A stretch of DNA of 58,422 nt, taken from contig DAHUYD010000055.1 of the NCBI GenBank assembly GCA_027315385.1, forward strand, positions 1 to 58,422, given 5' to 3'. Within the stretch, counting starts at the first letter, position 1. Each line of letters begins with the position of its first letter. Below, piece by piece: positions 1 to 58,422 of the stretch. Under the pieces are notes generated by a model. That model worked only from the letters and a program-made list of their open reading frames with translations, was not told where the DNA came from and ran no database searches. Made by a program: the position numbers and the translations under genes. The stretch comes from Acidobacterium sp. Lineage in GTDB: Bacteria; Acidobacteriota; Terriglobia; Terriglobales; Acidobacteriaceae.

Positions 1-54
1 GTCAGACTAAGAGTTGCTGCCCAGTACCGGCGCGTTCGCGCCGGATTCTCCCGT

Positions 55-141
55 GCCGAAGTGGCGGAATTGGCAGACGCGCATGGTTCAGGTCCATGTA
101 CCCGCAAGGGTGTGGGGGTTCGAGTCCCTTCTTCGGCACCA
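55..141 (+). tRNA. tRNA-Leu (anticodon CAG)
   Basis: The acceptor stem GCCGAAG pairs with CTTCGGC, followed by discriminator A and an encoded CCA. The anticodon stem CATGG/CCATG carries loop TTCAGGT, so the anticodon at 89-91 is CAG (Leu). A long variable arm typical of class II tRNAs (TACCC-GCAA-GGGTG) and the TTCGAGT T-loop are visible. Length is 87 nt including CCA. Confidence 0.97.
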
Positions 142-415
142 TATCTTTTAGAATCAATGGCTTAGAGTTACTTCCCAGGAAGAGCTCCGGGTAAAGCGCA
201 GGTTTCCTCATTTTTTCGGCATTAGCCGAGAGGAGAACGCCTGATATCAGTGGCAAGCTAAAGGACAGTACCAAACCTCAATCTTAGTCAGGACGCACGC
301 CCGGAGAAGCAGGCTCGTCTTCCGAGCGGCTGGAAATGCCTGCGTGCCGAGTTCGGCGAACGGGTCGGTGTGATGCCCGCTTCCTGTTTCTGCCCTTGAG
401 CCTCGAGACAATTGC
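142..415. other. Intergenic region after tRNA-Leu
   Basis: No gene is supported in these 274 bases. A small stem-loop (TCGGC-ATTA-GCCGA, 216-229) has its T-run on the wrong side to be a plus-strand terminator, and an A-run follows it on the minus strand. No direct repeat of the tRNA 3' end was seen, so there is no evidence for an integration site. Confidence 0.5.
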
Positions 416-3400
416 CTACCGCACGGTTACGGCGAGGGTGAGGGACTGCGAAAGGCTTCCGGTGGAGCCGGTCGCCTGCAGGGTTACGGTTCCGGTTTGC
501 GTTGTTGTTCCACCGCCGCCATTTGCCGAGTTTCCGCCGCATGCGGTCAGGGTGAGCGTACCGCCAAGAAGCAGAGCGAGCAAAAGCGGCCCATATCCGG
601 ATTTCGCGCGTGTTCTCCTTCGAGGCCGGACGCCGAGGATCAGCAGACCTGGGAAAAAGAGGGCCGCGGCTGCCAGGAGGTTATGGCGACCGGGCGTATG
701 GAAAGGCCTGACCAGCGCACTGGTCGATGAGGCGGTCAGCGCGAGGGTGCCGGTGAGGGCGGTATCGGAGCCGTTCGCTGTGAAGCTGGCGGGGTTCGGC
801 GAGCAGGCTACGCTGGCGAGCGTGCTGGAGCAGCTCACGGCGATGGTGCCGGTGTAGCCGCCGATGGGCGTGAGCGTCAGGGTCACGCTGGCGCTGGAGC
901 CGGCCGAGAGCGAGACGCTGCTCTCATTGGTGGAGATCGCAAAGTCGGGTTCCGTTACCGTGACCGGCGCCGAACTGGAGGCGCTGAAGTCGGAACTGCC
1001 TCCGTATTGCGCGACGATGGAATTGACACCCGGAGAGACGGTGGTGGTGAGAGTGGCAACGCCCGCGTTCAGAGCGGCCGTGCCCAGGGTCGCAGAGCCG
1101 GAGACAAACGTTACCGCTCCCGCGGGCTGAGTGCCCGGTGCGGAGGTCACGGTAGCTGTCAGGGTCACGCTTTGCCCAGGATTTACGGTGGTCAGATTCG
1201 CGGTCAGTCCCGTCGAGGTAGTTCCGGCGGTGACGGTGAGTGTGCCGTTGACGAAAGTAAAGGTGTAGTTCGCCGCAGCCAGAGTTCCCGCCGCAACGGC
1301 GATGGGATAGGTGCCGGGCGCCGATGAGGCGGTTGCGGGGGTGCTGAGCAGCGGCGCCCCGGTAACAACGGAAGACGAGTCTCCGTTCACAAAGCCGGTC
1401 GCGCTCCAAGTGAACGAGGGATTAGCGGCTCCGTAAGCCCGCGAAGCGTTGTTGGCCGCGACGGTCAGATCCGCAGGAGTGACTGTGAGATTTTGGCTAG
1501 CGCTGGTGGCGCCTGTGGCGGAGGCGGCGAGCGTATACGATCCGGTTTCAGGCGGCACCATACTGGCCAGGTCGAAGGCGGCAACGCCGTTCGTGGTGGA
1601 TGCGGTCTGCGTCTGGTTATAGCCGCCGGGACCGGTCACCGTCAGCGTGACCGAATCGCCCGATGTGGGCACCAGCGATCCGCTGCTGTCCACAGTGCTG
1701 ACGCCAAGGGTGCCGAGCGCCGCGCCGTAGACGAGAGTGGATGGCGTGCCGGCGTCGAAAGCCAGGCTTGAAGGTGCGGCGGCCGCCGTGATGTTCACGG
1801 GGATGAGCTTCCACTGCTGCGATACGCTGGCGGGGGTGATCCAGTCTGCGCTTGCAGCGGAGGCTTGCTGCTGCTGGATGGAGGACGCCGAAGCGGCGGT
1901 CAACACCATTCCACTGGATTTGTTCACGACGGTCCAGGAGCCGTTGCCGGCAGTGACGATGTTCCACTCCTGACCGGCGTCGCCGCTGGCCGCGGCAGCG
2001 ACCACCGCTGAGCCTGCAGTGGTGGAGCCGCTGTTGTCCAGTACCTGGACGGCTGTTCCGCTGACTGCGTTGCGACTGGCGATCTGGAAATAGCCGTCGT
2101 TGTTGCTGGTGATCGTCCACTGCTGGTCGAGCCGTTCCACGTCCCTGTCGGCGTTCGTCTCCAGGGCCGTGCCGGAGGCCGATGGCAGACCGGCCGTTCC
2201 CAGCACCTCGCCGCTCGCCACATTCACGAACTTGTAAGCAAGAGTGGGATCCAGCTTGCCACCCAGGGCATCGGTTGCCGGCAGCAGCGCGGAGTAGTTG
2301 GGATCTGTAACCTGAGTGCTGCCGGAGCCGTCGGCATTGTCAAAGAGCGTCAGGCCATTCCACGTGAAAATGGCGTCGGTGCCGCCGTCGCCGTTTACAT
2401 ATCCGCTGCCGCCCGCTTTGGGGATGTCGACACCGGCCGGATCCCAGTATTCGATTCCCATGCCGAGATGGCTGGGCAGATTTTTCATCGCCGCATCGAG
2501 ATCGATGAGGAACTGCCGCTGCCCGGCCGAGGTGGCCGGATACCAAAGGTCGTTGGAGTCGAATCCATTTTCGTAGTGCTCGCCGGTCTCGATGATGAAG
2601 ATCGGTTTGCCAATGCTGTTGGCTGCGTTTGCGAGCGCGGTTTCCTCAATGGGCTGGTTGCCGGGATTCGAAGTGGAGGCCTGCGCGGCGGTCAGCGGCC
2701 CGTGGAAGAACGGGTAATAGCTCTGGCACATGGCGTCGTAAGGAATGCCATTGGTGTTCACCAGGGTAAAGAAGCTGGTCAGATCCCAGTTCGGCGTGAT
2801 GTGGATGCAGCGGATGGGAGGAGGCAGCGGACTGCCGAGCGACGGATCCGACGAGGCGTCAAGAATGGCCTGCATGGCCTGTTTCTGCAAGGCGGCAAAG
2901 GGGCCGAAATTCGCGCCGGTGGGGGAACCCAGAGATCCGAAGAATCCGGTATCCACCTCGTTGCCGACGGTCACCATATCCGGCATGGCGCCGGCGGAGC
3001 GATAGGCTTCCACCTCGGACTTTACATAGTTGTAGACGCCGGTCTCCGCCTGGGAGAGCGTGTCGCTACTCCAGGCGCCCGGAAGGGAAGCAGAGGAGCC
3101 GCCGTCGAAGAACAGAGTAAGTTCCACCGACATGCCCAGTTGCCTGGCGCGCCTGGCGAGGTCGACGTCGTCGCTTTCGGTTTCCGCATAGCAGCCATTG
3201 CCGGTGCAGGAAGAGGACGAATACGTGGTGTAAGGGGGCTCGGAGGTGGGGCGCACGCGCACCATGTTGATGCCGTGGTTTTTGAGCATCTGGAGCAGGT
3301 CGCCGGTTTGCCCCGCATCCTGCCACCATGGAATGCCGGCGGCGATTCGCAGGGCCTCCTGCTTTTCCATCAGCGCGTTGTCGATGCCGCGGAAGAACAC

Positions 3401-3982
3401 GGGCCGCAGCAGCCACTGCTGGCTCTGCGCCGGAGTGCCGGAGAGGGTGGTCTGAACGAGCGCCGTGCCTGCTGTGCGGGCCCCGCTTTGTACGTCGAGA
3501 ACCAGGCTGGCGCCATGATTCCGCAGGGTGGCGTAGCCATTGCCGGAAGCCGTGAAAGACCATTGCTGGGTCGCCGTGGCCGGCGAGCAGGGATTCTGGA
3601 CGGTCATCGTAACGCCGCCGCTGGACGCGCTGTCGAGGCAGAGGCCGCTCTGGAGATTTGCGATCGCCCATTGGCCGCCCGGGAGGGAGGTCATGGCCCA
3701 GCGCTGGGTCAGCGAAGTGAAGCTGCGGTCTTCGATGACGATCGAAGAGCCGGCGGTTGCGGAGCCGGCGTCGAGGTCGGCCTGCAAACCGGAGAGCTGG
3801 TTGACGAGGTAGTACGCCTGGCCGTCGATTGGATTGATATTGACCGGCTCCGCCGGCTGCTGCGCGAAGACGCTGAGCGTCCACAGCAAGCAGGCGGCGG
3901 CGCTGCCGCGGCGCAAACACGCCGCGGCACGCCGGCTGCGTGTGCATGCCGCGTTCCGGTGTCCGGCAATCCCTGGCTTCAC
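416..3982 (-). CDS. Secreted GH53-like endo-galactanase with ricin-type lectin, MBG and Ig-like domains
   Basis: An 1188-residue secreted mosaic. A signal peptide ends near residue 41 (after AQ). A ricin-B-like QxW domain (about 50-190) precedes a clan GH-A barrel (about 195-560) resembling GH53 arabinogalactan endo-beta-1,4-galactanase. Candidate acid/base is E342 in VGNEV and candidate nucleophile is E465 in IIETGE. A second ricin-like domain (about 575-730), an MBG-type repeat (about 830-915) and Ig-like repeats follow. The last 90 residues hold an arginine-rich segment, hydrophobic stretches, an ACGG motif (C1148) and a short beta-rich tail. GTG is the start, with AGAGGAA at 3991-3997 eight bases upstream. 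The substrate (beta-galactan) is inferred from the family. Cleavage probably takes place outside the cell, with the lectin modules aiding polysaccharide binding. Confidence 0.85.
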   Translation of the reverse strand: MKPGIAGHRNAACTRSRRAAACLRRGSAAACLLWTLSVFAQQPAEPVNINPIDGQAYYLVNQLSGLQADLDAGSATAGSSIVIEDRSFTSLTQRWAMTSLPGGQWAIANLQSGLCLDSASSGGVTMTVQNPCSPATATQQWSFTASGNGYATLRNHGASLVLDVQSGARTAGTALVQTTLSGTPAQSQQWLLRPVFFRGIDNALMEKQEALRIAAGIPWWQDAGQTGDLLQMLKNHGINMVRVRPTSEPPYTTYSSSSCTGNGCYAETESDDVDLARRARQLGMSVELTLFFDGGSSASLPGAWSSDTLSQAETGVYNYVKSEVEAYRSAGAMPDMVTVGNEVDTGFFGSLGSPTGANFGPFAALQKQAMQAILDASSDPSLGSPLPPPIRCIHITPNWDLTSFFTLVNTNGIPYDAMCQSYYPFFHGPLTAAQASTSNPGNQPIEETALANAANSIGKPIFIIETGEHYENGFDSNDLWYPATSAGQRQFLIDLDAAMKNLPSHLGMGIEYWDPAGVDIPKAGGSGYVNGDGGTDAIFTWNGLTLFDNADGSGSTQVTDPNYSALLPATDALGGKLDPTLAYKFVNVASGEVLGTAGLPSASGTALETNADRDVERLDQQWTITSNNDGYFQIASRNAVSGTAVQVLDNSGSTTAGSAVVAAAASGDAGQEWNIVTAGNGSWTVVNKSSGMVLTAASASSIQQQQASAASADWITPASVSQQWKLIPVNITAAAAPSSLAFDAGTPSTLVYGAALGTLGVSTVDSSGSLVPTSGDSVTLTVTGPGGYNQTQTASTTNGVAAFDLASMVPPETGSYTLAASATGATSASQNLTVTPADLTVAANNASRAYGAANPSFTWSATGFVNGDSSSVVTGAPLLSTPATASSAPGTYPIAVAAGTLAAANYTFTFVNGTLTVTAGTTSTGLTANLTTVNPGQSVTLTATVTSAPGTQPAGAVTFVSGSATLGTAALNAGVATLTTTVSPGVNSIVAQYGGSSDFSASSSAPVTVTEPDFAISTNESSVSLSAGSSASVTLTLTPIGGYTGTIAVSCSSTLASVACSPNPASFTANGSDTALTGTLALTASSTSALVRPFHTPGRHNLLAAAALFFPGLLILGVRPRRRTRAKSGYGPLLLALLLGGTLTLTACGGNSANGGGGTTTQTGTVTLQATGSTGSLSQSLTLAVTVR

Positions 3983-4106
3983 GATGATGATTCCTCTGGG
4001 TCAGCGGAGTTTCACGCTGTGGCATGCGCCGTTTGCTTCCAAAATGCCAGCAGCCCGCGGCTTGATCTCCGCGCACTCACAATATCCGGGCGAGGACCGC
4101 GTTGCC

Positions 4107-4124
4107 ATCCGACGAAAGTCGGAT
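4107..4124 (+). repeat. REP-like hairpin, copy 1
   Basis: ATCCGACGAAAGTCGGAT: a perfect 7-bp stem closed by a GAAA tetraloop. The same sequence recurs inverted at 4228-4245, directly at 9908-9925, and with a TAAA loop at 15877-15893. Confidence 0.8.
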
Positions 4125-4227
4125 CGCTGACCAGGTCACTCCCGCGCTGGAACTCCCGGGGAGCACGGGAGAGTTCTCACCGCGGATGCCGTTCATATCC
4201 TGACGCCTTCGCGAAAAAAAGCAGCCA

Positions 4228-4245
4228 ATCCGACTTTCGTCGGAT
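4228..4245 (-). repeat. REP-like hairpin, copy 2 (inverted)
   Basis: Exact reverse complement of the 4107-4124 copy, 103 bases away. Two inverted REP units with a spacer of about 100 bases is the arrangement of a REPIN. Confidence 0.8.
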
Positions 4246-4470
4246 TCACGCCGTTTACACACGGGCTTAGTATGCACGACGGAATCACATAATTGCTCCA
4301 GCTGATAAAGGACCGCGAGAACCTTCGCCGGAGGAAAAGTTTTCAGGTGCTGCGTGCGCCGGAATGAGGCGAGCCGCACCACGCGCATGCGCGGCGGCTG
4401 CGAAATCCCCGAAGAGGAATCGGTCCGGACGAGGAACATTGGCTCTTTGGTTGTAATGGAGGTTTACGCA

Positions 4471-7400
4471 ATGAAAAAGCTATCAATGCCTGGCGGGTAT
4501 GGAAGCACTCGCATGAGTTGGGCGCTCAGAGGCGCAGTGCTGGCGCTGGCCGGTACGGTTCTGGCCGTGACGGCGCAGTGGTCCCTGGCGCAGAATGCGA
4601 ATTCCGGCGAAATCAAGGGAATCGTCACGGACAGCAGCGGAGCGGTGATTCCGGGGGCAGGTATCAGCATCCGGAATGTGCAGACCGGGGTGGTGACCCG
4701 CACCGTCACAAACGGCGCGGGGCTCTACGACGTTCCTTCTGTCCCTCCGGGAGACTACAGCCTGACCTTTTCCAAGACCGGGTTTCGCGACGCGGTGCGC
4801 AACGGGGTGGTGGTCCACGTGGCCACAATCGGCATCAATGCCGCACTCCAGGTCGGTATGGCCTCGCAGCAGGTGGTGGTGAATGCGGCCGTACCCCTGC
4901 TGCAGACGGAAGACTCCAGCCAGAACATGGATTTCAATGCTAAACAGATTCAAAACGCCCCGATCGTAGGCGGCATCTGGTACAACGAGCTGACGAATGA
5001 GATCCAGGGTGTGAACAATGGCGGAAGCCAGGGGGAGGCATCGGGGCAGGGTGTAGGCGTAAACGGCATGGAAGGCTATTCCGGAAGCTTTCTGATCGAG
5101 GGGGCGTCAGCCACGGAGCCCCGGGACGCCAATGCCAGCGACAACTATCCTCCCATTGACGCGCTGAGCGAAGCGAATGTGCAGACGGCGAATTTCGGAG
5201 CGCAATATGGCAATGGGGTTGTGACGTTCAACGCCATGCTGAAAAGCGGCACCAATAAGCTCCACGGTTCGCTCTTTGAGTTCGATCAGAACAGCGCCTT
5301 CAATGCCCGCGGCTACTTCAATCGTCCACCCGCGCCGGTAGCGCCTGAACGCTGGAATGAATTCGGCGGGAGCATCGGCGGTCCAATCATCAAAAACAAG
5401 TTGTTCTTCTTCTTTACCTACCAGGACAACCCGAATACGACATCGTCGACCTACATCACCACTGTGCCGACGCAGGGAGCCAACAACACCACCAACATGG
5501 ATAAGGGATGCTTCCCGACCACGGTGACCAACCCCAGCACGGGGCAACCCTATCCGAACAATTGCGTCACGTCGGGGTTCGACCCGGTAGCGGTGAACAT
5601 CCAGAAATACTTTCCAGCGCCGAACCTTCCGGGATATGTCAACAACTACAGCGTGACTCAAACGAATCCAAGCACATCGCAGTGGTATGTGGGGAAGCTG
5701 GATTACACACCGACGCAGAGCCAGCACATCTCCGGCTCGTACATGATTTATCCGATCAGCCTGGTGAACAGCGTGGATGCCTTCTGCTCGCTCGGATTCG
5801 ACTGCACCAAGGGCAATAACTATAACGAGGATGGGCAGATCACCGACGTGTGGACGATCAACTCGCAGATGGTGAACGAAGCCAGAATCGGCGGAGTTCG
5901 CGAACTGGATAAGTATATTCCGCCTACCTACGACAAGAACTACCCGACGACCCTGGGCCTCCAGCCTGCCTACGGGGCCGACGCGCCGGGGAATATTTTC
6001 CCGGGCGTCACCATCAACAGCGGCGGAAACATCGGGGGCATCGGGATCAACGGCGGCGTGCACGCGAAGCTGGCGGATGGCACGATCACAGCATCCGACG
6101 TGTTCACTCTGATCCGGGGCAGGCACACGATTAACATGGGCGGAGAGTACGATCGCAGCTATCAGAACTACACCAGCTGGGGCGATGTAAGTTCCGGCAA
6201 CTTCGTCTTCGATGGCGTTGCCACCGGCGTTCCGTACGCCGATTTTCTGCTCGGCCAAGTGTACGGCTGGTACGTTTACGAGTATGCCGAAACCGGGGCG
6301 CGCGCACGGAACGGAGCCGCCTTTATCCAGGACAACTTTCAGGTGAACCGGCATCTGGCGATCAACGCCGGTCTTCGGTATCAGTTTCAGGGAGGATGGA
6401 GCGAAGAGCAGAACCGCTGGGGAACCTTCAATCCGAACGTAACTAATACCGGACAGTACGCGCCGCCCAACACCCTTGGCGCCATGAGTTATGGAGGACA
6501 GCAGGGACGCAAGGACATCCAGAGCAGCACAAACGAATTTCAGCCGCGCATCGGTCTTTCCTGGTCGCCTCTAAGCAACTGGGCGTTCCGCGCCAGCTAT
6601 GGCATTTTCTATCAGCCATGGTCAGTCGATCCTTACAGCGCCGCGCTGGGTGTAGGACTGAATCCGCAGGGATCGAAAGGCTACGGTTCTTCACCGGCGT
6701 TTCTGCTGAAGGACGGACCGGGGCCGGGTGCGGTGGTGTACCCGACTCTCTCGAATCTTTCCAACTCTCAGTTCAATTATCAGAACGTCAGCTATTATCC
6801 GGAACACCGGCCGGCGACCTACTATCAGGAAGCCCTGGTTTCCATCCAACACCAGCTTCCCGGGCAGCTTCTCCTCGACCTGAGCTATGTCATGACGAAG
6901 GGTACCCACCTGGGCTTCAGCCGCGACATCAACCAGGTTCCGCAGGCGGATATGACCCAGTCGACAGACTGTTACAACGCGCCCACGGCTTATCCGCTGT
7001 TCTGCTCGATTAATGCTGTGTTGTTCGACGGCTACTCGAACTACAACGCGATGCAGTTCCGGGCCGAGAAGCGTTTTTCTCACGGCCTCAGTTTTCTGTT
7101 CAATTATGCGTACTCCAAGACGCTGGATACAGGCACCGGTTCCGGCAATAACGCCGGCGTGGATGTCTGGCAGAACGCGTTCGACGTTGCGGCGAACTAT
7201 GGGCTGTCCACGCTGGACGCGAAGAACACGATCAATGGCTCGCTTACGTATGAGCTGCCTTTCGGCGCCGGGCGGATGGTCGCGTTGCACGGCATTGCGA
7301 ATCAAGTGCTGGGTGGCTGGCGGGCAACGGGCGTTTTTCAGCTCCACAGCGGGACGCCGTTCACCGTCAATACTTCGAACAGCGGCCAGGATGAGAGCGG

Positions 7401-7779
7401 CTCGGCGGCCAATGTGTGCGGTTGCGGTTATCAGTGGCTGCCGAATGTGGTGGGGAATCCGAATGTTCCGAATCCGTCGACCAACGGGTGGTTCAACACG
7501 GGGGCGTTCGCGACGCCGACCCCAGGAACGTTCGGCAACGAGCGGCGAAACACTCTGATTGGCCCTGCGTGGCGCGATCTGGATCTCAGCGTTGGCAAGA
7601 CGTTCCCCCTGCGAGAAGGAATGTTGTTCGAGGTCAGGGCAGACTCCTTCGATGCGTTCAATCATCCAAACTTTAAGAATCCCAATGCGTCCACCGGCAC
7701 CGGAGTCGTCGGCGGCGGCCAGATTACCAGCGCCAACGGAGCCCGCATCGTGCAGTTGGGAGGGCGGTTCACGTTCTAA
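4471..7779 (+). CDS. TonB-dependent receptor, Oar-like, with carboxypeptidase-regulatory-like domain
   Basis: A 1102-residue outer-membrane receptor. The signal peptide (about 1-41, ending SLAQ) is followed by a carboxypeptidase-regulatory-like beta-sandwich (about 46-130: GEIKGIVTDSSGAVIPGAGI), a plug-like region and a long beta-barrel ending in the short aromatic strand LGGRFTF. This architecture is typical of the expanded Acidobacteria receptors thought to import oligosaccharides or other large substrates with TonB energy. ATG at 4471 was chosen because GGAGG lies at 4458-4462, eight bases upstream, and the signal peptide starts there. No SusD-like partner is adjacent. A TPR protein gene follows after two stem-loops. 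The neighbouring GH53 gene suggests a galactan-derived ligand, which is inference. Confidence 0.93.
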   Translation: MKKLSMPGGYGSTRMSWALRGAVLALAGTVLAVTAQWSLAQNANSGEIKGIVTDSSGAVIPGAGISIRNVQTGVVTRTVTNGAGLYDVPSVPPGDYSLTFSKTGFRDAVRNGVVVHVATIGINAALQVGMASQQVVVNAAVPLLQTEDSSQNMDFNAKQIQNAPIVGGIWYNELTNEIQGVNNGGSQGEASGQGVGVNGMEGYSGSFLIEGASATEPRDANASDNYPPIDALSEANVQTANFGAQYGNGVVTFNAMLKSGTNKLHGSLFEFDQNSAFNARGYFNRPPAPVAPERWNEFGGSIGGPIIKNKLFFFFTYQDNPNTTSSTYITTVPTQGANNTTNMDKGCFPTTVTNPSTGQPYPNNCVTSGFDPVAVNIQKYFPAPNLPGYVNNYSVTQTNPSTSQWYVGKLDYTPTQSQHISGSYMIYPISLVNSVDAFCSLGFDCTKGNNYNEDGQITDVWTINSQMVNEARIGGVRELDKYIPPTYDKNYPTTLGLQPAYGADAPGNIFPGVTINSGGNIGGIGINGGVHAKLADGTITASDVFTLIRGRHTINMGGEYDRSYQNYTSWGDVSSGNFVFDGVATGVPYADFLLGQVYGWYVYEYAETGARARNGAAFIQDNFQVNRHLAINAGLRYQFQGGWSEEQNRWGTFNPNVTNTGQYAPPNTLGAMSYGGQQGRKDIQSSTNEFQPRIGLSWSPLSNWAFRASYGIFYQPWSVDPYSAALGVGLNPQGSKGYGSSPAFLLKDGPGPGAVVYPTLSNLSNSQFNYQNVSYYPEHRPATYYQEALVSIQHQLPGQLLLDLSYVMTKGTHLGFSRDINQVPQADMTQSTDCYNAPTAYPLFCSINAVLFDGYSNYNAMQFRAEKRFSHGLSFLFNYAYSKTLDTGTGSGNNAGVDVWQNAFDVAANYGLSTLDAKNTINGSLTYELPFGAGRMVALHGIANQVLGGWRATGVFQLHSGTPFTVNTSNSGQDESGSAANVCGCGYQWLPNVVGNPNVPNPSTNGWFNTGAFATPTPGTFGNERRNTLIGPAWRDLDLSVGKTFPLREGMLFEVRADSFDAFNHPNFKNPNASTGTGVVGGGQITSANGARIVQLGGRFTF

Positions 7780-7829
7780 AGCCTGTCATTAAACTTTCCC
7801 GCTGCCCACGCGAAAGTTAATAACAGGCT
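7780..7829 (+). terminator. Stem-loop directly after the TonB receptor
   Basis: AGCCTGT-C-ATTAAACTTTC (7780-7798) pairs with GAAAGTTAAT-AACAGGCT (7812-7829). The stem is long with one or two bulges and starts right after the stop codon. There is no clear T-run, so termination is likely but unproven. Confidence 0.55.
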
Positions 7830-7842
7830 CCAGCCAGGTCCT

Positions 7843-7882
7843 TACTGGAGCCGGATCGCCTGCCGGGGCGCCGGCTCCAGTA
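7843..7882 (+). terminator. Second strong stem-loop between receptor and TPR gene
   Basis: TACTGGAGCCGG (7843-7854) and CCGGCTCCAGTA (7871-7882) form a perfect 12-bp stem with a 16-base GC-rich loop. No T-run follows. It could be a terminator, an RNA-stabilising element or a regulatory leader for the TPR gene at 7964. Confidence 0.5.
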
Positions 7883-7963
7883 TCGTCTCGGGGCCGGATA
7901 CGGATGCAGTCAGGGGCCTGATATCCTTGCGGCCATGATTCCCGTGCAGCCAGGTTCTCACCC

Positions 7964-9265
7964 ATGAGGTTGGCAGTCGCAGTCAGGAAACGGCATTCTT
8001 CGCCCGCCGCGGATCGCGATGTTGGTTGCGATTGCCGGGAATCAGGCGGCCGCAGCAATGGTCCGCACAGGGGCGCAACGGTTCTTTTTGCGGCGCTCCT
8101 GGCTGGAGCGATGCTGATCCTGCCGGCGCTGTCAGCCCAGTCCGCATCGAGCAAGGCGGAAGTGTCCGCGGATCTTCAGCAGGCACAGGCAGCCCTGCGG
8201 GCGCATGATTCCGCTGCCGCGCACAGGCTATTCGCCGCGGTATTGGAGGTTGACCCGGGAAATGCCGAAGCGCATGGCAATCTTGGCGTCATGGCGTTCT
8301 TCCACGGCGACTGCGCGGCGGCCGAACCGCATTTCCGCGCCGCGCTGCGCACCCAGCCTTCGCTCACCAAGATCAAAGCGCTGCTTTCCGTTTGCGAGAA
8401 GCAACTCGGCCAGCCGTCCGCTCAGGCCGACATGGAGAGCGCGTTCCAGCAGCTTCAGGATCCCGTATTGCGCGAGCGCCTGGGCATTGAGCTGGCCAAC
8501 CTGGATTACCAGCGAGGCCAGATGGAGAGGGCCGCGGCCGTGCTGCAGACCCTGCTGAATCTGGAGCCGGACAACGTGGATGTACTGTTCTTCGCTCAGC
8601 GGGTCTATACCGAACTGGCCGATCAAACCCTGAATAAGCTGGCAGTGCTGGCGCCAGGGTCGGCGCGCATGGAGCAGTTGATCGCCGAACGGCTCATCAA
8701 TGGCGGGGACGTGAAGGATGCGATCCGGCACTATGAGAAGGCGCTGCAGCTGGACCCGCGGCTTCCAGGAGTGCATTTCGAGCTGGCCGAGTCTCTGCTG
8801 CAGGCGTCACCGTCGGACCCCGCCACGGTGACAGCGGCTCAGCAGCAGCTCGAAGACGCGATCGGGATCGACGGAGACAGCGCCAATGTGGAATGCAAGC
8901 TGGCACAGATTGCGATCCAGGAGGGGCGCACGCAGCAGGGACTAGCCGAATATCGGCGCGCTTATCAGCTCGACCCGCAAAACGCGGAAGCGCAAATGGG
9001 TATGGCGACGATCCTGGAGCGCGCCGGCAAGGACGAGCAGGCCGCCGCGTACCTGCGCATGGCCGTGGCGGCGGAGCCGTTCAACGCGAAGGCCCATTAC
9101 CGTCTCTCGCAGGTGGATAAGCGGCTGCATCTGGACAGCGAAGCCGCAGCCCAGTTGAAGTTGTTTGTCGCCGTGCAGGCCGCGAGTCAGAAGGTCCGGC
9201 AGTTATACCGGGAGATGAACCCCGGTACCGCGGCACCCGGTAAGGCATCGCTTCCCAACGGCTGA
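7964..9265 (+). CDS. Secreted tetratricopeptide-repeat protein
   Basis: A 433-residue protein with a long charged N-terminus, a hydrophobic segment (about 39-60, ending SAQSA, signal peptide or anchor) and successive TPR helices to the C-terminus, with typical endings such as LEVDPGNAEAHGNLG, LNLEPDNVDVLF and QLDPQNAEAQMG. TPR proteins act as protein-protein scaffolds. In Acidobacteria they often follow Oar-like receptors, as here, suggesting a periplasmic partner role (inference). The start is uncertain: ATG 7964 has no strong ribosome-binding site, and ATG 8111 just inside the hydrophobic stretch is too short to leave a good signal. Two stem-loops separate it from the receptor, so co-transcription is not assured. 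Confidence 0.8.
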   Translation: MRLAVAVRKRHSSPAADRDVGCDCRESGGRSNGPHRGATVLFAALLAGAMLILPALSAQSASSKAEVSADLQQAQAALRAHDSAAAHRLFAAVLEVDPGNAEAHGNLGVMAFFHGDCAAAEPHFRAALRTQPSLTKIKALLSVCEKQLGQPSAQADMESAFQQLQDPVLRERLGIELANLDYQRGQMERAAAVLQTLLNLEPDNVDVLFFAQRVYTELADQTLNKLAVLAPGSARMEQLIAERLINGGDVKDAIRHYEKALQLDPRLPGVHFELAESLLQASPSDPATVTAAQQQLEDAIGIDGDSANVECKLAQIAIQEGRTQQGLAEYRRAYQLDPQNAEAQMGMATILERAGKDEQAAAYLRMAVAAEPFNAKAHYRLSQVDKRLHLDSEAAAQLKLFVAVQAASQKVRQLYREMNPGTAAPGKASLPNG

Positions 9266-9406
9266 CCTGCTGCGGCCAGGTACTTCATCCTTCACATGCG
9301 TTGTCGTAGTTGGAACATGGCAGTGTGGCGAGACATCCGGGTATGGCAATCCGAGAGATTGCAGGGATCAGGGCAAATCGACATAAGCGGGGGGCGAAGC
9401 CCGAAG

Positions 9407-9814
9407 TCAGCCGCGAATGGCGCCCAACAAGTCGGATGCCGAGAACCCTTTGAGGAGACAAGCGGATGCGAAGGAATAGCGGCTGTAGTCCGGTTCCTCA
9501 TTGAGCGGGTGTTTTGCCACCAGCAGAATGCGGCAGCCAAGGCGCGCCGCCTCTTCGCGCAGGCGTTCGCAGTGCTTTGGAGCCAGCAGAGCTTCGTCAA
9601 TCAGCGCGACATCGGCACGGTTCCTGCGCAGAAAGGCCAGCGCGCCGGCGAACGATCCGAAATCGCCAACGAGTTGCAGATCGTTCTGATTCCGGACAAC
9701 GATGCTCCAGCCCAGACGCTCCAGCCGCGAGGGAATCGCGAGAAGAACGCGGATCGGGGGCCGGGAATCGGGAGGTGGATCGTGGCTGGCAAAAGTGTGG
9801 GAGGAATACGCCAA
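9407..9814 (-). CDS. Stand-alone degenerate receiver-domain protein
   Basis: A 135-residue protein that follows the NarL-type receiver pattern from residue 21 (IRVLLA) to the end (DLLGAIRG) but has no DNA-binding domain. The metal-binding acidic pair after beta-1 is replaced by I27-P28. An Asp at the phosphorylation position (D73 in ALIDE) and the beta-5 Lys (K122 in LLKG) are kept, and the beta-4 Thr/Ser is Ala (A100). It may be a non-phosphorylatable pseudo-receiver. The start is TTG with no clear ribosome-binding site and could be wrong. It lies alone between plus-strand genes. A chance ORF is possible, but the fit over the whole fold argues for a real gene. Confidence 0.6.
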   Translation of the reverse strand: MAYSSHTFASHDPPPDSRPPIRVLLAIPSRLERLGWSIVVRNQNDLQLVGDFGSFAGALAFLRRNRADVALIDEALLAPKHCERLREEAARLGCRILLVAKHPLNEEPDYSRYSFASACLLKGFSASDLLGAIRG

Positions 9815-9907
9815 CGGAAAACACAGCCTGCTTCAACGGCCGCCCGCCGGAGCAGCGGCTCTGGGTGCATTGCTCGTCCGAGACTATCGCGCAGGACTCT
9901 GTCTGCC

Positions 9908-9925
9908 ATCCGACGAAAGTCGGAT
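9908..9925 (+). repeat. REP-like hairpin, copy 3
   Basis: Identical to the copy at 4107-4124 (7-bp stem, GAAA loop). It sits in the 182-base intergenic region between the receiver gene (-) and the GH5-like gene (+). Confidence 0.8.
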
Positions 9926-9996
9926 TCGCGGCCCGAAGATTTCGCATTCAATGAGCAGGATTGCGATGCGGGCGCGGACATGGGGGGAAAAGCACG

Positions 9997-12120
9997 ATGA
10001 CGCGGTATTTGGGAACGGCTTTGCTGGCGACAGCGATATGGGGGGCGACGGGACGCGCCGCGCAGACCGGGGTTGCGCCATCGCCGAAGGGGTTACAGCC
10101 TTTCACGCTTGATTATCCCGCGGCTGTGAGCGCCCATTCGCCCGTCGATGTCTCATTCCTGCTGGATGCTCCGGCGGGCAAGGACGGCTTCGTCCATGCG
10201 GGCGGCGGGCACCTTGAGACCGGCAGCGGGAAACGCATCCGCTTCTGGGGGGTAAACATCACCGACTGGAGTCCGGGATCGACGCAGATTCCCCCGAAGA
10301 AGGACGCGGCGTTGTGGGCGGAGACGCTGACCCGGTATGGAGTGAACTGCGTTCGGCTGCAGTTTCTGGATCTCGTTGCGCCGCGAGGACTGATCGCCGC
10401 TGGACCCAACACGCGGCATTTCGATCCACGGCAAGTGGACCGCGAAGACTACTTCCTTGCGCAACTGGAAAAGCGCGGCATCTACATCGATTTCAATCTG
10501 CTGGTGGGGCGGCCCTTCAAGGCCGGCGATGGCGTCGTGGATGCGGACAAGATCCGGCAGGGCGCGAAGGGCATCAGCCTCTACGATGCGAAGCTGATCA
10601 GGCTTCAGAAGGAATATGCGCGCGAACTGCTGACCCACTACAACCCGTATACGAAGCGCGAATACCGCAACGATCCTGGCTTGGCGATTGTGGAGATCAA
10701 CAATGAAGATGCAATCTGGGTCGGCTTTCGCGGACCGTCGCCCTACTACAACCGCGAGCTGGACACGATCTACAACGACTGGCTGCGGAAGCATGCCAGT
10801 GCGGCGGATGTGCGGGCTCTGCGTCAGGATGCCGGAAGCAACGGAAGCGGGCCGGTTCCTCTGTTGTCCTCACCGCAGGCGGCAACTGCTCCGGCGCGGC
10901 GCTACGACATGGAGGCACGATTCTTTCTGTCGCTGGAGCGTGGCTATTTCAGATCCATGCAGCATTATCTAAGAAAGGACGCTGGGCTCAAATGCGTCAT
11001 TCTGGCGACCGCCGATCACAACCACGCCAGCAGCGCCTATCCGCTGGAACTGGCGCTTTGCTCCTTCGGTGTGCTCGATGGCCACGACTATTGGGAGGGT
11101 CCGTGGGAACGGAAGGCGAAATCACCCATGGTGAACGATCCGCTGCACTCCACGGCAGTGGAGCTGTCGCGGACGGCCGCGGAGGGAAAAGCTTATACGG
11201 TCAGCGAGGTGAATGAGCCGTATCCCAATGACTACGAAGCCGAGCAGATACCCATTCTCGCCGCTTACGGCGACCTGCAGAACTGGGATGCCATCCTTTG
11301 GTACACCTTCGAGCCGAAGAAAGACCCGAGCTGGAAGCCGTATATGGGCGATCCATTCGACATGTCGCAGGATCCGGTGAGAATGTCGGAGCTGGCCGCG
11401 GGCGCGCTTACGTTTCTGCGCGACGATGTGAGCCCGGCGCGGCAGGCGGTGGCGCGCTCCTATTCGAAGCAGGAGGTCTTCGCCAGCGGCCGCCTGCCGA
11501 ACATCCAGCGGCCATACTTCACACCGGGATTTCCCTTGTGGCTGCCGCTCGAGCACAGTTTGCGGATTGCGTCGCTCGATGGCGCGTCCACGGCTCAGTT
11601 CCATGAGGGCGCCCAGCCGAATCCGATCGTATCCGACAACGGACAGCTGATCTGGCACCTTTCGAAGCAGGGCGAAGGGGCGGTCATCGTCAATGCGCCG
11701 CGCACCCAGGCGCTGATCGGTTTCCGCGCGGCCGAGACACGGGAACCGGAGAACCTGTCGGCGCAGGTCAGCAATCCATTCGCCGCTATTGTGCTTACCT
11801 CACTGGATGGCCAGCCTATCGCGACCAGCTCGACCATGCTGCTGAGTACCGGCGCGCGGGTGGCGAACACGGGCATGCAGTGGAACAGCAACCATCGGTG
11901 GCTGACGCAATGGGGCGGACCGCCTACGCTGATCGAGCCGGTATCCGGTTCCATCGTGCTTCGCGGCCTGCGCGGAGCGGCTGCGGTTCTGGCGCAACCT
12001 CTGAACGGCGCCGGGCTACCGCTTGGGCCTGTGCTGCATGCGGTGAGCAACGGCGCTGTGTGGCGGATCGGGGTCGGCCGACCGGCAACCACGTGGTACG
12101 AAATCACAGTCCAGCGTTAG
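9997..12120 (+). CDS. Secreted GH5-like clan GH-A glycoside hydrolase
   Basis: A 707-residue protein with a signal peptide (about 1-22, ATGRAAQ). The N-terminal part has the GH-A pattern: FWGVNITDW near 83, RYGVNCVRLQF near 113, then acid/base candidate E237 in INNED at the end of strand 4 and nucleophile candidate E404 in TVSEVNEP. The C-terminal third looks like a beta-sandwich. Relatives are usually named 'cellulase family glycosyl hydrolase' without a tested substrate. ATG 9997 was chosen over the upstream in-frame ATG 9961 because it follows GGGGGGAAA and begins the signal peptide directly. The sensor kinase gene follows about 100 bases later, so the two may be co-regulated. Substrate unknown. 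Confidence 0.75.
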   Translation: MTRYLGTALLATAIWGATGRAAQTGVAPSPKGLQPFTLDYPAAVSAHSPVDVSFLLDAPAGKDGFVHAGGGHLETGSGKRIRFWGVNITDWSPGSTQIPPKKDAALWAETLTRYGVNCVRLQFLDLVAPRGLIAAGPNTRHFDPRQVDREDYFLAQLEKRGIYIDFNLLVGRPFKAGDGVVDADKIRQGAKGISLYDAKLIRLQKEYARELLTHYNPYTKREYRNDPGLAIVEINNEDAIWVGFRGPSPYYNRELDTIYNDWLRKHASAADVRALRQDAGSNGSGPVPLLSSPQAATAPARRYDMEARFFLSLERGYFRSMQHYLRKDAGLKCVILATADHNHASSAYPLELALCSFGVLDGHDYWEGPWERKAKSPMVNDPLHSTAVELSRTAAEGKAYTVSEVNEPYPNDYEAEQIPILAAYGDLQNWDAILWYTFEPKKDPSWKPYMGDPFDMSQDPVRMSELAAGALTFLRDDVSPARQAVARSYSKQEVFASGRLPNIQRPYFTPGFPLWLPLEHSLRIASLDGASTAQFHEGAQPNPIVSDNGQLIWHLSKQGEGAVIVNAPRTQALIGFRAAETREPENLSAQVSNPFAAIVLTSLDGQPIATSSTMLLSTGARVANTGMQWNSNHRWLTQWGGPPTLIEPVSGSIVLRGLRGAAAVLAQPLNGAGLPLGPVLHAVSNGAVWRIGVGRPATTWYEITVQR

Positions 12121-12217
12121 AACTGGCCCGGGAGAAACTCGAAACGCGTTAGCAGGTCAAGCGGTTATGCGACCGTTACGGTTTGGCGGTCCTACAATTC
12201 GAAAGAGCGTAAAAACC

Positions 12218-15202
12218 ATGCGGGCATCTGAAAGGTCGCCACAGTCGCGCGCGCGGGGGATGCTGCGCGCACTGACATGCGCAGTTGCGGTCGCGCTGGT
12301 GTGCGCCGCGGCGCTGGCAGCCGCTCCCGACGGCTACACCCGCAAGCTCTGGCAGGTACAGGATGGTTTGCCGGAGCAGACGGTACAGGCCTTCGCGCAG
12401 ACGCCCGATCACTACCTGTGGATCGGCACGACGGGCGGACTCCTGCGTTTCGACGGAGCACGCTTCCGTCTCTACGACCGCAACAACACGCCTCAACTAA
12501 CGGAGAACAGTGTCTTCTCGCTGCTGGTTTCCCGGGATGGCAGTCTCTGGATCGGCACCGAGGGGGGAGGGCTGCTCCGTTATCGGCATGGAAAATTTCG
12601 CGCTTTTGGAGCCGCCGACGGGCTGAGCGACGAATTCGTTCGCGCGCTGCTCGAAGACAGCGGCGGGACCCTCTGGGTGGGCACGGACAACGGCCTGCTG
12701 CGCTACGCCGGGGGCCGCCTGGTGCGGGTGGACGGCAGCGGGAAAATTCCGGCGATTGCGGTGCACGCGCTCGCCGAGGATCGCGCCGGAGGTTTGTGGG
12801 TGGGCGGGTCCAGCTTGCTGCGCCTCTTTCAGGGGAATGTCCGCGAATATCACCTGCAGGGCGGCGGCAGCATGAATCGTGTCAAATCCATCCTGCAGAC
12901 GCGGGATGGCAGCGTCTGGGTGGGTACGGTTTCCGGCCTCCATGTGCTGCGCCCTGGAGCCCGGCATTTCGCGCGTCTGGCTGGAATCAACCAGACGGTG
13001 CGCGTTCTGCGGCAGACCGCGGATGGCGCGCTGTGGGTAGGAACGATCGGTCAGGGATTGTTCCTGCGCAAGAATGGCAGGTTTACCTCGATCGCTGCGC
13101 CCGAGTCGCTGCCCAGCAACACTGTGCTGAATGTGTTTGCGGATGACGAAAAGAACATCTGGATCGGCACGCAGGCTGGGATGCTTCGCCTCACGCGCAC
13201 GCCGGTAAAGATCGTTCCGCTGCCTCAGGGCGCGGACTCGGATTTCGGAACCCTCTACCTGGACCGCGACGGAACGCTTTGGGTCGTCTCAACCCATGTT
13301 TTTCAGGTGAGGGACGGCGTGGCCCGCCAGTGGAGTTATCCGGGACTGGAGCCGCTGCACGCGCGCAATATCTTCCGCGACCGCGAGGGGAACCTGTGGA
13401 TCGGCACGGACGGCGACGGACTCATCCGCATCCGCAACGGCAGCATTCTCCGCCTGACGACGAAGGATGGGCTGGTGAACAATTTCATCCGAGTCATGAT
13501 GCAAAGCCGCGACGGCAGCATGTGGATCGGCACGGACGAAGGCGTCAGCCACCGGACCGAGCACGGCTTTGTCAATTACGGGATGAGCAACGGGCTCACA
13601 TACTTCAGCACGCGCTCTCTCATCGAGGATCGCAACGGCGACATCTGGATAGGGACGGACCGCGGGCTCAGCCATATGCACCAGGGCGTCTTCGTACGCG
13701 ATGAAGCAACCGCGGCGCTCGCGGCCGAAGAGGTGTGGTCGATTGACCAGGATGCCGATGGCGGCCTGTGGTTCGGCACGCGGGACGACGGGCTGTACCG
13801 CTGGAAGCAGAATCGCCTGACCCACTACACCAGCGCGCAGGGTCTGGCCAGCAACAGCATTTACGAGATCGTAGAGGACAGCAGGGGCGGCATGTGGCTC
13901 AGCGGCCCCAACGGCATTTCTCTCCTGCGGCGCCAGGAACTCGACGCCATGGCCGCCGATCCTTCGCGGCATCTTTCGCTCACGTTCTACGGCGTCTCCG
14001 ACGAGGTGCAGACAACGCAGATTTATGGCGGGCGACAACCGTCCGGCTGCCAGGACGGCTCCGATGGCGTATGGTTCCCCAGCAACAACGGGCCGATTCA
14101 CATCGCAGACGAAACGGCTCCGCCCTCCCCGCTGCCGCCGATTGTGATTGACGAAGCGGCCGTTGACGGGCGCGACGTGGACTCCATGCGCACGATCGTT
14201 ATGAATCCCGGGGCTGCGCGCGTGGAGATTTCGTGGTCGCCTATTCTGTTGCGTTCTCAGGAAGGAATGCGCTTCCGCTATAAGCTCGACGGGTTCGACA
14301 AAAACTGGAGCCCGGCGTCGCCGCAGCGCGTCGCGTCCTGGACCAACCTGCCGCCGGGAAAATACACCTTCCGGGTGCGGGCCTTCGAGATCAATCACCC
14401 CCAGGCGGTGACGGAGATCTCTCTTCCCATCGTGCAGCAGCCGCATTTTTGGCGCACGCCGTGGTTTGTGGCCTTCTGTGTAGCTCTGCTGGCCGCCCTG
14501 ATCCTGACGGTCTATCGATTTCGCCTGTGGCAAATGCGCATGCAGTTTGAAGCCGTGCTCGACGAGCGCGGCCGACTGGCCCGTGAAATGCACGACACCG
14601 TGATCCAGGGCTGCGCCGGCATTTCCGCACTGCTGGAGGCGCTGGCCAGTCTTCACGAGGAAAGCCGTTCGCTGCCTCGAGATCTTCTGGAGCATGCGCG
14701 TCGTCAGGTGCGGGCGACCATCGACGAGGCGCGTCAGGCGGTTTGGAATCTGCGCCAGGCACGTCCCTCGGATCGCATGCTTGCACAGACGCTGGAGGGG
14801 ATGGCGCGGCAGATTGCCGCGGATTCAGGCGTGCCTGTGGCCTGCGAAGTCATCGGCAAGCCGTTCGCGCTTACTCAGTACGCCACGCACGAAGTGATGA
14901 TGCTGGCGCGCGAAGCCGTCTGCAATGCCGTGCTGCACGCGCATGCCGGCCGCATTGAGGTGCGCGTAACCTTCGCGCGCGCCGATCTCATTTTTGAAGT
15001 CCGCGACGACGGTGTGGGTTTCGATCCCGACTCCGTGCTGACCGTGAAAGACCGCCACTATGGGCTGATGGGCATGCGTGAGCGCGTGGAGGCTATGGGC
15101 GGAGAATTCAAGCTGGACAGCCAGCCCGGCCGTGGCACAAACTTAGCCGTCAGGATTCCGCGAAAGGTTTCGGGCGCGCGGAGCGCCCTGGTGAAGGTGT
15201 GA
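12218..15202 (+). CDS. Sensor histidine kinase with two-component-regulator propellers
   Basis: About 994 residues. A signal peptide (LVCAAALAAAP) leads into a periplasmic sensor of many Reg_prop repeats (about 30-640; recurring LWIGT, GDGLIRI and DGLVNNFI motifs) that should form beta-propellers, then a Y_Y_Y domain (about 660-745, ending FRVRAFE), one TM helix (about 748-768), a HisKA_3 dimerisation domain with phosphoacceptor H792 in REMHDTVIQG, and a HATPase domain (NAVLHAHA, DDGVGFD, GLMGMRER). It is split from its response regulator, unlike Bacteroides hybrid sensors. ATG 12218 is preferred for a compact signal peptide, though ATG 12167 is in frame. Placed among GH genes, it probably senses an oligosaccharide and phosphorylates the regulator encoded two bases downstream. 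Confidence 0.92.
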   Translation: MRASERSPQSRARGMLRALTCAVAVALVCAAALAAAPDGYTRKLWQVQDGLPEQTVQAFAQTPDHYLWIGTTGGLLRFDGARFRLYDRNNTPQLTENSVFSLLVSRDGSLWIGTEGGGLLRYRHGKFRAFGAADGLSDEFVRALLEDSGGTLWVGTDNGLLRYAGGRLVRVDGSGKIPAIAVHALAEDRAGGLWVGGSSLLRLFQGNVREYHLQGGGSMNRVKSILQTRDGSVWVGTVSGLHVLRPGARHFARLAGINQTVRVLRQTADGALWVGTIGQGLFLRKNGRFTSIAAPESLPSNTVLNVFADDEKNIWIGTQAGMLRLTRTPVKIVPLPQGADSDFGTLYLDRDGTLWVVSTHVFQVRDGVARQWSYPGLEPLHARNIFRDREGNLWIGTDGDGLIRIRNGSILRLTTKDGLVNNFIRVMMQSRDGSMWIGTDEGVSHRTEHGFVNYGMSNGLTYFSTRSLIEDRNGDIWIGTDRGLSHMHQGVFVRDEATAALAAEEVWSIDQDADGGLWFGTRDDGLYRWKQNRLTHYTSAQGLASNSIYEIVEDSRGGMWLSGPNGISLLRRQELDAMAADPSRHLSLTFYGVSDEVQTTQIYGGRQPSGCQDGSDGVWFPSNNGPIHIADETAPPSPLPPIVIDEAAVDGRDVDSMRTIVMNPGAARVEISWSPILLRSQEGMRFRYKLDGFDKNWSPASPQRVASWTNLPPGKYTFRVRAFEINHPQAVTEISLPIVQQPHFWRTPWFVAFCVALLAALILTVYRFRLWQMRMQFEAVLDERGRLAREMHDTVIQGCAGISALLEALASLHEESRSLPRDLLEHARRQVRATIDEARQAVWNLRQARPSDRMLAQTLEGMARQIAADSGVPVACEVIGKPFALTQYATHEVMMLAREAVCNAVLHAHAGRIEVRVTFARADLIFEVRDDGVGFDPDSVLTVKDRHYGLMGMRERVEAMGGEFKLDSQPGRGTNLAVRIPRKVSGARSALVKV

Positions 15203-15204
15203 CC

Positions 15205-15834
15205 ATGGAGACTACCGGCAGGATCAGGGTTCTGGTGGTGGACGATCATCCGATCGTGCGCGTGGGCATCGCCGCCATCATCAACGCGCAGCCCGATATG
15301 ACCACCGTCGCCCAGACCGGCACGGCCGAAGAGGCTATCCAGCTTTTTGAAAAGCATCAACCGGATATAACCCTGATGGACCTGCGCCTTCCGCGGATGA
15401 GCGGGGTGGATGCCATCCGCTCGATTCGCATGCGGCATGCGAAGGCCTGCTTTGTGGTATTGACCACCTACGAAGGCGACGAGGATATCTACCAGGCTCT
15501 GGAAGCGGGTGCGCGTGCTTACGTGATCAAGGGAATGCCCCATGAGGCTCTGACCGATGCCCTGCGGCGTGTTCACGGCGGAGGCCGTTTCCTGCCGCCC
15601 CCGGTGTCGCGGGCCCTGGCTTCGCGCACGCCGGACTCTGACCTGAGCTCACGCGAGCGGGAGGTGCTCTGCCTGCTGACGCGCGGCAAGACCAACAAGG
15701 AAATCGCGGCCGAGTTGGGCATAACGGTTGCCACCGTTAAATGCCATGTGAGCGTGATCCTGATGCGGCTGCAGTCGGCCGACCGAACCCAGGCCGTGGT
15801 CACAGCGCTGCAGCGCGGGCTCGTCCATCTGTAA
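15205..15834 (+). CDS. NarL/FixJ-family response regulator
   Basis: A 209-residue regulator. The receiver domain (1-125) has acidic pair D13-D14, phosphoacceptor D59 (LMDLRLP), switch T87 and K109. The C-terminal LuxR-type helix-turn-helix (about 145-205) has SSREREVLCLLTRGKTNKEI and ATVKCHV. It is the cognate partner of the kinase upstream; the kinase TGA ends at 15202. ATG 15205 is preferred over GTG 15199 because GAAGG at 15193-15197 gives proper spacing. Likely targets are the surrounding glycoside hydrolase and receptor genes, which is inference from position. Confidence 0.93.
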   Translation: METTGRIRVLVVDDHPIVRVGIAAIINAQPDMTTVAQTGTAEEAIQLFEKHQPDITLMDLRLPRMSGVDAIRSIRMRHAKACFVVLTTYEGDEDIYQALEAGARAYVIKGMPHEALTDALRRVHGGGRFLPPPVSRALASRTPDSDLSSREREVLCLLTRGKTNKEIAAELGITVATVKCHVSVILMRLQSADRTQAVVTALQRGLVHL

Positions 15835-15876
15835 CGCCCCAGCTCATTTGGCAGCGCCTGCTGGTGTGTCGCAGCC

Positions 15877-15893
15877 TCCGACTAAAGTCGGAT
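15877..15893 (+). repeat. REP-like hairpin, copy 4 (TAAA loop)
   Basis: TCCGACTAAAGTCGGAT, between the response regulator and the GH2 gene. It keeps the 6-bp stem of the other copies but has a TAAA loop. It could double as a processing or termination structure for the two-component operon. Confidence 0.7.
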
Positions 15894-15947
15894 GGTTTTC
15901 CCCGCCCAGGCGCGTACAGTACGAAAATCGCGGCGAGCAGGGGTTGA

Positions 15948-18470
15948 GTGGTGGAGAAAGAACAGGGCACCTGGATAACCAGGCGGGAGGTTCTGCGCGG
16001 AGCCGCCGCGCTTTCGATCCTCTCGCCCTGGCTGGACCGCGCACATGCGCTGGCGGCCTCGCAGGGGGCCAGGGGACGCAGCCGCGACAGCTTCGATTTC
16101 GGCTGGAAGTTCTGCCTCGGCGACTCGCCCGGCGCAGAGGCCCCGGGATATGCCGATGGCGGCTGGCGTGACGTCGACCTGCCGCACGACTGGAGCATCG
16201 AGGGTCCTTACGATCAGGATGCGCCGTCCTCCGGACCGGGCGGCTACCTGCCCACCGGCATCGGCTGGTATCGCAAACGCTTCACCCTTCCTGAAAGCAG
16301 GCGGCGGAGGGTCGTGCAGCTGGAGTTCGACGGGGTCTACCAGAACAGCCAGGTATGGATCAACGGCCATCTCTTAGGCCAGCGCCCATACGGCTTCGTT
16401 CCCTTTACGTACGAGATCACTGAATTTCTGCGCCCCGGTGCGGAAAATGCCGTCGCGGTACGCGTGGATAATTCACGCCAGACCAATTGCCGCTGGTATT
16501 CGGGCTCGGGCATCTACCGGCACACCTGGCTGCTCCAGACCGATCCTCTGCGGGTCGCCTGCTGGGGCACATTTGCGACCACGCCGCAGGTTTCGGCGGA
16601 GCGGGCGACCGTCCGCGTCGAGACGGAGGTAACGAACGGCCGCGGCCATGCGGCGGCCTGCACGCTGTCGACCACCCTCCTGGACGAGGAGCGCGTCGTG
16701 GCTGGCGAGCAGAAGACGCCGCGGCTTCTCGCCCCGGGCGAGACATTCCGCTTCGTCCAGGAACTGCCGGTGGAGCGGCCGCACCTCTGGTCGGTGGACA
16801 GCCCGTATCTGTATACCGTGCGCAGCGGTGTTCAGGATGGAACCGAGACCGTCGATGAATACCACACACCTATAGGCATTCGCTCCGCGGTCTTCGATCT
16901 GAACGGCGGGTTCCTGCTCAATGGCCGGCACATCAAGCTGCGGGGCGCCTGTGTGCATCCTGAAGCCGGGTGTGTCGGCGCCGCCGTACCGGAGAGCGTC
17001 TGGGAGAGGCGTCTGGAACTCCTGCGTGAGATGGGATGCAACGCCATTCGCACCAGCCATAATCCCTTTGCCGCGGAGTTCCTCGACATCTGCGACCGCA
17101 TGGGCTTTCTCGTCATGAACGAGGCCTTCGATGAGTGGAGGGATGCCAAGGCGCAAATCCGCTGCGGATACCACCTGTATTTCGACGAATGGCACCAGCG
17201 CGACCTGACCAACTTCATCCATCGCGATCGCAACCATCCCAGCGTGGTGCTGTGGAGCGCGGGCAACGAGGTGCCCGACCAGTCAGACCCGGAAGGTGTA
17301 GCCACGTTGCGCGGCCTGCTCGACATTTTTCACAGCGAGGACCCCACGCGTCCGGTCACCGTTGCCTGCGATCGCATCGCGTCCGAGCCGCCTGCGAACC
17401 GCGTCCGTCCGCAGTTTCTTGCCGAACTCGACATTGTCGGCTACAACTACGTGGACCGCTGGCGGCGGCGCGCCGATCTCTACTACAGCATCGACCGCGC
17501 CGCGTACCCCCTGCGCCGCTTTATCGGCACGGAGAGCATCGGCATCGGAGGCATTCGCGGCGACTACAGTTATCTGTTTCCGTCCGGCGAGGGCCAGCCC
17601 TACCATGGATTCCTGATCCCTTCCAACCTCGAGCTCGATGCCGAAGAGTTGTGGAAGTTCGTCAGCCTCCACGATTACGTATCGGGGGACTTCATGTGGA
17701 CCGGCATCGATTACCTCGGCGAGTCGCGCTGGCCCATGAAAGCCGCGCCCACAGGCACCCTGGATACCTGCGGCTTTCCCAAGGACAGCTACTACTTCTA
17801 CCAGAGCCAATGGACGCCGAAGCCGATGCTGCACCTCTTTCCGCACTGGAACTGGCAGGGACGCGAGGGCCGGATCGTTTCCGTTGGCTGCTATACCAAC
17901 TGCGACACGGTGGAACTGTTCCTGAACGGCAGATCGTACGGCGTGAAGAGCTATGAGTTTCCGCGCGAGGGCATGGAGGAAACCTATGGCAACTACCCGA
18001 CGCGAGCGCGCGAGTTACGCACCACCAATGACCTGCACCTCTCCTGGGATGTGCCGTACGAGTCCGGCACGCTGCGCGCGGTGGGCAGACGGGACGGAAG
18101 CGTGGCCGTGGTGACTGAAGTTTCAACTACCGGGGTTCCGCACGCCATTGCTCTCTATCCCGATCGTGTTTCCCTGGCGGCAGATCGCCGCGACGTGGCG
18201 CACGTGCGCGTGGAGGTTCAGGATGCGCAGGGCCGCGTTGTCCCCGACGCGGATATGGAGATAGCGTTTGCTCTCGGAGGGGAGGGCCGCCTGATCGGCG
18301 TGGACAACGGAGATCCCTTCAGCCATGAGGGCTACAAAGCCAGCCACCGGAAAGCGTTCCATGGGCTTTGCCAGGCCCTGCTGCAGTCGACAGCCCGGCC
18401 GGGCCAGGTCCGCCTCACAGCATCGGCCCCGGGCTTGCAGCCCGCGACGTTAAGCCTGGTCGTCTCCTGA
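15948..18470 (+). CDS. GH2-family beta-galactosidase/glucuronidase-like enzyme, probably Tat-exported
   Basis: An 840-residue enzyme. The N-terminus has a twin-arginine-type signal (TRREVLRGAAAL). GH2 domains follow in order: sugar-binding jelly roll (about 45-190, LPHDWSIEGP, GIGWYRK), Ig-like domain (about 200-300), TIM barrel (about 310-600) and C-terminal Ig/DUF4982-like domains. Acid/base candidate is E441 in AGNEV and nucleophile candidate is E529 in GTESIG. GTG at 15948 has GCAGGGG upstream. It hydrolyses a terminal beta-linked sugar, most likely galactose or an oligosaccharide released by the GH53 protein, but exact specificity cannot be read from the sequence. It lies directly after the two-component pair. 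Confidence 0.88.
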   Translation: MVEKEQGTWITRREVLRGAAALSILSPWLDRAHALAASQGARGRSRDSFDFGWKFCLGDSPGAEAPGYADGGWRDVDLPHDWSIEGPYDQDAPSSGPGGYLPTGIGWYRKRFTLPESRRRRVVQLEFDGVYQNSQVWINGHLLGQRPYGFVPFTYEITEFLRPGAENAVAVRVDNSRQTNCRWYSGSGIYRHTWLLQTDPLRVACWGTFATTPQVSAERATVRVETEVTNGRGHAAACTLSTTLLDEERVVAGEQKTPRLLAPGETFRFVQELPVERPHLWSVDSPYLYTVRSGVQDGTETVDEYHTPIGIRSAVFDLNGGFLLNGRHIKLRGACVHPEAGCVGAAVPESVWERRLELLREMGCNAIRTSHNPFAAEFLDICDRMGFLVMNEAFDEWRDAKAQIRCGYHLYFDEWHQRDLTNFIHRDRNHPSVVLWSAGNEVPDQSDPEGVATLRGLLDIFHSEDPTRPVTVACDRIASEPPANRVRPQFLAELDIVGYNYVDRWRRRADLYYSIDRAAYPLRRFIGTESIGIGGIRGDYSYLFPSGEGQPYHGFLIPSNLELDAEELWKFVSLHDYVSGDFMWTGIDYLGESRWPMKAAPTGTLDTCGFPKDSYYFYQSQWTPKPMLHLFPHWNWQGREGRIVSVGCYTNCDTVELFLNGRSYGVKSYEFPREGMEETYGNYPTRARELRTTNDLHLSWDVPYESGTLRAVGRRDGSVAVVTEVSTTGVPHAIALYPDRVSLAADRRDVAHVRVEVQDAQGRVVPDADMEIAFALGGEGRLIGVDNGDPFSHEGYKASHRKAFHGLCQALLQSTARPGQVRLTASAPGLQPATLSLVVS

Positions 18471-18630
18471 TTGCGGAATCCGGAAAACTCCAGAGACGTG
18501 CGCCAAATAACAGTTGTAACTACCCCTCCCGCCTGTTCGCAGGGGATATATTCGGCGGCGGATCGCTTCTGGAAACCGCGAGCTAATACGCAACACAATG
18601 GTGATCCTCAAGTACTATTGTTCTCACATA

Positions 18631-18653
18631 ACCTGACTCTCAATTGGTCAGGT
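18631..18653. terminator. Stem-loop between convergent GH2 and M61 genes
   Basis: ACCTGAC (18631-18637) pairs with GTCAGGT (18647-18653) around a 9-base loop in the 217-base convergent gap. It could serve both genes, but no strong T-run is present. Confidence 0.45.
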
Positions 18654-18687
18654 GAGTTCTCGATCCCGAACCAATCGCGGCAAATTC

Positions 18688-20601
18688 TCAGCGCGTGTGC
18701 GAGCCATTATCCAGCGGTTTGGGCGTCAGGCTCTGCTGCAGATAATCGGTAGCGCCCGGCACCCGAACAAGGTGCGGGAACTTGAGTCCGCCGTCGTAAT
18801 GAATCGCGAAGAGCTGGGTAACACCGTCTTCCGTTGCGTTCATCCGCAGTGGCTCCCGCGTCTTCCGCGCCCTGGCGATTTCCTCGCGTAATACCTGGGT
18901 GCTGTAGGCGCGGCCATCGATGGATAACAGTGTCATACCCGGGGCGAGGCCGGCCGTGAAAGCCGGTCCGTTCCATAACACGTCCTCTACCTTGCCCTGG
19001 CGGTTGAGGAAGAGGCCCACGGAGAACATTGCATTCACGCCCTGCCTGCTTAGTTCGCCTTCGCCGACGTCCTCATGCGCCTTTTGGTATCGAGAAGGTC
19101 GATCGGTATAAACCAGACGCCAGCCGCTGGCATCGATGCCGGAGAGCAGAGGAACCTGTTGGCCCGTTCCATCCAGCCAGTTGCGCAGGAAGCTCGCCCA
19201 GCCGTACGGCTGGACGGCATTGAGCGCCGTGACGAGATCGTCGAATGTATAGGTATGCGTGACGAAGCTGCCGTCGTCCGCGCCAAAGAAGCGTCGCGCA
19301 AAATCGTCGATGGATCGCTGGTCGTGGCTCAGCGTCCTGATCTTCATGTCGACGGCGAGCCACAGCAGCTCGCCTTCGCGATAGAAATCCGTTTGGCGGC
19401 GCCAGCTCGCCCATGCGCCCGGCGAGCCGTAGAGCAACTGAGCGGCAATGGTAGTGTCGATCAGCGGCCGCCACTCGCGCCCTGGCCGGTGCGTCATGTC
19501 CGCCGCGCGATAAGCGACCACCTGACGCCACGTATCCGGCGACCACAGTCCGCTTCGCGCGGTGAGCATGTCGCCGAGGTAAACCGTGAGTCCCTCATAG
19601 ACCCAGATCATCTTCGAATGTTCCGGGCGCTCGAAGTCGGGCTGCCATAGCTTTGCCGGGCGCATGAACTTTCCGTTCCAGGAATGCGTGTATTCATGCG
19701 GCAGCAGCGAGGCATCGAGCATGAAATGATCCGGGTCGGCAAACATCTTCGATCCGCTCCGCGCGCGGTCATCGCTTGACTGGTGGTGCTCCAGACCGCC
19801 CGTCGAGACGTAGTCGCTCAGGGTCAGCAGAAAGCGATAACTGTCGTAGTGATGCGACAGGAACAGGGCCTGCGCCTGCTCGACGAGATGACGAAAATCG
19901 GCAACCTGCACAGGGGAGATATCAATGGCCGCCGCGTTATCGCCCACCATATCGAGGTCACGATGCACGGAGGAGCCGTGCGGGGTGACATCGATCTGGC
20001 GGAAGTACTCGCCAGCGATCACCGGCGAATCCACAAGCGTGTTGAAGGGCACAGGGCTGAAGGTAATCCGCCCGCCACTGTCTTCCCGCGTTGTGAGCGC
20101 GGTCGCGTAGCGCCAGGCGGCCGGGATCACCAGGACCGGCTGATACATTTGCTCCTTTGTTGGATAACCCGCCTGGTACAGAGCTACGCAATTCCACTCC
20201 AGGCCCATCAGGTTCGGGGTGATGCGGTCAGGTGCGGGGAACTGGAAACGAATGTCAATCCGATCGGCGGCCGCCGGGACCGTCAGATGAAAGGTGAACA
20301 TGTCCACAGCGTCGCGGCGCCACGCGATCCGCCGGCCGCCCGCCGCGATCTCCAAACCCATCATGGCGCCGATGGGTCCGTCCGGGGCGTGATCGCCGGG
20401 AATGTATTTCGGGTAATAGAGCGTCAATGGGCCGGGCCTGACCGGCATGACCTCATGCACGTAGAAGATCTGTTGTACCGGGCTGGGCAGCCGTACTGTC
20501 AACGCAACCGGGCGGGCCGGACCCTTCTCACCGGCCTGCCCAATGCAGGACACGGACGCGGCGAGAACCAGAACGCCCGGAAGCAATGACCATCGTTTCA
20601 T
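18688..20601 (-). CDS. M61-family metallopeptidase with PDZ domain
   Basis: A 637-residue secreted peptidase. The signal peptide (MKRWSLLPGV to GQA) is followed by an N-terminal beta domain, then the zinc site H302-E303-x-x-H306 (PHEYTHSWNGK) with the third ligand E336 (VYEGLTVYLGD), and a C-terminal PDZ domain (about 530-620; LAPGMTLLSIDG). The family includes glycyl aminopeptidases and is widespread in Acidobacteria. ATG 20601 was chosen over TTG 20616 because GGGGG lies eight bases upstream and the signal starts there. Role: periplasmic peptide hydrolysis; substrate unknown. Confidence 0.9.
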   Translation of the reverse strand: MKRWSLLPGVLVLAASVSCIGQAGEKGPARPVALTVRLPSPVQQIFYVHEVMPVRPGPLTLYYPKYIPGDHAPDGPIGAMMGLEIAAGGRRIAWRRDAVDMFTFHLTVPAAADRIDIRFQFPAPDRITPNLMGLEWNCVALYQAGYPTKEQMYQPVLVIPAAWRYATALTTREDSGGRITFSPVPFNTLVDSPVIAGEYFRQIDVTPHGSSVHRDLDMVGDNAAAIDISPVQVADFRHLVEQAQALFLSHHYDSYRFLLTLSDYVSTGGLEHHQSSDDRARSGSKMFADPDHFMLDASLLPHEYTHSWNGKFMRPAKLWQPDFERPEHSKMIWVYEGLTVYLGDMLTARSGLWSPDTWRQVVAYRAADMTHRPGREWRPLIDTTIAAQLLYGSPGAWASWRRQTDFYREGELLWLAVDMKIRTLSHDQRSIDDFARRFFGADDGSFVTHTYTFDDLVTALNAVQPYGWASFLRNWLDGTGQQVPLLSGIDASGWRLVYTDRPSRYQKAHEDVGEGELSRQGVNAMFSVGLFLNRQGKVEDVLWNGPAFTAGLAPGMTLLSIDGRAYSTQVLREEIARARKTREPLRMNATEDGVTQLFAIHYDGGLKFPHLVRVPGATDYLQQSLTPKPLDNGSHTR

Positions 20602-20931
20602 GCACAACACCCCCAACTGAATTCCTCAACTATGCCAGGCCGATCCGGCGGCGATTCCCGCGTGGTATGTCGAAGTCGGCAACCGGGCACTATCGCGGAC
20701 ACGGCTCCCAACGTATCACGATTGACGGAGCGGGAGCGGGCAAACGGAGAGCCAGTCGATGGACGGCAGCGAGCAAAAATTCGCGGGAATTCAACTGCCC
20801 GTGGCGGAGTTAACAGCCGTATCGACGCCTGATAATCGCTACAGCGAAGCGCCCCGGCGGCTGGTGTTAAGCGAGTACCGGCGGTCGCGGCGAATCGCCG
20901 GCATCGCCCGGCCGATGGGGTGAAGGCCGCC
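20602..20931. other. Intergenic region without a recognisable gene
   Basis: These 330 bases lie between the M61 gene and the GHL6-type gene, both minus strand. No convincing ORF, RNA or long repeat was seen. It must contain the M61 promoter and the 3' end of the upstream transcript. Confidence 0.5.
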
Positions 20932-23166
20932 TCATGCGACCGTTATCGCCGCCACCTCGTAGTCCGGAACGCCTGGAATTGTGAACCGCAGGGTTTGGCT
21001 GTCCATGTGGAACGGTATCGTTCCGCCTGCGCGCAGCAGATCCACCCGCCGCACGCGGACGCCTTCGGGCAGCGTCATTGCGACCTGTTGCGCTCCAATC
21101 GGATCAATGGAGTGCACCCAGCCGTGGTGCGCATTGGGATTCGTATAGTTGAGCAAGTGCACCGCGTAGCCCGGCTCCGTTTCCCATGCGAACATCTCCA
21201 CCAGGCCGGGGCCCTGCACGCTGACCATTCGCCGCTCGCGCGTTACCCAGCGCAACGTGTTGCGCATGAGCCGCAACAAGTCGGCGTTGCCGGTGAGCCA
21301 GTAAGTTCGCTCAACGTCGCCGGAAAAATAGGCGAGACGGCTCGCTTCGAGTTCGCGCAGCGCGACAGCAGGCTCCGACGTGTGCTCCACCGGCGGGTAA
21401 GCCAGCTCCGGGGGATATTGCACAAAGCCCGGCACCAGAGTGAGCACCGGATCGGGAACCGGTTTCAGAGGAACCCGGTTTTGCGCCCCGGGGAGCCACT
21501 CCGTGTCGTGGAAACCGTCGAGGATTGGGTGCGCTCGCTCAATTCTTCCGTAATACGCATTGCCATTGCTGCCAGCGGTTTCGCCGGCCTTAGAGATTCC
21601 CAGCAGATCGGCCAGGCCAAAGTCGGCGCGCTGCCGCAGATTCTCGTCGTACAGACTGCTTTCGAAGCTCGCGACCAGCGACCCGCCGCTCCGGACGTAT
21701 GCCTGAATCTGCCCGCATTGCCGGTCGCTCAGCACGGCGATGTTGGGCAGCAGCAGCGCGGTGTACTTCGCCAGCCGCTCGGGTTCGAGCCGGTCTTCGT
21801 GGACAAAATCGAAGGCCCAGCGATCCTCAAGCAGCATGTTGTAGACGCCGTTGGTTGTCTCCTGCGAGTAATTGCGGTATCGCGCGTCCTTCGCAGGGAG
21901 CTTCGGCCCAGGATAGAGCAGTTGCGTGCTCTGCCCCATCACTACGCCGATGTTCGCGATGGAGCGCCGGGTCCGGAAGTGCGCATCGTGCCTGCGGACC
22001 CAGTGGAACGAGTCGGCGCACACCTGCTGCCATCGGCGATCGACGCTGAAAGCCTCATAGCCACCGACAAAATGGTCGTACGGAGCTACCCCGCCGGCCA
22101 CGCTCTCGTTGAACCACATCCGTGTTTCGCCGGGAGTTTTCGATCCGTTGCGCCATACTACGGTGCCTGTTGCATAAGCCCCGGTCACATTGGCGGCGCG
22201 CTTGCCATCGAGCACTGAGGTCGACACCCGCGACTGCAGTGTGCATCCCCAGATCGCCGGATGGTCGAAGTTTCGCCCCTGATTATCCGCCTGAAACCAT
22301 GACGAGAATTCCCCCATCCGGGCCAGGTTGGGGCCCGCGTGCACGTTTCCGCCCAGGTTCGGGAAGAAGAAGCTGTCCGCCTTCTTCTGCTTCGCGATGC
22401 CCTGATAGAGGCGGCAAAGCTGAAAGACACGTTCGTTGAACGCTTTCCAGTATGCAGGCGTACCGCTCGCCGGCAGGTTACGGCATGTGGCACACCAGCA
22501 TTCGGGAAGGCTCCCCAGCGGCGGCCATCCATTCGTGTAAAAGCAGTCCACGTCGTACAGCGAGTTGATCTCCCGCATGATCGCCGGGACATAGTCGGTC
22601 ATGTATGTGGTGAACATGCAGGTCTGGAACAGGCGCGGTTCTTCGTGATTGAACTGTACGGAGCCGTCCCGGTTCCGCATTGCCCATTCCGGATGCGCCT
22701 CCAGGGCATCGAGCCAGTTCAGGTCAGGGCTCATCCGCGCCACCACGCGCATACCGCGCTTTTTCGCCGCCGCCGTGCACTCTCCGAAGAAGTCGCGCCC
22801 GTGCAGGTATTTTCCGTGTTTGTGGAAGGGAACCTTTGAGGGATAGAACGCCAGAATGCCTGTGACGCTGACAAAGACCATGTCCGCGCCCGCGGCCTCC
22901 CAGTAGTCGGCCCACTCCTCGACGTTCATCGCAGCCGGATCGCGTTCCGTCATGTTGGTCTGGCCCACGCAGCGCACCTGCTGCTGCCAGGGCTCTGTGG
23001 CGGGATTTACCGGCGCCAGGCGGCCCGGCAGTGCGATCAGGTTGGCAGCGGGCCAGTCAGGGGCCGGCGCAGAGTTCGCGGAGACTTCGGCGCACGCCAG
23101 TTCTCGCAGGGAAGCCGCGAGCGGGAGTGCGCCACTGGATTTCAGAAAGGCACGGCGGTTCAGCAT
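20932..23166 (-). CDS. Tat-exported hypothetical glycoside hydrolase (GHL6/beta-galactosidase-trimerisation type)
   Basis: A 744-residue protein with a clear Tat signal (NRRAFLKSSGALPLAAS). The N-terminal barrel (about 60-400) resembles the 'hypothetical glycoside hydrolase 6' family related to GH29 and GH42: WADYWEAAGADMVF, KKRGMRVVARMSPD, YDVDCFYTNGW. A middle domain (about 410-560) resembles the beta-galactosidase trimerisation (glutamine-amidotransferase-like) fold: YTALLLPNIAVLSD, YVRSGGSLVA. C-terminal beta domains follow. The activity is not established. Its location among GH53, GH2 and GH31 genes supports a carbohydrate role. A GGAGG motif lies about 11 bases before the ATG. Confidence 0.72.
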   Translation of the reverse strand: MLNRRAFLKSSGALPLAASLRELACAEVSANSAPAPDWPAANLIALPGRLAPVNPATEPWQQQVRCVGQTNMTERDPAAMNVEEWADYWEAAGADMVFVSVTGILAFYPSKVPFHKHGKYLHGRDFFGECTAAAKKRGMRVVARMSPDLNWLDALEAHPEWAMRNRDGSVQFNHEEPRLFQTCMFTTYMTDYVPAIMREINSLYDVDCFYTNGWPPLGSLPECWCATCRNLPASGTPAYWKAFNERVFQLCRLYQGIAKQKKADSFFFPNLGGNVHAGPNLARMGEFSSWFQADNQGRNFDHPAIWGCTLQSRVSTSVLDGKRAANVTGAYATGTVVWRNGSKTPGETRMWFNESVAGGVAPYDHFVGGYEAFSVDRRWQQVCADSFHWVRRHDAHFRTRRSIANIGVVMGQSTQLLYPGPKLPAKDARYRNYSQETTNGVYNMLLEDRWAFDFVHEDRLEPERLAKYTALLLPNIAVLSDRQCGQIQAYVRSGGSLVASFESSLYDENLRQRADFGLADLLGISKAGETAGSNGNAYYGRIERAHPILDGFHDTEWLPGAQNRVPLKPVPDPVLTLVPGFVQYPPELAYPPVEHTSEPAVALRELEASRLAYFSGDVERTYWLTGNADLLRLMRNTLRWVTRERRMVSVQGPGLVEMFAWETEPGYAVHLLNYTNPNAHHGWVHSIDPIGAQQVAMTLPEGVRVRRVDLLRAGGTIPFHMDSQTLRFTIPGVPDYEVAAITVA

Positions 23167-23246
23167 GATTCAAGTTGCCTCCGCCAAAGTTTACTTCGTG
23201 TCCGGGATTCGTGGACTGTTCCGCCCGTGGTTGCACTCCATCCCGA

Positions 23247-23657
23247 CTAGCGCAGCGTTTCCAGATACGCCGCGACATCGCGCGCCTGCCGCTCATCCAG
23301 GCCAAGATCGGGCATAGCGGTGCCCGGCTTCATCGACTGGGGCGACATCACCCACCGCACCAGGTTGTCGGGGGTATTCGGCAGATTGCCGGCGAGCATG
23401 GTGCGCCGGCCGAGAAAGTTCAGCGGCGGCCCGAAGACGCCCTGTGCGTGCGGTATGCCCGGAATGGTGTGGCAGCTTCCGCACTTGTACTGTGCAATGA
23501 CCTGTTTGCCCGGGTGTGGAGAACCGCCCACCGCCACGGTGTAAGGCGCGGTGGCCTGGCCGCCGGTGCATCCGCACAGCAGGGCGGCCAGGACGCCGAG
23601 CAGAGCGCCCAGCCTGAATCGTCCAGGTTGCCCGGTCGCGGACAAATCCGGCGTCAT
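23247..23657 (-). CDS. Monohaem cytochrome c lipoprotein
   Basis: A 136-residue lipoprotein with a hydrophobic signal and lipobox ending L-C-G-C (C30), then a single class I cytochrome c domain with haem motif C59-G-S-C62-H63 and a probable axial Met in GTAMPDLG. It resembles membrane-anchored cytochromes that carry electrons from a quinol:cytochrome c reductase to an oxidase. ATG 23657 was preferred over GTG 23705 because it starts directly before the signal peptide, though the ribosome-binding site is weak. It is divergent from qcrC (186 bases apart), so it may accept electrons from that complex (inference). Confidence 0.85.
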   Translation of the reverse strand: MTPDLSATGQPGRFRLGALLGVLAALLCGCTGGQATAPYTVAVGGSPHPGKQVIAQYKCGSCHTIPGIPHAQGVFGPPLNFLGRRTMLAGNLPNTPDNLVRWVMSPQSMKPGTAMPDLGLDERQARDVAAYLETLR

Positions 23658-23843
23658 CGACCGCCATGACCGCGGGCTTCTCCATGGTTGTTTCACTCCC
23701 GGCACCTCACAAAACCTATCAGAATCGGTTGATGCGAGAACACGTCAACTGGCGGCCCTGCAAGTCAAGGTGGTTGCTACAGCAAGACCCGGGACCAGGC
23801 AAGTGGAACAGCAGACCCGGAGACCGTCCGCATCGAAGATCGC

Positions 23844-24596
23844 GTGCGAACCAACGATGGTGCTTCAGCCGGCTCCGAGCCGAGGAGGATACGCCTCGCT
23901 TGTGCCGTTCTGCTCTCGGTTACGCCGCTCATGCCGGCCGCGTGGAGCCAGCGGACCGGGAATGCGGGCGATCCATTCGTCCACGGGGAAGAGGTGTTCG
24001 CGCAGCATTGCGCTGAATGCCATGGCGATCTCGGGCAGGGCGTCAGCGGAGTGGTCAGCATCGCTGGGCCCAATTTGCAGGCGGAGCACGATCTGGGCCA
24101 CGTGCTCACGGCGATCGAAGTGGGTCCGAGCCATATGCCGAGCTTCGCTCGCACTCTCTCCGTCCAGGACATGCGCGACGCAGCGGGATTCGTCACGCAC
24201 AAAATTGCGGTGATTCCGATGGAGGACGGGAATCTGAGCCAGGGCGGCGAATTGTTTCGCATGTACTGCTCCGCCTGCCACCGCACAGCCGTTCGAGGAG
24301 GCGCGCTGGTCTTTGACGGCGTGAATGCGCCGGATCTGACAACGAAATCGCGGGCTTTGATCGCCGGGGCTATCCGCTGGGGCCCAGGACCCATGCCCAA
24401 ATTTCCGCCGGCGGTGCTGAGCGATCAGCAGGTCGCTTCGATCGCGGATTACGTGAAGTACGTGCAGCATCCGCCGAGTCCTGGCGGTTCGCCCATGAAT
24501 TGGTACGGGCCGGTGGCGGAAGGGTTTGTTGCGTGGGTCGTGGTGGTTTCCATGATCGTCGTCGCGATGTGGATCGAACGAGGGGGGAAGGGATGA
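23844..24596 (+). CDS. qcrC: Dihaem cytochrome c subunit of menaquinol:cytochrome c reductase
   Basis: A 250-residue protein with a signal peptide (about 17-35), two cytochrome c haem motifs (C56-A-E-C59-H60 and C142-S-A-C145-H146) and a C-terminal membrane anchor (about 226-245, VAWVVVVSMIVVAMW). This two-haem, C-anchored form replaces cytochrome c1 in actinobacterial-type bcc complexes. It starts with GTG and a poor ribosome-binding site. Its stop overlaps the qcrA start (ATGA), so qcrC-qcrA-qcrB form a translationally coupled operon. It passes electrons from the Rieske protein to a terminal oxidase not present in this window. Confidence 0.88.
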   Translation: MRTNDGASAGSEPRRIRLACAVLLSVTPLMPAAWSQRTGNAGDPFVHGEEVFAQHCAECHGDLGQGVSGVVSIAGPNLQAEHDLGHVLTAIEVGPSHMPSFARTLSVQDMRDAAGFVTHKIAVIPMEDGNLSQGGELFRMYCSACHRTAVRGGALVFDGVNAPDLTTKSRALIAGAIRWGPGPMPKFPPAVLSDQQVASIADYVKYVQHPPSPGGSPMNWYGPVAEGFVAWVVVVSMIVVAMWIERGGKG

Positions 24597-25846
24597 ACGA
24601 GGAGGATAAGGGAGGCCGCTCAGCGCCGAACGACAGGGAGGATGCAGGGAAGACTCCGGAGGAAAGGGCGAAAAGCGAGGCGCGCGGTGTCAGTTGGCTG
24701 CTTCTCGGCGGAGTGATCGGCTGGCGGGCGATCACATCCGTGGTCAATTTTCTGCGAAGGTCCAACAAGCGCAAAGTCGTTCCTGCTGCGGAAACGACCC
24801 GCGAGGCCTCGGGTCTGGAAAGCCCAGCGGAAAAATTGCTGGTTGGCGGTGCTGAGGCTGGCTGGAAAGCGGTCCAGCTATCCGCCAGGGCGATCTCAAA
24901 GGTCATGGAGGAGCACACGCGGGGCAAGCCGCCGGGCGAAATCTCCGATCTGTTCGATCGCGAGAACGACACAAATCTGGATGAAGAAGAAGGCGTCAAC
25001 GTTCCCAGGCGCGAGCGCCGGGGCACATTTCTGGTGATTTGCGCCATGGTGGTGATGTTTGCGGCGGCCATCGGGTTTATGTTCACTTACTGGACGGGTG
25101 GCAATAACCTGCTGCTGGGCGGGAGTCTGGCGCTGTTCCTTGCAGGCATCGGCTGCGCGATGGTGTTCTGGGGGCAGTTGCTGACCGTTCGCCGGCAGGC
25201 GGTGGCGCCGCGCGAGCCATCGTCATCGTCTCCTTCGGAGCGCGCTGCGGCCACACGGGCGTTTGAGGCCGGAGTACAGGACGTTCGCCGGCGGCGCCTG
25301 CTGCGATGGATGGGTGGATTCGGCGCCGCATTCGCCGCGGCCATCGTGGTCTCGCTGATGAAGTCTCTGGGATTTCCACCCAGCGCCGCTCTGGACACGC
25401 GTGTATGGATCCGCGGGCAGCGGCTGGTGAGCCTCGATAAGACACCAGTGTCAGTTAACAGCCTGCAACCAGGAAGCATGATGCTGGTGTTTCCCGAGAA
25501 TGCTGTTGGGTCCGAAAAGACGCAAACCGTTCTGGTTCGTGTACGGGAGGAATTGCTGCGGCTGCCGCAGGAACGAAAAGACTGGGCTCCGCAGGGATAT
25601 CTGGCCTATTCGCGAGTCTGCACCCACGCAGGATGCGCGGTGGGCATGTATGAAACCACAACCCATCTTCTGATGTGCCCCTGCCATCAGTCGACGTTCG
25701 ATGTGCTGGATGGCGCGCAGCCTACCGGCGGGCCAGCGGCACGGGCTCTTCCTCAGTTGCCTCTCTATGTGGATGGTGCGGGCGTTCTGCGCGCCGCCGG
25801 CGGATTCAGCGAGCCCCCTGGGCCCGGGTTCTGGGGGATGCCGTGA
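24593..25846 (+). CDS. qcrA: Rieske iron-sulfur subunit, actinobacterial type
   Basis: A 417-residue protein, much longer than canonical Rieske subunits. After a charged N-terminal region (1-145) come TM1 (TFLVICAMVVMFAAAIG) and TM2 (LLLGGSLALFLAGIG), then a linker, TM3 after RRRRLLRWM, and the Rieske fold. Cluster ligands are C343-x-H345 and C362-x-x-H365; C348 and C364 form the expected disulfide. Three TM helices match actinobacterial QcrA. ATG 24593 overlaps the qcrC stop and follows AGGGGGGAAGGG; upstream in-frame starts would run inside qcrC. Its stop overlaps the qcrB GTG start. Confidence 0.92.
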   Translation: MNEEDKGGRSAPNDREDAGKTPEERAKSEARGVSWLLLGGVIGWRAITSVVNFLRRSNKRKVVPAAETTREASGLESPAEKLLVGGAEAGWKAVQLSARAISKVMEEHTRGKPPGEISDLFDRENDTNLDEEEGVNVPRRERRGTFLVICAMVVMFAAAIGFMFTYWTGGNNLLLGGSLALFLAGIGCAMVFWGQLLTVRRQAVAPREPSSSSPSERAAATRAFEAGVQDVRRRRLLRWMGGFGAAFAAAIVVSLMKSLGFPPSAALDTRVWIRGQRLVSLDKTPVSVNSLQPGSMMLVFPENAVGSEKTQTVLVRVREELLRLPQERKDWAPQGYLAYSRVCTHAGCAVGMYETTTHLLMCPCHQSTFDVLDGAQPTGGPAARALPQLPLYVDGAGVLRAAGGFSEPPGPGFWGMP

Positions 25847-27198
25847 GCGGATTTCCTGCCCGATTTGTCGACTCGCGCCTGCGACTGGCGCGCATCACGC
25901 GCCGCGCCCTGAACCATATTTTCCCTGACCACTGGTCATTCATGCTGGGAGAGGTCGCGCTCTACTCTTTCGTGATCCTTGTCGAGACGGGAATTTTCCT
26001 TGCGATGTTTTACAAAGACAGCACCGTTCAGGTGATCTACCGCGGGTCCTATCATGCGCTCGATGGCGTGAAGATGTCAGCGGCCTACCGTTCGATGCTG
26101 CATATCAGCTTCGACGTGCCGGCGGGACTTCTGATTCGCCAAATGCACCACTGGGCGTGCGACATTTTTATCGGGGCGATCATCGCGCATCAGGCGCGCA
26201 TTTTCTTTACCGGCGCTTATCGCAAGCCTCGCGAACTGAACTGGATCGTGGGAGTAACGCTGCTGCTTCTCGCCCTTGCCAACGGATATTTTGGATACTC
26301 GGTCGGCGGAGATCTGCTTTCGGGCGCCGGCATGCGCATCGGTTACGCGATTATGTTGTCGGTTCCTGTGATCGGTCCCTGGCTGACGTTCATTACTTTT
26401 GGCGGAACCGTGCCGGTGACGGCAACCATTCCACGCTTCTACGCACTGCACATCTTTGTGGTGCCGGCCCTGATTTCACTCCTGATTGGCGCGCACCTGT
26501 GGATGATCTGGTGGCAGCTGCACACGAATTATCCAGGTCCGAAGCGAACCGACAAACTGATCGTGGGGTCGCGCCTGTGGCCTTCCTACACGCTGAAGTC
26601 ATTGGGGCTGTTCTTCCTGCTGTTTGCGGTGGTCGCGATGCTGGGCGGACTAGTGCAGATCGATCCTGTCTGGGTCTATGGTCCCTACAATCCGGTGGCG
26701 ATTTTGCCGGGAGCCCAGCCGGACTGGTATCTGGGCTGGGTGGAAGGGGCCATGCGTCTGTTTCCGGGCGTGAATTTTCGAATCGGAGGCTATCTGGTGC
26801 CGGAGCTTTTCTGGCCCGGGTTCTTTTTCCCGGTGATGACGTTCGCGGTACTTTATTGCTGGCCGTTTATCGAGAAGCTGATTTCTCTCGACTTTCGGCC
26901 GCGCAACGTTCTGCGCTGGCCTTACCAGCAGCCGTTCACTACAGCGCTCGGTTGCGCGGTGGCGGCGATGATGGTGGTGCTGGAGTTTGCCGGCGGGGAC
27001 GACGTGGTCGCACTAGCCAGTCATGCGCGCCTTGCCGCGTTCCGCGAGTTGCTGCGCGTGCTGGTGTTTGTAGTCCCCGTGCTAACGGGTATCGTCGCTT
27101 ATCTGGTTTGCGTGTGGTGGCGGCGGCGCCGCGCCAGCGACGATGCCGCACTGAGGGCCGGCAACGAAGCAGTCGAGGAACTGACCCTGCCGCAGTAA
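25843..27198 (+). CDS. qcrB: Cytochrome b subunit of quinol:cytochrome c reductase, actinobacterial type
   Basis: A 451-residue multi-span protein joining cytochrome b6-like and subunit IV-like parts. Haem-ligand histidines are seen in MLHISFD, RQMHHWACD and RFYALHIFV. The quinol-oxidation motif is PDWY (in QPDWYLGWVEGAMRL) rather than the mitochondrial PEWY, as in QcrB of menaquinone-using bacteria. GTG 25843 overlaps the qcrA stop (GTGA), so the three subunits are coupled. The C-terminus ends in an arginine-rich cytoplasmic tail. The complex oxidises menaquinol in the membrane and contributes to proton motive force. Confidence 0.92.
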   Translation: MSGFPARFVDSRLRLARITRRALNHIFPDHWSFMLGEVALYSFVILVETGIFLAMFYKDSTVQVIYRGSYHALDGVKMSAAYRSMLHISFDVPAGLLIRQMHHWACDIFIGAIIAHQARIFFTGAYRKPRELNWIVGVTLLLLALANGYFGYSVGGDLLSGAGMRIGYAIMLSVPVIGPWLTFITFGGTVPVTATIPRFYALHIFVVPALISLLIGAHLWMIWWQLHTNYPGPKRTDKLIVGSRLWPSYTLKSLGLFFLLFAVVAMLGGLVQIDPVWVYGPYNPVAILPGAQPDWYLGWVEGAMRLFPGVNFRIGGYLVPELFWPGFFFPVMTFAVLYCWPFIEKLISLDFRPRNVLRWPYQQPFTTALGCAVAAMMVVLEFAGGDDVVALASHARLAAFRELLRVLVFVVPVLTGIVAYLVCVWWRRRRASDDAALRAGNEAVEELTLPQ

Positions 27199-27339
27199 GG
27201 CGACCTGGTATTGCCGCGGGGCACAAAGATCGGCGCAGCGAAACTCCCGAGCGTACTATGTTCCTTGGTTTCTCAGGGCGACGGTCATCCGCATCGCCTC
27301 CGATTGTTGACTGCAACTTTCAGTACGGAGAGGCTCATC

Positions 27340-27436
27340 ATGTATCGGTCTGCAGCCCTCAGGTCTCACTGTCTCGTTTTTTCTTGCCGCGCCAGCCCTG
27401 CGCGCGCAGAGCCCGACAGCGCAACCGAAAGAGAGC
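27340..27436 (+). pseudogene. Out-of-frame start and signal-peptide segment of the M13 peptidase gene
   Basis: ATG 27340 has an excellent ribosome-binding site (GGAGAGG) but its frame differs by one base from the peptidase frame. Downstream, the peptidase frame itself encodes a signal-peptide-like stretch (FFLAAPALRAQS). Removing one T from the six-T run at 27377-27382 would join the two into one clean signal peptide (MYRSAAL...LVFLAAPALRAQS). This points to a single-base insertion, a sequencing error or slippage at a homopolymer. Confidence 0.7.
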
Positions 27437-29413
27437 ATGATCCACGGCATTTCGGTGCGCAACATGGATCCGAGCGTAAAACCGGGGGACAATTTTTTTC
27501 TCTACGCTAACGGAGGCTGGATCGATCGGACGCAGATTCCGGCCGATCGGGCCAGCGTCGGAGTTTTTACAACGCTTCTGGACAAGAGCCGGAAGAACGT
27601 GGCTGCAATCGTAAAGGAGGCGGCGCAGTCGAAAGCGCCGGCCAGATCGAACGAGCGCAAGATCGCCGATCTCTATGCGTCGTACATGGACAAGAGCGCC
27701 ATCGCCTCGCTCGGACTGAAGCCGCTCCAGCCGGGGCTGGCGGAAATAGAGGCGATTCGCGACAAGTCGGAGCTGGCGACCATGATGGGCCGCCTGCTGC
27801 GTGCGGACGTCGACCCGCTGAACAACACTAACTTTCACACGCTGAATCTCTTCGGGCTATGGACCTCGCCGGGATTCAGGGATTCCAGCGTGTATGCGGT
27901 GTATCTGCTGCAAGGCGGAATTACGCTGCCCAGCCGCGATTATTACTTGTCGGATTCGGCACACATGCAGGAAATCCGGCGGAAATATGTGCAGCACATC
28001 GCGGCGATGCTGCGGCTGGCGGGATACAGCCAGCCCGCGGCGAGGGCAGCGAAAATTCTGGAACTGGAGAAGGCAATAGCGAAGGTGCAGAAAAGCCTGG
28101 CGGACAGCGAGATCGTCCAGAACGCGAACAACGTATGGACGCCTGCAGAGTTTTCAGCCAAAGCCCCGGGGCTGGACTGGAGCGCGTATTTCGCCGGAGC
28201 AGGCCTTGCGCATCAGCCGCGGTTCTATGTCTGGCAGCCGTCGGCGTTTACCGGTGAAGCGGCGCTCGTGGCATCTACGCCGCTGGACACCTGGAAGGAC
28301 TGGCTGGCGTTTCATCTGCTGGAGCAGTATGGACCGTATCTGTCCCCGTCGTTTGCGCAGGAGGATTTCACTTTCGAGGGGAAGGCGCTGAGTGGGGTGG
28401 AGCAGGAGCAGCCGCGCTGGCAGCGCGCGGTGGACCTGGTGAACGACGACCTCGGCGATGCGGTGGGCCAGCTATACGCGCAGAAGTACTTCTCGCCCCG
28501 CGCAAGAGCCGAGGCTCAGGACATGGTCGCGCATCTGATCGCCGCTTATCACAAGCGGCTCGAAGCCCTGACCTGGCTGACTCCTGCCACAAAGGCGGAA
28601 GCGCTGAAGAAGCTGGATTCTCTTTACGTGGGGATAGGCTACCCGGAAACCTGGCGAGACTATTCGACTTATAAGGTGCGGCCACGTGACCTTTTCGGTA
28701 ATGTGTGGCGCGCAGGCCTCTGGAAGTACCAGTACAACATCGATAGGATCGGCAGGCCGGTCGACCGGCAGGAGTGGTGGATGGAGCCGCAGACCGTGAA
28801 CGCCGTAAATCTGCCGCTCCAGGATGCGCTGAATTTTCCGGCAGCCATTCTGCAGCCGCCCTTCTTCGATCCGAAGGCTCCGGCCGCGGACAATTACGGC
28901 GCGATTGGGACGATCATCGGGCATGAGATCAGCCACACCTTCGACGCGGAAGGCAGCGCGTTCGATGCCGAGGGACGCCTGCGGAACTGGTGGACTGCCG
29001 CGGATCACCAGCACTTCGAGCAGGAAGCGAAGGCGCTCGAAGATCAGTACTCGAGCTACCAGGCTCTGCCGGGATTGCACGTGAACGGGCCGCAGACAAT
29101 CGATGAAGATATTGCCGATCTGGGCGGCGTTGCGGCGGCGTTCGAGGCGTATCACGATGCGCTGAACGGCAGGATGGAGCCAAAGATCGGCGGCTTCACC
29201 GGCGATCAACAGTTCTTCATCGCGTTTGGGCAGAACTGGGGTTCGAAGGCGCGTCCGGCGGCTCTGCGCCGGCAGGTTCTCACCGATTCTCACGCTCCAG
29301 CGGAGTTCAGGGCAGACATGGTGCGCAATTCGGATGCCTGGTATACGGCATTCAGCGTGACCCCCGGCGAGAAACTCTATCTGGCGCCGGAGCAGCGCGT
29401 GCGGATTTGGTAA
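27437..29413 (+). CDS. M13-family (neprilysin-like) metallopeptidase, 5' end out of frame
   Basis: The intact frame gives 658 residues from ATG 27437. It covers the M13 N-terminal helical domain and the catalytic domain with H496-E497-x-x-H500 (GHEISHTFDAEG) and the downstream E557/D561 motif (DEDIADLGG); it ends RVRIW, the usual M13 terminus. Relatives are periplasmic or secreted, so the lack of a signal peptide from this ATG is abnormal. The true start is probably ATG 27340, separated by a one-base frameshift in a T-run. If read as given, the product would stay in the cytoplasm. It degrades oligopeptides; substrate unknown. It is convergent with the amidohydrolase gene. Confidence 0.9.
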   Translation: MIHGISVRNMDPSVKPGDNFFLYANGGWIDRTQIPADRASVGVFTTLLDKSRKNVAAIVKEAAQSKAPARSNERKIADLYASYMDKSAIASLGLKPLQPGLAEIEAIRDKSELATMMGRLLRADVDPLNNTNFHTLNLFGLWTSPGFRDSSVYAVYLLQGGITLPSRDYYLSDSAHMQEIRRKYVQHIAAMLRLAGYSQPAARAAKILELEKAIAKVQKSLADSEIVQNANNVWTPAEFSAKAPGLDWSAYFAGAGLAHQPRFYVWQPSAFTGEAALVASTPLDTWKDWLAFHLLEQYGPYLSPSFAQEDFTFEGKALSGVEQEQPRWQRAVDLVNDDLGDAVGQLYAQKYFSPRARAEAQDMVAHLIAAYHKRLEALTWLTPATKAEALKKLDSLYVGIGYPETWRDYSTYKVRPRDLFGNVWRAGLWKYQYNIDRIGRPVDRQEWWMEPQTVNAVNLPLQDALNFPAAILQPPFFDPKAPAADNYGAIGTIIGHEISHTFDAEGSAFDAEGRLRNWWTAADHQHFEQEAKALEDQYSSYQALPGLHVNGPQTIDEDIADLGGVAAAFEAYHDALNGRMEPKIGGFTGDQQFFIAFGQNWGSKARPAALRRQVLTDSHAPAEFRADMVRNSDAWYTAFSVTPGEKLYLAPEQRVRIW

Positions 29414-29414
29414 C

Positions 29415-29458
29415 TCCGGGTTGAACCCCGGATGGCGAGGCGAAGCGGGAAGTCCCGC
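29415..29458. terminator. Two adjacent palindromes between convergent genes
   Basis: TCCGGGTTGAACCCCGGA (29415-29432) and GCGGGAAGTCCCGC (29445-29458) lie in the 69-base gap between the M13 and amidohydrolase stops. They probably act as a bidirectional terminator; no T-run was seen. Confidence 0.5.
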
Positions 29459-29482
29459 CAGATGAAGAGCGGAATGGCTGTT

Positions 29483-30841
29483 TTAGTGTTCGCTCCTGAA
29501 CCCGTACAGCCGCTCGGCGTTGCCACGCAGCACCCGGCGAGCGATGTCGATGGCGCGTGCCCGGCTTATCTCTCGATCCCGCACCATTCCGCTTAGCGCG
29601 ATGCCGAGCGCCTGCCGCGCGTCGCGGTTCGCCAGCCAGACGGACTCCGCCCAGCCCAACCCATCGGAGTACGGATAGCCGTCGGTGCCGAACAGCACCT
29701 TCTCCGGCTCGAATTCCAGCCACTCCCGCAGCCACTGCGCTTCGGTGTGCGGAGATTGCAACAGATCCTGTCCTGAGATATCCAGATAAACGTTGGGTTT
29801 CTGAAGCAGCGCGCCAATCTCGCGCACATACGGCCAGCCGCCGTGCAGCAGGACAAAACTCGTTCCCCGCAGCCGCGGATCGTTGAAGAGCGGCTCAAGC
29901 AGCAGCGGATTCACGCCGGCGATTCCGAAGTAGCCGCCTGCGCCCGCCATGGCATGAAGATGAACTGCCATTCCGAGCCGCCCGCATTCGGTGGCAATGT
30001 ACCGGAACAGATAATCCTGCAGGAGCTTGTACTGCGCCGGATCGGGCGTGCCGCCGTGGACCCACTTCCCGTAAATCGCCGCCGCCTGGGCTTGAGGGGG
30101 ATCGCGGAAATCGAAGCCGCGCAAGTACGCCACCTCGAACTTTTCCGCGACGGCGCCGCCGGCTCTTTGGCGCTCCAGCGTCGGCGTGACCACGCGCTGC
30201 AGATAGGCGTTGAGCGTCGCCGGGGGCGCGCTCAGGCCGGAATCACTGAGATAGCGCGCGCGGAGCTGATCCTCGAGCGCAAAGAACTGCTGCCGGTCAG
30301 GATTGGCTGCAGCCAAACCGCGATTGTCCAGCGGAAACAGCAGCGCATCGACGTACGGCACCCAGCGGAAGCGCGGCGGCTCGACGCCTCGGCCCATAAA
30401 CACGCGATTCGCCAGCTCTGTTCCGATGTGCGCCTGATCCAGCACCCACGCGGGATAGTTCTCACCGTGCTCCGCTTTGGCATGCTCCTGCGCAGCGTGC
30501 AGCCGCGCGAGGCCGGCTGTATCCAGAGGTGCAGTCGCACCAAATCCGTACAGCGCCTTCCAGGCCAGCGGCAGCAGGGGGTAATCCGGGCGCAGCGCCA
30601 CCGGATCGGACTCCGGAGCCATCGACGATACCGGCAGAGCGTCGTACCCGTGATCCATGGCATCCAGTTGCGGCGCCAGCACAGGATGCGCGTGGTTATC
30701 GACAGCCCAGATGCCGGCGATCGCCCGCGCGATGGCGGGATCGACGCGTGGTGCCCTTTCGCTAGGCCGCCGGGCGCAGCCGAGCGTCATTGCAAGCAAG
30801 CTGATGGCCGCAGCTCCTCCGAGAATCTGCATTCTGCGCAT
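29483..30841 (-). CDS. Amidohydrolase-family (Amidohydro_2) lipoprotein
   Basis: A 452-residue protein with a lipoprotein signal (MRRMQILGG... LLAMTLGC). The mature part resembles the metal-dependent amidohydrolase-2 superfamily, with a metal-binding DNHAHP near residue 48, a strand with HLHAMAG, LLHGGWPY, and GTDGYPY near the end of the barrel. Members decarboxylate or hydrolyse cyclic substrates; the one here is unknown. ATG 30841 follows TAGGAG by nine bases. It is separated from the GH31 stop upstream by 246 bases, so it probably has its own promoter. Confidence 0.8.
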   Translation of the reverse strand: MRRMQILGGAAAISLLAMTLGCARRPSERAPRVDPAIARAIAGIWAVDNHAHPVLAPQLDAMDHGYDALPVSSMAPESDPVALRPDYPLLPLAWKALYGFGATAPLDTAGLARLHAAQEHAKAEHGENYPAWVLDQAHIGTELANRVFMGRGVEPPRFRWVPYVDALLFPLDNRGLAAANPDRQQFFALEDQLRARYLSDSGLSAPPATLNAYLQRVVTPTLERQRAGGAVAEKFEVAYLRGFDFRDPPQAQAAAIYGKWVHGGTPDPAQYKLLQDYLFRYIATECGRLGMAVHLHAMAGAGGYFGIAGVNPLLLEPLFNDPRLRGTSFVLLHGGWPYVREIGALLQKPNVYLDISGQDLLQSPHTEAQWLREWLEFEPEKVLFGTDGYPYSDGLGWAESVWLANRDARQALGIALSGMVRDREISRARAIDIARRVLRGNAERLYGFRSEH

Positions 30842-31087
30842 GCCGGACCGCTCCTAAACAGGACTCTGCAGCGACGGAGCCCATTATCCTCGAAATGAAC
30901 AACGTTTGGCCTTGACCCCGCTCAGTCAGTGAAGTACACGCGGTTTTGACATTAATGGAAGGGCCGCTCGTGGCGGGGAATTTCCGGTCGAAGCTCTTCC
31001 CCAAGCGTTAGACTCGCGATTCGCATACTGCATCCAGAAGAACCGAAAACGCGCCGGCCGGATGTGACCCGTTTCAGAGTTGGGCCG
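30842..31087. other. Intergenic region containing dispersed repeat copy A
   Basis: No gene seen. It holds block 1 of a diverged repeat (30972-31024, with a GGGGAA...TTCCCC stem) and block 2 (31027-31043, ACTGCATCCAGAAGAAC). Both blocks recur near 42.6-42.8 kb. Confidence 0.55.
30972..31043. repeat. Dispersed intergenic repeat, copy A
   Basis: Block 1 (53 bases) is roughly 80 percent identical by eye to 42621-42672, including a GGGGA/TCCCC-type hairpin and GCGATTCG at its end. Block 2 differs from 42768-42784 at one base. In copy A the blocks are two bases apart; in copy B they are about 95 apart. Confidence 0.6.
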
Positions 31088-33841
31088 CTAGCGGGAGGTC
31101 AGATCCAGGCCGGTACTTGTATCGCGAACGGTAACGCAGAGGGCGTTGCCGATGCGCACGCCAGGGATCGGCTGGCCATCCAGGAGAAGGTGGTTTTGTT
31201 GCGGATTCCACCCATAGATTTCCATGCGAATCTCTTTCCACCATGCCGGATAGCTGCCCTGGTGCGCTGAAATGTGAATCCGGAGCGCACCCGCCCGAAC
31301 GCCGCAGGTAAAGCGCATGCGCAGAAAATCTCCCTTGCGATACGCTTCCGTAGTCCCGTCGTCCACATACAAGCTGCCGCCGCACGTCTTTCCCTCGCCC
31401 GGATCGCCTGCATAGACCCGCAGCGTCAGCGGACCCTTCGGCGTCTCGCCGGTGCTCTGGACCAACGGCTGCATTGGCAGAATCGTTCCGCCACGCACGT
31501 ACACCGGCAAGGCAGCCAGAGACGGCCGAACAGTCGCCGTGAGCGGAACGAGTCTCGTCGTATCCGGCGGCAATACCGGATCGGCAGCGGAATGCGCAGG
31601 ATCCTGGATCTTGTCTCCAGTCCAAAAGTCGTACCAGTCCGCAGATGGAAACTCCACGGCATATTTGTCGATCTCGTCCGAAAAGGGAGCCGGTGCAATT
31701 AACATGTCCGGCCCCAGGAGGAATTCAGACGATGCCTTCGGATCGATATCCAGCGGGTGACGATCGGCCGCCGCATCGGGGAATTCCAGGAACAGCGGGC
31801 GTACCATTGGCAGCCCGGTGCGCGACGCCTGCTCGGCCAGCGTATAGAGATACGGCATCAGACGATATCGTGTATCGATAGAACGGCGGCGAATGGCTTC
31901 CTGGGCCGGGCCGCCCGCCCACGGCTCCTGTGGCTGCGAGCCCTTCTCCGTGTGATCGCGGTCGATGGGCTGGAAAGCCGCGATCTCGAACCATTTCGTC
32001 AGCAGATGCATCGACGGAGAGCCGGCGAAGCCGCCCACATCCGCCCCGGCGAAAGCAAACCCGCTGAGCCCGAGGTTCTCGAGCATCGGGGTGGTCATGA
32101 GCAGATGATTCCAGGTGCTGCTGTTGTCGCCGGTCCAGGTAGCGGCGTAGCGCTGGCCACCGGCATAGGTGGCGCGTGTGAGGACAAACGGGCGCAGGCT
32201 GGGCTTGATCGCCTCCAGACCGTCAAAGGTGGCGCGCGAATTCTGCATGCCGTAGACGTTGTGGACCTCCGCCTGCGTTGCGGTGCGTGTGCGGAAACCC
32301 GGTTCATCGATGCGGTGCACCACATCGAGCGGCATGGTTCCCGTGGGGGAATTGAAGATCGAGGGCTCGTTCATGTCGTCCCAGAAGCCCGACACGCCCA
32401 TGCCGTAGAGACTTTGGTAGAGCGAGCCGAACCAGCGGCGTGTCTGCGCGCTAGTGAAATCGGGGAACACGCTGGGCCCCGGCCACACCACACCGGTATA
32501 CACACTGCCATCGGGATTCCTGACGAATTCGTCCCCGGCGATTCCGCTGTCGTAGGGGAAGTATCCAGTCACTTTGGCAATATGCAGGTCGGCGATGGCC
32601 ACAACGTGGAGGCGCTCGGCACCGAGTTTCGCGATCATTCCGGAGAAATCCGGGAAGCGGTTCCGATCGATGGTGAAGGGGCGATTCTCCTGCTGATAAT
32701 CGATATCGAGATAGATAGCGTCGGCGGGGATGCGGTCGGCGCGCAACCGCGCCGCGACTGCCAGGACCTGAGATTCCGGGGTGTAACTGTAGCGGGATTG
32801 CTGATAGCCGAGCGCCCACAGCGGCGGCAAAGGCGGTTTCCCTGTCAGCCACGCATAGTCTTCGACCACTTGCTTCGGCGTGGGACCGTAAATCAGGTAA
32901 TAGTCGATCGGCCCACCTTCTGCTCCGAAAGAATAACTGTTCCGCGACTGCTTGCCAAAGTCGAAGGAACTCCGCCAGGTGTTGTCGAGCAACACGCCGG
33001 CGGACACACCTGCATGGTAGGTGAGGAAGAACGGAATTGACTTGTAGATCGGGTCCGTCGATTCCTGAAAGCGATAGGCGTCTGTGTTCCAGAGAGTGAA
33101 CGCCTCGTTGCGGCGGTCGAGGGGCCCGGTTCTGTCGCCCAAGCCGAAAAAGTGCTCGTTCGCCGGCATCGCTTTGTCGATCCGGAAAGAGTTACCCCAA
33201 TAGCAAATCGGGCGAGCGTCCTGCTGAATGACGCGGCCTTTGTTATCCAGGACGGTGACTTCCATGGTGCGGCGATCCACTTCCACGCGCAGTTGCCTCG
33301 TGGCAAAGCCGACGGACAGTGCGGTGATCAGCGGTGTCGCAGCCACCTGGCTGCGGCGGGCATCGGCCAAAACTGCCCACGAGGCGTCTTCGGGCAGCGT
33401 TTGGGTGCGGCTGACGCGAAAGCGCAGCAGGTTGCCGCGAAGCGCCAGGATTTGTTCGCGAGCCGCGCCGGCGCGAATGTCGATGCCGTTCGGCAGCGGC
33501 GTAAAGCTCGTCTCCCTGACAACTATTGCCCGATGAACTTCGACCGCACCCAGGTGCTTAACCTGAGCTATTCCTACCAGACGGGCTCCTTCACTTCGCA
33601 GCGCCTTCTGGGCGGCGTTATCAATCGCTGGCTCATCTCCGGTATCACGAATGTCCAGAGCGGACCCAACATGCAGACCGGCGTAAGCGCTTCGCCCGGA
33701 TATTACGTTCAGGGCAACATCGGGCAGGGCGCGAACGCCTACGGTGGTGCGCTGCGGCGCGCTCACCTCCACAGTGAATTTTCCCGCCGGCAGCAGCGAT
33801 GCGACGGTGCCTTTCGTGCCGGGAGCCACCCCGGAATTCAC
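31088..33841 (-). CDS. GH31 alpha-glycosidase with aberrant N-terminus
   Basis: The open frame gives 917 residues, but GH31 similarity begins only near residue 110 (TSFTPLPNGIDI). From there the family pattern is complete: N-terminal beta domain (EDASWAVL), barrel with nucleophile candidate D489 in FWDDMNEPS, and C-terminal beta domains (FWTGDKI, LPVYVRGGTILP). Likely activity is alpha-glucosidase or alpha-xylosidase. Residues 1-110 are the antisense of a TonB-receptor fragment on the plus strand; they contain no signal peptide, although relatives are exported. The original start has evidently been lost at a junction near 33514. The gene may be inactive, or translation may start at an internal codon. 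Confidence 0.85.
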   Translation of the reverse strand: MNSGVAPGTKGTVASLLPAGKFTVEVSAPQRTTVGVRALPDVALNVISGRSAYAGLHVGSALDIRDTGDEPAIDNAAQKALRSEGARLVGIAQVKHLGAVEVHRAIVVRETSFTPLPNGIDIRAGAAREQILALRGNLLRFRVSRTQTLPEDASWAVLADARRSQVAATPLITALSVGFATRQLRVEVDRRTMEVTVLDNKGRVIQQDARPICYWGNSFRIDKAMPANEHFFGLGDRTGPLDRRNEAFTLWNTDAYRFQESTDPIYKSIPFFLTYHAGVSAGVLLDNTWRSSFDFGKQSRNSYSFGAEGGPIDYYLIYGPTPKQVVEDYAWLTGKPPLPPLWALGYQQSRYSYTPESQVLAVAARLRADRIPADAIYLDIDYQQENRPFTIDRNRFPDFSGMIAKLGAERLHVVAIADLHIAKVTGYFPYDSGIAGDEFVRNPDGSVYTGVVWPGPSVFPDFTSAQTRRWFGSLYQSLYGMGVSGFWDDMNEPSIFNSPTGTMPLDVVHRIDEPGFRTRTATQAEVHNVYGMQNSRATFDGLEAIKPSLRPFVLTRATYAGGQRYAATWTGDNSSTWNHLLMTTPMLENLGLSGFAFAGADVGGFAGSPSMHLLTKWFEIAAFQPIDRDHTEKGSQPQEPWAGGPAQEAIRRRSIDTRYRLMPYLYTLAEQASRTGLPMVRPLFLEFPDAAADRHPLDIDPKASSEFLLGPDMLIAPAPFSDEIDKYAVEFPSADWYDFWTGDKIQDPAHSAADPVLPPDTTRLVPLTATVRPSLAALPVYVRGGTILPMQPLVQSTGETPKGPLTLRVYAGDPGEGKTCGGSLYVDDGTTEAYRKGDFLRMRFTCGVRAGALRIHISAHQGSYPAWWKEIRMEIYGWNPQQNHLLLDGQPIPGVRIGNALCVTVRDTSTGLDLTSR
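33515..33742 (+). pseudogene. Fragment of a TonB-dependent receptor gene
   Basis: This plus-strand frame encodes about 75 residues that match the C-terminal barrel of acidobacterial Oar-like receptors: FDRTQVLNLSYSYQ, LLGGVINRWLISG and ITNVQSGPNMQ. It has no start codon of its own, begins exactly where GH31 similarity on the opposite strand ends, and stops matching near 33742. It is a gene remnant caught in a rearrangement, or an assembly chimera. Confidence 0.7.
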
Positions 33842-33950
33842 GCTACTGCGCCACGGACGGCAGATCGCCTCCGGTCAGGGTCTTGATCGCATCCGGACTG
33901 CGCCCCCCTGGAACGACTACTGCGACTCAACGGGAGAAATGGCGCCGTAG
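33744..33950 (+). pseudogene. Possible 3' fragment of an unidentified gene
   Basis: The plus-strand frame reads ALTSTVNFPAG... VPGATPEFTLLR... NDYCDSTGEMAP then TAG at 33948-33950. It looks like the tail of a secreted beta-sandwich protein and has no proper start. It abuts the TonB-receptor fragment in another frame. The family was not identified, and it could be a chance ORF. Confidence 0.35.
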
Positions 33951-34147
33951 CTTGCGGAGACCCCGATCCGCTACCCTCGGCATCCACATGGCCAACGCCT
34001 TCACGAGTTGTGTATCGCGCGGACGGCACCGCGTACGCGCAATTCTCCGGACTGCTCCCTGAAATGGGCTGTCTCCCATTGGACGCCAATCAGCGCAATA
34101 TTCGCCGAGTCACTCGCGGAGCCGGATGGCTGGTTATGCTGGAGTGA

Positions 34148-34330
34148 TCATTCCTGCATTGAGGGCGGATTCTTCGGAGGCGCCGTTTCTGAGGGACGCT
34201 TCGCCCGTGCCTGAAGAGGGGGCTTGTTTTCAGCTGTTGAGGGAGTTCGCCGGCGAGTATCTTCAGGGCTGGAGATACCGAGCGGCCGGGCAACTGCACC
34301 CAATATGTTCAGTAACCAATTCCGGTTCAT
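34148..34330 (-). CDS. Hypothetical 60-residue protein
   Basis: ATG 34330 is preceded by a strong AAAGGAG with eight-base spacing. The product has a short hydrophobic N-terminus (NWLLNILGAVARPLG) followed by a proline- and lysine-rich polar tail. It lies 111 bases after the last gene of the Hyf-like operon, on the same strand, and could be its final cistron. No family recognised. The ribosome-binding site is the main evidence. Confidence 0.45.
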   Translation of the reverse strand: MNRNWLLNILGAVARPLGISSPEDTRRRTPSTAENKPPLQARAKRPSETAPPKNPPSMQE

Positions 34331-34441
34331 GTTTATGACTCCTTTAGAGAGGAATGAGCAACTGGGAAACGCCCCTGAGGCGGGATGGCGACTGGAACGA
34401 GCAGAGCGCACCTATAACGCGAGCCTGTGGAATCCGCTCCG

Positions 34442-34669
34442 TCACTGACTGGCGATACGGCGAGAGGCGGCGGCGCGCTCCTTCGCGAGCCTGGCTTGCG
34501 CTTTCGGAAGTAACTCCAGATACCTTTTTGATTTCTCCTCCCTGAGGGAGTCTTCCAGTGCCTTGCGATAGCCTCCCGTATAGATCGTGTAGAGAACGGC
34601 AAAAGCGCATCCCACCCCGAAGCCAAAACCCATGGCGAAGCCGATGAATGGCATATAAAAGACTTCCAT
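34442..34669 (-). CDS. Small single-TM protein of the Hyf-like operon
   Basis: A 75-residue protein with one membrane helix (about 5-30, glycine- and phenylalanine-rich: FIGFAMGFGFGVG) and a basic, helical cytoplasmic tail (KALEDSLREEKSKRYLELL). ATG 34669 directly follows the hyfI-like TAA stop (34670-34672), and its GGAGG lies in the end of hyfI, so translation is coupled. The tight linkage suggests an accessory membrane subunit or assembly factor of the complex. No family recognised. Confidence 0.75.
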   Translation of the reverse strand: MEVFYMPFIGFAMGFGFGVGCAFAVLYTIYTGGYRKALEDSLREEKSKRYLELLPKAQARLAKERAAASRRIASQ

Positions 34670-35173
34670 TTACACCTCCGATGCCGATGCGAGAACCTCG
34701 AGGATCCCAATCAGGATGGCCACCGGAGTCGGTGGACAACCACGAATCGTATGGTTGACCGGGATCACATCGCCGACACCGCCGCGGCTGGCGTAGCTTT
34801 TTCCAAAAATGCCCCCGCACTCCGCGCAATCGCCGACGGCAACAGCCAGTTTGGGATCCGGTATGGCATCCCAGGTGCGCCGCAGCGCTTCTTCCATGTT
34901 GACGGAGACGGGGCCGGTTACCAGGAGCAGGTCGGCATGGCGCGGGCTGGCTACGAATTTGATTCCCGTGCCTTCGAGGTTGTAATAAGGATTGCTCAGA
35001 GCCTGCAGCTCGAGCTCGCAGCCGTTACAGGAGCCGGCATCGACGTGGCGGATGCATAATGCGCGTCCGAGAATCCGGTAGATACCTCGTTGCAGCTCAT
35101 CGTTGGAGGGAACTGCGGCGGACGTTTCGGTGAGAATGCCGGTGCGCGCCATACGCGAGAGAACGTCGAACAT
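34670..35173 (-). CDS. hyfI: HyfI/NuoB-like iron-sulfur subunit
   Basis: A 167-residue protein homologous to NuoB and group 4 hydrogenase small subunits. Ligands for the proximal [4Fe-4S] (N2-type) cluster are present: C49-N-G-C52 (GSCNGCELEL), C116 (GDCAECGG) and C146 (GCPPTP). It forms the peripheral-arm interface with the HyfG-like subunit at the membrane. ATG 35173 has GAGGTGG upstream and lies eight bases after the hyfG-like stop. The intact cluster contrasts with the lost Ni-Fe site of its partner, so electron transfer is still plausible. Confidence 0.92.
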   Translation of the reverse strand: MFDVLSRMARTGILTETSAAVPSNDELQRGIYRILGRALCIRHVDAGSCNGCELELQALSNPYYNLEGTGIKFVASPRHADLLLVTGPVSVNMEEALRRTWDAIPDPKLAVAVGDCAECGGIFGKSYASRGGVGDVIPVNHTIRGCPPTPVAILIGILEVLASASEV

Positions 35174-35181
35174 TTGCCACC

Positions 35182-36735
35182 TCAGCCGTCCTGTCCGCTG
35201 TAGGACAGGTTGAAGGATTTGTTAATCAAAGGAAAGTCGGGCACGATATTGCCGATGATCGCGTATTCGAGCAGCGGCCAGTTCTGAACCGACGGGTCGT
35301 GGGCGTGGCACCAGCGGATTGTTCCCTCCGGCCCGGTTTCGAGAGCTATTGCCACGGGTCCGCGCCATCCTTCGATCAGGCCGATTCCTGCGCGGTTCGG
35401 CTCCGCAGGGGGAACATTGGTCCGAACCGGACCGTCTGAAAGGCCGTCCAGAAGGGCGCGGCATAGGCGCAAGGATTCTGCGATCTCGTCCAACCGGACC
35501 TGCGCGCGTGCGGCGACATCGCCGGATGTCTGCGTGACCACTTTTGGCGCAAGCTTGTCATAGGGTGGCCAGGGATGATCCGCGCGCAAATCGGAGGCTA
35601 TGCCCGACGCGCGTGCGGCGAGCCCCACCGCTCCGAGCTTTTCAGCCAGATCGGGAGCTAGCCGGCCCGTCTCGCGGAATCGATCCTGGATGCCTGCGTG
35701 CTCGTCATAAATGTTGCGCATGCTGGTGACTCCGTCTGCAAGTTCCCGATATAGATGGAGAAGTTGAGCCACCGCGTATTCCGGCGGATCTCCACCGACC
35801 CCGCCGGGGAGGATATAGTCCAACAGATACCGCGCGCCGAAGAGGTCGGCGTTCGCGCGAAGCAGATCCTCTTTCATGCGCGAGAATTGCGTGAGCCCGA
35901 AGGCAAATCCCGCATCGTTGCCTAATGCACCAAGGTCGCCCAGATGGTTGGCGAGACGCTCGTGTTCGAGAGCGAGGGCGCGAAGATGGAGAGCGCGTTC
36001 CGGACACACCGTCCGGGTGATGGCTTCGAGTGCGGCGCACCAGGCCCAGGAGAAGGCGACGGCGGAGTCGCCGGAAATCCGCGCCGCCAGACGATGGCCG
36101 AGCTTCTGGGACGTTCCCTGAAAGAGCTTCGCCACTCCCTTGTGGGTGTAGCCGAGCCGTTCTTCCAGGCGCAGCACCTTTTCGCCGACGACAGAGAAGC
36201 GAAAATGTCCAGGCTCGATGATGCCGGCATGAACCGGGCCGACCGCGATCTCATGCACTCCATCGCCCTCGACGGGCACGAAGGCGTAAGGCGTGGGCTG
36301 CGCGGGATAGTTCGTCGCTGCGTCGAAGTCGCGCCGCAGGGGGAAAACATCCTCCGGCCAGCCGCTGTGGCGGAGCCACCCGCGGGTATCGGAGCCGGTG
36401 GCGCGAATTCCGAGCAGGTCGAACACCGCCCTCTGCATGCGGGCTGCCGAGGGAAAGAGTTCAGCGAGGCTGGGATACGATGGTCGCTCTGTATCTGCGA
36501 TGCGGTGTTCCGCGATCACCAGGCCATCCGGCGTGAGCCATGCGGCGCGAATGCGAAAGGAACCGTTGCGGTCGCGGTCATCGGCACCCCAGAGGGTCAG
36601 AAGGCGGGCTGCGGAGGCGTGCAACTCCTTCGCCAGACGTAGCCAGTCGTCACCCTGGGCATCACACCGGACCGCCGGCAGGTTGGAAGGCAGCAGAGTC
36701 GCGAACACGCCGAAGATCGTGGATTGCATCGTCAT
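35182..36735 (-). CDS. hyfG: HyfG-like large subunit (NuoC-NuoD fusion) lacking Ni-Fe cysteines
   Basis: 517 residues. The N-terminal NuoC-like domain (about 10-137: SYPSLAELFPSA, FPLRRDF) is fused to a NuoD/hydrogenase large-subunit domain (about 160-517: HEIAVGPVHAGIIEPGHFRF). In [NiFe] hydrogenases two CxxC motifs bind the metals. Here the first is R-I-S221-G-D-S224, and the C-terminal DPCxxC is D480-P-S-V-Q-N, so no cysteine ligand remains and Ni-Fe binding is very unlikely. The C-terminus (GNIVPDFPLINKSFNLSYSG) is not extended for maturation. This is the hallmark of Ehr complexes. ATG 36735 overlaps the hyfF-like TGA by one base. The reaction catalysed is unknown. Confidence 0.93.
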   Translation of the reverse strand: MTMQSTIFGVFATLLPSNLPAVRCDAQGDDWLRLAKELHASAARLLTLWGADDRDRNGSFRIRAAWLTPDGLVIAEHRIADTERPSYPSLAELFPSAARMQRAVFDLLGIRATGSDTRGWLRHSGWPEDVFPLRRDFDAATNYPAQPTPYAFVPVEGDGVHEIAVGPVHAGIIEPGHFRFSVVGEKVLRLEERLGYTHKGVAKLFQGTSQKLGHRLAARISGDSAVAFSWAWCAALEAITRTVCPERALHLRALALEHERLANHLGDLGALGNDAGFAFGLTQFSRMKEDLLRANADLFGARYLLDYILPGGVGGDPPEYAVAQLLHLYRELADGVTSMRNIYDEHAGIQDRFRETGRLAPDLAEKLGAVGLAARASGIASDLRADHPWPPYDKLAPKVVTQTSGDVAARAQVRLDEIAESLRLCRALLDGLSDGPVRTNVPPAEPNRAGIGLIEGWRGPVAIALETGPEGTIRWCHAHDPSVQNWPLLEYAIIGNIVPDFPLINKSFNLSYSGQDG

Positions 36736-38186
36736 CACCCAATCAGCCGCGCGGCGGCACGATACCACTCAGCCAGCGCAGGAGGCATGTACAACCCCAG
36801 CGCGAGCACCATGGCCAGATGCACGAAGACAGGCACCAAAGCTGGAGAGTGAGGCAAAGGAGGCGCGTCGCTTTCACCAAAGACCATGGGCTGAACTTTG
36901 CTGAAGATTCCGGCGAAGGCTACGCCGAGGGCGATCAGCAGAAAGGGGGTGGCCCAGGGATGCTCCCGCATGGCGGTGGTCAGGATAAGAAACTCACTGG
37001 CAAACACGCCGAAGGGGGGCATGCCGAGGATGGCAATCGACCCCAGCATGAGTCCCCAGCCGATGGTGGGGCTGATGCCCAGCAGTCCGCGGATTCCATC
37101 CATGCGCTGCGTGCCGGCAGCCTGCGAGGCATGCCCGGCTGTGAAGAAGATTGAGGACTTGGTAAGCGAATGAAGCGTCATGTGGAGCAAAGCCGCGAAA
37201 TTGGCGATGGGGCCGCCGAGCCCGAAGGCAAAGGTGACGATGCCCATGTGCTCGATCGACGAATACGCGAAGAGCCGCTTGATATCGCGCTGCCTCCAGA
37301 GAAAGAAAGCTCCGAGGACCGCGGTCAGCAATCCGAAGGTCATCAGCATCCGGCCGGGGAGCGCGGCGCCGATCGAGCCCTCGACCAGCACCTTGCAGCG
37401 GATGACCGCATAGAGCGCGACGTTCAGCAGAAGACCGGAGAGGACGGCGGACACGGGAGTCGGGCCTTCGGCGTGGGCGTCGGGGAGCCAGTTGTGGAGC
37501 GGCGCAAGGCCGACCTTGGTTCCATAGCCGACCAGCAGAAAGACGAAGGCCAACCCCAGAACGCGGGGCTCCAGATGTGCTTTGACCGCATTCAGATGCG
37601 TCCACAACAATGCCGTCATGCCCTCGTGGCCAAGCGTCTGTTCCGCGGCGAAATACAGAAGAATGGTTCCGAACAAAGCCTGAGCGATTCCCACGCCGCA
37701 GAGGATGAAATACTTCCATGCCGCTTCGAGACTTGCGCGGGTGCGGTAGAGCGACACCAGCAGAACCGTCGAGAGCGTCGCGGCTTCCATAGCGACCCAC
37801 AGCAGGCCCATATTATTGGTCAGCAGAGCCAGCAGCATCGCGCCCATGAAGAGCTGGTACATGCTGTGGTAAAGGCGCAGACGGTTGGGGGTCACGCGCC
37901 CATGGTGCTCTTCGATGCGCATGTAGGGACGGGAAAAGATTGCGGTCGTCAGGCCCACAAACGCCGTTAGAGCGACCAGAAACACATTGAATGGATCGAC
38001 GAAGAACTGCTCATGCCAGACCAGCAGGGGGCCGTGCCGGATCACGCGCAGCACCAGCAGCGCGGCGGCGATGAGCGTCGCCAGGCTAATCGTCACATTC
38101 AGCTCCGCGGCGAAGCGGCGCGATCCCAGCAGAGCCAGCAGCAGCGTTCCGAGCAGCGGGAATCCAAGAACCAGCAGCAGCTCCAC
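36735..38186 (-). CDS. hyfF: HyfF-like antiporter-type membrane subunit
   Basis: A 483-residue, many-span membrane protein of the Mrp/NuoL/M/N family: HNWLPDAHAEGPTPVSAVLSG, RDIKRLFAYSSIEHMG, LHMTLHSLTKSSIFF. The lysines and glutamates lining the ion channel in this family are retained. It should translocate H+ or Na+ when coupled to the peripheral arm. GTG 38186 follows GGGAGGAC; the hyfE-like stop ends one base before. Confidence 0.92.
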   Translation of the reverse strand: MELLLVLGFPLLGTLLLALLGSRRFAAELNVTISLATLIAAALLVLRVIRHGPLLVWHEQFFVDPFNVFLVALTAFVGLTTAIFSRPYMRIEEHHGRVTPNRLRLYHSMYQLFMGAMLLALLTNNMGLLWVAMEAATLSTVLLVSLYRTRASLEAAWKYFILCGVGIAQALFGTILLYFAAEQTLGHEGMTALLWTHLNAVKAHLEPRVLGLAFVFLLVGYGTKVGLAPLHNWLPDAHAEGPTPVSAVLSGLLLNVALYAVIRCKVLVEGSIGAALPGRMLMTFGLLTAVLGAFFLWRQRDIKRLFAYSSIEHMGIVTFAFGLGGPIANFAALLHMTLHSLTKSSIFFTAGHASQAAGTQRMDGIRGLLGISPTIGWGLMLGSIAILGMPPFGVFASEFLILTTAMREHPWATPFLLIALGVAFAGIFSKVQPMVFGESDAPPLPHSPALVPVFVHLAMVLALGLYMPPALAEWYRAAARLIG

Positions 38187-38187
38187 G

Positions 38188-38853
38188 TCAGTCCTCCCTC
38201 AGCGATTCGAGATGGTGCAGATCGAGGCTGTCGAACTGCTCTCGGATCTGGAAGAAGAAGATTCCGAGGATGAACACGGCAACCAGCAGATCGAGCGCGA
38301 TGCCCAGCTCAATCACCATGGGCATGCCGTAAGTCGCGCTGGTCGCGGCGAAGAACAGACCGTTCTCCATAGCCAGAAACCCAATGACCTGGGTGATGGC
38401 CCTGCGCCGCGTGATCATCATCAGGAATGAAAGCAGGATGACGGCGAGCGCAATGCCGATCGTATGGCGTGTGATGGTCGTCGCCATCATGGTGATCGGT
38501 TGTGCCAGACCGAAGGCAAAGATCACCAGCACCAGCCCCGCCAGCATCGTAATGGGGATATTCACAAGGGGCTCGTTGTCCCACTGCGCACCGAGCCGCT
38601 GAATGAGCCGATGGAGGATCCAGGGCATAGCAACGACCTTGAGGATCAGCGTGAGGGCAGCCGAGTACCAGAGTTCGGTCAGGCCCGCATCCCAGGCCAC
38701 GAGGCAGGTGGACAGAAACAGGATTGCGCCCTGCCAGGCGTACAGCGTGATCAGGCGCTGGGTTCTGCGGCGCGAAAGCATGGCAAAGGAGATCAGCAAC
38801 AGCCCCGCAGCCAGTAGCTTGAGCAATTGCGCGATGAGATGGGATTTAAGCAA
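38188..38853 (-). CDS. hyfE: HyfE-like membrane subunit
   Basis: A 221-residue protein with about seven membrane helices, close to the length of E. coli HyfE. Typical stretches are LKLLAAGLLLISFAML, HTIGIALAVILLSFLMM, QVIGFLAMENGLFF and IELGIALDLLVAVFILG. HyfE joins NuoK-like and additional helices. TTG 38853 is preferred: it overlaps the hyfC-like stop and has GGGAG nine bases upstream, whereas upstream in-frame starts lie inside hyfC and give a cysteine-rich, non-membrane extension. Confidence 0.88.
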   Translation of the reverse strand: MLKSHLIAQLLKLLAAGLLLISFAMLSRRRTQRLITLYAWQGAILFLSTCLVAWDAGLTELWYSAALTLILKVVAMPWILHRLIQRLGAQWDNEPLVNIPITMLAGLVLVIFAFGLAQPITMMATTITRHTIGIALAVILLSFLMMITRRRAITQVIGFLAMENGLFFAATSATYGMPMVIELGIALDLLVAVFILGIFFFQIREQFDSLDLHHLESLRED

Positions 38854-39811
38854 TGGTGTTCGCTCCCAGCAGCAGGTGGACGAGCAGTCCGAGCACGGCA
38901 AGGAGGAATGCCGTCGCGAGATATTCCGGCGCACGAAACAGGCGCAGCTTGGCCGAGACGGATTCGATCAGGGCGAGCATCGCTCCGGCCACCACGAGTT
39001 TGCCGATGAGTGCGGCAACGGCGACAAGCAGCGCGCCTGTGCCATCGGCTCCGTGGATGGCGATGCCCCAGGGCAGAAACAGAGCAAAACCGATGCAGGC
39101 ATAGTTGAAGAGCTTAAGGCTCGACGCCCATTCGACCAGGGCGAGATGCCGCGCCGAATATTCGAGCAGCATTGCCTCATGGATCATCGTCAGTTCCAGG
39201 TGCGTGGCCGGATTGTCGATGGGAATGCGCGCGTTCTCGGCGAGAAGAACCATAACGAACGCGACGGCGGCGAAGATCACACTCGGGTCGATTCCGGACC
39301 GATGGGCGGCATAACCATCCACAAGGCTGGGCAGCGCTGTGCTGCCGAATAAGAGGAAGGCATTGAACAGCACCATCAGAAGAGCCGGTTCCGCCAGGAA
39401 GCCGATCATCATCTCACGGCGCGCCCCCATCGTGCCGAACGCCGTGCCGATGTCCATCGCTGCCAGGGCCGTAAAGACGCGCGCGGTGGCGAAGAGTCCG
39501 ATCAGGGCGATGGCGTCGGCCGCTCGGGCAAACGGCAGGTCGGTCGCAATGGAAGGAACGATCGCAGCCGCCAGGACCATCGTCCCGAACAGGACATACG
39601 GCGTGGCGCGAAACAAGGGAGACGCGTCTGTGGCCAGAGCGGCGTCCTTATGAAAGAGCTTGTGCAACATGCGGTAGGGCTGGATCAGCGGCGGAGCCGA
39701 ACGGTTCTGCATCCAGGCGCGGCACTGTGCGATCCACCCGGCGAAGAGGGGCGCGATCCCGATGGCCAGAGCCACCTCCGCGCATTGCCGCACCAGGCTG
39801 ATGAGTTTCAT
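38846..39811 (-). CDS. hyfC: HyfC/NuoH-like membrane subunit
   Basis: A 321-residue membrane protein of the NuoH/HyfC family, which links the peripheral arm to the antiporter-like subunits. The signature loop ENARIPIDNPATHLELTMIHEAM is present with its conserved acidic residues. ATG 39811 overlaps the hyfB-like TGA (ATGA), indicating translational coupling. Confidence 0.92.
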   Translation of the reverse strand: MKLISLVRQCAEVALAIGIAPLFAGWIAQCRAWMQNRSAPPLIQPYRMLHKLFHKDAALATDASPLFRATPYVLFGTMVLAAAIVPSIATDLPFARAADAIALIGLFATARVFTALAAMDIGTAFGTMGARREMMIGFLAEPALLMVLFNAFLLFGSTALPSLVDGYAAHRSGIDPSVIFAAVAFVMVLLAENARIPIDNPATHLELTMIHEAMLLEYSARHLALVEWASSLKLFNYACIGFALFLPWGIAIHGADGTGALLVAVAALIGKLVVAGAMLALIESVSAKLRLFRAPEYLATAFLLAVLGLLVHLLLGANTIA

Positions 39812-41844
39812 AAGACGAACACCAGCAGAGCAAGCAGGGTCAGGAAGCTATAAAGCAGGTACACAGACAAACGGCCGCCCTGCAGAATACTGACGGCATC
39901 GGCGATCCGCTGCACGGCGCGCGCAATGGGCTGATAGATCCAGCCCCAGAAGCGGTCCTCGATATGAATGCGATAACGCGGCGCCTCGTCGGAGGGCGAC
40001 GGCAGGTCGCGCTCCATGCGGAAGAACGCCCCGAACATGTGGCGGATCGGCTGGCCGAATCCCTCCGCCGTATCCTGCATGCGCGAGGTTTGCCAGGGAT
40101 AGCCGCAGTCCCAGGCGGCTGTGCGGCGCATGCGGCCGTGCGCCAGCAGACGCACCAGAAGGAAAGTGATGCCGATGGCGGCGACGATACCAGCCAGAAA
40201 AATCAGGCCGCTGTAGGACGCCTGCTCAGGCGTGACCGGTGCGATCCGCCAGAAAGAGGCGCCGGGAGTGACTGTTTGGCCGATGAGTTTGCCGGTCACC
40301 GTCCCCGCCGCGCGCAGGGCGAACTGCGGCAGCACGCCGATGAAGACGCATCCGGCCGCCAGCCATCCCAGTCCGATCCGTTCCAGCCAGTTGGCGTCAT
40401 GTGCGTCGACCAGCGAGGGTTCGCGCGGCTGACCGAGGAAGATCACGCCGTAGAACTTCACCATCACATAGGCGGCCAGGGCGACGGTCAATGCCAGCAC
40501 AGCCGCTCCCAGCGGGACCAGCATGTTGAGAAAGGCTTGCGGGAGCCGCGGAGTAAAGAGAAACGACTGCAGCAGCAGCCACTCGGAGACAAAGCCGTTG
40601 AGCGGCGGCAGACCGGCAATGGCAAGCGTTCCGATCAGCGCCAGAAAGGCGACCCAGGGCATACGGCGAATCAGGCCGCCCAGTTTGCCCAGGCTGCGCT
40701 GCCGGGTCGCGTGCAGAACCGAACCGGTCGCCAGAAACAGCAGGCTCTTGAAGAGCGCGTGATTAAGGGCGTGAATCAGCGCCGCCGCCAGCGCGAGAGC
40801 CGCAAAGAGGGGCATATGACTTGCGTCGAACAGCACGGCCAGACCGATGCCTGTGAAGATCAACCCAACATTCTCGATCGAGGAGTAGGCCAGCAGTCGC
40901 TTCATGTCCGTCTGCACGGCCGCGAAGGCCGCTCCGAAAACAGCGGAGAAAAGGCCGAGCGTCAGCATCGCTGCTCCCCACTGCCAGAACTGCACGTGGA
41001 GCAGATCGAAGGTGATCCGCAACATGCCGTAGATCGCGGTGTTGAGCATGAGCCCGCTCATCATCGCCGACACCGGCGAGGGGGCGGCGGGATGCGCTTC
41101 CGGCAGCCACGCGTGCAGGGGGACCAGGCCGGCCTTGGCTCCGAAGCCGAGCAGTGCCAGAGCAAATGCGATTGTGGCCCAGAAAGGCGCGAGCGATGCT
41201 CCGCGCATTGCATCGAAGGTGAACTGCCAGCTTCCCCCCTGCAATACGCCGAAGCACAGCAGAATGCAGATGGCGCCCACATGGGCCATCAGAAGATAGA
41301 GGAAACCGGCGCGGCGAATCTCAGGAATGCGGTGCTGCGACGTGACCAGGAAATAGGAACTGAGAGCCATCGTCTCCCACGCCACCATGAACAGATAGGC
41401 ATCGTCGGCGAGAATGACCGTCGCCATGCTGGCCAGAAAGACGTGGTACTGCAGGCCCAGCAGTGCGGGCGCGGTACCCTCGCCGCGTCGGAAATATCCG
41501 GCGGCGAAAATCGAAATTCCTGCTCCCGCCATGCCGAGGATCAGGAGGAAGAATCCCGACAACGCATCCAGCCGCAAATGAAACGGCAGATCCGGCAGGC
41601 CGAGCGGGAGGATCATCGCTTCGGCCGTGTGGCCGGTGGCCAGGAAGGTTCCGGCCAGCAGTGCGACGCCGATGCAGCCCACCGCTCCAAGAGGAAACAG
41701 CAGGTGGGCAACAAAGCGCACACTGCGGGGGCGCAACAGTCCCACAGCGCCCAGAATCACCCAGGCTGCCACCAGGAACAGCAGCGAATGAAGTGTGGGT
41801 CCGTGCAAAGCGGTCGCCGCAGACAGCCAGCGAGGTGCGCTCAA
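39808..41844 (-). CDS. hyfB: HyfB-like large antiporter-type membrane subunit
   Basis: A 678-residue NuoL/HyfB-family protein with about 16 membrane helices: VAWETMALSSYFLV, HAWLPEAHPAAPSPVSAMMSG, QTDMKRLLAYSSIENVGL, HALNHALFKSLLF. It has a C-terminal extension typical of HyfB (WDCGYPWQTSRMQDTAEGF). It is probably an ion-translocating subunit, the first structural gene of the operon. TTG 41844 is supported by AGAGG with seven-base spacing. No HyfD-like third antiporter subunit and no HyfA/HyfH ferredoxin-like gene are present in the cluster. Confidence 0.92.
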   Translation of the reverse strand: MSAPRWLSAATALHGPTLHSLLFLVAAWVILGAVGLLRPRSVRFVAHLLFPLGAVGCIGVALLAGTFLATGHTAEAMILPLGLPDLPFHLRLDALSGFFLLILGMAGAGISIFAAGYFRRGEGTAPALLGLQYHVFLASMATVILADDAYLFMVAWETMALSSYFLVTSQHRIPEIRRAGFLYLLMAHVGAICILLCFGVLQGGSWQFTFDAMRGASLAPFWATIAFALALLGFGAKAGLVPLHAWLPEAHPAAPSPVSAMMSGLMLNTAIYGMLRITFDLLHVQFWQWGAAMLTLGLFSAVFGAAFAAVQTDMKRLLAYSSIENVGLIFTGIGLAVLFDASHMPLFAALALAAALIHALNHALFKSLLFLATGSVLHATRQRSLGKLGGLIRRMPWVAFLALIGTLAIAGLPPLNGFVSEWLLLQSFLFTPRLPQAFLNMLVPLGAAVLALTVALAAYVMVKFYGVIFLGQPREPSLVDAHDANWLERIGLGWLAAGCVFIGVLPQFALRAAGTVTGKLIGQTVTPGASFWRIAPVTPEQASYSGLIFLAGIVAAIGITFLLVRLLAHGRMRRTAAWDCGYPWQTSRMQDTAEGFGQPIRHMFGAFFRMERDLPSPSDEAPRYRIHIEDRFWGWIYQPIARAVQRIADAVSILQGGRLSVYLLYSFLTLLALLVFVL

Positions 41845-41947
41845 AGATGCACCTCTGGCTCAGCCGCGCACCGGGAAGGTGCAATGCAGTGCACAGCGCT
41901 GGATGGAGAGGGCGAATGCAAACCCGGAAAACGATATCGCTGAACGC

Positions 41948-42292
41948 TCACTCGCCGGTCTCCGCCGGGGCGTTTTCCATTTTGTCGAGCATCTCCAGAG
42001 CTTCCTTCAGGTGTTTCTGGAAATACTGACGCATCAGAGCCAGCACCTCGAGGATAATCGGGTCGCGTACCGAATAGAAAACCTGGTTTCCAGCCTTGCG
42101 GTTCACCACGATCTGCCGCGCCCTCAGCACCGCCAGATGCTGCGAGACATTGGCCTGCTCCATGCCCAGCTTTTCAATCAGTTCCCCCGCCGAACACTCC
42201 CCATTGCCCAGCAGTTCAAGGATGGCGATGCGCGTCGGATTGGCCAGGGCCTGAAAGATGTCGGCCTTGAAGCGGCGAAGTGAATCAGGCAT
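41948..42292 (-). CDS. ArsR/SmtB-family transcriptional regulator
   Basis: A 114-residue winged-helix regulator: LANPTRIAILELLG, MEQANVSQHLAVLRARQIVVNRKAGNQVFYSV. It has a single cysteine (C33 in GECSAGEL) and lacks the multi-cysteine metal site of classic ArsR proteins, so its signal is unclear; a redox or thiol signal is possible. It precedes the hyfB-like gene by 103 bases with no terminator between, so it probably autoregulates the whole operon. ATG 42292 matches the family N-terminus; the frame runs further upstream without family similarity. Confidence 0.88.
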   Translation of the reverse strand: MPDSLRRFKADIFQALANPTRIAILELLGNGECSAGELIEKLGMEQANVSQHLAVLRARQIVVNRKAGNQVFYSVRDPIILEVLALMRQYFQKHLKEALEMLDKMENAPAETGE

Positions 42293-42307
42293 GGAACGGA
42301 GCGCCTC

Positions 42308-42346
42308 TATGTATAAGCAAATTAGCAATTTCGAATATATAGTAGC
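42308..42346 (-). promoter_or_regulatory. AT-rich candidate promoter/operator of the arsR-hyf operon
   Basis: A 39-base AT-rich island in otherwise GC-rich DNA, 16 bases before the arsR start. Read on the minus strand it includes TATATATTCG, AATTGCTAATTTGC and TATACAT. The repeated GCAAATT/GCAATT units and partial dyad fit an ArsR-family operator overlapping a promoter. Position and composition are the evidence; no consensus match was made. Confidence 0.45.
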
Positions 42347-42620
42347 ACGATCTGGCCCTCCTCCATCACGGAGTTCCATTTTGCTCGTACTTTTGTCTGT
42401 CCTTTCCCGTAGACAGAGAAGAGGGGGTATTTCCGTCACCCCCGGCAGGGGTATGTTGCTGACGATGAATGCGGTTGGCACCGAATATGTCAACGACGCG
42501 ATGCGCCTGGCCAGCACGGGGAACATGCCAATGCCCCATATCCGGCGACCGGTTCATTCAGTGGAATTGGAATCGGGAGAGCGGCGCAAGGGAGAGAGAA
42601 GCGGTTGGTGCGCTGATCTG

Positions 42621-42784
42621 GCCGGGGAGCTTCCGGGCGAAGCTTTCCCTACGCGTTGGACTTTGCGATTCGTGGAGGTTTCGTCAGCCTTTCACCGGAG
42701 GAAAACGCAGGCATTCCAGAACAGGTTTCTGGCTTTTTGAGCACACCGGCAAATCGTATTGTGAACGACTGCATCCAGAGGAAC
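42621..42784. repeat. Dispersed intergenic repeat, copy B
   Basis: Block 1 (42621-42672) and block 2 (42768-42784, ACTGCATCCAGAGGAAC) match copy A at 30972-31043. Here they are split by about 95 bases that include a terminator-like hairpin. Block 1 can fold as GGGGAGCTTC / GAAGCTTTCCC. Confidence 0.6.
42716..42738 (+). terminator. Intrinsic terminator-like stem-loop
   Basis: CCAGAA (42716-42721) pairs with TTCTGG (42727-42732) around a 5-base loop, followed by CTTTTT. This is a modest but canonical rho-independent terminator on the plus strand, with no protein gene directly upstream. Confidence 0.5.
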
Positions 42785-43145
42785 TTTACTCTGAGACTGC
42801 GTCAGCAAGCCGCTGGAGCCGCTCTACAGCCGGAAGCCGGCCCCATGACGCGCGAACGCACCAAGTTGTTCGGTTTACACAGCGGCCGAGGTCGCGGCGC
42901 TAACTGGCTTTTCCATGCAATCGGTGACACGCGTGTTTGAGCATGAGCACGGCGTGATCGCACTTGATAGGGGGAGAGAATGCACCAGCGGCGCTACCCT
43001 ACCATCCGCATTCCATATCCCGTTTGCGAGTGGGTCTTGCGGAGACTGCAAGTAACGTGAGGGAAGCGAAAACTCGTTGTAATCGACCCCTCGCCTCAGG
43101 ATTCCTCCTGGGGTGAAGAATTGTGCAATTGGTTGATTCCAGAAA

Positions 43146-43222
43146 TGGTCGGGACGGGCAGATTTGAACTGCCGACCCCTCGCACCCCAAGCGAGTGCTC
43201 TACCAGGCTGAGCCACGTCCCG
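43146..43222 (-). tRNA. tRNA-Pro (anticodon GGG)
   Basis: On the minus strand the acceptor stem CGGGACG pairs with CGTCCCG, followed by A and an encoded CCA. The anticodon stem CTCGC/GCGAG holds loop TTGGGGT, giving anticodon GGG. The T-loop TTCAAAT is visible. Length is 77 nt. Confidence 0.96.
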
Positions 43223-43328
43223 ACAACCGCAAGTTTACCACCTGTGGCCGCGTGCCGGAGGTGCGCGAATGGGGGACGGAACCGATTCGCCTGCCGCGGC
43301 GTATCGTGTCTTTGAGAGAAGACGGCTT

Positions 43329-43937
43329 ATGAAGATGCGTACAATATCAGGCTTGCTTGCCATAGCAACGATTCTCGCGACGGCCGGATGTCACGTCCAC
43401 GTCGACAAGGGGAAAAATGGCGAGGACAAGAACGTAAAGATCGACACGCCGCTGGGGGGCATGCAGGTGCGCTCGGACCAGACCACCGCCGAGGATCTCG
43501 GGCTGCCCGCGTATCCGGGGGCGCAAATGGCCTCGGACAACAGCGGCGACAAGTCGGCTGACGTGCGGATGGGCTTTGGTCCCTGGCAAATGCGCGTGGA
43601 GGTGGTGACGTACACGACCCCCGACGTCCGGAACAAGGTGATCGCGTTCTATAGAAATGCGCTGGGACGGTTCGGAGACGTGCTCTCCTGCCAGGGAGAT
43701 CACGCGGTGGGGACGCCCACCGTCACAAGCGACGGACTGACGTGCAACGAGAGCCACTCCCACGTCCAGGTGAACGGGGTTAACGTCGAGGATCAGAATG
43801 ATTTCACGCTCCGGGCCGGCTCGAAACATCACCAGCACATTTTCGCGCTGAAGAGCAGCGGGCAGGGAACACGGTTCACGCTGATCGAGCTGCAATTGCC
43901 CAGCGGCGGTTCGGGCAAATCCGGGTCCAGCGATTGA
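43329..43937 (+). CDS. Hypothetical lipoprotein
   Basis: A 202-residue lipoprotein. The signal ends LATAGC with lipidation Cys near residue 21, followed by a charged HVHVDKGKNGEDK linker and a mixed alpha/beta domain (DLGLPAYPGAQ, FYRNALGRFGDVLSC). The pattern of 'ypgA...' followed by 'v..fY...L...G' is seen in uncharacterised acidobacterial proteins. ATG 43329 was chosen because it begins the signal peptide and follows GAGAAGA; the frame is open further upstream. Function unknown. Confidence 0.78.
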   Translation: MKMRTISGLLAIATILATAGCHVHVDKGKNGEDKNVKIDTPLGGMQVRSDQTTAEDLGLPAYPGAQMASDNSGDKSADVRMGFGPWQMRVEVVTYTTPDVRNKVIAFYRNALGRFGDVLSCQGDHAVGTPTVTSDGLTCNESHSHVQVNGVNVEDQNDFTLRAGSKHHQHIFALKSSGQGTRFTLIELQLPSGGSGKSGSSD

Positions 43938-44005
43938 GCATGCTGCCGCGTTCGCGGACGCGCCGCCGCGTTGCGCGTGCCGTCCGCATACGATAGGGTC
44001 AAATC

Positions 44006-44689
44006 ATGGAATCGCTTTGCCACCGCTGTGCCAACCCGCTGCGCGAGGTCGAGATATTTTGTCCGCATTGCGGCGCCCCTCAATTCGTGGTGGAGGCGAT
44101 TGAGCCTGGTTCAGCGGTCCAGCCAGCTATCCGATTTCAAAGCGATGAAAAGCGGGTGCAGTGGCGCGCCGCGATTGTGTCGGCGCTGATGATGGCTGTC
44201 CCCCTGGGTTTGTTTTCGGGCCTGTTTGCCACCAGTTTGGTGATTGTGCTGGGCTGGGGTTTTCTGACGATGTGGATGTATCGAAGGCGTGGGGCCAGCG
44301 GGATTGACGGACGTCTGGGATGGCGAGTCGGCTCGATTCTCGGGGTTGCCGCGGCACTCCTGGCCTGCGGTTCCTATGCGGTGCGCATGCTGATCGAGCG
44401 CTATCTGATGCACGGAGGCGCTGCAATCGATTCGGCCTACGAGGCCTACATGCACCAGCTGCTGGACATGTGGAAGAAAGCCAGCGCGCAGCAGGGCGCG
44501 CCTCCGGCGGAGGCGGCGCACATGATGAAAATGATGACCGGATTCGTGCTGTCTCCCGACGGGCACGCCTCCCTCCAGCTCATGACGGCGATTACGATGT
44601 CCGTGGGCATCCTGCTGTTCGCCGCGCTCGGCGGCGCGCTGGGCGGCTGGTGGCAGTCGAGCCGGGCGCGCACCCAGCGCAGTTTGTGA
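44006..44689 (+). CDS. Zinc-ribbon membrane protein
   Basis: A 227-residue protein starting with a zinc ribbon (C5-H-R-C8 ... C19-P-H-C22) followed by three or four membrane helices (about 55-95, 105-125, 195-215). The central part is helical and methionine-rich (AEAAHMMKMMTG). Similar zinc-ribbon-plus-TM proteins are common and uncharacterised. No ribosome-binding site of note. It lies upstream of pyrR with 72 bases between. Confidence 0.78.
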   Translation: MESLCHRCANPLREVEIFCPHCGAPQFVVEAIEPGSAVQPAIRFQSDEKRVQWRAAIVSALMMAVPLGLFSGLFATSLVIVLGWGFLTMWMYRRRGASGIDGRLGWRVGSILGVAAALLACGSYAVRMLIERYLMHGGAAIDSAYEAYMHQLLDMWKKASAQQGAPPAEAAHMMKMMTGFVLSPDGHASLQLMTAITMSVGILLFAALGGALGGWWQSSRARTQRSL

Positions 44690-44719
44690 AGCAACAGCCG
44701 CATCGCTTCGCCGAAGCTC

Positions 44720-44748
44720 TTGCAGTGCGACTCCTCGCCTCGTATCAT
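44720..44748 (+). promoter_or_regulatory. Candidate sigma-70-like promoter of pyrR
   Basis: TTGCAG (44720-44725), a 17-base spacer, then TATCAT (44743-44748), 13 bases before the pyrR ATG. If used, the leader would be only a few bases, leaving no room for a PyrR-binding attenuator. Confidence 0.35.
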
Positions 44749-44761
44749 CGCCTTTAACCTT

Positions 44762-45334
44762 ATGTCTGAGCTGCAAACCGCCGCTACGCCCATACTGCGC
44801 GAAAAGGGGCGGATCCTGTCCGCCTCGGAGATTGAACGGACCCTTGTCCGGCTGGCTCATCAGATCATCGAGAAGAACAACGGAGCCGAAACGGTGGGAC
44901 TGGTGGGCATTAAGCGGCGCGGTGTGCCGATCGCCGAGCGGCTGGCAGCTCTGATCGGCGGCATCGAGAAGCATCCGGTGGATACCGGTGTGCTCGACAT
45001 CAGCTTTTACCGCGACGATCTTTCGACGCGCGACGTCCGTCCCGTGGTCGTGCCGGGTTCGCTGGGGTTCGACGTCAACGGGCGGGATGTGGTTCTGATT
45101 GACGACGTGCTGTACACGGGCAGGACCATTCGCGCGGCGCTGGATGCGCTCTTCGATCATGGCCGGCCGCGGCGCGTGCAGTTGCTGGTGCTCATCGACC
45201 GTGGACATCGTGAGCTGCCCATCGAAGCCACGTTTGTCGGTCGGTCCGTGCCCACCTCGCAGCGGGAGATCATCGAAGTGAAGCTGCGTGAAATAGACAA
45301 CGACGAGCAGGTGTTGCTGGTCGAGCGAGTTTAA
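44762..45334 (+). CDS. pyrR: PyrR, pyrimidine operon regulator/uracil phosphoribosyltransferase
   Basis: A 190-residue type I phosphoribosyltransferase. The PRPP-binding motif VVLIDDVLYTGRTIRAAL is near residue 110, and the PyrR-typical regions GIKRRGVPIAERLA and DISFYRDDL are present. It binds pyr mRNA with UMP in Gram-positives and can convert uracil plus PRPP to UMP. It heads the pyrR-pyrB-pyrC cluster. ATG 44762 gives the usual PyrR length. Confidence 0.93.
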   Translation: MSELQTAATPILREKGRILSASEIERTLVRLAHQIIEKNNGAETVGLVGIKRRGVPIAERLAALIGGIEKHPVDTGVLDISFYRDDLSTRDVRPVVVPGSLGFDVNGRDVVLIDDVLYTGRTIRAALDALFDHGRPRRVQLLVLIDRGHRELPIEATFVGRSVPTSQREIIEVKLREIDNDEQVLLVERV

Positions 45335-45369
45335 GCGGCGCGTACAGCGCGGGGATCGACACGAAGGAG

Positions 45370-46383
45370 ATGGCGGAGACCAAGGGCCCATCCCGTAAAG
45401 CGCAGAAGCTCTCCACTCTTTCCCTTTTTCAGCAACCCATCCATCCGGGGTCTGCGATCTCGGCAATGAACTTTTCCGTCGCCGCAGTCCGGCAAATTCT
45501 GCTGGCGGCCGACGCGCTCGAACGCGAGGATCCGCTGCGCCGGGCGAAGCGCCTGGCCAAGCGGCGCGTGGCGCTGCTTTTCTACGAGGCGAGCACCCGC
45601 ACACGCACGTCGTTTGAGCTGGCCGCGAAAGCGCTGGGCGCGGATACGACGCTTGTCAGCTCGCTCTCGTCGAGCATCGAGAAAGGCGAGACCCTTAAGG
45701 ATACCGGCATCACGCTAAAGGCTCTGGGCGCGGAGTGCATCATTCTGCGCAGCCCTTATTCGGGCGCTCCGTATCTGCTGGCGCAGACGACCGGCCTGCC
45801 AGTGCTGAACGCCGGCGATGGCATGGCGGAGCATCCGTCGCAGGCGCTGCTGGATCTGCGAACGATCCTGCAACGGCTGAAGATTCGCGCGTCGGCGGTG
45901 AATGAGAAGTGCCTGCGCGGCATAACGCTCACCATCTGCGGCGACGTTCTGCACAGCCGTGTGGCGCGCTCGAATGCGCTGCTTCTGCCGAGGCTCGGCG
46001 CCAGGATAATTTTCTGCGGGCCTGAGGAACTGCTGCCCGAGTCCGCCACGGCCATGGGGCCGGGAGTCTCGATTGAGCGCGACTTCGATACGGCGCTGCG
46101 CCAGTCGCAGGTGGCGATGGTGCTGCGCATTCAGGCGGAGCGGCTGGCCGGACTGAAAATCGATCTCGACGAGTACCGCCGGCGCTACCAGGCCAACACC
46201 GAGCGCATCGCCGCGTGCGCGCCGAAGACGCCGATCCTGCACCCCGGCCCCATCATCCGCGGCATGGAGATTACGGACGAAGTGGCGGACGGTCCGCAGT
46301 CGGCCATTGCGGCGCAGGTGGCGAACGGCGTGCCGGTTCGAATGGCGCTGGTAGCGCGTGCACTGAAAGGCGGACGGCGATGA
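45370..46383 (+). CDS. pyrB: Aspartate carbamoyltransferase catalytic subunit
   Basis: A 337-residue enzyme making N-carbamoyl-aspartate in pyrimidine synthesis. The carbamoyl-phosphate motif STRTRTSFE, HPSQALLDL and the C-terminal HPGPIIRGMEI are present. The first 35 residues extend beyond most PyrB proteins. ATG 45370 lies directly after AAGGAG with no spacer, so the real start may differ; M33 (AMNFSVAAV) is an alternative. The stop overlaps the pyrC start. Confidence 0.94.
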   Translation: MAETKGPSRKAQKLSTLSLFQQPIHPGSAISAMNFSVAAVRQILLAADALEREDPLRRAKRLAKRRVALLFYEASTRTRTSFELAAKALGADTTLVSSLSSSIEKGETLKDTGITLKALGAECIILRSPYSGAPYLLAQTTGLPVLNAGDGMAEHPSQALLDLRTILQRLKIRASAVNEKCLRGITLTICGDVLHSRVARSNALLLPRLGARIIFCGPEELLPESATAMGPGVSIERDFDTALRQSQVAMVLRIQAERLAGLKIDLDEYRRRYQANTERIAACAPKTPILHPGPIIRGMEITDEVADGPQSAIAAQVANGVPVRMALVARALKGGRR

Positions 46384-47663
46384 AGCCCCTTCTGATTCGC
46401 GGCGGGCGGGTCGTGGATCCGGCGAGCGGGCAGGATGCAATGCGCGACGTGCTGCTGCGCGACGGCAAGGTTGCGGCAATTGAAAATCCTGGGCGGATTC
46501 ATGCGGCGGATGCCGAGGTCTTCGACGCCAAAGGACTGGTAGTTGCGCCGGGGCTGGTGGATATTCATGTGCACCTGCGCGAGCCTGGGCAGAGCTACAA
46601 GGAGACAATTGCGACCGGCACAGCCGCGGCCGCGGCGGGCGGATTCACCAGCGTCTGCGCCATGCCCAACACCATTCCGGTGAATGACACGCCGGAGACC
46701 GTGCGCTGGATGCAGTCGCCGGAGCGTGGAGCGTCGGCGCGCGTCTTTCCTATCGGCGCGGCGACGCGCGGCTCGATGGGCGAGGCGCTGACGGACTACG
46801 CGGCCCTGCGAGAGGCCGGCGCGGTCGCGGTGACCGATGACGGGAAGCCGATCCTGGGCGATGCCATCATGCTGGCGGCGCTGCGCGCTGCGGCCGCGGT
46901 GGAATTGCCGGTTATCCAGCATGCGGAAGATACGCGACTGACAGGCGGCTGCTCGATGAACGCAGGCGCGCTGGCGTTTCGGCTCGGGTTGCGCGGGATG
47001 AGTGTTGAGGCGGAATCGAGCCTGGTCGAACGCGATCTGGATCTGCTGAGGCAGGTCCGCCGCGGACATCTGCACGTGGCGCATCTCTCCACCAGCAAAG
47101 CTCTCAATGCGGTGCGCGCCGCGCGCCGGGCGGGCCTGCACGTTACCTGCGAAGTGACGCCGCATCATTTTGCGCTGACTGAAGAGAGCGTGGGGCTCTA
47201 TGACACAAACGCGAAGATGAATCCGCCTCTGCGCGGGGAAGCGGATCGCGCCGCCATGATCGAGGGGCTCCTCGATGGAACCGTGGATGCCATCGCAACG
47301 GATCATGCGCCTCACGCTGCGCACGAGAAGCAGCAGGAGTTCGAGCGCGCGCCTAACGGAATAACGGGTCTCGAAACGGCGCTGGGACTGGCGATTTCAA
47401 TTCTGCATATTCGCCATCGCATGCCGCTTGCCGGCGTGCTGGCGCTGCTGACCAGCCGGCCGGCGCAGGCGGTGGGACTGAAGGGCGGAAGCCTGTCTGC
47501 CGGATCGCCCGGCGATGTGGCGGTCTTCGATCCGGCAGCGAGATGGGTTTTTCGCGCCGCGGAGTCGCGTTCGAAATCGAAAAACACGCCATTCGACGGC
47601 TGGGAAATGCAGGGCCGTGTGCGCCTGACGGTGAGCCAGGGACGCATCGTATTCCGGAGCTGA
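46380..47663 (+). CDS. pyrC: Dihydroorotase
   Basis: A 427-residue class I dihydroorotase (cyclic amidohydrolase). Metal ligands are in DIHVHLREPG; other motifs are AMPNT, the HAED strand and TDHAPH near residue 305. It cyclises N-carbamoyl-aspartate to dihydroorotate. ATG 46380 overlaps the pyrB TGA (ATGA), so the two are translationally coupled. Confidence 0.95.
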   Translation: MKPLLIRGGRVVDPASGQDAMRDVLLRDGKVAAIENPGRIHAADAEVFDAKGLVVAPGLVDIHVHLREPGQSYKETIATGTAAAAAGGFTSVCAMPNTIPVNDTPETVRWMQSPERGASARVFPIGAATRGSMGEALTDYAALREAGAVAVTDDGKPILGDAIMLAALRAAAAVELPVIQHAEDTRLTGGCSMNAGALAFRLGLRGMSVEAESSLVERDLDLLRQVRRGHLHVAHLSTSKALNAVRAARRAGLHVTCEVTPHHFALTEESVGLYDTNAKMNPPLRGEADRAAMIEGLLDGTVDAIATDHAPHAAHEKQQEFERAPNGITGLETALGLAISILHIRHRMPLAGVLALLTSRPAQAVGLKGGSLSAGSPGDVAVFDPAARWVFRAAESRSKSKNTPFDGWEMQGRVRLTVSQGRIVFRS

Positions 47664-47692
47664 ACTGCACCCGAGGAGAGTGCCGGTGCCGG

Positions 47693-50344
47693 TCAGCGGC
47701 GCTTTTTCTTTTTGCGGAGCTGGCTGGGCCTGGGCGGCCGGTAGCGCGGTCGTTCATTGCGGCCGGGGGGGTGCGGCGCCGGCGGGACGCTGCTCTCCGC
47801 GTCCTCCCGCTTTTTCTTCTTTTTCCGGCCTGACGACGCGGTGCGGCGCCCGGGGCGATCTTCTTCTTCGTCGAGGATCGAGAACTGCAGTCGCTTCTCG
47901 ACGGCGTCCACGCGATCCAGGATAACCTGAACTCGTTCGCCAACGGAGAACGTCCGTCCCCCGGGTTCGCCGATGATCTGCCGCGTGTTCTCTCGATAGG
48001 TATAGCGATCGCTGTCGAAAAGGCCAAGCGTGTGGATCGGCACCAGGCCCTCCACAAACAAAGCGTCCAGTTCAACAAATAACCCGTACTTCGTGACGTT
48101 CAGAATCATGCCGCGAAACGCCTCGCCCACGCGGTCACGCATGAACTTGATCTTCTTCCACTCCACGAGTTCGCGTTCGGCATCGGCGGCCCGGCGCTCG
48201 TTTTCGCTGGACTCCCGCCCGATGGCGGCCAGGGATTCCTCGTCGAGAGGGCCGGGCTGCGCGCCACCTGGAACGGAGCCATGGTCCTCCTTGTGTTGAC
48301 GCGCCCATGCGGAATGCGGTTCACTCGCGGCGAGCACCCCGTGCCCATCGGTTCCTTTATGCAGCAGGGCCTTCGCGATGCGGTGGACGATCAGGTCGGG
48401 ATAGCGGCGGATCGGCGAAGTGAAATGCGTATAGCACGGCGCTGCCAGAGCGAAATGGCCCTCGTTCTTCTCGCTGTAGCGCGCCTGGCGCAGCGAGCGC
48501 AGCATCAGGTAGGAAAGGATGCGCTCCTCGGGCTTGCCGGCGATCTTCTCCGTCAGCTTTTGGTACATGCGCGGCGTCACCGGCATGTCTTGCGGCACTT
48601 CGTAGCTGCGAGGCTCGCGACCGCCGCCCTGGCGCTGTTCGCGGCGCTCGCTCCGCATCGTGAAGGTGCGAACGGGCAGGCTGCCGATGCCGAGCGAATA
48701 GCCGAACGCCGCTGCAATCTCCTCGAATTCGACCACGCGGCGCGGTTCGGGTTTTTCGTGGATGCGGTAGAGCGAAGGTACGCCCAGGTTATGGAGCCAG
48801 GAGGCAACACTCTCATTGGCTGAGAGCATGAACTCCTCGATAAGGCGGTGCGCCCAGTTGCGCTCGGCACGAGTAACCGACTTCATCGCTCCAAATTCGT
48901 CGAACTCGATCAGCGGCTCCGGCAAATCGAAATCGATGGAGCCCCGCCGCGCGCGCTTGCGGTTGAGGATGCGCGCCAGATCGAGCATGCGCTCGAATTC
49001 CGGCACGAGCGGCGCAAACTCGGCGCGCAGGGCCGCGTCGCCATCCAGAATTCCGTGGACCTGTGCGTAGGTCATGCGCTGGGCGGACCGGATCACGCCT
49101 TCGCAGATCTCGTAATTCAGAATGTCGCCCTGCGGATCGATGCGCATGAGGCAGGAAAGCACCAGGCGATCCTCGCCGGGACGCAGGCTGCAGATGTCCG
49201 TCGAAAGCTCCTGCGGCAACATGGGGATGGCGCGGTCAGGGAAATACACGGAGGTGCCGCGCAGGCGCGCTTCAAGATCCAGAGCTGAGTCGGGCCGGAC
49301 ATACTGCGCGACATCGGCAATATGCACCTGCAGCTCCCAGATCCCGTCCTCCCCGCGCTGGACCAGCACCGCGTCGTCGAAGTCGCGGGCGGTCTCGCCA
49401 TCAATGGTGACGATGGGAAGGGGACGGAAATCCCGGCGGCCCGCCACGAGCTCAGGATCCAGATGAGCCACCCTGCGCGCTTCGGCCAGAACGGAATCAG
49501 GAAACACGCGCGGCAGATGGTGCTTGCGGATAACAATCTCGACATCGACGCCGAAATCGTCTTCCGCGCCCAGCACTTCCAGAACCCGGCCGCGCGCCGC
49601 GCGCGTGGGGGTGGGCCAGTCGGTGACTTCCACGTCGACGACGAGGCCTTCGAGGTCCTGATGAGGCGCGGCGGCGCGAGCCTCGGCGCCCAAGACCCGA
49701 TGCGGAGTCGGCGCATCGCCCGCAGCCGGCATTTCCTGACCCAGCGGAATCATGATCGGCTGAGTCATTCGCTCATCGAAGGGAACAACCAGATTGCCGC
49801 CCCGCTCGGTATCGCGCCGGGAGTAGTGGAAGATGCCGACGACCGTGGGGTGCCGGCGGGTGAGGATGCGCAGGATCCGGCCGGAGCGGCGCAACTCGCC
49901 CCGCTCGAAACGCGGCGAGGCAAGCTCAGCCAGCACCTGATCGCCCTGCATGGCGCCGCCGATTTCCCGCGCCGGAATGAAGATGTCCGGCTCGGACACG
50001 GCCGCACCGGCGGCAGCTGGATTCGGCCGAACAAAACCGTATCCGTCGCGATGGAGGTCGAGCCGCCCGGCGACGAGATTCCTCTCGTTGCGGTGACGTT
50101 CAGTATGCTTGTCGGACCTTTTCTCGGAGCGGGGGCCGCCCGCAGATGCGTTGACCCGCGGCAGCGCCCAGTGCTCGCCGTCGATTTGCACGAGTTGCCG
50201 CCGGCCTGTCATCCGGCCGAGCTGCTCTCTGAGAAGACGACGCTCCTGACCACCGCCGAGACTCAGCTCGCGCACCAGCTGCTTGTAGCCGGCGCGCGCT
50301 CCGGGCAGCCGCTCGATGTGGCGCAGCAAGTCGCGGTCGTCCAT
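47693..50344 (-). CDS. rnr: Ribonuclease R
   Basis: An 883-residue 3'-5' exoribonuclease of the RNase II/R family. An N-terminal winged-helix domain (1-75), cold-shock/OB domains (about 85-260), the RNB catalytic domain with the acidic metal site (TARDFDDAV near 320), an S1 domain (about 760-830) and a lysine/arginine-rich tail (EKKKKR..., KKKKRR end) are visible. It degrades structured RNA. It is convergent with pyrC, 29 bases between stops, and has its own start ATG 50344. Confidence 0.95.
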   Translation of the reverse strand: MDDRDLLRHIERLPGARAGYKQLVRELSLGGGQERRLLREQLGRMTGRRQLVQIDGEHWALPRVNASAGGPRSEKRSDKHTERHRNERNLVAGRLDLHRDGYGFVRPNPAAAGAAVSEPDIFIPAREIGGAMQGDQVLAELASPRFERGELRRSGRILRILTRRHPTVVGIFHYSRRDTERGGNLVVPFDERMTQPIMIPLGQEMPAAGDAPTPHRVLGAEARAAAPHQDLEGLVVDVEVTDWPTPTRAARGRVLEVLGAEDDFGVDVEIVIRKHHLPRVFPDSVLAEARRVAHLDPELVAGRRDFRPLPIVTIDGETARDFDDAVLVQRGEDGIWELQVHIADVAQYVRPDSALDLEARLRGTSVYFPDRAIPMLPQELSTDICSLRPGEDRLVLSCLMRIDPQGDILNYEICEGVIRSAQRMTYAQVHGILDGDAALRAEFAPLVPEFERMLDLARILNRKRARRGSIDFDLPEPLIEFDEFGAMKSVTRAERNWAHRLIEEFMLSANESVASWLHNLGVPSLYRIHEKPEPRRVVEFEEIAAAFGYSLGIGSLPVRTFTMRSERREQRQGGGREPRSYEVPQDMPVTPRMYQKLTEKIAGKPEERILSYLMLRSLRQARYSEKNEGHFALAAPCYTHFTSPIRRYPDLIVHRIAKALLHKGTDGHGVLAASEPHSAWARQHKEDHGSVPGGAQPGPLDEESLAAIGRESSENERRAADAERELVEWKKIKFMRDRVGEAFRGMILNVTKYGLFVELDALFVEGLVPIHTLGLFDSDRYTYRENTRQIIGEPGGRTFSVGERVQVILDRVDAVEKRLQFSILDEEEDRPGRRTASSGRKKKKKREDAESSVPPAPHPPGRNERPRYRPPRPSQLRKKKKRR

Positions 50345-50408
50345 GCTGAGTTCGATGGTACTGGAAAGAAGACCGCTTTCCGCCAGTCCCTCAGCATCGA
50401 TGCGGTGT

Positions 50409-50702
50409 TTACTTCGATGCGAGGATGTCGATTTTGTGGATCTGCGGCGGCTTGGCCAGCAGGGCGTCGGCCTTTGCCATCAGCGCTTTGGCGATTTCCC
50501 CGTTCAGGTGTGCCTCGCGGCCGGCCTCATCGTTAAAGGTGTCGAAAATACTGTAGCGCCCGTCGTCTTCCTTCAGGGCATACCATGCAACCGTCGTCGG
50601 CTCCTTCCGAGCCAGTTCCGCGCCTTGTTTCAGAAACGCTTCCAGCTCGGCTTCCTTGCCGGGTTTCGCTTCCAGAGAGGCGTACAGTGAATACCTGACC
50701 AT
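50409..50702 (-). CDS. Antibiotic-biosynthesis-monooxygenase (ABM) domain protein
   Basis: A 97-residue ferredoxin-like protein (RYSLYASLEAKPGKEAELEAFLKQ, WYALKEDDGRYSIFDTFNDEAG) of the ABM/dimeric alpha-beta barrel superfamily. Such proteins act as small oxygenases or heme/quinone-binding dimers; the substrate is unknown. ATG 50702 follows GGAGGAG by eight bases; the open frame upstream is not family-like. It ends 64 bases before the rnr start on the same strand. Confidence 0.86.
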   Translation of the reverse strand: MVRYSLYASLEAKPGKEAELEAFLKQGAELARKEPTTVAWYALKEDDGRYSIFDTFNDEAGREAHLNGEIAKALMAKADALLAKPPQIHKIDILASK

Positions 50703-51072
50703 TTCGGGTTCTCCTCCAGTACGTGCAAATTCCTGCGAACAGGGCGCTGTTCCCGCTGCCGAGAAAGATCGCCTTCGCAAGGGATGCGGCAAAGGCTCTT
50801 CCCGTACCGGGAAAAATCGGCCAAACGAAAAAGATTTGGGCGATTCCCCACCAGTACCGTACCGAGCTTCCACAGCCTTGCCTGCCACCCTGGGCGTGCC
50901 ATTTTCGGTGAAGGTGTTTAAGATGCAGGTAACGGCGGCATTTTGCGCGGAGGGATAAAGACTCCCGAGGGGAGAGAGTCGACGTTGTAGATTGCGCCTG
51001 GATTCCGGGGACGACTGGCGGGCCAGGGCGGTCAGTTCATAAAACAATTTGGAGAAGGAAGGTATTTGAATC
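50703..51072. other. Divergent intergenic region before bactofilin
   Basis: 370 bases holding the promoters of the ABM gene (-) and the bactofilin gene (+). A perfect small hairpin TTCCCG-TAC-CGGGAA (50799-50813) and a GACTC...GAGTC palindrome (50960-50980) are seen. No ORF is supported. Confidence 0.5.
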
Positions 51073-51606
51073 ATGTGGAAACCCAACCAGACCGGAACCG
51101 GCACCGGACCGCAAACGCCCGAACCTCAGCGCCCCAACATACCGGCAGCCCCGACGTTTGAAGCAAATCCTCGCCCGGCCGCAGCCCCCGCGGCCGCACC
51201 CAGCGCCACCGGTGAACAGGCCACGATCGGCAAAAGCCTCGTCATCAAGGGCGAAGTCACCGGATCCGAGTCGCTGTACATCGACGGCAAGGTGGAAGGC
51301 TCGATCAGCCTGCCCGGCAACCGCGTGACGGTGGGACGCAACGGCCAGGTGTCGGCGAACATTTCCGCGCGCGAAGTCGTGGTGCTCGGAAAGGTGCGCG
51401 GCAACGTCAATGCCAGCGATCGCGTGGACATCCGCAGCGAAGGCTCGCTGACCGGAGATGTGGCGGCACAGCGCATTTCCATCGAAGATGGCGCGTTCTT
51501 CAAGGGCGGGATCGATATTCGGAAGCCCGGCGCGAACGAGAAGGCGAATGAGGCGAAAGCGAACGCGAACTCGGCAGCCGAGAAGCAGGTTCCAGTCCCG
51601 GTGTAG
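51073..51606 (+). CDS. Bactofilin (polymer-forming cytoskeletal protein)
   Basis: A 177-residue protein. A proline/alanine-rich N-terminus (1-48) leads to the bactofilin beta-helix (about 50-150; IGKSLVIKGEVTGSESLYIDGKVEG, repeated G-x-V hydrophobic turns) and a charged alanine-rich tail. Bactofilins polymerise without nucleotide and help in cell shape or envelope organisation. AAGGAAGG is about nine bases before ATG 51073. It lies next to murJ (convergent), consistent with envelope genes. Confidence 0.93.
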   Translation: MWKPNQTGTGTGPQTPEPQRPNIPAAPTFEANPRPAAAPAAAPSATGEQATIGKSLVIKGEVTGSESLYIDGKVEGSISLPGNRVTVGRNGQVSANISAREVVVLGKVRGNVNASDRVDIRSEGSLTGDVAAQRISIEDGAFFKGGIDIRKPGANEKANEAKANANSAAEKQVPVPV

Positions 51607-51727
51607 CTTTTTCCGAATTGAGAACAGAGCTCCTGACAGCGTTGTTCCGCCTCAACGAGGGACGGAAGAACGCTTGCTGGAGCTTTTGTTTTCGAGCCGG
51701 GTTCGGGGCGTGGTCCTTTTGCCACTC

Positions 51728-53329
51728 TCAGGCGCGCCTGGCCACGCGGCCCAGTAGCTGGCTCGGCAGCGAGGAGCCGCTGAGCCGCAACACCAGGAGC
51801 GAAATCGCGAGCCAGACAACGGCGGTTCCCGCGAGCCACGCAAGCTCATGCAGTCGGCTGGTGGTGTGGATCAAGGAGCGGATGCCATAGAGGGCCGCGA
51901 AGGAAACAAGCGCCGCGAGCAGCGCTCGGCCTAACTCCGCATATTCGAGACCGGCGAGCGAAACCATGCGGCGGCGATGCAGCAACACGGCCAGCGCCGA
52001 GGTTTGAAGAAAGATGCCGATATCCGACGCCACGGCCAAACCGGCCGGCCCCATGGACCGATAGAGAGTCCAGTACACGGGAATGGACGCGGCCGTGACC
52101 AGCGTCCCCGCGACCATGGGTGTGATGGTGTTGCCCGCGGCGTAGAACGCGCGCGCGTACAGGGCCTGCGCCGACCACAGACAGAGTGAAATCGAAAAGA
52201 TGCCGAAGTAGAGCGCCAGAGTGCCTGAATCCGCGCGATGAAACGCCCCGCCGCGGACGAGGACGTCGACGAGGGGATAAGCCATGGCGATCATGAAGGC
52301 GGAAAGGAGCAGGGAAAAGGCGAAGATGCGGGAGACGGAGGAATTGACGGCGCGAGCGAACGGTGCGCGGTCGGGTTTGCCGAAGAGCGACGCGAGGAAG
52401 GGCAGCGAGGCTGCTCCTGCCGCCTGCCCCAGCGCCACCGGAGCGGTGAAGACCGTCTTGGCATAGGTAAGCAGCGTGATGGCGCCGCCCACGTGCGAGG
52501 CGAAGTAATTGATGATCCAGTTGTCGGCAGTCACCAGCGAGACGCCGAGCATGAGCGGGATGGACATGCGGACCCACTCGCGCAGGCCGGGGTTCGACCA
52601 GTCCAGGATCGGGCGGAAGCGCATGCCGACGCGGTGGGCGCCGATGGCGTTGAGCAGGAATGGCCCGCAGAAAGCGCCGGCGACCGCTCCGATTGCCAGG
52701 GAAGAAACGCTGGCATGGCGCGTGAGCAGGACGCCCAGGACGCCGCCAAGAATAATGCCGCCGTTGTACACGAGCGGTGTGACGGCCTGCACGGAGAAGA
52801 TGCGGCGCACGAGCAGAACCGCTCCGAAGACGCCACTGGCAAAGAAGCAGAGTTGGGCGGGCAGCAGGATGCGGGTGAGGTGCACGCAGAGAGCGGCTTT
52901 CGCCGGATCGCTTTCGAATCCGTGGAGCAGCAGACGGACGTACAGGGGAGCGGCAAACTCGGCAAGCACGACGGCGCCACCAAGGACCAGCGCCATGACG
53001 GTGAGAATGACGGACATGGCGCGCTGGCCTTCCGCTTCGCGGCCTTCTTCGCGGTAGCGGGTGAGGATGGTGACGAAGGTGATGGATGCGGCTCCGCCGA
53101 CGAGGAAATAAGAGACCATGTCGGGGAGCTGGAAGGCGGCATTGAAGGCGTCCGCCGCGGCGCTGCGGCCGAGGAGCAACGCGATGTATTTGGTTTTGAC
53201 CAGGCCCATCAGACGCGAAGCGGTCGCGGCGCCCATCAGCAGCACGGTCGCCGAAAAAGGCGAATGCCGGTGAGAGGGACGTAGAATCGCAAGTGCCCGC
53301 CGCCAACGCGGAGTTGTGGGAGAAGCCAT
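51728..53329 (-). CDS. murJ: Lipid II flippase MurJ
   Basis: A 533-residue protein with about 14 membrane helices of the MurJ/MviN family (SRLMGLVKTKYIALLLG, DAFNAAFQLPDMVSYFLVGG, FFASGVFGAVL). It flips lipid-linked peptidoglycan precursors across the inner membrane. ATG 53329 is 34 bases from the divergent LysR-type gene. Confidence 0.93.
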   Translation of the reverse strand: MASPTTPRWRRALAILRPSHRHSPFSATVLLMGAATASRLMGLVKTKYIALLLGRSAAADAFNAAFQLPDMVSYFLVGGAASITFVTILTRYREEGREAEGQRAMSVILTVMALVLGGAVVLAEFAAPLYVRLLLHGFESDPAKAALCVHLTRILLPAQLCFFASGVFGAVLLVRRIFSVQAVTPLVYNGGIILGGVLGVLLTRHASVSSLAIGAVAGAFCGPFLLNAIGAHRVGMRFRPILDWSNPGLREWVRMSIPLMLGVSLVTADNWIINYFASHVGGAITLLTYAKTVFTAPVALGQAAGAASLPFLASLFGKPDRAPFARAVNSSVSRIFAFSLLLSAFMIAMAYPLVDVLVRGGAFHRADSGTLALYFGIFSISLCLWSAQALYARAFYAAGNTITPMVAGTLVTAASIPVYWTLYRSMGPAGLAVASDIGIFLQTSALAVLLHRRRMVSLAGLEYAELGRALLAALVSFAALYGIRSLIHTTSRLHELAWLAGTAVVWLAISLLVLRLSGSSLPSQLLGRVARRA

Positions 53330-53362
53330 TGGGATGCGTCGATTCTATAAGGTGATCCGGAC

Positions 53363-54289
53363 GTGGAGAATTTTCGGCTCAAGGTATTTCGGACGGTAGC
53401 CGCTGAGGCAAGCTTCCGGCGCGCGGCGGAGCGGCTGCACCTGAGCCAGCCGGCGGTCAGCCAGCAGATTCATGCGCTCGAAGAAGAACTCGGAACGATG
53501 TTGTTCGACCGGCGGAACGGGCGGGTAAGGCTGACCGAGGCTGGCGCGGTGCTGCTGGCTTATGCCCACAAGGGCGCCCGCCTCGCCGAGGAGGCATTGG
53601 CCGCGCTGGAAAGCTCGCGTGGAGAATCCGTGGGAGAACTGCGGCTGGGCGCCTCGATGACCGTAACGCAGTACATTCTGCCACGCTTGCTCGGGCCGTT
53701 TCTGCGGAAGCATCCTGGCATCAGCGTTTCGATCCGCAGCGCGAACACTGAAAGGATCGTGGAGGCACTGGCATCGGGAGAGATTTCGCTGGCGATGATT
53801 GAAGGACCCGCATCCAGCCGCGAGGTCTTTCGCCAGCGGATTCTGGAGGACCGGATGGTGTTGATCGTGGGGCGGCGCCTTGCCTGGCCGAAAGCCGGTC
53901 CGGTCCAGGCGTGCGATCTGCGGGAGGTTCCGCTGCTGCTGCGCGAGCGGGGGTCTGGCTCGCGGCGCGTAGTGGAGCTGGCGTTGCGGCGCGCCGGCCT
54001 GCGGCACCGGGATCTCAACGTCGTGATGGAGCTGGATTCGATCGGGGCCATCGTATCGGCGGTGGAGGAAGGCCTGGGAGCGGCGTTCGTCTCCGAGTGG
54101 TCGATCCGGAAGGAAGTACGCCTTGGCACGGTGCGCGTGATCCCGGTGGCAGATCTCGAGATTCGGCGGGATATTACCCTCATTCGCGCGTTTGGGCCAA
54201 TTCCGGACGGGCCGCCCGGCGCCTTCGAGCGATTCCTGCTTGCCGAAGCCGCGATGGCCCGCGCGGAGGCCTCCCTGCCGGCACGCTGA
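53363..54289 (+). CDS. LysR-family transcriptional regulator (YeiE-like)
   Basis: A 308-residue LysR regulator: N-terminal winged helix (FRTVAAEASFRRAAERLHLSQPAVSQQIHALEEELG) and a C-terminal effector-binding domain. It lies directly before a YeiH-type transporter gene, the same pairing as YeiE-YeiH in enterobacteria, where YeiE responds to sulfite. Sulfite sensing here is inference. GTG 53363 has AAGGTGA upstream. Confidence 0.9.
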   Translation: MENFRLKVFRTVAAEASFRRAAERLHLSQPAVSQQIHALEEELGTMLFDRRNGRVRLTEAGAVLLAYAHKGARLAEEALAALESSRGESVGELRLGASMTVTQYILPRLLGPFLRKHPGISVSIRSANTERIVEALASGEISLAMIEGPASSREVFRQRILEDRMVLIVGRRLAWPKAGPVQACDLREVPLLLRERGSGSRRVVELALRRAGLRHRDLNVVMELDSIGAIVSAVEEGLGAAFVSEWSIRKEVRLGTVRVIPVADLEIRRDITLIRAFGPIPDGPPGAFERFLLAEAAMARAEASLPAR

Positions 54290-54364
54290 CAGCGATAAGC
54301 ACGGCTTATCGGCGATTCAGGATTCCGTCTGGATCCTCACCAGCATTGCCACCACCATGGACCT

Positions 54365-55285
54365 ATGGTGAAGAACCTGTTTTACCTGGGTATCATTCTG
54401 GCGGCCTGCGGATTGCTTTCGCCTCCCGTCGCTCTGGCCTGCGGCCTGGCCTACGGGCTTTTCACGGCGCACGAATATCAAATTGAGGCCCGGCGGCTCT
54501 CGAAGTTTCTCCTGCAGGCCTCGGTGGTCTGCCTCGGATTTGGGATGAATCTGGACACGGTTCTGCGGGTGGGGCGATCGGGATTCGTCTACACAGCGAT
54601 TGGGATCAGCTTTGCCATGCTGATCGGAACTCTGCTGGCGTACCTGTTGCGCGTAGGCCGGGTGCAAGGCTTTTTGATCGCGGCAGGCACGGCGATTTGC
54701 GGCGGGAGCGCGATTGCCGCGCTGGCTCCGGTGACGAATGCGAGTGAGGAAGCGCTGGCGGTCGCCATGGGCACGGTATTCGTGCTGAATTCGGTCGCGC
54801 TCTTCATCTTTCCGGTCATCGGCCACGCACTGCACCTCACGCAGGCGCAGTTCGGGCTGTGGGCGGCACTGGCGATTCACGATACCAGCTCGGTCGTTGG
54901 AGCGGCAGCAAGATATGGCGTGATCGCTCTGGCGATCGCCACGACGGTCAAGCTCGCTCGAGCCCTGTGGATCGTGCCCATGTCCGTGGGGACGGCCGTG
55001 GTGCGCCGCAGCCGCGCGAAGATTCATCTCCCCTGGTTCATCCTCTTCTTCTGCCTGGCTGCGGTGCTGAACAGCACGATCCATTGGCTGCATCCGGAGT
55101 ACAGGCAGCTGTCGCGGCTCGGTGAAACAGGCCTGGGCGTCACCCTGTTCCTGATCGGCACCGGAATCACCCGCGATACGCTGAAGAAGGTAGGCGTCCG
55201 GCCGCTGGTTCAGGGCGTCGTGCTGTGGATTATCGTGGGAAGCACGTCGCTGCTGCTGATCCTTAAGGGATGGATTCATCTGTAA
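54365..55285 (+). CDS. yeiH: YeiH/UPF0324-family putative sulfate exporter
   Basis: A 306-residue integral membrane protein of the UPF0324 family: CGLAYGLF, LLQASVVCLGFGMNL, GTAICGGSAIAALAPV, AIHDTSSVVGAA, LGVTLFLIGTGI. Members are proposed sulfate or sulfite-related exporters. The regulator gene ends 75 bases upstream. The stop overlaps the next gene's start region. Confidence 0.9.
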   Translation: MVKNLFYLGIILAACGLLSPPVALACGLAYGLFTAHEYQIEARRLSKFLLQASVVCLGFGMNLDTVLRVGRSGFVYTAIGISFAMLIGTLLAYLLRVGRVQGFLIAAGTAICGGSAIAALAPVTNASEEALAVAMGTVFVLNSVALFIFPVIGHALHLTQAQFGLWAALAIHDTSSVVGAAARYGVIALAIATTVKLARALWIVPMSVGTAVVRRSRAKIHLPWFILFFCLAAVLNSTIHWLHPEYRQLSRLGETGLGVTLFLIGTGITRDTLKKVGVRPLVQGVVLWIIVGSTSLLLILKGWIHL

Positions 55286-55806
55286 TGCCGGCCACCGAGC
55301 CCAATCCGCTCATTCGCTTCTACCGCGACCAGGCCACAGATGACAGCGGGCGCAGACTGGGCGAGATTCTGGCATGGAACGACGACCAGATGGAAGCGGT
55401 CCATGACTTCATCCAGTGGCTTTTTCCCCTGCCGGAGCGAAGCGGCGCTTATCCATCGGCGCCATTGCTCGATCGCGAGACCGTCGAGGCTTTCCGCGTC
55501 ACGCCGGAAATGCAGGATCGGCTTCGCCATGCGTTTGGGCGGATGCTCCGCTTTTACGGCCTGCGCTGGAACGGAGCCGCGGTGGAGCGCGAGGAGAATT
55601 TTCGCGAGCGCGCGCAGAACTGGCTCTGGCCTGGAAACCACAACCACCTGCGCCTCACCCGGATCCTGCGCTCGACCCTCCTGCTCGGCCTCGACAGGGA
55701 GTCGAAGGCGCTGTTCGATGCCCTCAACGCTATCTACCGCGACTTCCCGGACCGCATCTCCTCGCGCACGCACGCTTTCTGGAGCGATGCCTCGCAAACC
55801 GAGTAA
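55285..55806 (+). CDS. OGFr-domain protein
   Basis: A 173-residue protein matching the opioid-growth-factor-receptor conserved region: NPLIRFYRDQATDDSGRRLGEILAWNDDQMEAVHDFIQWLFPLPE. Despite the eukaryotic name, this domain occurs in many bacteria with no known function. No signal or TM. ATG 55285 overlaps the yeiH TAA; ATG 55270, inside yeiH, is an alternative. Coupling to yeiH suggests a shared operon. Confidence 0.85.
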   Translation: MPATEPNPLIRFYRDQATDDSGRRLGEILAWNDDQMEAVHDFIQWLFPLPERSGAYPSAPLLDRETVEAFRVTPEMQDRLRHAFGRMLRFYGLRWNGAAVEREENFRERAQNWLWPGNHNHLRLTRILRSTLLLGLDRESKALFDALNAIYRDFPDRISSRTHAFWSDASQTE

Positions 55807-55851
55807 ACTGGGCGTTCTTTTATATCCGGCTTTTTCCATAAGGGAGTCCCG

Positions 55852-57990
55852 ATGGATACGCGTTGTCTGTTTGCATATCCCCTTGCCGTCGCGCTGGCTG
55901 CCTCCCCGTTCGTCATGCGCGCTCAGACTGCGAAAACGATTCATGGCGATAACGGCATCACGCTGCCGCCACCGCCCGTCGCCGCGGTGCATGCCGTTAC
56001 GGACGATTACTTCGGGACGAAGGTCGAGGACCCATACCGCTGGCTCGAAGATGCGAAAAGTCCGCAAACCCGAGCGTGGATCGCCGAGGAGAACGCCTAC
56101 ACGCAGAAGTACCTTGACCAGCTCAAAGACCTGCCGCAGGTCGAGCATGGGCTGACGGCGCTCTTGCGCGTGGAAACCTACTCCATGCCGGAGCTGCGGG
56201 GCGGAAAGTATTTCTTCAAAAAGCAGCTGCCCGATGAAAACCAGGGTTCGATTTACGTGCGCGGCGGCTGGAGCGGCACGGATCGACGACTGATCGACGC
56301 CGCAAAGCTCAGCGCCGACGAGAACACCAATGTCAGCATCCGTGACATTTCTGACAGCGGCAACCTGCTCGTGTACGAGGTGCGCCAGGGAGGAAACGAC
56401 GAGGGCTCCATCCATGTGCTGAACGTCCGCACCGGCCAGGAACTGCCGGATGTTTTGCCTCCCGCGCGCTACTTTGGCCTGAGCCTTAGCCCTGGTAACA
56501 ACGGCCTCTACTACTCGAAGTTCACGCACCAGGGATCGAATGTGTGGTTCCACAAGTTCGGCGCACCCGCCGGCGCCGATCAGAAGATCTTTGGCGGCGA
56601 CTATCGCGGTCAGCATCTGGGCGAGCTGGATCTGGTGGGCGCCAGCGTCAGCGATAACCACCATTGGCTGGTCATCGGAATCCAGCATGGCGTGCCCGCC
56701 ACCAGCCAGGACATTCTGCTTCGCGACCTGCGTAAGCCGGATGCGCCGCTCATGCGCCTGGTGTATGGGGTGAAGGCTCACCTTCGCATGACCAGTGCCG
56801 GCGATCGGTTTTTCCTGCTGACCGACTACCAGGCTGCGAACAGCCGGATCGTGGAGGCGTTCCCAGGCAAGGACGCCTCAGCGTGGAAGACGATCGTCCC
56901 CGAGGGCAAGGACGTCATCGACAGTTTCAGCATCGTGGGCGGCAGGATGTTCGTCTCGCGCCTGCACGATGTGAAGACCGAAACGACGATCTACACGCTG
57001 GATGGCAAGCAGAGCGGCACGCTGAACTATCCGGGAATCGGCGCGGGAACGGTGGTGTACGGCCGGCCCGGGCAGACAGATGGCTTCTACTCCTTCCAGT
57101 CGTTCACCATCCCGCCAACGATCTACCGGTACAACACCCGAACTGGCCAGTCGACGGTATTCGCACAGCCGAAGGTTCCGTTCGACTCCTCGCAATACGA
57201 GGTGAAGCAGGTCTTCTACACCTCGAAGGATGGCACGCGGATGCCGATGTTCATCGCCGGGAAAAAGGGCCTGAAGCAGGACGGCCAGGGTCGGCTTCTG
57301 ATGACCGGCTACGGCGGATTCGACCTGCCCATGCTGCCGGAATGGAACCCGGAATACGCCTGGTGGATGCAGCAGGGTGGCTTCTTCGCGCTGCCGAATT
57401 TACGCGGGGGCAATGAATACGGCGAGGCATGGCATAAGGCGGCGATGTTCGCCAACAAGCAGAACGTCTTCGACGACTTCTACTCCGCGGCGGAATATCT
57501 GATCGCCAACCGTTACACCTCGCCGCGGCACTTCGCGATTCGCGGCCGCTCCAATGGCGGATTGCTGATGGGCGCCGCCATGACGCAGCGGCCGGATCTC
57601 TTCGGCGCGATCTGGTGCGGCTATCCGCTCCTGGATATGCTGCGCTATCAGTACTTCGAGTTCGGCCGCCTCTGGACCACGGAGTACGGCAGCTCGCAAA
57701 GCCGGAAAGATTTAGCGTACCTGTTCAGGTATTCCCCCTACCAGAACGTCCACAAGGGCGGGCAGTATCCCGCGATCATGTTCTTCACCGGCGACAACGA
57801 CACGCGCGTCGACCCCATGAACGCGCGCAAGATGACGGCGCTGATGCAGGCCTCGAACGGAGGCGACCGGCCGATCCTGCTGCACTACTCGGTCAAGGGC
57901 GGCCACAGTGCCGGGGTCTCCATGGCGCAGCTGGTAAGCGACTACGCCGACGAGATGTCTTTCCTGTGGAACGAGACGAGCGGAAAGTAG
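55852..57990 (+). CDS. Secreted prolyl oligopeptidase (S9A)
   Basis: A 712-residue serine peptidase. A signal peptide (ending MRAQT) and N-terminal segment lead to a seven-bladed propeller (about 110-430) and the alpha/beta-hydrolase catalytic domain. The triad is visible: Ser in GRSNGGLLMG, Asp in TGDNDTRVDP and His in GGHSAG. It cleaves short peptides after proline, probably in the periplasm. GGGAG is five bases before ATG 55852. Confidence 0.94.
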   Translation: MDTRCLFAYPLAVALAASPFVMRAQTAKTIHGDNGITLPPPPVAAVHAVTDDYFGTKVEDPYRWLEDAKSPQTRAWIAEENAYTQKYLDQLKDLPQVEHGLTALLRVETYSMPELRGGKYFFKKQLPDENQGSIYVRGGWSGTDRRLIDAAKLSADENTNVSIRDISDSGNLLVYEVRQGGNDEGSIHVLNVRTGQELPDVLPPARYFGLSLSPGNNGLYYSKFTHQGSNVWFHKFGAPAGADQKIFGGDYRGQHLGELDLVGASVSDNHHWLVIGIQHGVPATSQDILLRDLRKPDAPLMRLVYGVKAHLRMTSAGDRFFLLTDYQAANSRIVEAFPGKDASAWKTIVPEGKDVIDSFSIVGGRMFVSRLHDVKTETTIYTLDGKQSGTLNYPGIGAGTVVYGRPGQTDGFYSFQSFTIPPTIYRYNTRTGQSTVFAQPKVPFDSSQYEVKQVFYTSKDGTRMPMFIAGKKGLKQDGQGRLLMTGYGGFDLPMLPEWNPEYAWWMQQGGFFALPNLRGGNEYGEAWHKAAMFANKQNVFDDFYSAAEYLIANRYTSPRHFAIRGRSNGGLLMGAAMTQRPDLFGAIWCGYPLLDMLRYQYFEFGRLWTTEYGSSQSRKDLAYLFRYSPYQNVHKGGQYPAIMFFTGDNDTRVDPMNARKMTALMQASNGGDRPILLHYSVKGGHSAGVSMAQLVSDYADEMSFLWNETSGK

Positions 57991-58008
57991 CGGGCGATTC
58001 AGCCCGCT

Positions 58009-58422
58009 TTACTCCAGCAGGGATGCCGATACCGCCAGCGCCGCAATCACGGCGGTTTCGGCCCGCAGGATGCGCGGGCCCAGGCTCACAGCTTTCCAGT
58101 TCTCCGCGTCCAGCAGCGCCTCTTCCTCCCCGGTCCAGCCGCCCTCCGGACCGGACGCGATACGGATGGCCGGAATTTCGTCGCCGGCGATTGCCAGAGC
58201 TTCGCTGAGCGCATGGCGCAGGGTAGTCGTGCGCTCCTGCTCCGCCAGCACCAGCCGGAGTGCCCGTTCCTCCTGACGAATGGCGGTCTTGAGCGGCAGC
58301 GGATCGGCGATGCGCAGCACATCGGATCGGCGGGACTGTTGCGAGGCTTCGAGCGCGATGCGGCGCCAGCGTTCCACGCGCGCCGCCGCCGCCTGCGCCA
58401 AATGCTTCTCGCTGCGTCGCGC
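58009..58422 (-). CDS. rsmE: 16S rRNA (uracil-1498-N3)-methyltransferase, 3' part
   Basis: The C-terminal 137 residues of an RsmE-type SPOUT methyltransferase; the 5' part lies beyond the right edge. Features: EASQQSRRSDV, the SAM-knot motif ASGPEGGWTGEEEALL and SLGPRILRAETAVIAAL. It methylates U1498 of 16S rRNA. It is convergent with the S9A peptidase gene, 18 bases apart. Confidence 0.93.
   Translation of the reverse strand, partial: ARRSEKHLAQAAAARVERWRRIALEASQQSRRSDVLRIADPLPLKTAIRQEERALRLVLAEQERTTTLRHALSEALAIAGDEIPAIRIASGPEGGWTGEEEALLDAENWKAVSLGPRILRAETAVIAALAVSASLLE

Follow-up and report, generated by a model that had tools for sequence, protein, structure and literature searches.

The window, i.e. 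the whole 58,422-nucleotide stretch of Acidobacterium DNA that was analysed, contains six genes on the minus strand (34670..41844) whose products are relatives of HyfB, HyfC, HyfE, HyfF, HyfG, and HyfI. Five of the six ORFs match complex I subunits in Pfam, and all six match complex I or hydrogenase-4 subunits in NCBIfam, where the cut-offs were passed by B and F only. The ORFs lie where the initial annotation had placed six hyfB, C, E, F, G, and I-like genes. B (39808..41844) starts with TTG and encodes a HyfB/NuoL-like antiporter subunit of 678 amino acids (Proton_antipo_M, 5.5e-49; hydrogenase 4 subunit B, 877 bits against a cut-off of 667), whose best solved relative is HycC (7z0s_C). C (38846..39811) encodes a HyfC/HycD/NuoH-like membrane anchor of 321 amino acids (NADHdh, 2.6e-29), the best solved relatives being HycD (7z0s_D, 2.4e-36) and an Mbh subunit (6cfw_M, 4.9e-19). 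The HyfE-like subunit (38188..38934; 248-aa ORF) has no match in Pfam and resembles the hydrogenase 4 membrane subunit PRK11492 (2.1e-27) at 96 bits, below the cut-off of 136; because its ORF extends 89 bases into the C gene, translation probably begins further in. F (36735..38186) encodes a HyfF/NuoM-like antiporter subunit of 483 amino acids (855 bits to hydrogenase 4 subunit F, for which the cut-off is 543).

The soluble part consists of a HyfG/HycE/NuoCD-like large subunit, L (35182..36768; Complex1_49kDa and Complex1_30kDa), which lacks the Ni ligands and has HycE (7z0s_E, 1.1e-58) as its best solved match, and a HyfI/HycG/NuoB-like small subunit, S, of 167 amino acids (34670..35173; Oxidored_q6, 9.2e-28), which is close to HycG (7z0s_G, 1.2e-33) and MbhJ (6cfw_J, 1.7e-33). 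L is numbered here along the 528-aa ORF from the GTG at 36768, which shifts positions by 11 relative to the initial annotation (counted from the ATG at 36735). Directly upstream of the cluster, on the same strand, an ORF (41948..42526) encodes an ArsR/SmtB-type regulator (HTH_5, 7.6e-12; HTH_metalloreg, 88.9 bits, cut-off 55), which probably starts further in than the ORF does. Of the 83 B-like genes examined, 10, that of the window included, have an ArsR-like gene upstream in the same orientation, and two of these 10 share one regulator. None of the six genes encodes HyfA, HyfD, or HyfH, as had been noted before, and no HycB, HycF, or FdhF partner is encoded among the window's neighbouring ORFs.

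The antiporter subunits had been described as keeping their channel motifs. This holds for the TM5 Glu and TM7 Lys (E157 and K237 in B; E134 and K224 in F), and TM12 carries Glu as in HyfB and HyfF (B E421, F E398). It does not hold for the TM8 Lys of NuoM and HyfB, which is Asn in both B (N268) and F (N255), as it is in Escherichia coli HyfF. The kept residues suggest that the complex may pump ions, as is suspected for the Ehr family.

A changed pocket and a reduced small subunit

Alignment of L with HycE, NuoD, and Ehr proteins located the Ni-ligand positions, all of which are changed: none of the four Ni-Fe cysteines is present, and SGDS and NLSYSG stand in place of the CxxC and DPCxxC ligands. 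The two serines reported at the first CxxC (S221 and S224) correspond to S232 and S235, and the codons of S232-G233-D234-S235 occupy 36064..36075 on the minus strand, as computed from the ORF start. By contrast, the reported replacement of DPCxxC by DPSVQN was misplaced, since DPSVQN (491–496) falls opposite RAATYANW in HycE and NPSFATL in NuoD. The true position is NKSFNLSYSG (516–525; codons at 35194..35223, minus strand, from the same ORF start), which aligns without gaps to IGSLDPCYSC of HycE and has Asn520 at the canopy Asp.

In an alignment freed of three doubled E. coli rows, none of the 115 Ehr rows has the four Ni-Fe cysteines complete. Asp occupies the middle of the old CGxC site (Asp234 in the window) in all 115, and the canopy Asp (HycE D529) is Asn in 112. 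The proton-path positions E185, H275, E428, and R469 are each constant in 115 of 115, and R386 is conserved in 112, with Lys in the other three; the roles of these five positions are taken from the available part of PMC9474812. The GTDB loci, the best 80 of at least 578, were found with the patterns G[IVT]IEPGHF and DFP[LV][IC]NKS, so that the constancy of E185 and of N516–S518 is partly built in because the patterns contain them; D234, N520, H275, E428, and R469 lie outside both patterns. W-type matches spanning <330 residues were left out of the alignment, and one more fragment was left out of the 126-row tree. Inspection by eye of the columns that are invariant in alignments A1 and A2 showed no Cys and no substitute Cys/His ligand set such as the initial annotation had named as evidence against its reading; their only His absent from HycE is His134, in the NuoC-like domain. 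As judged from these alignments, the pocket is not simply stripped but carries its own conserved signature.

The C-terminal maturation peptide of the Hyd-3/Hyd-4 type is also absent from L. The tail after the last ligand position comprises 3 residues, as in 112 of the 114 rows with the GD motif and in the nearest four-cysteine relatives, versus 35 in HycE and HyfG. An AlphaFold model of L (pLDDT 80.5, pTM 0.85) has 7z0s_E as its best PDB match (TM 0.82); its pocket geometry was set aside, L having been modelled alone and with low confidence at residues 159–208 and 506–528.

All four cluster cysteines reported for the small subunit are present in the alignment, and they are complete in 109 of 111 small subunits, controls included. 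An exception is locus L146 on an Allomeiothermus silvanus plasmid, where the six genes remain and all four cysteines are lost. The CxxC loop of S aligns without gaps to HycG and MbhJ, and S carries this one four-cysteine cluster site and no ferredoxin domain. The absence of ferredoxin-like subunits described in the initial annotation applies to the separate genes and falls short in one respect, as the module is also gone from within the small subunit. The small subunit could be seen in 99 Ehr rows, with a fused ferredoxin domain in 9 and without one in 90 (in 16 further rows the stretch contains no small subunit), and the Asp/Asn signature is identical in the fused and domain-less types. The gene sets of two four-cysteine relatives are almost identical to that of the window and contain no HycF or HycB. 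A FastTree tree of 126 rows united 105 rows without a ferredoxin domain or a seen small subunit in one clade (support 1.0) and gave the ligand-less group a support of 0.178. In an IQ-TREE tree of 49 rows with the ligand columns removed, that group received 91/86, with one or two domain losses. The domain may have been lost once, or more than once.

Selection, spread, and genomic context

Compared with two relatives in the family, dN/dS was 0.04–0.16 in 11 of 12 gene comparisons, the twelfth (S against locus L136) being saturated, and it was 0.10–0.28 against the Rhodanobacter copy (L042); these values are rough, with dS at about 1 or more. In the comparison with locus L041, C had no match and B was mis-matched, and the other four genes gave 0.08–0.16. 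The six genes are under purifying selection, and the observation goes beyond chance. Conservation is higher in the membrane subunit F than in L.

Relatives of L are encoded in at least 578 GTDB stretches (one scan, hydrogenases included), the best 80 of which come mostly from the Proteobacteria and the Nitrospirae, both of them groups with many respiring members. In the 49-row IQ-TREE tree, the window copy groups with those of Granulicella and Rhodanobacter. A conserved redox-partner gene near the operon was sought by clustering the neighbours at 81 loci, many of which end at contig ends. Beyond the operon's own genes, whose clusters are each found at 65–72 of the 81 loci, no neighbour cluster occurred at more than 10. 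When 20 loci were compared with the Hyf, Hyc, and Nuo proteins of E. coli, a HyfA-like protein (551 amino acids, 31%) was found encoded a few genes away at one Ehr locus, L124.

Pyruvate:ferredoxin oxidoreductase (PFOR) scored over its cut-off in five of six family genomes with the window's type and in 9 of 38 without it (Fisher p 0.009, kinship ignored), or in 6 of 8 versus 8 of 36 (p 0.008) when the carriers of the ferredoxin-fused type, G257 and G265, are counted. Possibly this link is no more than a sign of an anaerobic clade; PFOR is present in G171 and G388, which lack the complex, and G007 has the complex and no PFOR over the threshold. Hox-like matches were found in 5 of 8 versus 3 of 36 genomes with the same two carriers counted (p 0.002), a count of match patterns whose gene context was viewed in three of the eight.

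Proposed mechanism and alternatives

The sequences show that pump-like B and F, the anchor C, a NuoCD/HycE-type L with the proton path, and the four-cysteine cluster site have been kept, and that the complex has none of the four Ni ligands, no C-terminal maturation peptide, and no ferredoxin domain on the small subunit. The reading that we favour, with confidence a little short of even, is that the minimal Ehr complex is a redox-driven ion pump on the formate hydrogenlyase plan, with one Fe-S cluster and a directly docking carrier. The old Ni-Fe cavity would now bind a small substrate of another kind, which Asp234 would help to hold or protonate, the former canopy Asp being Asn520. Electrons would pass one by one between the single cluster and the pocket. 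A soluble low-potential carrier (ferredoxin or flavodoxin) would most likely dock straight on the small subunit, because the ferredoxin domain has been lost while the pocket signature is unchanged. The redox step would be coupled, in one direction or the other, to the movement of ions via C, B, and F. This reading is favoured by the Asp/Asn signature, which fused and domain-less types share, by the retained proton path, cluster cysteines, and TM5 and TM7 residues, by purifying selection, and by the PFOR link; the lack of a conserved redox-partner gene among the neighbours, the possible clade effect behind PFOR, the Asn at TM8, and the loss of the cluster cysteines at L146 speak against it. On a broader and more tentative view, which we consider possible, the complex I superfamily would perform a further redox chemistry beside those of H2, quinone, and sulfane sulfur: the catalytic carboxylate would have moved from the canopy (HycE D529) to Asp234 with the loss of nickel, and the widespread minimal form would pump ions with a single Fe-S cluster and direct docking.

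The pocket might instead still work with quinone, the complex being a ferredoxin:quinone oxidoreductase or a reverse pump from quinol to a low-potential carrier. The cavity is homologous to the complex I quinone site, the H275/E428/R386/R469 path has complex I counterparts (PMC9474812), and the prevalence of Proteobacteria and Nitrospirae among the best 80 of at least 578 loci would fit; however, the window has Glu185 and Gly233 at the positions of the Nqo4 ligands H38 and Y87, and loss of the canopy Asp, which is Asn in nearly all Ehr rows, impairs quinone reduction in complex I (PMC9474812, available part), and we regard this function as unlikely. It is rather improbable that the cluster forms the membrane part of a formate dehydrogenase (FDH)-linked system with formate as the donor. 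Such a system has been proposed for Riflemargulisbacteria and Saganbacteria, where fdhA lies beside nuoE/F-like genes (PMC6349859), all Ehr subunits of Geobacter sulfurreducens are more abundant on formate (PMC7894505; both in the parts available), and the window's genome contains an FDH over the family cut-off. Against it, no FDH-, HycB-, or HycF-like gene lies among or beside the six, and FDH scored over the cut-off in 3 of 6 genomes with the window's type versus 23 of 38 without it among the 44 family genomes (p 0.68; 3 of 8 versus 23 of 36, p 0.24, with G257 and G265 counted). Three carriers that are 99–100% complete (G007, G321, and G394) have none over the cut-off, weaker matches being present. 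As a required partner, FDH was rejected on this lack of association.

A loss of redox function altogether, leaving an ion or bicarbonate transport complex with the soluble part as a structural or regulatory plug, is quite improbable in our estimate. It would agree with the retention of all six genes at L146 without the cluster cysteines, with the better conservation of F than of L, and with a SulP-type permease encoded upstream of B on the same strand at 6 of 80 genome_contigs loci; yet such pairs are rare, the two genes are not always direct neighbours, and a plug would not need the four cysteines that almost all small subunits retain. Very unlikely is the reduction of sulfane sulfur at the cluster itself, as in MBS, the Ni-less relative that has a known reaction beside complex I and likewise lacks H38/Y87 (PMC7684303). 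In MBS the loop is shortened by three residues, which leaves the cluster with three Cys ligands (PMC7684303, available part), and the chemistry was rejected on this loop, the shortening not being found in the window's gap-free S. In addition, two of the four Ni cysteines persist in MbsL, which matches L only distantly (1.4e-16 versus 1.1e-58 for HycE), and MBS has a two-cluster subunit, MbsN. That the complex has remained a hydrogenase by means of other metal ligands is highly improbable: Cys occupies the first ligand position in 7 of 106 rows without a seen ferredoxin domain, and HypD and other PF00374 proteins occur in the window's genome, but no Ehr row has the four cysteines and the tail is short, albeit equally so in the near four-cysteine relatives.

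Ehr complexes are widespread, and the two changed residues and the missing domain are exact targets for mutants and structures, through which the question of Ehr function becomes testable. The Asp/Asn change and the lost domain suggest a stepwise path on which nickel was lost from a hydrogenase and the pump retained.

Comparison with known systems

The core of the initial annotation, an Ehr-class complex with no Ni-Fe site and an open donor and acceptor, is supported by the absence of all four Ni cysteines and by HycE as the best solved match. Group-4-like L and S subunits without Ni-Fe cysteines are combined in one cluster with antiporter-like and NuoH-like membrane subunits (B, F, C, and E), and the complex is thus of a known kind, Ehr or hyfBCEFGI. 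What is added here is the Asp/Asn pocket signature, the missing ferredoxin domain, and the gene set of the four-cysteine relatives. No mention of the Asp/Asn change or the lost domain was met in the available parts of the literature, and subscription papers may contain one. That Ehr has no assigned reaction holds for Ehr itself: a 2025 survey found it in about half of its Nitrospirales genomes and, in the part available, describes the function as unknown (PMC12342949). It does not extend to all Ni-less relatives, as MBS reduces sulfane sulfur (PMC7684303).

According to the available parts of earlier reports, Cupriavidus, Acidithiobacillus, and Nitrospira have this set of six genes (PMC2864759, PMC7735108, and PMC5596200), with named copies in Cupriavidus metallidurans CH34 (Rmet_4666-4671) and C. 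necator H16 (H16_A2196-A2201; PMC2864759) and a further copy in Acidithiobacillus ferrooxidans; in Acidithiobacillus, the complex falls in a HydDB class that is non-hydrogenase (PMC7735108). A literature search for C. necator gene phenotypes gave the CH34 genome paper only. The CH34 and R. johnstonii copies, read here, have the same pocket signature as the window; G. sulfurreducens GSU0739-45 and Nitrospira are likened by description, other Geobacter and Nitrospirae MAG copies having been read instead. Unlike the listed Ehr clusters, that of the window has an adjacent ArsR regulator, as do several other loci of its phylum.

Pyrococcus MBS (Mbx) resembles the window in being Ni-less, having pump subunits, and lacking the quinone ligands (PMC7684303), and differs in its three-Cys catalytic cluster, its own two-cluster subunit, and an Mrp-like distal module. 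In complex I, NuoCD, NuoB, and NuoH are homologous to L, S, and C, as are the antiporter subunits to those of the window, and the proton path is shared, whereas the window lacks H38/Y87, has a hydrogenase-type CxxC cluster loop in place of adjacent cysteines and Asn at the canopy Asp, and encodes no NuoI/G/E/F-like protein in the cluster. For L, S, C, and B, the best solved relative comes from E. coli formate hydrogenlyase (Hyd-3)/hydrogenase-4; the window differs in having neither the four cysteines nor the maturation peptide, and in a cluster devoid of HycF, HycB, and FdhF. Mycobacterium tuberculosis Rv0082-Rv0087 is probably also of the Ehr kind. There, the ArsR-type Rv0081 precedes and regulates genes annotated as HycD, HycP, HycQ, HycE, and two oxidoreductases (PMC6901956 and PMC6177252), and optimal growth is reported to need both hycP and hycQ (PMC2799521), according to the available parts of these papers. 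A Rhodococcus plasmid copy with the same order as Rv0081-Rv0087 was read in place of the M. tuberculosis sequence. The two oxidoreductases of the M. tuberculosis cluster we take to be relatives of HyfI and HyfB.

Gene cluster and genomic setting

On the minus strand, positions 34670-41844 carry six ORFs that overlap or are separated by a few bases; ORF calls and family matches identify them as relatives of HyfB (39808-41844), HyfC (38846-39811), HyfE (38188-38934), HyfF (36735-38186), the large subunit HyfG/HycE (35182-36768) and the small subunit HyfI/HycG (34670-35173). An ORF for an ArsR/SmtB-type regulator (41948-42526, minus strand) ends 103 bases upstream of the B gene. No family match covers its long N-terminal stretch, and translation probably begins near Met79 (MPDSLRRFKADIFQAL). 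The 3.75-Mb draft genome (91% complete) to which the window belongs, as contig C30, probably comes from a member of the Acidobacteriaceae, judging by the nearest named copies of the complex. It also encodes a large PF00374 hydrogenase protein, truncated at the end of its contig, and in addition a Hox-like bidirectional hydrogenase, HypD and two copies of NuoD. With these genes in the genome, a lack of Ni-Fe maturation does not explain the absence of Ni ligands described below.

Among the best 80 of at least 578 related loci, six (L056, L063, L073, L087, L093 and L118) carry a SulP-type permease gene (PF00916 plus STAS) upstream of B on the same strand, not in all cases as its immediate neighbour; the L087 ORF additionally carries Usp domains. 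Pairs of nearby Ehr-type (energy-converting hydrogenase-related) operons are present on single contigs of a Burkholderiales MAG (L070) and of the Geobacter sp. UBA698 MAG (L114), the second operon of the latter being cut at the end of the stretch. Within a few kb of the Ehr operon of G394, a genome of the window's family, lie genes for the large subunit of a true [NiFe] hydrogenase (L137:12982-14691; RICGVC and DPCLAC), for a protein resembling cytochrome b and for a HycI-like protease. Plasmid pRL11 of Rhizobium johnstonii 3841, a laboratory strain suited to genetic work, contains a complete six-gene set (L143:10215-17674; RL_RS31230-RL_RS31255) with an HTH regulator, and Rhizobium accounts for 31 of the 71 plasmid records matching the large subunit.

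The pocket of the large subunit

Among solved structures, the best match to the large subunit is HycE of Escherichia coli formate hydrogenlyase (FHL; 7z0s_E, 1.1e-58). The first CxxC position is occupied by S232-G-D-S235. The initial annotation, which described both Ni-Fe motifs as lacking cysteine, was correct in this respect but misplaced the second motif: DPSVQN (491-496), taken as a remnant of DPCxxC, is paired by alignment with RAATYANW in HycE and NPSFATL in the genome's NuoD, and IGSLDPCYSC of HycE pairs gap-free with INKSFNLSYSG at the extreme C-terminal end. Because neither placement contains Cys, the conclusion that cysteines are absent holds. Only three residues follow the last ligand position in the window ORF, whereas 35 do so in HycE.

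After three duplicates were taken out, 127 different large subunits were aligned: 115 Ehr rows, three near four-Cys relatives, six FHL-type rows (E. coli contributing two), NuoCD of E. coli, and the two unusual rows L131 and L146. The middle of CGxC is Asp in all 115 Ehr rows and Ile, Val or Ala in hydrogenase rows. At the canopy position, where Asp529 of HycE has been described as strictly conserved superfamily-wide (PMC9474812), Asp is found in all six FHL-type rows and NuoCD, Glu in the three near four-Cys relatives, and Asn in 112/115 Ehr rows (the others have a gap, Gly and, in a row whose end is unrelated, Arg). Thus, within the pocket region one position has lost its carboxylate and another carries one, and the two changes may compensate each other. 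By eye, they appear as a single event on the tree, giving one independent case, or two if L146 is counted as a reversion. The proton-path residues E185 (whose constancy is partly built in by the motif search), H275, E428 and R469 are kept in 115/115 Ehr rows, and R386 in 112/115 (Lys in three). The Ehr pocket is probably not dead.

Relationships and the ferredoxin domain

With the ligand columns excluded, IQ-TREE grouped the 38 ligand-less rows (L131 aside) at 91/86, united this group with the three near four-Cys rows (80/59), and split all of these plus L131 from FHL at 100/100. FastTree with 126 rows and all columns gave the ligand-less group a support of just 0.178. L131 (genome G078) is a highly divergent large subunit (TGTS; end branch 1.41) encoded beside hydrogenase-4-like membrane genes, and its C-terminal motif was not recognisable.

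All four cluster cysteines are present in 109/111 small subunits, including FHL and E. coli controls; the exceptions are L039, cut by its contig, and L146. The latter, a six-gene operon on Allomeiothermus silvanus pMESIL01 (genes at 10263-11135 and 8986-10266), has a small subunit with T, D, E and S in place of the cluster cysteines and one retained ferredoxin-type motif, and a large subunit with GGE at the CGxC site (its third residue, Glu, at the middle) and Asp at the canopy; it is a naturally cluster-less relative. Nine Ehr small subunits, all from the window's phylum, have an N-terminal ferredoxin domain that holds one or two cluster motifs, and a one-motif form is carried by three near four-Ni-Cys rows (L119, L120 and one of two L082 copies). 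The domain is lacking in the window's protein and in 89 further Ehr rows whose small subunit is visible; by eye, many of these retain a similar short stretch at the N-terminus. The gene set of L119 and L120 is that of the Ehr operons (the E-like gene is unrecognised in L120), and no HycF/HycB-like gene was found beside either. On the betaproteobacterial MAG contig JACPTK010000096.1 (L082), a four-cysteine relative (CGVC ... ELCYSC) adjoins a ligand-less Ehr operon.

In a likely order of events, for which not all branchings are firm, a ferredoxin domain on the small subunit and a missing maturation peptide would come first; nickel would have been lost next, together with the Asp/Asn change, and the ferredoxin domain last, in one or two events. 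The window's copy, the copies of its family, one Rhodanobacter copy and one from a proteobacterial MAG form a group of six (100/99, IQ-TREE), nested within a larger, mostly proteobacterial set. This grouping, and the presence of the window's type in only 6/44 listed family genomes, suggest that the gene set was likely transferred between phyla.

Function and known systems

The retained TM5 Glu and TM7 Lys of the antiporter subunits, together with selection on the genes, favour a functioning pump, with the Asn at TM8 as a reservation. The large subunit is missing the quinone ligands, and the fully ligated type of the small-subunit cluster loop argues against the chemistry of MBS, the Ni-less Pyrococcus relative. 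Among the 44 family genomes, uncorrected for kinship, the complex is associated with the Hox-like hydrogenase (5/6 carriers versus 3/38 non-carriers) and weakly with PFOR (5/6 versus 9/38), and not with FDH (3/6 versus 23/38). Two genomes congeneric with two of the carriers (G171 and G388) have PFOR and the Hox-like enzyme, yet no complex. These associations hint at, and do not prove, a ferredoxin-based anaerobic metabolism.

Published accounts give the six-gene set as hyfBCEFGI for Cupriavidus metallidurans and C. necator (PMC2864759), for Acidithiobacillus ferrooxidans (PMC7735108) and for Nitrospira (PMC5596200), and name it Ehr in Geobacter (PMC7894505), in comammox Nitrospira (PMC10284858) and in relatives of the Cyanobacteria (PMC6349859); the cluster therefore belongs to a known kind, the function of which was still described as unknown in 2025 (PMC12342949). 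As described, M. tuberculosis Rv0082-Rv0087, beside the ArsR-type Rv0081, resembles the window's cluster and looks like the same kind of complex (PMC6901956, PMC6177252). What the present study adds to this known kind is the signature of the pocket and the loss of the ferredoxin domain.
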